Of a stretch of DNA of 35,360 bases, positions 1 to 35,360 are shown one piece after another. The translations under genes were made by a program, and so were the position numbers. The stretch comes from an uncultured Oscillospiraceae bacterium. GTDB lineage: Bacteria > Bacillota > Clostridia > Oscillospirales > Oscillospiraceae. The DNA lies in assembly GCA_944387225.1 (NCBI GenBank), contig CALXDY010000078.1:1-35360 (forward strand), written 5' to 3'. The notes below the pieces were generated by a model. That model worked only from the letters and a program-made list of their open reading frames with translations, had not been told where the DNA came from and made no database searches. Position 1 is the stretch's first letter. Every line of letters begins with the position of its first letter.

Positions 1-780
1 GGTACAGGAGACGCCCCGCTTTCGGGCCAGCTCCATCACCTTTGCGGCCGTCCGTCTGGCGGGGGAGAAAATACCGCTCCCCCCCTCGTCCTCCTCCAGG
101 TGGTCACAGGTCAGAGTGACGGTGATGCCGGCGCCCCCATCCAGCAGGGCGTCCAGCACCAGCAGCTGCTGGGGGGTAAAGTCCACAAACCCGTCCAGCC
201 AAAGGGCCCGTCCCTCCGCCCAGCCGCAGATACGCAGTTTCTCCGCTGCCCTGGTAAGCCGGTCTCTGGGATCCAGCGCTCCCCGGGCGGACAGAGCCTG
301 GTACATCCCAAAAATCAAGCCCAGATCGGTCAGCTTGTCCCCTTCCTGCCCGCCGATTCCTTCCCCGGCAGACAGAAGCTGCTCCGGCTGGACGCAGCAG
401 CTTTTCAGTTCATCCATGGTCTCCAGAAGATGCTCCAGAAAGGCGGGCCGCCGGGATGGCCGGCCGTATACCCGCAGCTGGGAGGCCACCTCCTTCACCG
501 CCCGGTACATCAGCAGCACCCGTCCGCCTTCGTCCAGTTCCGGTTCAGCGCCGCCGCCGGCGATGCGGAACACCCGGCTGGCCAAACGGCTGAAGGACAG
601 CACCTCCGCCCGCAGGGAGATTCCGTCGCCCCCCGCCCGGCACAGGGCGCGCTCCGCCTGATGGGACTGCTGCTCCGGCACCAGCAGCACCGGGCGACAG
701 CGAGGATCACAGGCGCATATCTCTTCCAGAACCCGTGTGGTCTTTCCCACACCGGCCCGGCCCAATATCAGTTTCACCAT
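1..780 (-). CDS. addB: ATP-dependent helicase/deoxyribonuclease subunit B, AddB (5' part, runs off window)
   Basis: AddB is one subunit of the AddAB helicase-nuclease that resects double-strand breaks and prepares ends for RecA loading. The first 260 codons are visible and the frame is still open at the window edge. An ATP-binding P-loop, GRAGVGKT, lies at residues 7-14, followed by the conserved region VLLVPEQQS, as in AddB N-termini. The Fe-S cysteines and nuclease domain would lie beyond the window. The ATG at 780 is preceded by a GGGAGGA ribosome-binding site about 8 bases upstream. The gene follows the tandem terminators of guaB, so it probably starts its own transcript. In Firmicutes addA normally follows addB, which would place it outside the window. 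The family call is confident. Confidence 0.9.
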   Translation of the reverse strand, partial: MVKLILGRAGVGKTTRVLEEICACDPRCRPVLLVPEQQSHQAERALCRAGGDGISLRAEVLSFSRLASRVFRIAGGGAEPELDEGGRVLLMYRAVKEVASQLRVYGRPSRRPAFLEHLLETMDELKSCCVQPEQLLSAGEGIGGQEGDKLTDLGLIFGMYQALSARGALDPRDRLTRAAEKLRICGWAEGRALWLDGFVDFTPQQLLVLDALLDGGAGITVTLTCDHLEEDEGGSGIFSPARRTAAKVMELARKRGVSCT

Positions 781-827
781 TTTGCCTGTCCTCCCTCTTT
801 TCCTGTCTCCGACTGCAATTTCCCTTT

Positions 828-836
828 ATTCTACCA
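828..836 (-). promoter_or_regulatory. Candidate extended -10 promoter for addB
   Basis: The minus strand reads TGGTAGAAT, a TGn-extended -10 element about 50 bases before the addB start and just after the guaB terminators. No good -35 is visible; the bases there are part of the terminator T-run. The same TGTGGTA context occurs in the promoter at 3893-3921. Confidence 0.4.
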
Positions 837-848
837 CATCCCCCCATG

Positions 849-879
849 AAAAAAAAGACCCAGGCCCTGCTTGGCCTGG
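849..879 (-). terminator. Second rho-independent terminator after guaB
   Basis: On the minus strand a 7-bp stem (CCAGGCC/GGCCTGG, loop of 6) is followed by GTC and eight T residues. It lies directly behind another terminator hairpin at 884-915 and insulates addB from guaB. Confidence 0.75.
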
Positions 880-883
880 AACG

Positions 884-915
884 AAAAACGGGCCGCCCGA
901 AACCGGGCGGCCCGT
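884..915 (-). terminator. First rho-independent terminator after guaB
   Basis: A perfect 12-bp GC-rich stem (ACGGGCCGCCCG with its complement, four-base loop) starts about ten bases after the guaB stop. On the minus strand it runs directly into five T residues. Confidence 0.9.
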
Positions 916-925
916 ACAGGGTGGA

Positions 926-2419
<1,494 letters not shown>

Positions 2420-2459
2420 TCATCTTTGCCCACAAGGGGTGGTAAAATGCTAATAATTT

Positions 2460-2489
2460 ATTGTACTGCCCGGCGGCTGCACTTGTCAA
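2460..2489 (-). promoter_or_regulatory. Sigma-A type promoter of guaB
   Basis: The minus strand has TTGACA (2484-2489), an 18-base spacer and TACAAT (2460-2465). The -35 overlaps the stop codon of the upstream thioesterase gene (2486-2488). The predicted transcript start is near 2453, giving a leader of about 50 bases. I see no riboswitch-like fold in it. Confidence 0.8.
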
Positions 2490-3229
2490 GGAAGCACTTT
2501 GTCCAAAATCATGGACGCCTCAAAGCGGCTTTTTCCTTCATCATCCATGCCCCGGACAAACAGGACCTCCCCCTCCTGTCCACGGAGCAGGGTCATTTCC
2601 TCACCGGGACGGCATTCCGCCTGGTAGTCGATCTGCATTTCCGCCACATACTCCCCTTTTTCCGGGCCCCGGCTGCCGACGACGTCACAGGTAAAGTCAG
2701 CGTACCGGGTGTTGTTCACATGGCCGTTGATGTCCGTGTCACTGTAATTCATATGTCTCCGGGCGGCCTGCTCCATGGTTTCGGGCATACGGAGCTTCCG
2801 CAGGGTCTCCGTTTTGCACAGCTCTCCGCCGTCGGTTCCCTCCAGGTGGGAGACCGTGGACAGGCGGATCAGCCGCCGGTCCGCCAGGGAAGCCAGCACC
2901 CACTGGGACACGCACTCCCCCACCCGCTGGTCGCCCACAAAAATATCGTAGTCACGGTAGAGAGAAGCACCCCTTCCTCCCCGGTGCCAGGTGCGGATGG
3001 TCAGCTCCTCTGACCAGATCAGGGGCCGCTCCAGCCGGTACCGCACCCGGGTCAGCATCCAGAAGCCACCGTAAGCCTCCAGGGTGGCCTCCCGGGAAAA
3101 GCCTCCGTGGATGGATGCCTGTGTGGCCGCCTCCTGAAGGTGGCCCAGAAGGGCAGACGCCTTGCAGAAGCCGCTGCCGTCCACATCCCGGGAATCGATG
3201 GTCACCTTCCACTCGTAGAACATGCTCAC
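2486..3229 (-). CDS. Acyl-ACP thioesterase (FatA/FatB-like family)
   Basis: The predicted product, about 247 residues, has the double hot-dog fold of bacterial acyl-ACP thioesterases (PF01643), which release free fatty acid from acyl carrier protein. The second half carries the signature NGHVNNTRYADF at about residues 168-179, with the catalytic Asn and His. The N-terminal half has the family-like opening YEWKVTIDSRDVD and an RPLIWSEELTIRTW strand pair. Start choice is uncertain. A GTG at 3238 overlaps the upstream stop, but the GTG at 3229 lies 8 bases from GGAG; an ATG at 3223 is also possible. The gene is translationally coupled to the zinc-ribbon gene upstream. Its true acyl substrate cannot be read from sequence. 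Confidence 0.85.
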   Translation of the reverse strand: MSMFYEWKVTIDSRDVDGSGFCKASALLGHLQEAATQASIHGGFSREATLEAYGGFWMLTRVRYRLERPLIWSEELTIRTWHRGGRGASLYRDYDIFVGDQRVGECVSQWVLASLADRRLIRLSTVSHLEGTDGGELCKTETLRKLRMPETMEQAARRHMNYSDTDINGHVNNTRYADFTCDVVGSRGPEKGEYVAEMQIDYQAECRPGEEMTLLRGQEGEVLFVRGMDDEGKSRFEASMILDKVLP

Positions 3230-3234
3230 AGCCC

Positions 3235-3855
3235 TCACTCCTTCCCCCGGATCAGCAGGCTTGTCTTGCAGCAGATGTCGTCAATATCGTCGGCGGTGGC
3301 GGCAGGAATCCGCATTTCCGCCCCGCACTGGGCACAGATCAGCTCGATGGAGCTGTAGCCCAGACGGAAGGTCCATGCCTTGGAGCCGCAGGCGCAGGAG
3401 ATCCCACCCCGAGCGGCGATGTCCTTGATCTCAGAGAGCACCTCGTGCATCACCAGCTCGTCCAGGAAGGGACGCTGCTCCCCGTCTTCCCTGTCCTCCG
3501 GGTCGTCCAGCTTGTCCACCGCCTGCTCCAGGCGGGCGGTAGCGGCGTATACCGGACCCTCCTCTCCAACGTAGCAGCAATCTAGGCCGGACTCCTTGCA
3601 GGAGAAGGCCAGGGCGGGCTCCCGCAGGAAGGCATGGGAAGGGCAGGACACCGTGTGGGACCGCCCGCAGGCCACGCAAGGCACCTCCAGCCGCACCCGC
3701 TGGGGCATGAACTCCACCTCCAGCTCCGACTTACCACAGGGGCACTTGATTTTGGCAGGCGCCGCCGCCAGAGCAAACACCTCCCGCTCCACAATCACCG
3801 ACTGTCGGCATTTGGGGCAGATATAGGCGAGAAAGCGGGTTTTTTCCTGAGTCAT
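3235..3855 (-). CDS. Uncharacterised cysteine-rich zinc-ribbon protein
   Basis: I do not recognise a named family. The 206-residue product has 16 cysteines arranged mostly as paired knuckles: CPKC (13-16), CPC (38-40), CVAC (60-63), CC (93-94), CAC (154-156), CAQC (174-177) and CC (195-196). An acidic stretch lies around 115-130. This pattern suggests three or more zinc ribbons, with no signal peptide or membrane segment. The ATG at 3855 has GGGAGG 8 bases upstream. A longer frame to 3936 would run over the promoter and has no ribosome-binding site. The stop overlaps the first possible start of the thioesterase, so the two are probably made from one transcript. A role in lipid or envelope metabolism is only guilt by association. 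Confidence 0.8.
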   Translation of the reverse strand: MTQEKTRFLAYICPKCRQSVIVEREVFALAAAPAKIKCPCGKSELEVEFMPQRVRLEVPCVACGRSHTVSCPSHAFLREPALAFSCKESGLDCCYVGEEGPVYAATARLEQAVDKLDDPEDREDGEQRPFLDELVMHEVLSEIKDIAARGGISCACGSKAWTFRLGYSSIELICAQCGAEMRIPAATADDIDDICCKTSLLIRGKE

Positions 3856-3892
3856 GAATGGGGCCTCCCTTGTTTCGGCATTCTTTCCTCTC

Positions 3893-3921
3893 ATTGTACC
3901 ACAGGCCGCCATGATCTTCAA
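3893..3921 (-). promoter_or_regulatory. Promoter of the zinc-ribbon/thioesterase operon
   Basis: The minus strand has TTGAAG (3916-3921), a 17-base spacer and an extended -10, TGGTACAAT (-10 hexamer at 3893-3898). The ribosome-binding site and the ATG at 3855 follow about 30 bases later. Confidence 0.7.
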
Positions 3922-3948
3922 ACACATTTTCCCCACCGACAGTACAAG

Positions 3949-3992
3949 GCCGCCCCGGAGATCCGCCGAAACAGGCGATCTTCCGGGGCGGC
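3949..3992 (-). terminator. Hairpin after spoIVA, possible terminator without a T-run
   Basis: A stem of roughly 18 bp with one bulge (GCCGCCCCGGA pairing with TCCGGGGCGGC, then GATC/GATC and CGCC/GGCG) surrounds a short loop. It lies 40 bases after the spoIVA stop. Neither strand has a proper T-run next to it, so it may protect an mRNA 3' end or terminate weakly. Confidence 0.45.
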
Positions 3993-4032
3993 TGTTCCAG
4001 ACACGAACCCAGTACCCGGTTCGCGGCAGGGA

Positions 4033-5511
4033 TCATAGGATGATGCAGATCAGACCGCCGGAGCCCTCGTTGATGATCCGCTGCAGGGTCTCCCGCAGCT
4101 TCTCCCGGGCGTCCTCCGGCATCCGCTTGACCTTGGCATTGAGATCCTCCCCCACCAGCTCGTGGAAGGATTTCCCGAAAATATTGGACTGCCAGATCTT
4201 TCCCGTATCCCCCTCAAACTCCTGAAGCAGGTAGTGGATCATTTCCTCGCTCTGCTTTTCGCTGCCAACGATGGGCGAAACCTCCGTCTCGATGTCCGCC
4301 CGGATCATATGGATGGAGGGGGCGCTGGCCTTGAGACGGACGCCGTACCGCCCGCCCTGGCGGACGATTTCCGGCTCCTCCAGTACCAGGGAGTCCACGG
4401 AGGGCACCACAATGCCGTAGCCCGTCTCCTCCACCTCCTTCAAGGTGTCCGCCACCTTATCGTAGGAAGTTTTGATCTTGGCCAGGTCGGTCAGCAGAGC
4501 CATAAGATCCCCGTCGTCTCCGATCTGGAAGCCGGACTGCTGGGAGATGGTCTCATAAAACAGGGCCCTGGGCAGCTCCACCACGGCGGAGGCCACGCCG
4601 CTGCCCAGATCAATATTGTTGACCCGTACCCCGCTGACCTGCTGGCACTCCCCCATGGAAGCCATGGCCTGATCCACATCCCGGATCCGCCGCAGCTGAG
4701 CCGCTCCCTGGCGGATGGCCGCGTACAGGGCGGCCTTGATGGGGTGGTCCTGGGACAGGGCGTCCACCCAGGGGGGCAGAAACAGATCCAGTTCCTTCAG
4801 TGGGAACTCATATAGCACCTGTTTCAGGATGGCGTTGATATCGCCCTCCTCCAGCTCCAGGCAGTTGACCGCCACACAGCTGACCTGATGGCGCTGGGCG
4901 ATATCCGCCCGGATGGCCCGGGCCCGGTCGGAATTGGGGTAGGCGGAGTTGAGCACCACCAAAAAGGGTTTGCCCAGCTCCTTCAGCTCAGCGATGACCC
5001 GCTCCTCCGCCTCCACATAGTCCTCTCGGGGAATGTCGGTGATGGTGCCGTCCGTGGTGACCACGATGGCGATGGTGGAGTGCTCCGCCACCACCTTCCG
5101 GGTCCCTACCTCCGCCGCCTGGGACATGGGGATCTCGTGGTCGAACCAGGGAGTGTTGACCATCCGCTGGTTCTCCCCCTCCAGCTGGCCAACCGCACCA
5201 TCCACCATGTAACCCACGCAGTCGATGAGCCGCACCTGGAACTCGGCTCCTCCCTCCATGGAGACGGTCACCGCATCCTCCGGAACAAATTTAGGCTCTG
5301 CCGTCATGATGGTGCGGCCGGACCCGCTTTGAGGCAGCTCATCCCTGGCCCGCTCCCGGCGATAGACGTTTTCAATGTTGGGGATGATCAGCGCCTCCAT
5401 AAAGCGCTTGATAAAGGTGGATTTTCCTGTGCGAACCGGCCCCACCACGCCAATGTAGATGTCGCCCTCCGTCCGAAGCGCGATATCCTCGTAGATTTTG
5501 CGATCTCCCAC
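4033..5511 (-). CDS. spoIVA: Stage IV sporulation protein A, spore-coat morphogenetic ATPase
   Basis: SpoIVA is the mother-cell ATPase that polymerises around the forespore to form the coat basement layer; SpoVM and, in Clostridia, SipL hold it there. Starting at the GTG at 5511 gives 492 residues, the B. subtilis length. The Walker A motif GPVRTGKST then falls at 24-32, with Lys30 where B. subtilis SpoIVA has its essential lysine. Other family landmarks are TIMTAEPKFVP, IDCVGY, STIAIVVTTDGTI and the conserved C-terminus NEGSGGLICIIL. GAAGGAGG sits 7 bases before this GTG, and the N-terminus IYEDIALRTEGD aligns with the family. A frame open to 5592 would include the promoter and is rejected. 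A sigma-E-like promoter precedes the gene. Confidence 0.97.
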   Translation of the reverse strand: MGDRKIYEDIALRTEGDIYIGVVGPVRTGKSTFIKRFMEALIIPNIENVYRRERARDELPQSGSGRTIMTAEPKFVPEDAVTVSMEGGAEFQVRLIDCVGYMVDGAVGQLEGENQRMVNTPWFDHEIPMSQAAEVGTRKVVAEHSTIAIVVTTDGTITDIPREDYVEAEERVIAELKELGKPFLVVLNSAYPNSDRARAIRADIAQRHQVSCVAVNCLELEEGDINAILKQVLYEFPLKELDLFLPPWVDALSQDHPIKAALYAAIRQGAAQLRRIRDVDQAMASMGECQQVSGVRVNNIDLGSGVASAVVELPRALFYETISQQSGFQIGDDGDLMALLTDLAKIKTSYDKVADTLKEVEETGYGIVVPSVDSLVLEEPEIVRQGGRYGVRLKASAPSIHMIRADIETEVSPIVGSEKQSEEMIHYLLQEFEGDTGKIWQSNIFGKSFHELVGEDLNAKVKRMPEDAREKLRETLQRIINEGSGGLICIIL

Positions 5512-5553
5512 TTGAATTCCTCCTTCGGCCCAGTGAGCCGGTGGTTTCCATAC

Positions 5554-5582
5554 ACTATATGGGCCATGCCCCCGGGATATGC
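5554..5582 (-). promoter_or_regulatory. Sigma-E-like mother-cell promoter of spoIVA
   Basis: The minus strand reads GCATATC (5576-5582), a 14-base spacer, then CATATAGT (5554-5561). The known sigma-E consensus is roughly a GCATATT-like -35 and CATACAnT about 14 bases away. The transcript would start near 5547, about 36 bases before the GTG. spoIVA is a classical sigma-E gene. Confidence 0.8.
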
Positions 5583-5602
5583 CCCTGTCCACTTCCCTGG
5601 TG

Positions 5603-5634
5603 AAAACATGCGCCGAAGGGGCGGCCTTCGGCGC
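5603..5634 (-). terminator. Rho-independent terminator after sipL
   Basis: A 10-bp stem (GCGCCGAAGG/CCTTCGGCGC, loop of 5) is followed on the minus strand by ATG and four T residues. It starts 16 bases after the sipL stop and separates sipL from the spoIVA promoter. Confidence 0.7.
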
Positions 5635-5649
5635 GGAAGTGTCAGGCGT

Positions 5650-7170
5650 TTACCGGGCACTGGGGATCAGCAGCATCCGGCCGGAAGGCAGTTCCTCTTC
5701 CTCCAGTTCGTTGGCCTGGAGGATCTGCTGGGTGGTGGTACCGTAGGCCTTGGCCAGTTCCCACAGTCCCTCGCCGGGAGCGGCCAAACGCAGCACCACA
5801 GAGGGCTGCTCTCCTTCTCCTTTGCTTCTGGTCTCGCCCAGGGCGGCAGAGCGCACCCAGGAGGTTCCCTGTTCCTGAAGGATAAGGCATTCCACCTCCG
5901 CGGTGAATCTGGCCTCTACGCCTCCCGCGGTAGGTGCGGCATATACCTCCGCCGGGGGTGCCAGGCGGCAAAAGCATCTGGCGCCCTGGGGGGCGTCCAC
6001 CCGGCAGTTGATGGGGATGGTACGCTGAACCGCCTGGATCTCTTCCCCGTCGTCCAGGCAGAGGACTGTCACTCCGGCCTCTCCCTCCAGCACCAGCTGC
6101 TCCCCCTCTCTCCGGCGGCTCAGCTGTCCCAGGGTCACCCAGCTGTCCAGCACCGTTCTGGGAGTGGCTCCGGTCTCCAGCAGCTCCCGCACCCCCAGGC
6201 TGCGAACGGGAGCTTCCACCAGGCGTCCCAGACGCTGCTCCTCCCGCTCCACCTGGGTATCGTAACCGGTACTATACAGATCCTGCAGCAGGGTCAGAGG
6301 ACGGCGGCACCATACCTGGGCCTGGGCCACCAGATCCATGTCCACCTCCCAGGTGCGGCCGTCCTCTCCTCCCGGCTGGCAGCACAGCTGCGCCACCTCC
6401 ACGGATACGTGGCAGTCTCCGCCCTCTCCCAGGGCGGGCAGCTCCATCACCTGGGAAAAATCCCGGGATTCATGGAAGGCGGCCAAAGCACCTCCAGGCT
6501 GCTGAGTGAGCAGCTGGATTTCCGCCGTACCCTTGAAAATGAGCCGGCTGCCAATGCGCTTGCTCTCCCTGCACACAGGGACTACCCGGCAGCACACCAG
6601 CTGAGCCCCTTCCTCCCCGCCGCAGCGAATCTGATCTCCGAAGTGGAAGGGTTTCTCCTCTACGGCGCAGAGATGGTAGGTCTCCTCCTGGCGGCACAGC
6701 TGCTGCACCCCGTGCTCCTCCGGCTCCCGTACACTCTGGCATACCTCCTGCCGCCAGGGCTGGAAGGCGGTCAGCTCCACCGCCACCTCCGCCCGAACCA
6801 GCACCTTTCTTGGGTTCAGCGCCCGGGCATCGGCACTTCGGATCCGGACGCGGGCGTGTACCGCCCCCTCCTCCGTCAGCCCGGGAGCCTCCATCTGGGC
6901 GGAAAAGGGCAAAGCCACCTCCATCCGGCGCAAGCCGCCCCCTTCCTCCGGCCGGTACAAAACAACCGCCCGGACTGCGCCGCTGGCCCAGGCCAGCCCT
7001 TCCCTGGCCTGCCTCTGGTTGAGGAATGCCTGCCCGCACACCGCCGTAATATGCAGAATGTCCGGGCAGGCGTCCGGGACGATGGCCTCCATCGTCTCCT
7101 CCTGGCAGATGGTGTCGTCGGCTATGACCTGATAGCCCTCCATAACGTCGCGGTCAAATTCCAGTTCCAT
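5650..7170 (-). CDS. sipL: SpoIVA-interacting protein SipL (DUF3794 repeats plus LysM)
   Basis: In Clostridioides difficile SipL binds SpoIVA through its C-terminal LysM domain and is needed for coat localisation; it replaces SpoVID of bacilli. The 506-residue product shows about three DUF3794/SipL-type repeats (roughly residues 25-135, 210-310 and 355-440). A C-terminal LysM follows, recognisable as GLWELAKAYGTTTQQILQANEL. The ATG at 7170 is chosen because AGGAGAGGA lies 5-9 bases upstream and a sigma-E-like promoter sits between it and spoVM. The longer frame to 7296 would span that promoter. Several cysteines occur, but no signal peptide. It lies directly upstream of spoIVA, its expected partner, which strengthens the call. 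Confidence 0.92.
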   Translation of the reverse strand: MELEFDRDVMEGYQVIADDTICQEETMEAIVPDACPDILHITAVCGQAFLNQRQAREGLAWASGAVRAVVLYRPEEGGGLRRMEVALPFSAQMEAPGLTEEGAVHARVRIRSADARALNPRKVLVRAEVAVELTAFQPWRQEVCQSVREPEEHGVQQLCRQEETYHLCAVEEKPFHFGDQIRCGGEEGAQLVCCRVVPVCRESKRIGSRLIFKGTAEIQLLTQQPGGALAAFHESRDFSQVMELPALGEGGDCHVSVEVAQLCCQPGGEDGRTWEVDMDLVAQAQVWCRRPLTLLQDLYSTGYDTQVEREEQRLGRLVEAPVRSLGVRELLETGATPRTVLDSWVTLGQLSRRREGEQLVLEGEAGVTVLCLDDGEEIQAVQRTIPINCRVDAPQGARCFCRLAPPAEVYAAPTAGGVEARFTAEVECLILQEQGTSWVRSAALGETRSKGEGEQPSVVLRLAAPGEGLWELAKAYGTTTQQILQANELEEEELPSGRMLLIPSAR

Positions 7171-7218
7171 GTACGTCCTCTCCTGTTCCATTTTGGTGAT
7201 AGCGCCTGGCTTTGGAAC

Positions 7219-7247
7219 ATGATATGCGGACAGGGGAACCGATATGA
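7219..7247 (-). promoter_or_regulatory. Sigma-E-like promoter of sipL
   Basis: The minus strand reads TCATATC (7241-7247), a 14-base spacer, then CATATCAT (7219-7226). It starts three bases after the spoVM stop and would give a leader of about 40 bases before the sipL ATG. Confidence 0.7.
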
Positions 7248-7250
7248 CCC

Positions 7251-7325
7251 TCACCGGCCCAGGCCGAACATTCTCCGCAGCAGACCCCGCAGACATTTGG
7301 GGGAACGTACCACCACGATACCCAT
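7251..7325 (-). CDS. spoVM: Stage V sporulation protein M (24-residue membrane-curvature anchor)
   Basis: SpoVM is a tiny amphipathic helix that inserts in the curved outer forespore membrane and recruits SpoIVA. This 24-codon frame aligns without gaps to the 26-residue B. subtilis SpoVM as I remember it. Pro9, Lys10, Leu12, Gly14, Arg17, Met19, Gly21 and Arg24 are identical, and the hydrophobic/basic pattern holds (SPKCLRGLLRRMFG). The start ATG at 7325 has a purine-rich AGGAGGGGAGG ribosome-binding site about 9 bases upstream. It lies after rsgA, as in B. subtilis (where rpe and thiN intervene), and directly before sipL and spoIVA. A sigma-E-like promoter precedes it. Cys11 is unusual relative to Phe in B. 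subtilis. Its size makes it easy for gene callers to miss. Confidence 0.88.
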   Translation of the reverse strand: MGIVVVRSPKCLRGLLRRMFGLGR

Positions 7326-7359
7326 TTGACTATGCCTCCCCTCCTCATCAATCTAATCC

Positions 7360-7388
7360 AGTATATGGCGGAAAACTACGGGATGTCA
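7360..7388 (-). promoter_or_regulatory. Candidate sigma-E-like promoter of spoVM
   Basis: The minus strand has a good -10, CATATACT (7360-7367), a 14-base spacer, and a weaker -35, TGACATC (7382-7388). Spacing matches the sipL and spoIVA promoters exactly. Confidence 0.6.
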
Positions 7389-7414
7389 CCAGATGAATTT
7401 GTGTTTCTGGGGAC

Positions 7415-7448
7415 AAAAAAAGACAGGACGCGCTTCAAACGCGTCCTG
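7415..7448 (-). terminator. Rho-independent terminator after rsgA (end of the 18-gene block)
   Basis: A 9-bp stem (CAGGACGCG/CGCGTCCTG, loop of 7) is followed on the minus strand by TC and seven T residues. It begins 14 bases after the rsgA stop and separates the housekeeping block from spoVM. Confidence 0.9.
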
Positions 7449-7461
7449 CCGATTCATGGTT

Positions 7462-8340
7462 TTATGGCCGCTGCCAGTCGGGGATCTCCTCCGCCTGACG
7501 GTAAAGCCGGACATAGCTGTCATGGCGGCTGGGGGGGATCTTCCCCTCCTTCACCGCCGCCAGTACGGCGCAGCCCCGCTCCTTGATGTGGGCGCAGTCC
7601 TGGAACTGGCATTCATCCCGGTAGGGAGCGAACTCCCGGAAGCGTTCCGCCAGCTCCTCCTTCCGGCACAGCTCCATCCGATCCACGTCAAAGGAGGAAA
7701 AGCCCGGTGTATCCGCCGCCAGGGTACCGCTTCCCAGACGGAACAGCTCTACATGCCGGGTGGTATGCCGTCCACGGCCCAGCTTTTCACTCACATCCCC
7801 CGTAGGAATGGCCGCCTCCGGCTCCAGGGCATTGAGCAGGCTGGACTTCCCAACGCCGGAGTTCCCTGTAAAGGCGCATACCTTTCCGGCGATGATCCGG
7901 CGCAGCTCTTCCACACCCTCCCCCGTCTGGGCGCTGAGGGTGACGGTGGGAAAACCGGCGGCACGGTAGATGTCCGCCAGGCTGTCCCCGGGCGCCAGGT
8001 CACACTTGTTGACGCAGATCACGCTTTCGCAGCCTTTCCCCTCCGCAATTGCGATCACCCGGTCGATGAGGAAGGGATCAGTCACAGGAACTGCTTGGGA
8101 AGCTACGATCACCAGCTGGTCAATATTGGCCACAGCGGGGCGGTGGAACTCATTTTTCCGGGGCAAAACCCGGTCAATGATGCCCTGATTCTCCCCTGTT
8201 TGCGTGAAGACCACCCGATCTCCCACCAAAGGGGAGATCTTTTCATGGCGGAGCCTGCCCCGGCCCCGGCAGGGGGTGATCCCCTGCCCGTCATCCACAT
8301 AGTAGAAGCCGCTTAGGGCTTTGACGATAATTCCTTCCAT
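7462..8340 (-). CDS. rsgA: Ribosome small subunit-dependent GTPase A
   Basis: RsgA is a circularly permuted GTPase that checks late 30S subunit maturation. In 292 residues an N-terminal OB-fold is followed by the GTPase motifs in permuted order: NKCD (G4, 111-114), GNSGVGKS (G1, 159-166) and DTPG (G3, 210-213). A C-terminal zinc site has Cys244, Cys249, His251 and Cys257. The stop of prkC is two bases from the ATG at 8340, so translation is probably coupled. As in B. subtilis, it follows prpC-prkC, whose kinase is known there to phosphorylate this GTPase. It is the last gene before the terminator. Confidence 0.97.
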   Translation of the reverse strand: MEGIIVKALSGFYYVDDGQGITPCRGRGRLRHEKISPLVGDRVVFTQTGENQGIIDRVLPRKNEFHRPAVANIDQLVIVASQAVPVTDPFLIDRVIAIAEGKGCESVICVNKCDLAPGDSLADIYRAAGFPTVTLSAQTGEGVEELRRIIAGKVCAFTGNSGVGKSSLLNALEPEAAIPTGDVSEKLGRGRHTTRHVELFRLGSGTLAADTPGFSSFDVDRMELCRKEELAERFREFAPYRDECQFQDCAHIKERGCAVLAAVKEGKIPPSRHDSYVRLYRQAEEIPDWQRP

Positions 8341-8342
8341 CC

Positions 8343-10367
8343 TCAGGCCCCAAAGTCCACGGTCTGACGGCTGTACTCCCGGCCGTCCACATAGAGGATA
8401 TAGATCACGCTGCCGGAACCGGAAACCGGGAAGTCCACGCCGGACTCAAAATTGGTGTCCTTTTCCTCCGGGCCGTAAACCACATTCCCGTTGCCGTCCC
8501 GAACCTCGATGGTAACGACCGATCCGTTGTCGGGGAAGTCAAAGTGGATGGTCTTGCTGGACTGGGACAGATCGGATCCGCTGCTTGGACCTGTGCTGAC
8601 GATGATATTCACGGTGGTTCCCTTTTCCACCATCTCCTTGGGGGCAATCGATTGGAACCACACCTGTCCGGCCGGGTATTCATCACTGCTGGAGTACTGG
8701 ACGGGACCTGCCACCAGCCCCAAATCATCCGTGATAACAGACAGGGCCTTCTCTTCCGTCATGCCCCGCAAGTCGATCATAGGCACCGTATCGTTCTTCT
8801 TGCCCAGGCTCATGGTCAGATAGATCTTATCTCCCTCTTCAATGGTAGAGCCGGCAGCGGGGATGGTGGAGATGACGCAGTCCTTTTCAATGGTGTCGTG
8901 GTAGTCGCTGCGGGTGGTGAAATCCACCTCGAAGTCTCCCAGATTATTCAGCGCGTTCAATGCCTCCTGAAGGGGTTTTTTGCTCAGGTCAGGCATTACC
9001 AGCTCCTCCTCCGGGCCGGTACTCACCACCACCTTGATGGTGCGGTTGCTCCCGGTAATGCTGGCGTTGGCGGCGGGATCCTGCTGGATAATGGTACCGG
9101 CGGGCTGATCGTCCTCCCGCTGCTCCGACATCTCCAGGGTAAAGCCGTTCAGCAGCTGCTGATCGTTTACCACGTCGCTGAACAGCCGCCCAGTGACCGT
9201 GGGCACGGTAACGGCCTCGGACTGGGGATTGAAGATGCTGGACAGCACCGAGGAGAACATCATGAAAATCAGTACGCAGACAAACAGCAGGATGGCGGCC
9301 ACCGCCGCGATAATGGGAATATTGGACTTCCCGCCTCCGCGGCTGTCCTCCTCTCGCTCCCGCTCCTCCTCCCGCCGGCGGCGGGGCTGCTGAGCGCTGT
9401 GGCTCCGGGCGGACTGACGCTCCGCTTCCCGGCGGATGGCGCTGCGGGTGACAGAGGTATTCACTACCTGGGTCTTGTCCGCGTCGTCCGGCTCGTCGGC
9501 CAGGAAATCCTGACGGACATAGTCGAAGTTGATATTGGGGTTCTTCCGGAACTCCTCCAGATCTGCCAGCATCTCGTCGGCGGAGGAATAGCGGTTGTCC
9601 GGATTGGGGGCCATGGCCTTCATGGTGATGGCCTCCAGCGCCTCGGGAATGGTGTCATCCAGCTCCCTGGGAGACAGGGGGATGGAATTGATATGCTGAA
9701 TGGCCACAGACACCGGGGTATCCCCTTCAAAGGGCAGGCGGCCGGTGATCATTTCGTACAGCACCACACCGGCGGAGTACAGATCGGACCGGGCGTCGAT
9801 GTGACTGCCTCTGGCCTGCTCCGGAGAGATATAATGCACCGATCCCAGGGCCTCCTGGGTAAGGGTGCTGTGTCCCCCGCTGGCCACCCGGGCGATGCCG
9901 AAGTCAGCCACCTTCACGCTGCCGTCCCGCAGCACCATGATGTTGTGGGGCTTGATGTCCCGGTGGATGATCCCCCGGCTGTGGGCATGGCCCAGGGCCT
10001 TGACAATCTGGGTGATAAAGTGCAGCGCTTCCCGCCAGTTGAGCTTGTTTCCCTTGGCCTGCATATATTGCTTCAGCGTGATGCCGTCAATCAGCTCCAT
10101 GACGATATATTCCAGGTCGGAAGAGCGGCTGACATCATACACCGCCACAATGTTGGGGTGGGACAGCATAGCCACGGCCTGGGACTCGTCATGGAAGCGG
10201 CGGCGCAGCTCTGCGTCCTCGGCCAGATCCTCCCGCAGGATTTTCACAGCCACCAGACGGTTGAGCCGGTGACACCGGGCCTTGTATACCCGGGCCATGC
10301 CGCCCACGCCGATCTGCTCCAGAATTTCGTAGCGGTTATCCAGTAATTTACCGATGTATTGATCCAT
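8343..10367 (-). CDS. prkC: Membrane Ser/Thr protein kinase with PASTA domains
   Basis: This is the PASTA kinase that senses cell-wall fragments or lipid II and phosphorylates cytosolic targets. The 674-residue protein has an N-terminal Hanks-type kinase: GVGGMARVY at 20-28, Lys42, HRDIKPHN at 135-142 and DFG at 155-157. A charged Arg/Glu-rich linker (about 312-345) and one membrane helix (about 350-371) follow. About three extracellular PASTA repeats lie between roughly 385 and 590, with a Ser/Gly linker and a short C-terminal beta domain. GAGGAGG precedes the ATG at 10367. It is paired with prpC, 27 bases upstream. In spore formers PrkC is known as a germination sensor for peptidoglycan fragments. 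Confidence 0.96.
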   Translation of the reverse strand: MDQYIGKLLDNRYEILEQIGVGGMARVYKARCHRLNRLVAVKILREDLAEDAELRRRFHDESQAVAMLSHPNIVAVYDVSRSSDLEYIVMELIDGITLKQYMQAKGNKLNWREALHFITQIVKALGHAHSRGIIHRDIKPHNIMVLRDGSVKVADFGIARVASGGHSTLTQEALGSVHYISPEQARGSHIDARSDLYSAGVVLYEMITGRLPFEGDTPVSVAIQHINSIPLSPRELDDTIPEALEAITMKAMAPNPDNRYSSADEMLADLEEFRKNPNINFDYVRQDFLADEPDDADKTQVVNTSVTRSAIRREAERQSARSHSAQQPRRRREEEREREEDSRGGGKSNIPIIAAVAAILLFVCVLIFMMFSSVLSSIFNPQSEAVTVPTVTGRLFSDVVNDQQLLNGFTLEMSEQREDDQPAGTIIQQDPAANASITGSNRTIKVVVSTGPEEELVMPDLSKKPLQEALNALNNLGDFEVDFTTRSDYHDTIEKDCVISTIPAAGSTIEEGDKIYLTMSLGKKNDTVPMIDLRGMTEEKALSVITDDLGLVAGPVQYSSSDEYPAGQVWFQSIAPKEMVEKGTTVNIIVSTGPSSGSDLSQSSKTIHFDFPDNGSVVTIEVRDGNGNVVYGPEEKDTNFESGVDFPVSGSGSVIYILYVDGREYSRQTVDFGA

Positions 10368-10394
10368 GGTAAACCTCCTCCTCTGCCGGTGTGC

Positions 10395-11120
10395 TCAGGA
10401 GCACTGGATCAGCACCGCCGTCACATTATCCGGGGCGCCACGATGCAGTGCGATGTCCAGCAGCCGGTCACAGCAGCTGTCCGGTTCCCCTCCATGAATG
10501 ACCTCATGGAGGATCTCCTGGTCAGTGACCTGGTTGCTCAGGCCATCGCTGCACAGGAGCAGATAATCTCCCTCATCCAGAGTCTGACAGAACGCGTCCG
10601 CCCGCAGATCGGGCTCCGCCCCAAGGGCCCTGGTAATGAGATTTTTGTGGGGATGGCTTCTGGCCTGCTCCGGAGTCAGCTCTCCGTGCTGTACCAGATC
10701 CTCCACCAGGGAATGGTCCCGGGTGATCCGGGTAATCCCCTCCCGGGGGGAGATGTAATAGGCCCGGCTGTCCCCTTCATTGAGGATCAGCGCCTGCCGT
10801 CCGTCCGTCAAAGCGGCTACCAGGGTGGTCCCCATCCCAGCACAGCGTTCCTCAGAGACAGCCCGCTGATACACCGCCCGGTTGGCAGCCTCGGCGGCCC
10901 GCTCCATGCGAACCCGGTCGGAGGTTTCCTCCTCCGGCGTCATAAAGCTCTGCATGAACACCTCCACCGCCATGGAGCTGGCAATATTGCCCGCCCGGGC
11001 GCCGCCCATTCCGTCGCACACCAGAGCAACCACCCGGCCGTCCGCCAGGGTCTGTTGGGCGAAGGCGTCCTGATTCTGTTCCCGGATGATTCCCCGGTGG
11101 GTAATTCCCCATACGTTCAT
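10395..11120 (-). CDS. prpC: PP2C-type Ser/Thr protein phosphatase (Stp1/PrpC)
   Basis: It is the metal-dependent phosphatase that reverses PrkC phosphorylation. The 241-residue product has the PP2C signature residues: REQNQD (13-18), the metal-binding DGMGG (36-40), NEGDSRAY and CSDGLSNQV. It lacks extra domains, matching the usual bacterial length. The ATG at 11120 overlaps the rlmN stop by four bases (ATGA), implying translational coupling, and prkC follows after 27 bases. The rlmN-prpC-prkC-rsgA order is conserved with B. subtilis. Confidence 0.96.
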   Translation of the reverse strand: MNVWGITHRGIIREQNQDAFAQQTLADGRVVALVCDGMGGARAGNIASSMAVEVFMQSFMTPEEETSDRVRMERAAEAANRAVYQRAVSEERCAGMGTTLVAALTDGRQALILNEGDSRAYYISPREGITRITRDHSLVEDLVQHGELTPEQARSHPHKNLITRALGAEPDLRADAFCQTLDEGDYLLLCSDGLSNQVTDQEILHEVIHGGEPDSCCDRLLDIALHRGAPDNVTAVLIQCS

Positions 11121-12175
11121 GGAACATCGTCCTCTTTCCTGCCGGCATTCCGGCTTTCTGCCCCCATGGCTTTCCGGCGCAGCTGGCCGCAGGAGGCGTC
11201 GATATCGCTGCCCAGGCGGCGGCGGACCGTCACGGTGACTCCGTGGCTCTCCAGCCGCTTTTGGAAGGCCGCCACACGGCGGCTGGGCTTCAGGGGACTC
11301 TCCTCCACGTTGTTCAGCGGAATCAGATTCACGTGGCCGGGGGTCCCCTTCAACAGCCGGGCCAGCAGGTCAGCCTGCCAGTCGGCATCGTTTACGCCGT
11401 CAATCATAGCGTACTCATAGGAGATCCGCCGTCCGGTGGTTTCAAAATACCGCCGGCAGCTCTCCATCAATCTGTCCACACCTACGCTTCGGTTGACCGG
11501 CATGATCCGGGACCGGGTCTCGTCATCCGGGGCGTGGAGGGATACAGATAGGGTTAATTGTAACCCATATCCGGCCAATTTGTCAATTTGATCTACCAAG
11601 CCGCAGGTGGACAGGGAGATATGACGCATCCCGATGTTCAATCCCTCGGGATGATTGACCAGCTTTAAAAACCGCATCACCGTGTCGAAATTATCCAGCG
11701 GCTCCCCAATGCCCATCAGCACAATATTGGACACCTGGGCCCCGCTGTCCAGTTGTGTGAACAGCACCTGATCGATCATCTCTCCCGGCGTCAGATTCCG
11801 AACCTTCCCCGCCAGGGTGGAGGCACAGAAGGCACAGCCCATACGGCAGCCCACCTGGCAGGAAATGCAGACGGTATTGCCGTGCTTGTAGCGCATCAGC
11901 ACCGTTTCAATACAGTTTCCGTCAGCCAGCTCCCACAGATATTTGATGGTCCCGTCCAGCCTGGACTCCTGCTTCCGGGCCACCTTGGGCGGCGTAAGCA
12001 GACACTGGTTTTTCAGCTTTTCCCGCAGGCTCTTGGACAGGTCGGACATCTGGTCAAAGGAGGTCACCCCCCGGTACAGCCAGTGAAAGATCTGTTTGGC
12101 CCGGAACGCCGGCTCGCCCTGCTCCTTCAGCCAGGCGGTCAGCTCTTCCAGCGTCATGGATTTGATATCGGTCAA
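11117..12175 (-). CDS. rlmN: Dual-specificity 23S rRNA/tRNA adenine-C2 methyltransferase
   Basis: RlmN is a radical-SAM enzyme that methylates A2503 of 23S rRNA and A37 of some tRNAs. The 352-residue product has the radical-SAM cluster motif CRMGCAFC with Cys110, Cys114 and Cys117. It also has the conserved CIETVLMRY segment and a late catalytic cysteine in GSDIDASCGQLR. The TTG at 12175 is taken as start because it overlaps the rsmB stop (TTGA) and the resulting N-terminus, IKSMTLEELTAWL, matches the family. The ATG at 12157 would cut into this helix. The four-base overlaps at both ends indicate coupling with rsmB and prpC. Confidence 0.95.
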   Translation of the reverse strand: MTDIKSMTLEELTAWLKEQGEPAFRAKQIFHWLYRGVTSFDQMSDLSKSLREKLKNQCLLTPPKVARKQESRLDGTIKYLWELADGNCIETVLMRYKHGNTVCISCQVGCRMGCAFCASTLAGKVRNLTPGEMIDQVLFTQLDSGAQVSNIVLMGIGEPLDNFDTVMRFLKLVNHPEGLNIGMRHISLSTCGLVDQIDKLAGYGLQLTLSVSLHAPDDETRSRIMPVNRSVGVDRLMESCRRYFETTGRRISYEYAMIDGVNDADWQADLLARLLKGTPGHVNLIPLNNVEESPLKPSRRVAAFQKRLESHGVTVTVRRRLGSDIDASCGQLRRKAMGAESRNAGRKEDDVP

Positions 12176-13506
12176 AGAGATCCATCCTTTCGCAGCTTGC
12201 AGATGTAAAAACCGTCCGTATCATGGACGTGGGTCCAAAGGGTGATCTGTCCCTCCGGCACTTCCCCGGCGGGCCCGGGCAGGACAAACCCCTCCCGGAC
12301 GAAATCCGGATGCTCCCCCAGGAATCCCTCCGTTACCTCCTGGTTTTCCCGGGGCAGGACGGTACAGGTGGAATAGAGCAGCACGCCGCCGGGGCGGACG
12401 TACCGGCTGACATTGTCCAGAATCGCCCGCTGGACAGCGGGCAGTCCCTCCATAGGCTTCGGATCCTTGTAGCGGATATCCGGCTTTTTCCGAATAACGC
12501 CCAAGCCGGAGCAGGGCACGTCGGCAAACACCAGGTCGAAGGCCCCCTCCCACTCCGGGCGGAACGTCCGCCCGTCGGCGGTCACCGCCTGTATGGCGGA
12601 CAGGCCCAGCCGCTGTGCACCCTTGGCAATCAGGGTTTTCTTGTGGGGGTGGACGTCGCAGGAGACCAGCTCCCCCTGATTTTCCATCTGGATGGCCAGA
12701 GCGAAGGACTTTCCCCCCGGCGCGGCGCAGGCGTCCAGCACCCGCATGCCCGGCCGTGCCCCGGAGGCCGCAGCCGCCAATCGGGAAGCAGGATCCTGAA
12801 TATAAAACATCCCCTGCTGAAAGGGTTCCAGCTGTTCCAGATTCCCGCTTTTGGACAAAATGAGGCAGTCGTCCAGCCAGGGATGGGGCTCCGCCCCCAC
12901 CCCCGCCTCCTTCAGCCGCTGGGCCGCTTCCGCCTGGGTGGTCTGTACGGTGTTTACCATGGCGGTGATGGGGGGCTGGCTGTTGTTGGCCCGGAGGCAG
13001 GCAGCCGCTCCCTCCTCCCCCAGCTGCTCCATCAGCGCCTCCACCAGCCAGGCAGGGTGGCTGTAGAGGATCTCATAATAGGCCACGGGATCCTCCTGGG
13101 GAATGGTGGGCAGCTGGTTCAGATTCCGCTGAAGGCTGCGGAGGATGCCGTTGACCATTCCCGCCGCTCTGGGATTTTTGCAGTGGGCCTTGGTCATGGC
13201 CACGGACCGATCCACCGCCGCGCTGGGAGGGATCCGGCTGAGAAACAGCATCTGATACAGCCCCAGCCGCAGAGCCTGGAGCACCTTCCCCTCCAGCCGG
13301 GCCAGGGGGATATTGGAAAACTTGCTGAGATAGAAGTCCAGCAGCAGCTTCTGCTGCAGCACGCCGAAGCACAGCTGGGTGGCAAGGGCCGCGTCCCGGC
13401 TGTCCAGCCCGGCGGCGGCGATCTGCCGCTTCAATATGCCGTCCGACCACCCGCCCTGGCGCTCACAGGCGTTCAGGGTAAGCAGCGCCGTCTCTCTGGC
13501 ATCCAT
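12172..13506 (-). CDS. rsmB: 16S rRNA (cytosine-967-C5) methyltransferase
   Basis: RsmB places m5C967 on 16S rRNA. The 444-residue protein has an N-terminal NusB-like RNA-binding domain (about 1-130) and a C-terminal SAM methyltransferase domain. Family motifs are CAAPGGKS, DVPCSGLGVIRKKPDIRY with the conserved Pro-Cys, and LLYSTCTVLPRENQ with the catalytic cysteine. The ATG at 13506 has GAGGGAG about 4-5 bases upstream. It lies 40 bases after fmt, the widest intergenic gap but one in the block, and overlaps rlmN by four bases. Confidence 0.95.
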   Translation of the reverse strand: MDARETALLTLNACERQGGWSDGILKRQIAAAGLDSRDAALATQLCFGVLQQKLLLDFYLSKFSNIPLARLEGKVLQALRLGLYQMLFLSRIPPSAAVDRSVAMTKAHCKNPRAAGMVNGILRSLQRNLNQLPTIPQEDPVAYYEILYSHPAWLVEALMEQLGEEGAAACLRANNSQPPITAMVNTVQTTQAEAAQRLKEAGVGAEPHPWLDDCLILSKSGNLEQLEPFQQGMFYIQDPASRLAAAASGARPGMRVLDACAAPGGKSFALAIQMENQGELVSCDVHPHKKTLIAKGAQRLGLSAIQAVTADGRTFRPEWEGAFDLVFADVPCSGLGVIRKKPDIRYKDPKPMEGLPAVQRAILDNVSRYVRPGGVLLYSTCTVLPRENQEVTEGFLGEHPDFVREGFVLPGPAGEVPEGQITLWTHVHDTDGFYICKLRKDGSL

Positions 13507-13546
13507 CGTTCTCCCTCATTTCTCCCAAAAATGCCGGCCGGCCGGA

Positions 13547-14473
13547 TCAGTCCGGCTCCACCGGATGGCCCCGCAGATAATCCCCGGCTGTCATCCGCCG
13601 GGATCCAGGCGCCTGAAGCTCTGTAATGCGAAGTACCTTGCCATCTCCGCAAGCCACATCGATGCCATCTTTTCCCGCGGCCACAATGGAGCCGGGGGCC
13701 TTACCCGTGGTCAGCTCGGGGCAGCAGGAGGCATACACCTTTACCGTCTGGCCGCCCAACCCGTCGGTGGACGCGGCAGGCCAGGGAGTCAGCCCCCGGA
13801 TCTGGTTGTGAATCTCCCGGGCGGGCCGATTCCAGTCAATGGGGCTGAGGGCCCGGGACAGCATGGGGGCAAAGGTGGCCTGACTGGAATCCTGAGGAAT
13901 CCTGGGGGCGGTACCGGCGGCGATCTCCTCCACCACCTGCACCACCAGCGTCCCGCCCATGGCGGCCAGGCGGTCGTGTACCTGCTCCACTGTCTCATCC
14001 GGGTCAATGGGGGTGCGGGCCTGGCGGATGATGTCTCCGGCGTCCAGCTCCTGAGCCATATGCATGATAGTCACGCCGGTCTCCTCCTCCCCGTGGATCA
14101 CCGCCCAATGGATGGGGGCAGCCCCCCGGTACTTGGGCAGAAGGGAGGAATGGACGTTGATACACCCCTTGGGAGGCAGAGACAGGATCTCCTCCGGCAG
14201 GATCCGCCCATAGGCGGCCACCACGATCAGCTCCGGAGCCAGCTCCTTCAGCAGGGCCAACGCCTGACCATCCCGCAGGGTGGTGGGCTGAAAAACAGGA
14301 ATATCATGGGCCAGGGCCGCCTGCTTCACCGGCGGTGCCTGGAGCTTGTTCTGGTGGCGGCCCACCGGCTTATCCGGCTGACAGAATACACCGCACACCT
14401 GATGTCCCCCGGCAATCAGTCCCTCCAGGGAGGGAACGGCGAAGTCGGGAGTGCCCATAAAGACGATTCTCAC
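13547..14473 (-). CDS. fmt: Methionyl-tRNA formyltransferase
   Basis: Fmt formylates initiator Met-tRNA with 10-formyl-tetrahydrofolate. The 308-residue product begins MRIVFMGTPDFAVP from a GTG at 14473 that overlaps the def stop (GTGA), with GGAGG ten bases upstream. Catalytic residues are visible: Asn106 and His108 in NVHSS, the motif SLLPKYRGAAPI, and Asp144 in LDAGDI. The C-terminal OB-fold tRNA-binding domain is present. A frame open further upstream runs through def and is discarded. def-fmt pairing couples addition and removal of the formyl group. Confidence 0.96.
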   Translation of the reverse strand: MRIVFMGTPDFAVPSLEGLIAGGHQVCGVFCQPDKPVGRHQNKLQAPPVKQAALAHDIPVFQPTTLRDGQALALLKELAPELIVVAAYGRILPEEILSLPPKGCINVHSSLLPKYRGAAPIHWAVIHGEEETGVTIMHMAQELDAGDIIRQARTPIDPDETVEQVHDRLAAMGGTLVVQVVEEIAAGTAPRIPQDSSQATFAPMLSRALSPIDWNRPAREIHNQIRGLTPWPAASTDGLGGQTVKVYASCCPELTTGKAPGSIVAAGKDGIDVACGDGKVLRITELQAPGSRRMTAGDYLRGHPVEPD

Positions 14474-14970
14474 GGCAGGTCGTCCTCCTCTTCCTCCATC
14501 ATCTGCTCCATCTCCTCGTTGGTATACAGCCGGTCGCACAGCTGGCTGTACAGCTGTCCCTCCAAATGAGCCAGCTCATGGCAGAAGCACCGGGCGGTCA
14601 GGCCCCGGCCCTCCCGCTCAAACAGGTTGCCGTTGCGGTCGTAAGCCCGCACCTTTACCCACTCCGGGCGCTTGACGATGCCCCACAGGTTGGGCACGGA
14701 CAGGCAGCCCTCCAGCCCCTCCTGCTCTCCGGCCTGGTCAATAATCTCCGGGTTGACCAGCTCCAGCACCTCGTCGTCCTCAGTGATGACAATCACCGCC
14801 CGGCGGAGAATGCCGATCTGGGGCGCGGCCAAGCCCACTCCGTTGGCCTGGGCCAGGGTATCCTTCAAATCGTCCAGCAGATCCCACAGCTTCTGGTCAA
14901 ACTGGGTGACGGGGTGGCATTTCTTCTCCAGAACGGGGTCGCCCCGTTTGATAATGGTACGCACAGACAT
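14470..14970 (-). CDS. def: Peptide deformylase
   Basis: Def removes the formyl group from nascent proteins using a metal ion. All three family motifs are present in 166 residues: GVGLAAPQIG (44-53), EGCLS (87-91, metal-ligand cysteine) and HELAH (131-135, two metal histidines and catalytic Glu132). The fourth residue of the last motif is Ala where many deformylases have Asp. The acidic C-terminal tail (MEEEEDD) is an add-on. The ATG at 14970 has GGAGG 8 bases upstream; a longer frame to 15003 overlaps priA without a ribosome-binding site. It overlaps fmt by four bases. Confidence 0.96.
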   Translation of the reverse strand: MSVRTIIKRGDPVLEKKCHPVTQFDQKLWDLLDDLKDTLAQANGVGLAAPQIGILRRAVIVITEDDEVLELVNPEIIDQAGEQEGLEGCLSVPNLWGIVKRPEWVKVRAYDRNGNLFEREGRGLTARCFCHELAHLEGQLYSQLCDRLYTNEEMEQMMEEEEDDLP

Positions 14971-14999
14971 GTTTGTTTCCTCCTTCATCGCTCTCCCCG

Positions 15000-17459
15000 T
15001 CAATAGGGGTTAAGATCGGCATACATGGAAATTCCTTTGTTTTCCCGTTCCGACTGGGCCCAACTCAACGTCTGGGCCAGCAGGCGGCGTACCGGGCGGG
15101 TACAGGCCGTATTCAGGGTCAGCCGGTAGCGGTAGCGATTGTTCACCTTGGCCACCGGCGCGGGCGCGGGACCCAGAAGCCTCCATTCCTGGTTCACGTC
15201 CCGCAATCCCCACTCCAGGGCCTGGCGCAGACGCATGCAGGCCCGAAGCACGCCCCCCTCGTCCTCTCCGGACAGGGTGACGAACAGCAAATCCAAAAAG
15301 GGCGGATCCCGCCGCAGCTTTCGCAGCAGGATCTCACTTTCATAAAAGCGGTCGTAATCCTGCCGGGCGGAAAAGCGGATCACATCGTGATCCGGCGTGT
15401 AAGTCTGGATCACCGCCCGGCCCAGCTTATCTCCCCGGCCCGCCCGGCCCACCACCTGGGTCAGCAGGGAAAAGGTGCGCTCTCCCGCCCGAAAATCGTC
15501 CACATACAGGGACTGGTCGGCCAGAATCACTCCCACCAGGGTGACGTTTTCAAAATCAAGGCCCTTGGCCACCATCTGGGTTCCCACCAGAATGGGCACG
15601 TTTTTGGTGCGGAATTCCTCCAAAATCGTCTCATGGGATCGGGTGGCGGTGACGGTATCCGTATCCATCCGCAGCACGGGAACGCCGGGGAACCGGTCCA
15701 TCAGTTCCTCCTCCACACGCTGAGTGCCTGCCCCGATAAAATTCAGCTTCCCGCCGCAGGCGGGACAGCGGGGCGGCAGCGGCTGGGAATGGCCGCAGTA
15801 GTGACACATCAGCCGGCCATTGGCCGAGTGGTAGGTCAGCTTCACCGAGCACCGGGGGCACTGGGGCACCTCCCCGCACTCACCGCAGGACACCATGCGG
15901 CTGGCCCCCCGGCGGTTGAGAAACAGGATGGTCTGCTCCCCCCGCTCCAGGTTACCGGCAATTTCCTCCTGCAGGGGGCGGCTGAGACAGCCGCCATTTC
16001 CGGCGCGAAGTTCTTCCTTCATGTCCACCACCTGTACCTGGGGCAGGGCCCGGCGGTTATACCGCTGGGATAGGGTAAACAGGTGATAGACTCCCGCCCT
16101 GGCCTGGGACATGGCCTCCACCGACGGCGTGGCCGAACCCAGCACCAGCAGCGCATGGTTCTGCACGCAGCGGTATTTGGCAATCTCTCTGGCGTGGTAC
16201 CGGGGCGTGTTTTCCGATTTATAGCTGCCCTCCTGCTCCTCATCCAGGATCATCAGGCCCAGATTAGGCACGGGGGCAAACACCGCCGAGCGGGTGCCGA
16301 TGACCACGGGAGCTTCCCCCCGTTTGGCCCGCTTCCACTCGTCGTACCGCTCCCCCGCCCGGAGGGAGCTATGCAGCACCGCCACAGAGGAGCCGAACTG
16401 TCCGGCAAAAATCCGCAGCAGCTGGGGCGTGAGGGCGATCTCCGGCACCAGAATCACCGCGCTTTTCCCCCGGGCCAGGGTTTCCTGGATCAGGCGGATA
16501 TAGACCTGGGTCTTGCCGCTGCCGGTGACGCCGTACAGCAGCGCGGCAGCTGATTCCCCCTTCCGGCACAGCCGATTCAGCCCGTCAAAGGCCGCCTGCT
16601 GCTCCTCGTTCAGCTCCACCGGCGGGGCGGGCGGAACATCGGCCAGGGAGACCCGGCGCAGCACCTCCTGCCGTTCTATGGTGAGGATCCCGCTTTTTTC
16701 CAGGGAACTCAGGGTCTTGGGCGAAGCCCCGGTAAAATAGCACAGCTCTTTACAGGAGGCAGCCCCCAGCTGGCAAAGCAGCTCCGTCACCGCATAGCGA
16801 AGCGGCGCTGTCCTGCGCCGCGGAGCGACCAGAGACATGGCCTCCTCCGCCGGCATGGCCAGCACCGCAAGCTTTTCCGTTTTATCGCCGATCCCCCGCT
16901 GGGCGCTGGTGACCAGCTTTGCTGCTCCTCCGTCCACCAGCTGGCGGATGGCAGGGTTGGGGTCCCGGGTTCCAAAGGCGGCCCGGATCTGCTCCAGATC
17001 CCCCTGTCCGCCCCAGGTCAGCAGCAGCTCCGCCAGATGAAGGGCAGCGGCGCTGCCCCCGGTAGCCTGCTCCGCCTGTTCCCGGCCTACGCCGGGCAAA
17101 AGGGTCAGGCAATCCCGCAGGGCATAATACAATCCCGCAGGCAGCATGGCCTTCACTCCGTCGTATACGGTGCAGAAATACCGCTCCCGCATCCACAGGG
17201 CCAGCTGCAGCGCCTGTTCGTCCAGCACCGGTTCCTCGTCCAGGGCGGCGATGACCGTTTTCAGCCCCTCCACCGGACAGCCGGCCCGCAGGGCCAGCAC
17301 AATGCCGTCGGAGCCCCGGTTCCCCTGGCCGAATGGAACCAGCACCCGCAGTCCGGGCCGCAGGCGTTTCTCCAGCTCCGGGGGCACCCGGTAATCGTAG
17401 GGCTTGTCAATGGCGTACACCGCCCTGGACAGGGCGATCTTTGCCACCATGCCGTCCAT
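15000..17459 (-). CDS. priA: Primosomal protein N', replication-restart helicase
   Basis: PriA recognises stalled forks and starts reloading of the replicative helicase. The 819-residue product has an N-terminal DNA-binding domain (IDKPYDYRVP), Walker A GVTGSGKT (310-317) and a Walker B motif reading DEEQ (406-409, DEEH in many homologues). Eight zinc cysteines lie at 525, 528, 534, 537, 552, 555, 565 and 568, inserted in the helicase core. The GTRSAVFAP and VVGRAGRG helicase motifs are also present. The ATG at 17459 has GGAGGGAGG about 7 bases upstream. In B. subtilis coaBC lies between rpoZ and priA; here the gap is only 18 bases. Confidence 0.96.
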   Translation of the reverse strand: MDGMVAKIALSRAVYAIDKPYDYRVPPELEKRLRPGLRVLVPFGQGNRGSDGIVLALRAGCPVEGLKTVIAALDEEPVLDEQALQLALWMRERYFCTVYDGVKAMLPAGLYYALRDCLTLLPGVGREQAEQATGGSAAALHLAELLLTWGGQGDLEQIRAAFGTRDPNPAIRQLVDGGAAKLVTSAQRGIGDKTEKLAVLAMPAEEAMSLVAPRRRTAPLRYAVTELLCQLGAASCKELCYFTGASPKTLSSLEKSGILTIERQEVLRRVSLADVPPAPPVELNEEQQAAFDGLNRLCRKGESAAALLYGVTGSGKTQVYIRLIQETLARGKSAVILVPEIALTPQLLRIFAGQFGSSVAVLHSSLRAGERYDEWKRAKRGEAPVVIGTRSAVFAPVPNLGLMILDEEQEGSYKSENTPRYHAREIAKYRCVQNHALLVLGSATPSVEAMSQARAGVYHLFTLSQRYNRRALPQVQVVDMKEELRAGNGGCLSRPLQEEIAGNLERGEQTILFLNRRGASRMVSCGECGEVPQCPRCSVKLTYHSANGRLMCHYCGHSQPLPPRCPACGGKLNFIGAGTQRVEEELMDRFPGVPVLRMDTDTVTATRSHETILEEFRTKNVPILVGTQMVAKGLDFENVTLVGVILADQSLYVDDFRAGERTFSLLTQVVGRAGRGDKLGRAVIQTYTPDHDVIRFSARQDYDRFYESEILLRKLRRDPPFLDLLFVTLSGEDEGGVLRACMRLRQALEWGLRDVNQEWRLLGPAPAPVAKVNNRYRYRLTLNTACTRPVRRLLAQTLSWAQSERENKGISMYADLNPY

Positions 17460-17477
17460 GGCCGGCCCTCCCTCCAG

Positions 17478-17678
17478 TTACTCCTGCTGCAGACGCTCGT
17501 CCAGCTTGCCTTCCGCCACCTCGCGGATGGCGATGCTCACCGACTTCTCCTCCAGGGGATCGCCGGCCAGCTCCGCCTCATTGGCAATTTCACGGGCCCG
17601 ACAGGCCACCACATTCACCAGCTGGTAGCGGCTGGGCACCTTCTTCAGCAGATCTTTCATAGCAGGATACAGCATCAT
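17478..17678 (-). CDS. rpoZ: DNA-directed RNA polymerase omega subunit
   Basis: Omega is the small chaperone-like subunit of RNA polymerase. The 66-residue frame carries the family core: SRYQLVNVVACRAREIANEA followed by the KSVSIAIREVAEGK helix. The start is one of two consecutive ATGs at 17678 and 17675; GGAG lies ten bases before the first. The first ATG overlaps the gmk stop. The gmk-rpoZ-priA order is conserved across Firmicutes. Confidence 0.93.
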   Translation of the reverse strand: MMLYPAMKDLLKKVPSRYQLVNVVACRAREIANEAELAGDPLEEKSVSIAIREVAEGKLDERLQQE

Positions 17679-18292
17679 AGCGCAAAAACTCCTTTATAAA
17701 TCATTTCCCGGTTTTTCACCCGGCACTGGGCGGCGGTGAGGATGGCTTCGATCTCCCGAACCGCATTGGATACCTTATCATTGATAACCAGATAATCATA
17801 ATTGGCAATCTGGGTGGATTCCTCCTTGGCCTTCGCCAGCCGTCCGGCGATGACCTCCTCGCTGTCGGTGTGCCGGCCGTGGAGGCGGCGGGACAGCTCC
17901 TCAAAGGAGGGGGGGATGATGAAGATGAACAGGGCGTCAGGGCAGCGGGCGCGAACCTTTGCCGCACCCTGTACCTCAATGTCCAGCAGCACGTCCACCC
18001 CGGCCTCCAGCTTCTCTTCAATGACCTTCATGGAGGTACCGTAGTAATTATTGACGTATTCTGCGTATTCCAGCAGCTCGTCCCGGGCAATCATTCCCTC
18101 AAATTCCTCCCGGGTAACGAAATTGTAGTTCACCCCGTCCTGCTCCCCCACCCGGGGCGCCCGGGTGGTATAGGAAACGGAAAAATGAATGTTCTTTCTC
18201 TGGGAGAACAGCTCAGCAATCACCGTGCTCTTGCCCACTCCGGACGGGCCGGAAAGGACGATCAGCTGTCCCCGCTGTTTGTCTCGATTCAT
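17675..18292 (-). CDS. gmk: Guanylate kinase
   Basis: Gmk converts GMP to GDP with ATP, and links to guaB at the far end of the window. The 205-residue product has the P-loop GPSGVGKS at 15-22 and the GMP-binding region [19 protein letters not shown]. The lid and LID-adjacent motifs ([22 protein letters not shown]) are also present. The ATG at 18292 overlaps the remA stop by four bases. Confidence 0.97.
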
Positions 18293-18570
18293 GTCTCTTC
18301 CTCCTCCGGGCTGACTTCTTCGCCGGACAGCCTGCCGGCCACCGTTTCCGGCGTCAGTGCCGACAAAACCAGATGGTCGTTGTCCATCACAAGAACGGAA
18401 CGGGTGCGCCGTCCGTAGGACGCGTCTATCAGGGTTCGCTGCTCCCTGGCCTCCTGCACCATGCGCTTGATGGGCGCCGAATCCGGACTGACAATGGCAA
18501 TCAGCCGGTGGGCGGAGATCAGGTTCCCAAACCCGATATTCAGCAGCTTTATGTCCGATCCCTTACTCAA
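18289..18570 (-). CDS. remA: RemA family DNA-binding regulator (DUF370)
   Basis: In B. subtilis RemA activates biofilm-matrix and osmoprotection genes by forming a DNA-wrapping ring. The 93-residue product is closely similar through its core: [49 protein letters not shown] and [13 protein letters not shown]. No ATG or GTG gives the right N-terminus. The TTG at 18570, which overlaps the 3' end of yicC by eight bases, fits best. A longer frame to 18600 adds residues foreign to the family. Its position between yicC and gmk matches B. subtilis (yloC-ylzA-gmk). The acidic tail [12 protein letters not shown] is an extension. Confidence 0.92.
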
Positions 18571-19441
18571 TGTTCTGCACCTGCTCCCGGATCTTCTCAA
18601 TCTCAGCCTTGATATCCACTACGTACCGGGCAATTTCCAGATCGCTGCATTTGGATCCAATGGTGTTGGCCTCCCGATTGAACTCCTGGATCAGGAAGTC
18701 CAGCTTCCGACCGATGGCGCCGCCCTTGGCCAGCATCTCCCGCAGCTGGGCGATGTGGCTGCGGAGACGGACCGTCTCCTCATCCACCGCCACCTTATCG
18801 GCAAAGATAGCCGCCTCAGTGAGGATGCGGGCGGGATCCAGCTGGGTGTTAGCCAGCACCTCGCTCATCCGGGCCTCCAGCCGGGCCCGGTATTCGGACA
18901 CGGTCTGGGGCGACCGCTGCTCCACCTTGCCCACCAGGGCCTCGATGGTATCTGCCCGGGACAGGATGTCCTGGGCCAGCCGCTCACCCTCCCGGGTACG
19001 CATCTGGTCAAAATCCGCCAGGGCCTGATCCAGCACGTCGGTAATGGCGCCCGCCGTCTGCTCCACATCCTCCTCCGCCTTTTCCGCCAGCAGCACGTCG
19101 GGGAAACGGGACAGGAGGGAAACCGAAATTTCTCCGGACAGCTGATACCGCTGGGCCAGCTGGGTCAGGGCATTGTAATAACCGTCGGCTGCGGCCTGGT
19201 TGACCGTAACCTGAAGCTGTTCTCCACCGGCGTTGTCCAGGGTGACGAACACGTCCACCTTTCCCCGGGAAATGGATTTCTGCACCCGGGTCTTAATCCC
19301 ATCTTCCGCGAACAGATACAGCCTGGGCATGCGGACGCTGCAGTCCAGGTAGCGATTATTCACCGACCGCAGCTCCACCGTGATCCCGCAGCCGTTTACG
19401 GTGCGTTCTCCCCGGCCGTAGCCGGTCATACTTTTGACCAT
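18563..19441 (-). CDS. yicC: YicC family endoribonuclease
   Basis: YicC proteins are RNA-binding endoribonucleases; E. coli YicC acts on specific RNAs and is linked to stationary-phase survival. The 292-residue frame begins with the invariant [11 protein letters not shown], continues with [12 protein letters not shown] and has the second conserved domain with [19 protein letters not shown] near the C-terminus. The length is normal. The ATG at 19441 has AAGGAAG about 9 bases upstream. remA overlaps its 3' end. Confidence 0.95.
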
Positions 19442-19472
19442 CTTGGGACACTTCCTTTTCTCTCGATCTCCC

Positions 19473-19994
19473 TCACCGGCGGCGAAGCCGGGCCGCCATG
19501 ACGCCGATCAGCCGGGACAGGGCAATATCATACGCCACAAACACCACATTCCCAGCTCCGTACAGCAGCGGCAGGGACTTTGTCAGCCATGCCGGGAACG
19601 TCTCCAGCAGCAAGCTGCCCGCTCCCAGCCAAATGATAGTAAAGGACAGGTTAAAATGGGCCAGTTTTCCCAGCCACTCCAGCCCCCGGTTTTTCTGAAT
19701 CTCCAGCCGGCTTTTCACCACAGGATAGATGCCGAAAAACACCAGAAACAGCAGGGCCACCCCCTTGCCGGGCAGCACCAGCAGCCCCAGCACAGAAGCG
19801 GCAGCCCAGCACAGGACAGCCGCCCACCGGCCGGCCGCCAAAACCGCCGCCACTGGGAACAGGCCCGCCACGGCAGTCAGGCCCACCTGGCCCGTAGGCG
19901 ACAGGCAGGCCAGCCAAAGTACCGCAAGACTGCCCGCAGCCAATACGCCGCCAAGAGCGGTTCGGCCAGCGGGCGTCTGAAATCTGCCCCCCAT
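19473..19994 (-). CDS. Conserved integral membrane protein, function unknown
   Basis: I do not recognise a named family. From the ATG at 19994 it has about 173 residues and four to five hydrophobic helices, for example ALGGVLAAGSLAVLWLACL, LTAVAGLFPVAAVLAAG, VALLFLVFFGIYPVV and FTIIWLGAGSLLL. A central cytosolic-looking segment, VKSRLEIQKNRGLEWLGKL, and an Arg-rich C-terminus support an inside C-terminal end. The start directly follows the J-protein stop with one base between, though the ribosome-binding site is poor, so expression probably depends on coupling. An upstream extension to 20078 lies inside the J-protein gene and is not credible. Confidence 0.75.
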   Translation of the reverse strand: MGGRFQTPAGRTALGGVLAAGSLAVLWLACLSPTGQVGLTAVAGLFPVAAVLAAGRWAAVLCWAAASVLGLLVLPGKGVALLFLVFFGIYPVVKSRLEIQKNRGLEWLGKLAHFNLSFTIIWLGAGSLLLETFPAWLTKSLPLLYGAGNVVFVAYDIALSRLIGVMAARLRRR

Positions 19995-19995
19995 G

Positions 19996-20610
19996 TCAGT
20001 TACAGCCGCCGCACAGGCAGTTGAGGCAAAGCATGGTGGTACAGCAATCCAGGCTGTCCATACCGCCTCCACCGCCATAGGGGCGGTAAACCGCGCCGCC
20101 CTGCTGCATCATAGCCAGAGCCTGGCGGTACTCCATATTTCCGGGATCCATCTGGACGGCCAGGTTATAGTTCTGCATGGCCTCGTCCAGCCAGCCGCGG
20201 CGGTACGCGATACTGCCCATGAGGAAATACCACTCCCCATTCTTCTGGGGCACCTCCTGAAGCAGGCGCTCCGCCCCGTTCAGATCGCCCCCGTTGATCA
20301 TGCTCCGCACCCGGGCGAAGGTGGGATTGGCGCCTCCGTAGGACTGCTGATAGCCGGATCCGGCGTTGGAATAGCTGCTGGAGGAGGATTGGTACTGATA
20401 GCCTCCGCCGCTTCCGCCTCCGCTGCGCTGGCGCTGGATGGCTTCGTAGGCCTCATTGACCTCCTTCATCTTCTCCTCCGCCAGATCAGCCAGGGGGTTG
20501 TTTACATAATTGTCCGGATGGTACTTCCGGGCCAACTCCCGATAGGCCTTCTTAATCTCCTGATCGCTGGCATCGGGTGATACGCCCAGTACGCTGTAGG
20601 GATCTCTCAT
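19996..20610 (-). CDS. J-domain protein with TPR-like region and cysteine-rich tail
   Basis: The first 60 residues form a J domain ([16 protein letters not shown] at 31-33), which stimulates an Hsp70 partner. A low-complexity Gly/Ser/Tyr/Gln stretch follows (about 60-95), then one or two TPR-like helix pairs (about 100-165, including [24 protein letters not shown]). A Gly-rich link leads to a C-terminus with six cysteines in the last 16 residues ([10 protein letters not shown] and so on). It lacks the DnaJ zinc finger and C-terminal substrate domain, so it is a specialised co-chaperone rather than DnaJ. The ATG at 20610 overlaps the DUF5685 stop (ATGA) and has TGGAGA 8 bases upstream. The cysteine tail suggests metal binding, as inference. 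Confidence 0.9.
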
Positions 20611-21479
20611 GTATGATGTCTCCATATTCTCTGATTTTTTATCTGCTTCCAGCTGCCGTCCAGCACAGCGCGCTGTACCAGCGGCAGCCCGAAATACAGG
20701 ATGTTCTCAATCACCGGCCAACGGCAGCCGAATTCCATCAGTTGGGCCGCGCCGCACATCAGGTTCCGGGAGTGATCCAGGGTGCGTTTCATCGCCTCCC
20801 CATCCCCTTCCGGTCCAAAGCGGGCCGCAACGGGATTGTAGCGCCCCTGGGCCAGATCCTCTTCCAGATCGTCCTGTGCGTCCAGCAGGTAAATCCACCG
20901 GCCCAGATGGTAAAGCATTTGCTCCATGGCTCGATCCCTGCCTTCCTCCCCTGTTTTGGGGGCTGCACCTTGAAGCAGCAGGGCAAAGGTATGGGCAGGC
21001 CGATCCAGGGACGGGATTTTCTCCTCTTCCAGCCGGTGCAGCTGTTCCAGGCATTCCCGCACCAGGCGATCAAATTCCGGCTGACGCCGGGCCGCTTTCC
21101 GGTAGGAGGGCTTGAGCAGGATTGCCAGCAGTCGGGCAGTCAGCCCAGGCAGGAATCCCTCGTCCTCCGCCTTGTCCCGCAGCTGCCACCAGGTAAGGAC
21201 CACGCTCTTGTCCGCCGCTGTCTCCAATCCGGGGTCGGTTTGGCACATAGGCTTTTTGATTAGGGGATTGGCGTGGCACCGTCCCCGGCAGGGAGTAAAC
21301 CGCTCCTCCGCAGGAGCCAGCAGCAGAGCCAAAAAGGTAAAATCATAGTTGAGGAACATGGGCGCCAGCCATCCGTACCGCCGGCGCATGGCCCGGCACA
21401 GGCCGCAGTAGGTGGCCCGGTACAGATCAAAATCCCGGCATTTCAGCTCCTCCCGGAGTGGGCGGACGTAGCCAAACAC
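20607..21479 (-). CDS. DUF5685 family protein
   Basis: The start [13 protein letters not shown] and the following YCGLCRAM identify the uncharacterised DUF5685 family as I recall it. The 290-residue product has N-terminal cysteines at 14, 25, 28, 64, 68 and 79, a likely metal site. A mostly alpha-helical body follows (for example [24 protein letters not shown], with a DDxxED acidic motif). There is no signal peptide. The start is a GTG at 21479 with a GAGGCGG-like site. The gene overlaps the J-protein gene by four bases, so the two are probably made together. The biochemical role is unknown. The DDxxED helix recalls prenyl-synthase-like all-alpha proteins, but that is weak. Confidence 0.82.
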
Positions 21480-21491
21480 GCCTACACCGCC

Positions 21492-21911
21492 TCAGTGCTG
21501 GAATTTCAAGATGGTGAACTCCGGGACACTGCTGCGAATCATCATCCGGTTGACCAGGATGGCGGGCAGGAATCCCACCACAAGGCCTACGCCGGCCATG
21601 CCCAAGGAGGACAGCTCTCCCATCCCCAGCAGCTGACCCACCACATAGCCCAGGGCCAGGAACACACAGGGCAGAGCGAACACCAGAGCGGAAAGACCGA
21701 TGGAGTGGCCCACGGAGGATTCCACCTCCACCCGGTCTCCAGGCTGGGCACCGATGGGGTTGGTGGCCACCGCCAGCAGCTCCTCCTTAGGCGCCTGCAT
21801 ACAACCGGCGCAGTTTCCGTTGCACTTCAGTCCGCATTCCACCTGGCGCAGGAGAGAAACCTCCACCAGGCCCGACTTCAATTCCCGTTTCACAATTGCC
21901 ATTTGATTCAT
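21492..21911 (-). CDS. RseC/RsxC-associated SoxR-reducing system protein family
   Basis: The 139-residue product has the RseC-type layout (PF04246). A small N-terminal beta domain carries four cysteines at 26, 30, 34 and 37 (CGLKCNGNCAGC). Two membrane helices follow, about residues 70-90 (ALVFALPCVFLALGYVVG) and 98-117. In other bacteria RseC relatives sit with rnf or redox genes and help reduce SoxR or modulate sigma-E-type signalling. Here the neighbours are c-di-AMP and J-protein genes, so its role is open. The ATG at 21911 has GGAGG 9 bases upstream. Confidence 0.83.
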   Translation of the reverse strand: MNQMAIVKRELKSGLVEVSLLRQVECGLKCNGNCAGCMQAPKEELLAVATNPIGAQPGDRVEVESSVGHSIGLSALVFALPCVFLALGYVVGQLLGMGELSSLGMAGVGLVVGFLPAILVNRMMIRSSVPEFTILKFQH

Positions 21912-21949
21912 GTGTCTTTGCCTCCACGTCCGGCTCCACGCCGGGACTG

Positions 21950-23179
21950 CTATTTGCTGATACTGACGTTGACGGTATATTCCCCTACCACGCCCACCTT
22001 GTCGCTGGCATCCAGATAGACATTTGCACGGACCGAGGAAATCCCGGTGGCCGTCACGTTGGACAGATCGGCCACGATACGGAGCTTGCTGGCATCCAGC
22101 CGGTTCAGCTCCTCCTCATCGCCCCGCACCACAACCAGACGCTCCTGGGTCATCAGCTCCGCGTCGTAGCCGGATGGGATGTTAATCATCTGGATGTTGC
22201 TGACATTGAAGGTACGGGTGGGCAGATCCCGTACAGTTACGGTTACCGTTACCTCATTGAGCCCCTTGACATTTTCCAGCGTGGGAGACAGGTTGACCGG
22301 CATCGTCTTCTGGGTTGTACCGATAATGGTGGACAGGTCAATGCTTCCCAGGGAGATTTCGCTGAGGGCGTCGATCTCCTCCTTGCTGCCCGCCACCGTA
22401 ATGGTGGACGGTTCAATGGAGCAATCCAAAACGTCATCCGCCGTAGCGCCTCCGCCGTTGGTGAATGTAACTGTAAGGGGAATTTCCTTCACAACCCCAA
22501 CAGACAAGGTAACAAAGGCCGTATTGGAGCTAAGTGTGATTCTGGGGTCATCAATCACTTCTCCGTTTTCGTCCAGCATACTCAGGGTCAGGGTGCCCGC
22601 AAAGCTCTCCTTCAGGTCGTCGGCGGTAAGCACCGCCACCACCCGCTTTACCTTGGCTACCTGGGCCAGGGTGCCCTTGACCTCCACTGTATCAGGTTCA
22701 ATCACGGGCGTTCCGGCCCGGTAACCGTCAGCCACACTGCCCTCCAGCTGCAGCTCCACCTCCCGACTCTCCGTAACCAGATTGTCCACCACCACGGTGA
22801 TGGTCTGATCCTGTTCCGGGAAGTAGGTGCCGCTGGTATTGATATTGGTAGGTAGTTTTGCCGACCAGGTCAACTCATACTCCCCCGGTGCAGTGCAGGT
22901 GGAAACATCCAGGGAAACCGTGACGTTGGTCCGGTTCAGGCTGTTGCGCACGCTGAAGGGAGCCTGAACAACCACGTCCACCTCGTTATGGGACAGGGAG
23001 GCGATGGTCAGGCCACGCTCCTCCAGCGCCCGGTCACCAACCAGCTGGACAGGCACATTGTATACCGTCCAACGCTGGGCGGAGTCGTCCACCCCCCGGA
23101 CATAGGCCCAGATCAACAAGGCCAGAAGGACGGACAGAAGGATAAATGCCACTCGGCTTTCACGCAGTCGCTGTACCAT
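21950..23179 (-). CDS. cdaR: CdaA regulatory protein CdaR (YbbR-domain protein)
   Basis: CdaR is an extracytoplasmic, membrane-anchored partner that modulates the diadenylate cyclase CdaA. The 409-residue product has one N-terminal membrane helix (about 9-27, FILLSVLLALLIWAYVRGV) followed by about four YbbR beta repeats rich in Val and Thr. Repeated VPVQL, VELQL and IPLTV-type openings mark the repeats. The ATG at 23179 directly abuts the cdaA stop (TAAATG). glmM, the usual third gene of this operon in bacilli, is not adjacent. Confidence 0.93.
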   Translation of the reverse strand: MVQRLRESRVAFILLSVLLALLIWAYVRGVDDSAQRWTVYNVPVQLVGDRALEERGLTIASLSHNEVDVVVQAPFSVRNSLNRTNVTVSLDVSTCTAPGEYELTWSAKLPTNINTSGTYFPEQDQTITVVVDNLVTESREVELQLEGSVADGYRAGTPVIEPDTVEVKGTLAQVAKVKRVVAVLTADDLKESFAGTLTLSMLDENGEVIDDPRITLSSNTAFVTLSVGVVKEIPLTVTFTNGGGATADDVLDCSIEPSTITVAGSKEEIDALSEISLGSIDLSTIIGTTQKTMPVNLSPTLENVKGLNEVTVTVTVRDLPTRTFNVSNIQMINIPSGYDAELMTQERLVVVRGDEEELNRLDASKLRIVADLSNVTATGISSVRANVYLDASDKVGVVGEYTVNVSISK

Positions 23180-24064
23180 TTACTGCGCCTCCTTCCTGCC
23201 ACGGGCCAGCAAATCCGTCAACCGGGAAATCACAGGATGGTTGCTATCCTGCTCTTCCTTCTCGTTGAGCAGTTCATTCCTCAGCAGGCGCTCCAGCGTC
23301 TCCGGCGCAAGGTGGCGCTTCAGCATGCCGCCCACCGCGGCGGAAATGGAGCCTGTCTCCTCAGACACAATCACAACCACCGCATCGGAGTGCTCGCTGG
23401 CGCCGATGCCGGCCCGGTGGCGCATTCCCAGCTCCCGGCTGAGATTGACGTTACCGGACAGGGGCAGCATGCAGCCCGCCCCTACAATCCGACCGTTACG
23501 TACGATCACCGCGCCGTCATGGAGCGGCGCCTTGTTCCAAAACAGGTTTTTCAGCAGCTCACTGGACACCGAGCAGTCCAGGGCGGTGCCTGTTTTGATC
23601 ATATCGTCCAGCAGATTCTGCCGTTCAAAGACCATCAGCGCCCCCACCTTGTCCCGGGACAGCTGGGTATAGGCTTCCACCGTCTGGGTGATGGCCACCT
23701 CAAGATCATGGGGATCCACCATCCGCTGGGGGGTAAACACGTTGGCCAGCTTTCCGCTGCCCATCCGCTCCAGCATCCGCCGCAGCTCCGGCTGGAACAG
23801 GATAACCAGTACCACAAAGCCCCACTCCACCACACGGCTGAGCAAATAGCTGGTAGCCGTCAGCTGAGCCTCAGAAGCCACAAACATGGCAAGGGCCAGG
23901 ACGAAAATTCCTTTCAGCACCCGCCCAGAACTGGTGCGGCGCATGAACCACAAAACTTCGTAGATTACAAAGGAAAGAATGGCCAGGTCAATCAGGTCGG
24001 AAAACCGTACGGTCGCCATAAATGGGATTTCTTCCTGAAGGAAGCTCAGCACTGTCTGCAGCAA
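23180..24064 (-). CDS. cdaA: Membrane diadenylate cyclase CdaA
   Basis: CdaA makes cyclic di-AMP from two ATP. About three N-terminal membrane helices (DLIDLAILSFVIYEVLWF, GIFVLALAMFVASEA and VVEWGFVVLVILF) precede the DAC domain. The catalytic motifs are DGA (183-185) and RHR (215-217), with GIGASEHSDAVVVIVSEETG. No ATG gives a full N-terminus. I choose the TTG at 24064 (294 residues), which has AGAAGGG six bases upstream. A TTG at 24088 is possible but sits behind a GC hairpin without a ribosome-binding site, and the ATG at 24019 would start close to the first helix. It is the first gene of the long block, under its own promoter. Confidence 0.94.
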   Translation of the reverse strand: MLQTVLSFLQEEIPFMATVRFSDLIDLAILSFVIYEVLWFMRRTSSGRVLKGIFVLALAMFVASEAQLTATSYLLSRVVEWGFVVLVILFQPELRRMLERMGSGKLANVFTPQRMVDPHDLEVAITQTVEAYTQLSRDKVGALMVFERQNLLDDMIKTGTALDCSVSSELLKNLFWNKAPLHDGAVIVRNGRIVGAGCMLPLSGNVNLSRELGMRHRAGIGASEHSDAVVVIVSEETGSISAAVGGMLKRHLAPETLERLLRNELLNEKEEQDSNHPVISRLTDLLARGRKEAQ

Positions 24065-24094
24065 TCGTGACCCTTCTTTCTCTTCCAAACTCAG

Positions 24095-24129
24095 CCCGGC
24101 CCCCGGCCGGGAACAGCAGGCTCCCTGCT
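24095..24129 (-). other. Two hairpins in the cdaA leader
   Basis: The predicted 5' leader contains AGCAGG/CCTGCT (24115-24129, loop of 3) and CCCGGCC/GGCCGGG (24095-24111, loop of 3) back to back. They end about 30 bases before the chosen TTG. Neither is followed by a T-run. They may stabilise the long mRNA or affect cdaA translation. Confidence 0.6.
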
Positions 24130-24167
24130 ACGACATCCCACAGGCACACCTACTCATTATCTTATAT

Positions 24168-24196
24168 ATTATACGATATTCCGGCTCTGATAGCAA
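24168..24196 (-). promoter_or_regulatory. Promoter of the cdaA-rsgA block
   Basis: The minus strand has TTGCTA (24191-24196), a 17-base spacer and a perfect TATAAT (24168-24173) in an AT-rich stretch. The transcript start would be near 24161, giving a leader of about 97 bases. Confidence 0.8.
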
Positions 24197-24241
24197 CCTA
24201 AATTCCCAGACGCAGATATAAATTTTTCATGAATATCTCCC

Positions 24242-24295
24242 AAAAAACGGGACAGACGGACCGGCTTCCTGAAAAAGAGGCTGATCCATCCGTCC
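24242..24295 (-). terminator. Rho-independent terminator after the cysteine desulfurase
   Basis: A stem of about 19 bp with several G-U pairs (arms 24277-24295 and 24250-24269) is followed on the minus strand by CG and six T residues. It starts about 30 bases after the desulfurase stop. The rest of 24065-24323 holds only this terminator and the cdaA promoter and leader. Confidence 0.85.
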
Positions 24296-24323
24296 AGTAA
24301 TATTCCTTTACACCGCTCTTTTA

Positions 24324-25460
24324 TCAAGCTTTTTGCCGTCCCAGCAATCGGGATAGCTCGCCTAAAAAGCGGCGAATCTCCCACATGGTATTGAAGGCGG
24401 AGACGCTGGCGCGGATCGTGCCTGTTTCCAGAGTACCCGCCGTCTCGTGGGCAAGGGGCGCACAGTGCAGTCCGGCCCGCATAGCCACGCCCCGCTGCCC
24501 CAGCTCCCCGGCCAGCTCCTCACAATCCCAGCCGGATACCCGGAAAGACAATACCCCGGACTGGCAATCCGGCCGCCGCAGCGCCTGATAGGCTGTCACG
24601 CCGGGCATCTGATTCAGTCCCGCGCCCATGGCTCGGATCAGGCGGCTTTCATGGGCGCGGATGGTATCCACCCCCTGCCGCTGGACATACCGGATTCCCT
24701 CCAGCAATCCCGCAATCCCGGCCACGTTGTGGGTTCCTGCCTCCAGCCGGTCCGGCAGGAAGTCCGGCATATCAGCAAAACGGGAATTGCTTCCCGTTCC
24801 CCCTTCCAGAATGCAGTCCCCTCCGTCCCGACACAGGAGGATCCCCGTTCCCTGGGGGCCGTACAGCCCTTTATGGCCCGGCATGGCGATAAAGGCCGCC
24901 CCCAGCTCCAGGTAGGACACCGGCACACAGCCTGCCGCCTGAGAGGCGTCTACAATCAAAGGCACCCCCTTCTCCCGGCACAGCAGAGAGATTTCCTTCA
25001 CCGGCAGGACATATCCGAACACATTGGATACCTGCGTACAGACCACCGCATCCGTTGGCTGCTCCAGAGCCTGTCGAAACGCGTCTGCCGTGGCCTTTGG
25101 GTCAAAAAGCGGCCCCCGAGCCACCCGGACTTCCACATTCGGGATGGCGTGTAGGGGCCGTGTAACGGCATTGTGTTCATAGCCTGAAATCACCACCCGG
25201 CCACCTGGTTTGACCAGGGTCTTGATGGCGATATTCAATCCGTGGGTGGCGTTGAACGTAAAGACCACCTGCTCCGGATCGGGAACCTGGAACAGCTGGG
25301 CTGCGGCCTCCCGGCAGGCATAGACCACCTCAGCCGCTGCCATGGCGGGACGATGTCCCCCCCGTCCGGGACTCGCCATATGACGGATCGCCCAAGAAGA
25401 GGCGCGAGCCACCTCCCCAGGCTTTTGCAGGGTGGTGGCCGCGCTGTCCAAATAGATCAC
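24324..25460 (-). CDS. Cysteine desulfurase family protein (class V aminotransferase fold)
   Basis: It is a PLP enzyme predicted to remove sulfur or selenium from cysteine or selenocysteine. The 378-residue product has the PLP lysine at 197 (MPGHKGLYGPQGTG), PLP contacts His96 (GYEHNAVTR) and Asp171 (VDASQAAG), and the acceptor cysteine at 333 (RAGLHCAP). The motif wording resembles the SufS-like subgroup annotated as TIGR01977 rather than housekeeping IscS. The GTG at 25460 overlaps the DUF3343 stop (GTGA) and has AGGAGG 8 bases upstream. No isc or suf scaffold genes are nearby, so delivery to a specialised pathway, perhaps via the DUF3343 partner, is plausible. Confidence 0.92.
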   Translation of the reverse strand: MIYLDSAATTLQKPGEVARASSWAIRHMASPGRGGHRPAMAAAEVVYACREAAAQLFQVPDPEQVVFTFNATHGLNIAIKTLVKPGGRVVISGYEHNAVTRPLHAIPNVEVRVARGPLFDPKATADAFRQALEQPTDAVVCTQVSNVFGYVLPVKEISLLCREKGVPLIVDASQAAGCVPVSYLELGAAFIAMPGHKGLYGPQGTGILLCRDGGDCILEGGTGSNSRFADMPDFLPDRLEAGTHNVAGIAGLLEGIRYVQRQGVDTIRAHESRLIRAMGAGLNQMPGVTAYQALRRPDCQSGVLSFRVSGWDCEELAGELGQRGVAMRAGLHCAPLAHETAGTLETGTIRASVSAFNTMWEIRRFLGELSRLLGRQKA

Positions 25461-25711
25461 AGGGACACCTCCTCATACTTTCCATCTTCATTAAGCATGT
25501 AGATCCGTTTGGGATCCATCCCGTTCTGATGGAGGGTCTGAAGAGCGATGGGCAGATGGGTCTGCGCGATTTTCACCGAGTGGCTGCACCCCTCGCCGGA
25601 AATGCTTTTGGGCGACCGATAGATGGCGGCCCGGATCCCCGCCCGTTCCAGCACAACCGCCGTGCGCTGGGCCAGGGTCAGGGATCGGCACACAATATAA
25701 TAGCTGAGCAT
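25457..25711 (-). CDS. DUF3343 protein, putative Se/S carrier
   Basis: This 84-residue protein matches the DUF3343 family (Pfam name: putative Se/S carrier-like). The start is LSYYIVCRSLTLAQRT with Cys8, and the body has AIYRSPKSISGEGCSHSVKI with a second cysteine around residue 43. That second cysteine sits in the position expected of the family's GC motif. The ATG at 25711 has AAAGGAA 7 bases upstream; longer frames have no start signal. It overlaps the desulfurase by four bases, which fits an acceptor for the persulfide or selenide made by that enzyme. The function is inferred, not shown. Confidence 0.85.
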   Translation of the reverse strand: MLSYYIVCRSLTLAQRTAVVLERAGIRAAIYRSPKSISGEGCSHSVKIAQTHLPIALQTLHQNGMDPKRIYMLNEDGKYEEVSL

Positions 25712-25794
25712 AGCACGGTTCCTTTCCCGGGGGTGTTTCCCCTCCCCCTGTTCCATGATATGCCGCCGCGCCCCTTTTGGAACCGGAGGGGCTG

Positions 25795-26280
25795 TTATTT
25801 CTTCTCCGCCAACAGACAAACTCCGTGGGCGGCAATTCCCTCCTGAGCGCCGGTAAAGCCCAGCTTCTCCTCCGTAGTGGCCTTTACATTCACCCGAGCG
25901 GCGTCTATCCCCATCCGTCCGGCCAGATTTTTCTCCATCTGCTCCAGATAGGGGGCCAGCTTAGGCTTCTGGGCCAGGATGGTGGCGTCCACATTGACCA
26001 CCTGCCACCCGGCCCAGTTCAACAGCTCCACCACATGATCCAGCAGCACCAGACTGTCCGCCCCGGCATAGGCCGGGTCGGTGTCGGGGAAGTGCCGCCC
26101 GATGTCGCCCATGCCCGCTGCCCCCAGCAAGGCATCCATCACCGCATGGGTCAGCACGTCGGCATCGGAGTGGCCCAGCAGTCCCAGGGTGTGGGGTACC
26201 TCTACCCCGCCCAGGATCAGCTTCCGTCCCTCCACCAGTCGGTGTACGTCGTATCCGTGGCCAATTCTCATCTCTGCCAT
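25795..26280 (-). CDS. ispF: 2-C-methyl-D-erythritol 2,4-cyclodiphosphate synthase
   Basis: IspF is the fifth enzyme of the MEP isoprenoid pathway, releasing CMP to form the cyclic diphosphate. The 161-residue product has the zinc ligands in GYDVH (Asp11, His13) and LLGHSDADV (His37 region). It also has [11 protein letters not shown] and the closing [15 protein letters not shown]. The ATG at 26280 has GAGAGGA 8 bases upstream; a second ATG at 26271 overlaps the ispD stop but lacks such a site. The next gene, DUF3343, starts 83 bases later without an obvious terminator between. Confidence 0.96.
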
Positions 26281-27005
26281 GTTCCCAATCCTCTCTGCTG
26301 ACAGATGGCTTCCCCCACTAATAGATCGAAGGGGGTGGTCAGCTTCATGTTTTCCCGGCTGCCCTTGGTCAGTCGCACCTGCATTCCAAGCCGCTCCACG
26401 GCGGCGCAGTCGTCGGTGACCAGTTCCCCATCCTCCAGAGCCTTGTGTACCGCGGCGCGGATCAAATCGGCCTGAAATACCTGGGGCGTCTGTACGCCGA
26501 ACAAAGTGGAACGGTCCACCGTCTCAACGGCCACATCCCCCTCCACCCGCTTGATGGTGTCGGTCATGGGCACCGCCGGAGCGGCAGCCCCGCAGGCAGC
26601 GCCCTGGCGCAGGACCTCCTCCAGCACGTCCTCCGGTAGGAAGGGTCTGGCCCCGTCGTGAATGGCGATGAGCCGGGCGTCCTTCCGCACGGCGTTAAGT
26701 CCAGCCTGAACGGAATGAATGCGCTCCGCTCCACCGGCCACCACCTGGGTCACCTTATCCAGGGCAAAATCCCGGCACAGACGGCTCACCTCCACCATCA
26801 GATCCTCCCGGGTCACCACCACAACCTCCGTGATGGACGGGCATTGCTGAAATACCCGCAGGGTATGTACCAGCACCGGAATGCCTCCGATGGGCGTACA
26901 GATCTTATCGATCCCCTCCATCCGCCGGGCAGAACCGGCTGCCACCACCACCGCCGACCAGACGGGATATTCCTTCTTCCGGCGAAACCGGCCAAAGAGA
27001 TCCAT
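26268..27005 (-). CDS. ispD: 2-C-methyl-D-erythritol 4-phosphate cytidylyltransferase
   Basis: IspD joins CTP and MEP, two steps before IspF. The 245-residue product has the nucleotide-binding start [17 protein letters not shown], then [34 protein letters not shown] and [11 protein letters not shown], all in family order. About ten extra residues at the N-terminus ([12 protein letters not shown]) are basic. The ATG at 27005 has AAGGAGG 7 bases upstream. It overlaps ispF by 13 bases and follows carD, as in several Firmicutes. Confidence 0.95.
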
Positions 27006-27022
27006 GGATCGTCCTCCTTACC

Positions 27023-27077
27023 GCTCCGGCCGCGCCGGAGCCATTCATACATAGAGAGGAGCCGGAAGGCTCCTCTC
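27023..27077 (-). other. Two tandem hairpins between carD and ispD
   Basis: GAGAGGAGCC/GGCTCCTCTC (27054-27077, loop of 4) and GCTCCGG/CCGGAGC (27023-27041) lie between the carD stop and the ispD ribosome-binding site. Neither is followed by a T-run on the minus strand. They may be a partial terminator or an RNA-processing site that lowers ispD relative to carD. Confidence 0.5.
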
Positions 27078-27097
27078 AAACCATCTTTTCCCGCTTA

Positions 27098-27586
27098 TCA
27101 CACGGGGACACATTCCACCGCCTGCTGGATCCGCTGCTCCACCGCCTCATAGCTGGCACACTGGCACATCACCAGCTCGGAGATCAGGATCTGTTTGGCG
27201 GAGTGGAGCATCTTCCGCTCCCCAGTGGACAGGCCCCTGGCTCCATCCCGAAGCATCAGGCCCTTCACCACACCGGCTACCTCCAGAAGATCCCCGCTTT
27301 TCAGCCGCTCCATATTTTCCCGGTAGCGGCGGTTCCAGTTCTGGGTCATGTCCACCTTCAGGGAGGCCATGGCCTCCAGCACCTGGTTGGCACGCTCCCG
27401 ATCCACAATGGGGCGCACACCGATCTCATCGCTGTTGTCCACGGGGATCATGACCAGCATGGCCCGTACCGGAAGTTTCAGGACATAATAGTCCCGCATC
27501 ACGCCGTCCACCTTTTTCTGAACAATACTGTCTACCACACCTGCGCCGTGCATAGGATGCACGACCTTATCCCCGATCTGAAACAA
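27098..27586 (-). CDS. carD: CarD family transcriptional regulator
   Basis: CarD/CdnL proteins bind the RNA polymerase beta subunit and stabilise open complexes. The family N-terminus FQIGDKVVHPMHGAGVV appears directly after a TTG at 27586 that has GGAGG 8 bases upstream. That start (162 residues) is therefore chosen over an ATG 14 codons earlier or a GTG at 27652. The RNA polymerase-interaction domain is at 1-65 and the helical C-terminal domain follows (NWNRRYRENMERLKSGDLLEVAGVVKGL). It has its own promoter and leads into ispD-ispF. Confidence 0.93.
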   Translation of the reverse strand: MFQIGDKVVHPMHGAGVVDSIVQKKVDGVMRDYYVLKLPVRAMLVMIPVDNSDEIGVRPIVDRERANQVLEAMASLKVDMTQNWNRRYRENMERLKSGDLLEVAGVVKGLMLRDGARGLSTGERKMLHSAKQILISELVMCQCASYEAVEQRIQQAVECVPV

Positions 27587-27671
27587 CGGTGACACCTCCA
27601 ATTCCGCAAGCATATCGTCTTTTTCGGCAGAGAGAAGCGATTCAGCCTCCACAGCACGCCATTATATAACT

Positions 27672-27700
27672 ATTATAGCCATTTTTTGTGATTTCCGCAA
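27672..27700 (-). promoter_or_regulatory. Promoter of carD-ispD-ispF
   Basis: The minus strand has TTGCGG (27695-27700), a 17-base spacer and TATAAT (27672-27677). A second TATAAT-like hexamer follows a few bases on. The leader would be about 80 bases. Confidence 0.7.
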
Positions 27701-27736
27701 GGGTTTCCCCGTGTTATCCATAGATTTTGGCAGTTT

Positions 27737-28900
27737 TCACAACTCTTGAGCCTGTTTAGACGACACACACCCTTGGGCCAGGAACGCCTCCACCTCTCCC
27801 GTCACCTGGGCCAGCTGCGCCCGGATAGGCAGGTGCTGGGGGCAGCGGCGCTCACACTGGCCGCACCGGTAGCACTGGTCGGGCCGTTCTTCCCGGTCCA
27901 TTCCCTCCCAGCTCCGCCGGGCCGCCTGGAGGCTCTGCCCCAAGGCGATTTTATTCCATAGCTGAAACGCGCCGGGGATGTCCACTCCCGCCGGGCAGGG
28001 CAGACAGTAGCGGCAGCCGGTACAGCCGTTTTTCAGCCTCCGGCGCAGCCCCTCCCCCACCTCTTCCACGGCAGCCTGTTCCTCCGGCGAAAGGGGCGAA
28101 AAGGTACCGAACGTATTCAGGTTGTCCTCCACCTGTTCCATGGCCCCCATGCCGCTGAGCACCACGCCCACATTGGGCAGGCTGGCCACCCAGCGCATCC
28201 CCCAGGATGCCAGGGATGCTCTGGGGTTCAACGCCCGAAACGGCCGGGCCGCGTCCTCCGGCAGGTTGGCCAGCAGTCCGCCCTTCACGGGCTCCATCAC
28301 CAGCACAGGCACACCCCTGGACTGGGCCAGCCGATAGCCCCGCAGCCCCGCCTGAAAGTCCACATCCAGGTAGTTCAGCTGGATCAGGCAGCAGTCCCAG
28401 GCCCGGGCGGTGAGGATCTCCTCAAAGGCCTGATAACTGTCGTGGAAGGAAAAACCGAACCGGCGGATCAGTCCCTGTTTTTGGTACTGTTCCATCAGCT
28501 CCACCACGCCCAGCTCCACCATCCGGCGCCATACGTCCCGGGTGAGGGTATGGAAGAGGTAGCTGTCAAAATAGTCCACTCCGGCCCGCTCCAGCTGCCG
28601 GGCGAAAATCTCCTCCGCCTGTGCCCTGCTTTTGATCTGCCAGCAGGGCAGCTTGGTGGCCAGGCACCAGCTCTCCCTGGGATAGCGGCTCAGGGCCCGT
28701 CCCAGCACCGACTCACTTTGTCCCCCCAGGTACGTCCACGCCGTGTCGTAGTAGGTGACCCCGCCCTCCATGGCCCGGTCGATCATCTCCCCTACCGTCT
28801 TTTCGCAGACCTTTCCGTCTCCATCCACCGGAAAACGCAGGCCGCCGAAGCCCAGCAGGGACGGCCCTGGTCCTCCTCTGGCCTCCATCCGATATTCCAT
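27737..28900 (-). CDS. Aldo/keto reductase with C-terminal 4Fe-4S ferredoxin motifs
   Basis: The 387-residue protein has an N-terminal aldo/keto reductase barrel with the tetrad Asp52, Tyr57, Lys83 and His117. A C-terminal dicluster-like segment follows: CTGCRYCLPCPAGVDIP and CYRCGQCERRCPQHLPI. This subfamily is common in anaerobes. The substrate is unknown, and the iron-sulfur part suggests electron transfer to or from the barrel. The ATG at 28900 has GGAGGG about 6 bases upstream, inside the end of the patatin gene, whose stop is one base away. A frame open to 29185 overlaps patatin and is not used. No clear terminator follows. Confidence 0.9.
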   Translation of the reverse strand: MEYRMEARGGPGPSLLGFGGLRFPVDGDGKVCEKTVGEMIDRAMEGGVTYYDTAWTYLGGQSESVLGRALSRYPRESWCLATKLPCWQIKSRAQAEEIFARQLERAGVDYFDSYLFHTLTRDVWRRMVELGVVELMEQYQKQGLIRRFGFSFHDSYQAFEEILTARAWDCCLIQLNYLDVDFQAGLRGYRLAQSRGVPVLVMEPVKGGLLANLPEDAARPFRALNPRASLASWGMRWVASLPNVGVVLSGMGAMEQVEDNLNTFGTFSPLSPEEQAAVEEVGEGLRRRLKNGCTGCRYCLPCPAGVDIPGAFQLWNKIALGQSLQAARRSWEGMDREERPDQCYRCGQCERRCPQHLPIRAQLAQVTGEVEAFLAQGCVSSKQAQEL

Positions 28901-28901
28901 G

Positions 28902-29798
28902 TTATCCCTCCCGTTTCTTTGCCGGCTCGCCTCCGGGATTCCGTCCATCCTGAGAGAAAAATGCCTGGATCTCATCCATACGCTCCACGGCCTGCTGATA
29001 GCCCTCCGCCCACAGCATCCGCAGCTTCTCCGGATCGTGCTCGATCCGGCCCACCCCATGGAGGGAGTCAGGGGTAAACACCAGGGCCTTTCCCTCCTGT
29101 TCCAGGCGGAACAGCTCCTGCCGGGAGGCATTATCCCGCTGGGCCCGCTCCTCCATGGCACGGCAGAAGTTGGGGTACTGCCCATAGGTCCGGCGGATCA
29201 AAGGCAGCGCCCGCTCCCGCTTGCGGACAAAGCTCCGGGGTTTTGTCAGGATGACCATGACCCGGTCACAGCCCATATCAAAAGCCCGCTGGTAGGGTAC
29301 AGACACCGCCACACCGCCGTCCATATAGGGTTTCCCATCCAGTTGATAGATAGGGAACATCAAAGGCAGGGCACAGGTAGCCTGGAGCAGAGTGAACTTG
29401 TCATCCCGCCGGGGCACCGGCTTATACTCCGCCTCTCCCGTCTCCAGATTGGTAACCACGGCCTCCACCTCTCCCGGAAAGGCTTCAAATGTGTCGTAAT
29501 CAAAGGGAACCAGCTCGTTGGGAATCGTCTGGTAGGAGAACTCCAGGCCAAAATAACTGCGGTTATGCCGGTCCACCAGATTATTCATCCCCATGTACCG
29601 CCGGTCATTGACGTACCGGGTGACGATCTCCAGATTCCGCCGGGGCTGCCGGGAGACATAACTCACCCCGTAAGCGATACCCGCCGAAACCCCAACTACG
29701 TAGTCAGGCATCAGATCCCGTTCCAGCATGGCATCCAGCACACCGGTGGAATAAATGGTTCGCAGGGCGCCGCCCTCCAGCACAAGACCAAGCTTCAT
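28902..29798 (-). CDS. Patatin-like phospholipase
   Basis: The 298-residue product is a patatin-family acyl hydrolase. It has an oxyanion-hole loop GGALR (9-13), nucleophile Ser38 in GVSAG, and the catalytic Asp160 in DGG, giving a Ser-Asp dyad. No signal peptide is visible, so it probably acts on the cytosolic face of the membrane. The layout resembles the YjjU/YlbK-type bacterial patatins. AGAGGAG lies 8 bases before the ATG at 29798. It is co-transcribed with the aldo/keto reductase. The lipid substrate cannot be predicted. Confidence 0.92.
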   Translation of the reverse strand: MKLGLVLEGGALRTIYSTGVLDAMLERDLMPDYVVGVSAGIAYGVSYVSRQPRRNLEIVTRYVNDRRYMGMNNLVDRHNRSYFGLEFSYQTIPNELVPFDYDTFEAFPGEVEAVVTNLETGEAEYKPVPRRDDKFTLLQATCALPLMFPIYQLDGKPYMDGGVAVSVPYQRAFDMGCDRVMVILTKPRSFVRKRERALPLIRRTYGQYPNFCRAMEERAQRDNASRQELFRLEQEGKALVFTPDSLHGVGRIEHDPEKLRMLWAEGYQQAVERMDEIQAFFSQDGRNPGGEPAKKREG

Positions 29799-29836
29799 GA
29801 AAAACGCTCCTCTCCAGGGATTGGTTCTTTTTCCCC

Positions 29837-29865
29837 ATTATACCGCTATTGTATCGGTTTTGCAA
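29837..29865 (-). promoter_or_regulatory. Promoter of the patatin/aldo-keto reductase operon
   Basis: The minus strand has TTGCAA (29860-29865), a 17-base spacer and TATAAT (29837-29842), about 40 bases before the ATG. It is divergent from the cysK promoter. Confidence 0.75.
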
Positions 29866-29911
29866 ATTTTAAAAACCTACCTATTTAGCAGGAATTTCTT
29901 GCTCCAAACCA

Positions 29912-29941
29912 TTGACAAGGCCGGAGCGCCTGGAGTATCAT
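29912..29941 (+). promoter_or_regulatory. Promoter of cysK
   Basis: TTGACA (29912-29917), an 18-base spacer and TATCAT (29936-29941) precede cysK. The leader would be only about 20 bases, too short for a T-box or riboswitch. Confidence 0.75.
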
Positions 29942-29969
29942 CAATAAAAAGCACAAGGAGGCCGCTTTT

Positions 29970-30905
29970 ATGTCAAAGATTGTTCACAGCGTGGAGGAGC
30001 TGATTGGCGAAACCCCCCTCCTCTCCCTGGATCGGCTGGCCGCCCGGGAGGGATATGGGGCCCGGGTACTTGCCAAGCTGGAATACCTCAATCCCGCCGG
30101 CTCGGTAAAGGATCGTGTGGGCCTGGCGCTGATCCAGGCGGCGGAAGCGGCCGGTAAGCTGGCCCCCGGCGGCACCATCATCGAACCCACCTCCGGCAAC
30201 ACCGGCATTGGCCTTGCCTGCGTAGCCGCTGTCCGGGGCTACCGCCTGATCCTTACCATGCCTGATACCATGAGTGCCGAACGCCGGGCCATGCTGGCCG
30301 CTTACGGCGCTGAGCTGGTGCTCACGCCCGGCGCTCAGGGGATGCAGGGGGCGGTGAATAAGGCCAGGGAGCTGGCCGCCCAGATTCCCGGCAGCTTCAT
30401 CCCCGATCAGTTTGGCAACCCCGCCAACCCTGACGCCCATTACCGCACCACCGGCCCGGAGATCTGGCGGGACACCCAGGGGCAGGTGGACGTACTGGTG
30501 GCCTGTGTGGGTACCGGCGGAACCCTGTCCGGCACCGCCCGGTATCTGAAGGAGCAAAATCCTGCCCTGGAAGTGGTGGCCGTGGAGCCCAAAGCCTCTC
30601 CCCTGCTGTCCGGCGGCTGCGCCGGCCCCCACGGTATTCAGGGCATCGGCGCAAACTTCATTCCCGACACCCTGGACCGCACCATTTATGACCGGGTGAT
30701 CCAGGTGGCGGACGAGGACGCCTTTGCCGCCGGAAGAAACATCGTACCCACGGAGGGCATTCTGGTGGGCATCTCCTCCGGCGCAGCTCTGTGGGCCGCC
30801 GGCCAGCTGGCCCGCCAGGCTGAATATGCGGGAAAAACCATCGTGGTGATCCTCCCCGATTCCGGAGATCGGTATTTCTCCTCCCCCATGTTTGCGCAAA
30901 AGTAA
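29970..30905 (+). CDS. cysK: Cysteine synthase A (O-acetylserine sulfhydrylase)
   Basis: CysK makes cysteine from O-acetylserine and sulfide with PLP. The 311-residue product has the PLP lysine at 47 (NPAGSVKDR), the substrate loop TSGNTG (74-79), the phosphate-binding GTGGTLSG and the C-terminal PDSGDRYFS. AAGGAGG lies 8 bases before the ATG. It stands alone between its own promoter and a terminator hairpin, with no cysE beside it. It could supply cysteine to the desulfurase 4.5 kb away. Confidence 0.97.
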   Translation: MSKIVHSVEELIGETPLLSLDRLAAREGYGARVLAKLEYLNPAGSVKDRVGLALIQAAEAAGKLAPGGTIIEPTSGNTGIGLACVAAVRGYRLILTMPDTMSAERRAMLAAYGAELVLTPGAQGMQGAVNKARELAAQIPGSFIPDQFGNPANPDAHYRTTGPEIWRDTQGQVDVLVACVGTGGTLSGTARYLKEQNPALEVVAVEPKASPLLSGGCAGPHGIQGIGANFIPDTLDRTIYDRVIQVADEDAFAAGRNIVPTEGILVGISSGAALWAAGQLARQAEYAGKTIVVILPDSGDRYFSSPMFAQK

Positions 30906-30908
30906 CGC

Positions 30909-30942
30909 AATCCCCCCGGCCTCCGTGGAGGCTGGGGGGATT
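30909..30942 (+). terminator. Terminator hairpin after cysK
   Basis: A long stem (AATCCCCCCGGCCTC with its near-complement, one G-U pair) begins three bases after the cysK stop. The following sequence, ATTGCTGT, is only modestly T-rich. Confidence 0.65.
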
Positions 30943-30967
30943 ATTGCTGTCCTCGGCCCTAAACCTC

Positions 30968-30996
30968 TTGCGCCGCCCTACATACCATGCTATAAT
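30968..30996 (+). promoter_or_regulatory. Promoter of the lipoprotein pair
   Basis: TTGCGC (30968-30973), a 17-base spacer and the extended -10 TGCTATAAT (hexamer at 30991-30996) precede the SGNH-hydrolase gene by about 37 bases. Confidence 0.75.
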
Positions 30997-31032
30997 GAGG
31001 CGCTGCCCATATGCCAAGAGGAAGTGTATGAA

Positions 31033-31974
31033 TTGAATCGGATCACAACATCTCTGGCGGCGCTGTGCGCCGCCCTGATCTTTACCGGCTGCGCGGCATC
31101 CCCCGCGCCGGAGACAGACAGCGCCCAAAGCGCGCCGGACTCCTCCCAAACAACGGGGACGACTGTTCAGCAGCCGGAGGATGCCGTGTCCTCCGCCGAG
31201 GAACACCCCGACCAGACGAAGGAGGTTGCTCCCGCGCCGGAGAACGGCGCTCAGCTCCCCGCCCCGGAGAGCGGCGGACAGACATCTGCCAGTTCCTCCA
31301 CCCCGACGGATTCACGACCCCAGACCGCGGAGGCCTTTTTTCAAAACACCCTGTTTGTCGGGGATTCCATTATGGAAGGCATCCGCCAATATGTGATGAG
31401 CCAGCGGGAGGAGACCAGTTGTCTGGGAGACGCCAAATTTCTGACCACCACCATCGGCATCTCCCTGGCGGATCTGGTGGGGGATCGGCAGGCCGGCATT
31501 TTCTACAGCTATAAAGGCCAGGAAACCGCTCTGGAGGATATTGTGACAGATCTTTGTCCTGACCGGATCTTCCTGCTGCTTGGACTGAACGATCTGTCCG
31601 TCATCGAGGAAAATCCCCAGGTATCTCAGGTGGTAGATCGGTACCGGCGTCTGGCGGAAAACCTGACGGCCTGCCTGCCGGAAACCCAGATCGTGATTAT
31701 CACCAACCCGCCTAAAATTGCCTCCGCCTGGCTGCCTGATTATGCGGTCAACCGCAGCTTCAGCAACCAGCTCATCGACGATTTTTCCGCCTCTCTGATG
31801 GAGATGTGCCAGTCGGAGGGCATCGCCTGTATTGACGCCCACACCCTGCTGCAGGATACGTCCGGCGCTCTGCCAGAGGACTATTGCCGGGATGGGTACG
31901 TACATTTGAATAACGCGGGCTCTGCCGTGGTGGTGGACGCACTGTACCAGTTTGCCCAGGAGCAGCTGGCCTGA
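31033..31974 (+). CDS. SGNH/GDSL-type hydrolase lipoprotein
   Basis: The 313-residue product begins with a lipoprotein signal peptide (lipobox FTGC, Cys20). A disordered Ser/Pro/Glu linker follows (about 21-100, with repeated PAPE), then an SGNH hydrolase domain. That domain has GDS at 110-112 (nucleophile Ser112), GLND at 184-187 and the Asp287/His291 pair in DGYVH. The Asp-His spacing is one residue wider than the classical DxxH. It is predicted to act outside the membrane on an acylated glycan or lipid. The TTG at 31033 is chosen: AGAGGAAG lies 8 bases upstream and it places the basic residue and hydrophobic core correctly. Frames to 30892 run through the promoter. DUF4358 follows after 13 bases. 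Confidence 0.85.
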   Translation: MNRITTSLAALCAALIFTGCAASPAPETDSAQSAPDSSQTTGTTVQQPEDAVSSAEEHPDQTKEVAPAPENGAQLPAPESGGQTSASSSTPTDSRPQTAEAFFQNTLFVGDSIMEGIRQYVMSQREETSCLGDAKFLTTTIGISLADLVGDRQAGIFYSYKGQETALEDIVTDLCPDRIFLLLGLNDLSVIEENPQVSQVVDRYRRLAENLTACLPETQIVIITNPPKIASAWLPDYAVNRSFSNQLIDDFSASLMEMCQSEGIACIDAHTLLQDTSGALPEDYCRDGYVHLNNAGSAVVVDALYQFAQEQLA

Positions 31975-31987
31975 TGGAGGGAATACC

Positions 31988-32449
31988 ATGAAAAAGTTTG
32001 GAACATTAACGTTTGGCCTCCTGGCGGCACTGGTTCTGGCCGGATGCAGCGGTGGGGCAGAAACCTCCCCTGACCCCCAGGCGGTATTTTCCGCTCTGGA
32101 GGAGCAGGTGGCGTTGCCGGAGCTGGTGGATATGACCGATGAGTATCTGGAGATGGGGCTGGGCATTGACCCCAACAGCTGGGACAGCGCGGTGTGCTAT
32201 CTGCCGGTGGACGGCACCCAACCTGACGAGATCATCATGGTTCGTGCCACAGACAGTGACAAAGCCGACGACATCCGCAGCAAGTTAGAAGATCGCCTGG
32301 GTTATAAGGAAAAGTCGGCCCAGCTCTATCTGACGGAAAACATGCCTGTTATTGAAGCCGGCGTAGTCCGCCAGGATGGACTGACCGTCTCCTTGATCGT
32401 ATCAGAGCAAGCGGAGGAAATCTGCGGCGTGCTGGACTCCATGTCATAA
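31988..32449 (+). CDS. DUF4358 family lipoprotein
   Basis: The 153-residue product has a lipoprotein signal (MKKFGTLTFGLLAALVLAGC, Cys20) and a DUF4358 body with the typical ELVDMTDEYLEMGLGID and SDKADDIRSKLEDRLGYKEKS segments. The family function is unknown. In other Clostridia it often occurs near membrane O-acyltransferase and SGNH genes, as I recall. GGAGG lies 7 bases before the ATG. It is the second gene of the plus-strand operon and is followed by a strong hairpin terminator. Confidence 0.85.
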   Translation: MKKFGTLTFGLLAALVLAGCSGGAETSPDPQAVFSALEEQVALPELVDMTDEYLEMGLGIDPNSWDSAVCYLPVDGTQPDEIIMVRATDSDKADDIRSKLEDRLGYKEKSAQLYLTENMPVIEAGVVRQDGLTVSLIVSEQAEEICGVLDSMS

Positions 32450-32463
32450 TCACCTTACAGGCA

Positions 32464-32497
32464 AACCCCTCCGGCCCCCTTGTGGGCCGGAGGGGTT
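32464..32497. terminator. Bidirectional terminator between convergent genes
   Basis: A perfect 14-bp stem (AACCCCTCCGGCCC and complement, loop of 6) is followed by GTTGTTGT on the plus strand. On the minus strand the far side reads TTTGCC. It can end both the lipoprotein operon and the reductase operon. Confidence 0.75.
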
Positions 32498-32533
32498 GTT
32501 GTATAAGGAGGCCGCGCTCTTTTCGTGCGTCCC

Positions 32534-33637
32534 TCATCTGTCTTCATAGATACAGTGAACGCCCCGATGGGCCATCATCCCACCCAAGCACTCCTTGTTG
32601 CAGCGGACGCAGCGGTGGATTTCCTCCACCCGGCTGGAAAAGACCTTATTGGGCCAGTCCGGATCGGCAATCAGCTGGCGGCTCATGGCGGCGCAGTCCA
32701 TTCGGTGGGCCTTCAGCTGCTCCTCCACGAAGGCCGGATCCGTCAGTCCGCCCACCCCGCAGATGGGCAGGTTCGTCAGCTGCCGCACCTGGTCACAGAA
32801 GGTCAAAAAGCAGCCCTCCGTCCCGAATTGGGGGTGATTTTTCGGAGGAATGGTGTCACACAGATCACCATGATTGGCCAGCGTCACATGGAAGCTGGTC
32901 ACGCCCGCCTCCTCCAGAAGAAGAACAAAGATGGGCAGCTCCGACTCCAGCACCCCGGCGTTCCCATAGTGGGGCTCCTCCTGCCGCACGGCCAGCTTAT
33001 AATCAATGGGCAGTTGGGGCAGGCGGCGTCGGATGGCGGACACCGCCTCCACGGCGAACCTGGCCCGATTGGCCGGGCTGCCGCCGTAACGGTCGGTACG
33101 GTGGTTGAACAGGGCGGAGCTGAAGCTGCCGCACATCCGATCCCCATGCACCTGAACCATGTCGAAGCCAACCTCCACTGCCAGCTGAGCCGCCCGGCCA
33201 AAGGCATCGGTGATTTGCGCCACCTTCTTTTCCGGCAAGCCGGTAATGTAGGGCCCCACCTGCTGGTTCAGCAGCGGGCGAAGCTCCTCCATAGAAATCC
33301 GTTTGGTCAGCACCCCGGGAACATATTTCAGCATGGCCTTTAAATCCGAGTCGGACTGGTGCAGCTGGGCACAGAGCAGACACCCCTCCCGGTGAACCGC
33401 GTCGGCCACCGCCCTATAAAAAGCCATGCCCTTTTTGCTGTACAGAGAGGGGCCGAATCCGCGAGGAAGCACCGGGACGTCACCTATGATAATCATGGCG
33501 CATCCCCCGGCAGCGATCCGCCTCATCCGTTCCACAAAGGCTTCCTGGGTAAGACCCATGGTGGTAGGAGCAAAAATAATCCGGTTTTTCAGGTGCAGAC
33601 CCCCGTAATTCAGGGGACTGTTTATGGTTTCATGCAT
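32534..33637 (-). CDS. Old Yellow Enzyme-type NADH:flavin oxidoreductase with Fe-S motif
   Basis: The 367-residue protein is an FMN-binding OYE barrel (LKNRIIFAPTTMG start, HGDRMCGSFSSALFNHRTDRYGGS, GVGGLTDP). At its end it has the iron-sulfur cysteines 343, 346, 350 and 362 (CVRCNKEC...C) seen in 2,4-dienoyl-CoA reductase and bile-acid BaiCD/BaiH-type enzymes. Those relatives continue with an FAD/NAD(P) domain of about 300 residues; here the frame stops five residues after the last cysteine. It must receive electrons another way. AGAAGAG lies 8 bases before the ATG at 33637. It overlaps the MarR gene by 16 bases and is probably controlled by it. The substrate is unknown. Confidence 0.9.
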   Translation of the reverse strand: MHETINSPLNYGGLHLKNRIIFAPTTMGLTQEAFVERMRRIAAGGCAMIIIGDVPVLPRGFGPSLYSKKGMAFYRAVADAVHREGCLLCAQLHQSDSDLKAMLKYVPGVLTKRISMEELRPLLNQQVGPYITGLPEKKVAQITDAFGRAAQLAVEVGFDMVQVHGDRMCGSFSSALFNHRTDRYGGSPANRARFAVEAVSAIRRRLPQLPIDYKLAVRQEEPHYGNAGVLESELPIFVLLLEEAGVTSFHVTLANHGDLCDTIPPKNHPQFGTEGCFLTFCDQVRQLTNLPICGVGGLTDPAFVEEQLKAHRMDCAAMSRQLIADPDWPNKVFSSRVEEIHRCVRCNKECLGGMMAHRGVHCIYEDR

Positions 33638-34047
33638 GGGGAATTCTCTTCTTTCCAGGATACTTTGGCCAAGAGGGCAAACAACTGCTTCTGTTCCTCC
33701 TCATTCAGGGTAGCCAGCGCCTGCTGATCCCAGTCAAAAAAGACCTGGTGGCTGACCTGAAAGGCCTCCTGCCCCTCGGGGCTTAAATCCAGGTGGTAGG
33801 ATCGGCCGGACTTTTCCCGGGTGAGGAACCCATCCTCCACCAACCGGGTAATGCAGCGCTGGGAGTAGCCCCAGTCCAGGCCCAGAGCTTCCGTCAGCTC
33901 CGCCTGGGTACAGCCGGGGTGCTTACCCACATAGAGCACCGGAAACAGAGATCCGAAATTCAATCCAAGCTGCTGAAGCCGCCGAGAGGTATAGGCGGTA
34001 AAGCCGCGGTGAAACACGGTGGCGTAATAGGCCAGGGTTTGGAACAT
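33622..34047 (-). CDS. MarR family transcriptional regulator
   Basis: The 141-residue product has a winged helix (about 45-95): CTQAELTEALGLDWGYSQRCITRLVEDGFLTREKS, with the DxR-like wing RSYHLDLSPEGQ. Flanking dimerisation helices are as in MarR proteins. The ATG at 34047 is chosen, with AAAGGAG about 11 bases upstream; a frame to 34095 would start upstream of the predicted transcript start. It overlaps the reductase gene, and palindromes sit on its own promoter. Autoregulation and control of the reductase by a small molecule are likely. Confidence 0.9.
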   Translation of the reverse strand: MFQTLAYYATVFHRGFTAYTSRRLQQLGLNFGSLFPVLYVGKHPGCTQAELTEALGLDWGYSQRCITRLVEDGFLTREKSGRSYHLDLSPEGQEAFQVSHQVFFDWDQQALATLNEEEQKQLFALLAKVSWKEENSPCMKP

Positions 34048-34066
34048 GAAACGGTCAACTCCTTTT

Positions 34067-34081
34067 CTTGACTTAGTCAAG
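34067..34081. promoter_or_regulatory. MarR operator candidate over -10 and transcript start
   Basis: CTTGACT-T-AGTCAAG is a perfect 7-1-7 palindrome. It overlaps the last bases of the -10 and the predicted transcript start of the MarR gene. Confidence 0.75.
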
Positions 34082-34108
34082 TATACAGGATCCATTCGCA
34101 GAAGTCAA
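34080..34108 (-). promoter_or_regulatory. Promoter of the MarR/reductase operon
   Basis: The minus strand has TTGACT (34103-34108), a 17-base spacer and TATACT (34080-34085). Both elements are five of six to consensus. Confidence 0.8.
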
Positions 34109-34116
34109 GATTCTTG
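34106..34116. promoter_or_regulatory. Second palindrome overlapping the -35
   Basis: CAAGA-T-TCTTG is a 5-1-5 palindrome overlapping the -35. The half-site AGTCAAG at 34103-34109 repeats that of the first operator (34075-34081), 28 bases away. Confidence 0.5.
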
Positions 34117-34171
34117 TTTCTCCCTTCCCATGGAGCAAGCCTGGGGACTATCCCCTGCCGTGAAGTCGGGG

Positions 34172-34212
34172 AAAAAGCAATCCCCCGGGACGATGAATCG
34201 TCCCGGGGGATT
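34172..34212 (-). terminator. Rho-independent terminator after the S1 gene
   Basis: A perfect 15-bp stem (AATCCCCCGGGACGA and complement, loop of 4) is followed on the minus strand by GC and five T residues. Confidence 0.85.
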
Positions 34213-34219
34213 TTGCCGC

Positions 34220-34249
34220 AAAGCGGCATGGCCGAAGCCATGCCGCTTT
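34220..34249 (-). other. UUCG-tetraloop hairpin in the S1 3' untranslated region
   Basis: A perfect 13-bp stem (AAAGCGGCATGGC and complement) closes a loop that reads UUCG in the minus-strand RNA, a very stable tetraloop. It lies between the S1 stop and the terminator and may block 3' exonucleases. Confidence 0.65.
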
Positions 34250-34281
34250 GAATCTGATTGGGTTTCAGAGAGAGGGGCGGA

Positions 34282-35360
34282 TTACTCCTGCTCCTCGGCC
34301 TCCTCCTCGCCGCCCTCTTCCAGCAGAGCGCGGATGGACAGGGAGACCTTCTTGTTCTCCATGTCGATGTCGGTGATCTTCACGTCCACCTTATCGCCCT
34401 CGGCCAGCACGTCGCCGGGCTTCTCGATGCGGTGATCGGCGATCTGGGAGATGTGGATCAGGCCGTCCACGCCGGGAACGATCTCAGCAAAAGCGCCGAA
34501 GGTCATCAGCTTGACAACGCGGACGTTGGCCACGTCGCCCACCTGATAGGTGCTGGTGAACACAGCCCAGGGATCCTGGCTGTGATCCTTCATGCCCAGG
34601 GAGATCTTCTTCTTCTCCTTGTCGGCGGCGATCACATACACGTCCACGGTGTCGCCCACCTTCACCACCTCGGAGGGGTGCTTGATGCGGCTCCAGGACA
34701 GCTCGGAGATATGGACCATGCCGTCCACCCCGCCGATGTCCACGAAGGCGCCGTAGGAGGTGAGGGACTTGACGGTACCGGTGTAGTGCTTGCCCACCTC
34801 GATCTCAGCCCATACCTTCTGGGCGGCGGCGGCCCGCTCGGCCCGCTGCACGCGGCTGATGGAACCCACTACGCGGTGACGGGCGCGGTTGACCTCGGTG
34901 ATGATGAGGCGGACGTGCTGCTTGACCAGGGTGTTCATGGGAGTCTCCCGGGGCAGGCCGGTCTGGGAGGCGGGGACGAACACCCGCACGCCCTTGACGG
35001 AGACCACAACGCCGCCCTTGTTGTCCTCGGTGACGACACCCTCCATGACGGTCTCGTTCTCCTTGGCCTGCTCGATCTCCTCCCAGTGCTTGACAGCGTC
35101 CAGGCGCTTCTTGGACAGCTTCACCAGGCAGTCCCGGTCGCTGACCAGCATGACGTAGGTCTCGATCTCGTCGCCCACCTTCACGATGTCCTCGGGCTTG
35201 ACGGTGGGGTCGTCGCTCAGTTCGGACAGGGGGATATAGCCGGGATACTTGATGCCCAGCTCCACCTGAACTTCTGTCGGTGTGATGTCGACAACGGTTC
35301 CAGTTACCTTATCCCCCGTATTTAAAGTTTTGATCGACTCCTCCAGCAGTTCCGCAAAGG
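34282..35360 (-). CDS. rpsA: S1 RNA-binding domain protein, ribosomal protein S1 type (5' end outside window)
   Basis: The visible 359 residues hold four S1 domains: about KVTGTVVDITPTEVQVELGIKYPGYIPLSEL, then a divergent second, and two canonical ones with KSLTSYGAFVDIGGVDGMVHISEL and KLMTFGAFAEIVPGVDGLIHISQI. An acidic tail follows (EEGGEEEAEEQE). The frame is still open at the window edge. The sequence before the first domain (FAELLEESIKTLNTGD) is typical of S1 proteins of Clostridia, many of which are fused to the isoprenoid enzyme IspH upstream. Whether that fusion exists here cannot be seen. The role would be mRNA binding in translation. A stable hairpin and terminator follow. Confidence 0.9.
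   Translation of the reverse strand, partial: FAELLEESIKTLNTGDKVTGTVVDITPTEVQVELGIKYPGYIPLSELSDDPTVKPEDIVKVGDEIETYVMLVSDRDCLVKLSKKRLDAVKHWEEIEQAKENETVMEGVVTEDNKGGVVVSVKGVRVFVPASQTGLPRETPMNTLVKQHVRLIITEVNRARHRVVGSISRVQRAERAAAAQKVWAEIEVGKHYTGTVKSLTSYGAFVDIGGVDGMVHISELSWSRIKHPSEVVKVGDTVDVYVIAADKEKKKISLGMKDHSQDPWAVFTSTYQVGDVANVRVVKLMTFGAFAEIVPGVDGLIHISQIADHRIEKPGDVLAEGDKVDVKITDIDMENKKVSLSIRALLEEGGEEEAEEQE

Follow-up and report, generated by a model that had tools for sequence, protein, structure and literature searches.

The window, a 35,360-nt stretch of DNA from an uncultured Oscillospiraceae bacterium, carries between rsgA and sipL a frame of only 75 nt that had been predicted to be spoVM, and the question raised by this locus is whether so short a frame encodes a working SpoVM protein. 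SpoVM is known to be missed by annotation, and a passage of Galperin et al. 2012 left open that clostridia without a detected SpoVM may hold distant versions of it (PMC3533761). Our literature search, which covered few subscription journals, found no paper on spoVM in Oscillospiraceae, Flavonifractor or Ruminococcaceae. The analyses described here make it very probable that the frame is a conserved, divergent spoVM, whose product we predict to attach to the convex outer membrane of the forespore and to bring SpoIVA there. Judging by sequence, the protein itself is a known one, and what is new is the divergent branch of SpoVM to which it belongs. The features of the locus, in window coordinates, are as follows.

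4033..5511, minus strand: spoIVA, 492 aa, GTG start; SpoIVA ATPase, middle and C-terminal domains by Pfam
5650..7170, minus strand: sipL, 506 aa; SPOCS and LysM domains by Pfam
7251..7325, minus strand: very probable spoVM gene for a divergent SpoVM; 24 sense codons and a stop codon
7335..7346, minus strand: ribosome-binding site GAGGAGGGGAGG, 9 nt 5' of the spoVM ATG
7360..7367, minus strand: CATATACT, a predicted -10 element similar to those of mother-cell sigma E/K promoters
7422..7450, minus strand: predicted intrinsic terminator after rsgA; 13 pairs, 8 GC, then TTTTTTT (shuffles, mean 0.2)
7462..8340, minus strand: rsgA, by Pfam

The coordinates given in the original prediction are right, and the frame lies on the minus strand, which the prediction left unstated. 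From its ATG it encodes the 24-residue peptide MGIVVVRSPKCLRGLLRRMFGLGR. The order along the minus strand is rsgA, spoVM, sipL and spoIVA, with rsgA, sipL and spoIVA each confirmed by Pfam. An alternative, longer sipL frame (548 aa, up to 7296) overlaps spoVM; the start at 7170 is the most likely one, because in most relatives the match begins at residue 1 or 3 of the 506-aa form. The spoIVA frame is likewise open beyond its GTG at 5511, up to another GTG at 5592. By their sequence, the genes 5' of rsgA (8343-11120, minus strand) would encode a phosphatase of the PP2C type and a Ser/Thr kinase whose extracellular part is made of repeats, the place that prpC and prkC take before rsgA in B. subtilis.

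Conservation and Selection within the Genus

The original prediction proposed that the frame and its start be sought in relatives. sipL was found in 57 of the 61 genomes of the window's genus, and its surroundings were taken from all 57, the window included (where sipL was split, in one genome, its first piece alone was used). In every one of these 57 genomes sipL is preceded, at a distance of 66-177 nt, by a SpoVM-like frame of the same orientation, so that the frame, its start and the predicted position before sipL all recur throughout the sipL-bearing genus. All 15 named contigs carry the frame as well, though these overlap with the genus genomes and are not independent of them. The start codon is ATG in 55 genomes and GTG in two (L064 and L068). 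The predicted ribosome-binding site was also borne out: GGAGG stands 9 nt upstream of the ATG in the window sequence and, within 25 nt of the start, at a distance of 7-11 nt in 57/57 loci. Residues V4, V5, P9, R13, L16 and F20 are invariant among the 57 peptides. The other four genus genomes lack the frame and sipL alike, and their completeness is 58-81%.

A profile built from the genus (A2) finds a single strong match per genome, at the pre-sipL site, with 47-59.5 bits in each of the 57, some of which are themselves rows of A2; in the genus sample, no second SpoVM copy scored above 17 bits anywhere. Among 51 distinct 66-nt cores, which encode 25 distinct peptides, pN/pS in the spoVM frame is 0.27. 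In the other five frames the ratio is 1.14, 2.97, 1.38, 0.41 and 2.51, and each of them contains stops in some sequences.

Distribution and Gene Order across Oscillospirales

In the order, which we judged from its named members to be Oscillospirales, 197 genomes were searched with the genus profile: 135 have a hit at E <= 0.1, which reaches E <= 1e-3 in 110, and the other 62 have none at E <= 0.1. Twenty sipL-bearing genomes of those 62 were inspected upstream of sipL. Six have a diverged SpoVM-like frame there (L135, L137, L138, L143, L147 and L152), and no such frame was found upstream of sipL in fourteen (L133, L134, L136, L139-L142, L144-L146 and L148-L151), the stretches of L150 and L151 ending at contig ends. 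For the remaining genomes without a hit, the cause may be divergence, a gap in the assembly or genuine loss of the gene.

At least 46 of the 110 order hits, from at least 11 of the 23 families that have any, are less than 2 kb (at most 1.07 kb) away from sipL. Among the matches listed, sipL is downstream on the same strand for at least 34 of these and on the opposite strand for at least 12. For the other order hits, sipL is on another contig (49), more than 2 kb away (5) or not among the matches listed (10). In the window's own family, sipL is adjacent in 11 of 11 order hits. The original prediction also placed spoVM after rsgA, and this part stands for the window but is only partly kept across the genus: rsgA is upstream in the fetched stretch of 25/57 genus loci and 3/15 named loci. 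spoIVA is downstream in 34/57 and 11/15, respectively. Many of the stretches are too short to include these neighbours. The linkage to rsgA is thus weaker than that to sipL. In three order members (L075, L094 and L097), thiN, encoding thiamin pyrophosphokinase, stands between rsgA and spoVM. B. subtilis spoVM lies near rsgA as well, with rpe and thiN between the two, and the window arrangement looks like a shortened form of this old gene order.

A further type of frame was first seen in L137 and L138. In genus g32 (family f23 of the same order; L153-L156), the SpoVM-like frame reads MKVVVVKGSKFWGF[V/I]LRKMFHIKKE[Q/A], with Gly8-Ser9 and without Pro9 in four of four genomes, and the differences between these genomes are mostly synonymous; in two genomes sipL is about 155 nt downstream. 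The g32 genome G083 has no other SpoVM hit at E <= 0.1. A passage in PMC5607322 calls Pro9 the only fully conserved SpoVM residue.

Relationship to Known SpoVM Proteins

The Pfam model PF08183, named in the original prediction as the check to make, gave no match to the window translation and no hit in the whole of its own genome, so that by PF08183 alone the spoVM identity would have been rejected. It also matched 0 of 30 order members under HMMER default filters. The NCBIfam model NF033436 (SpoVM_broad) does detect the window peptide, with 17.9 bits and an E of 0.0022, below its 31-bit cut-off. Of five further genus members scanned, four (L065, L067, L069 and L070) score 15-20 bits, all below the cut-off, and the fifth (L071) has no hit. 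Taken alone, these family-model scores for the window would be a weak lead.

The relatives in the order provide the connection. Order set A4 consists of the window and the best 29 of the 110 order hits and, being the best, is biased towards likeness; NF033436 matches all 30 members at E <= 0.01. When ten A4 members were scored singly, seven passed 31 bits (L097, L094, L096, L099, L078, L083 and L085) and three fell under it (L093, L086 and L075). L099 (46.8 bits) and L085 (33.0 bits), both from the window's family, pass, and L075 (26.3 bits), also from that family, fails. In both L099 and L085, spoVM has rsgA upstream and sipL just downstream. The A4 members form a graded series with the consensus MKIVVVKSPK.LRGILR.LFGI. 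Aligned by hhalign to twelve SpoVMs from outside the order (A5), A4 gave a probability of 96.8 and an E of 2.7e-10 over 27 columns with no gap; these scores, like those from NCBIfam, are independent of gene order.

We also built an outside profile from 20 SpoVMs from outside the order, picked among NF033436 hits, seven over and 13 under the cut-off. These are 20 of 30 loci; excluded were L126, which belongs to the window's family, L109 and L110, which are over the cut-off but had no plain start that was found, and L116, L119, L123, L128, L129, L131 and L132. With this profile the frame ranks first of 363 frames in the window (ATG-started, 18-70 aa, nested starts counted apart), with 18.1 bits against 5.5 for the runner-up. 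A stricter profile from the seven over-cut-off SpoVMs again places it first, with just 6.8 versus 3.8 bits. With either profile the frame is best in 55/57 genus loci, and the two others, L064 and L068, are the GTG-start copies, which fall outside the ATG-only candidate set. By profile, then, the window frame is homologous to SpoVM.

The outside SpoVM set matches the solved B. subtilis SpoVM (PDB 2mvh), and 2mvh was not hit by the window single sequence or by profile A4. As predicted, the window peptide aligns to B. subtilis SpoVM gap-free, Pro9 and Gly14 included, with 9 of 24 residues identical (M1, P9, K10, L12, G14, R17, M19, G21 and R24), and its changes include K2G, I6V, L8S, F11C, G13R and I15L. 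The two proteins, of 24 and 26 residues, share the amphipathic stretch after Pro9. Their gene contexts differ in that the window spoVM adjoins sipL whereas that of B. subtilis does not, sipL being described in PMC5607322 as clostridial only. C. difficile SpoVM is likewise clostridial and acts alongside SipL and SpoIVA, but according to the same source its gene is near rpmB, downstream of CD25622, and the protein keeps Ile6 with Asn491 in SpoIVA in place of Gly486, where the window pairs Val6 with Gly486 (PMC5607322). Conservation, selection, the profile-profile match and the same-family, same-place relatives above the NCBIfam cut-off thus back the spoVM identity first proposed for the frame.

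Alternative Explanations

Three other readings of the frame were weighed. It could be a leader peptide whose translation regulates sipL and which yields no working protein, and its constant, same-strand place shortly 5' of sipL throughout the 57 genus loci is what such a peptide would show. Across the order, however, sipL is downstream on the same strand for 34 of the 110 hits at E <= 1e-3 (matches listed), and within the genus changes that alter the amino acid are rarer than expected from the synonymous ones; a leader peptide is therefore very unlikely. The lowest probability of the three belongs to a chance frame kept open through an overlapping DNA or RNA constraint. The upstream stretch is indeed well conserved too, but the pN/pS of 0.27, compared with 0.41-2.97 in the five stop-containing frames, and the retention of start and ribosome-binding site in 57/57 make this explanation barely credible.

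Convergence offers another reading, in which an amphipathic peptide with no kinship to SpoVM, such as a toxin-like or antimicrobial one, would have come to resemble it. The product is short, cationic and amphipathic, and its single-sequence profile scores are weak, as this explanation would have it. Against it stand the gap-free profile-profile match across the full length, the intermediates of the same family and in the same place that exceed the NCBIfam cut-off, and the finding that the 57 of 61 genomes with sipL are also those with the frame, and we consider convergence, too, highly improbable. The leader peptide, the convergent peptide and the chance frame were accordingly rejected, which leaves a divergent spoVM as the preferred reading.

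Expression Signals

The strong terminator-like stem after rsgA, with its seven T, suggests that spoVM is probably transcribed from its own promoter, apart from rsgA. The predicted -10 element is single-copy in the window and begins 42 nt upstream of the spoVM start codon. The corresponding pattern CATA[TG][AG][CA]T occurs in 54 of 57 genus upstream stretches, which are related rather than independent, compared with a mean of 0.7 and a maximum of 4/57 in base-shuffled controls. We read it, by its resemblance to the consensus, as a putative mother-cell sigma E/K element. The conserved CATANNNT element before spoVM can also be read as sigma-70-like, a reading of the same site that scores 10/12. 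The arrangement TGTCN-N13-16-CATANNNT is absent from the window. No -35 element emerged from 54 aligned upstream stretches, in which the single conspicuous column, C/A, lies 17 nt 5' of the -10.

Two smaller observations belong here. A similar element, CATATAGT, precedes spoIVA (window 5511-5560, minus strand). In many genus leaders the predicted promoter is followed by a short hairpin in which GCCG and CGGC or CGGT enclose a loop that is frequently GNRA-like; it is found in most of L025-L061, e.g. L067. A simple pattern matches 40/57, of which at least L072 probably matches by chance, and the hairpin is absent from the window's shorter leader.

Residues and Proposed Mechanism

The window peptide, with 24 residues, falls in the length class of about 26, carries Pro9 and has an amphipathic pattern after it. 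The hydrophobic moment of residues 10-22 is 0.65, compared with 0.52-0.61 for L103-L105, with a net charge of +6; the moment is computed for an assumed helix. Lys2, Ile6 and Ile15 are listed as functional residues of SpoVM in PMC5607322. The window has Gly2, Val6 and Leu15 instead, and the changes at 6 and 15 are conservative whereas that at 2 is not. Lys2 is present in 0/57 genus peptides and in 18/29 order peptides, and in B. subtilis its replacement by Ala blocks the cortex (PMC5607322). Position 8 of the window peptide is Ser, not Leu. Cys11, singled out as unusual in the original prediction, does differ from Phe11 of B. subtilis but is normal for the genus (49/57). Across the order, position 11 is occupied by F, Y, A, M, C, L, S or V, so that Cys11 characterizes the lineage and is no clue to mechanism. 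The missing Lys2 is the more telling change. Position 6 is needed for SpoIVA binding and is coupled with SpoIVA Gly486, as PMC5607322 describes, and residue 486 of the window SpoIVA is Gly.

According to the account given in PMC12004969, SpoVM of B. subtilis enters the convex outer membrane of the forespore through an amphipathic helix; Pro9 interrupts this helix and leaves the N terminus free, and SpoIVA is recruited and polymerizes. The window holds spoIVA and the gene for the coat tether SipL beside spoVM, as in a spore-former gene set, and by analogy its SpoVM would mark membrane curvature and recruit SpoIVA. Residues 10-22 are predicted to form a cationic amphipathic helix following the Pro9 break and to bind the convex outer forespore membrane, where the flexible N terminus with Val6 would contact and recruit SpoIVA; SpoIVA would then polymerize, and SipL would tie the coat to it. 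SpoVM of this bacterium thus probably labels the forespore surface as the place where the coat is to be built. SpoVM is reported in PMC5607322 to be largely dispensable in C. difficile, and an essential role of the window SpoVM therefore cannot be assumed.

Implications for SpoVM Function and Detection

The window's genus, a gut one, supplies in 57 of 57 sipL-bearing genomes a distant SpoVM of the kind that Galperin et al. left room for, and the group is not named in the passage concerned (PMC3533761). The branch offers natural variants at residues 2, 6, 9, 11 and 15, a basis of curvature-sensing and SpoIVA-binding ideas. A more speculative proposal, which we regard as doubtful, is that a SpoVM branch often beside sipL in Oscillospirales, and evolving with it, dispenses with Lys2 in the window's genus and with Pro9 in g32, with curvature recognition and the cortex checkpoint solved unlike in B. 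subtilis and SipL partly replacing SpoVM.

As the genus SpoVM is under the NCBIfam cut-off in all six members scanned, 'no spoVM' in gut clostridia may often reflect a limit of the models. L094, L096, L097 and L099 score 42-47 bits on the NCBIfam model, yet PF08183 returns nothing for them, and it looks as if either the PF08183 model is too narrow or HMMER filters drop so short a match. A likely GTG or TTG start, seen in the SpoVM homologues L064, L068, L080, L085, L091, L102, L143 and L152, is a further reason why such genes can be missed.
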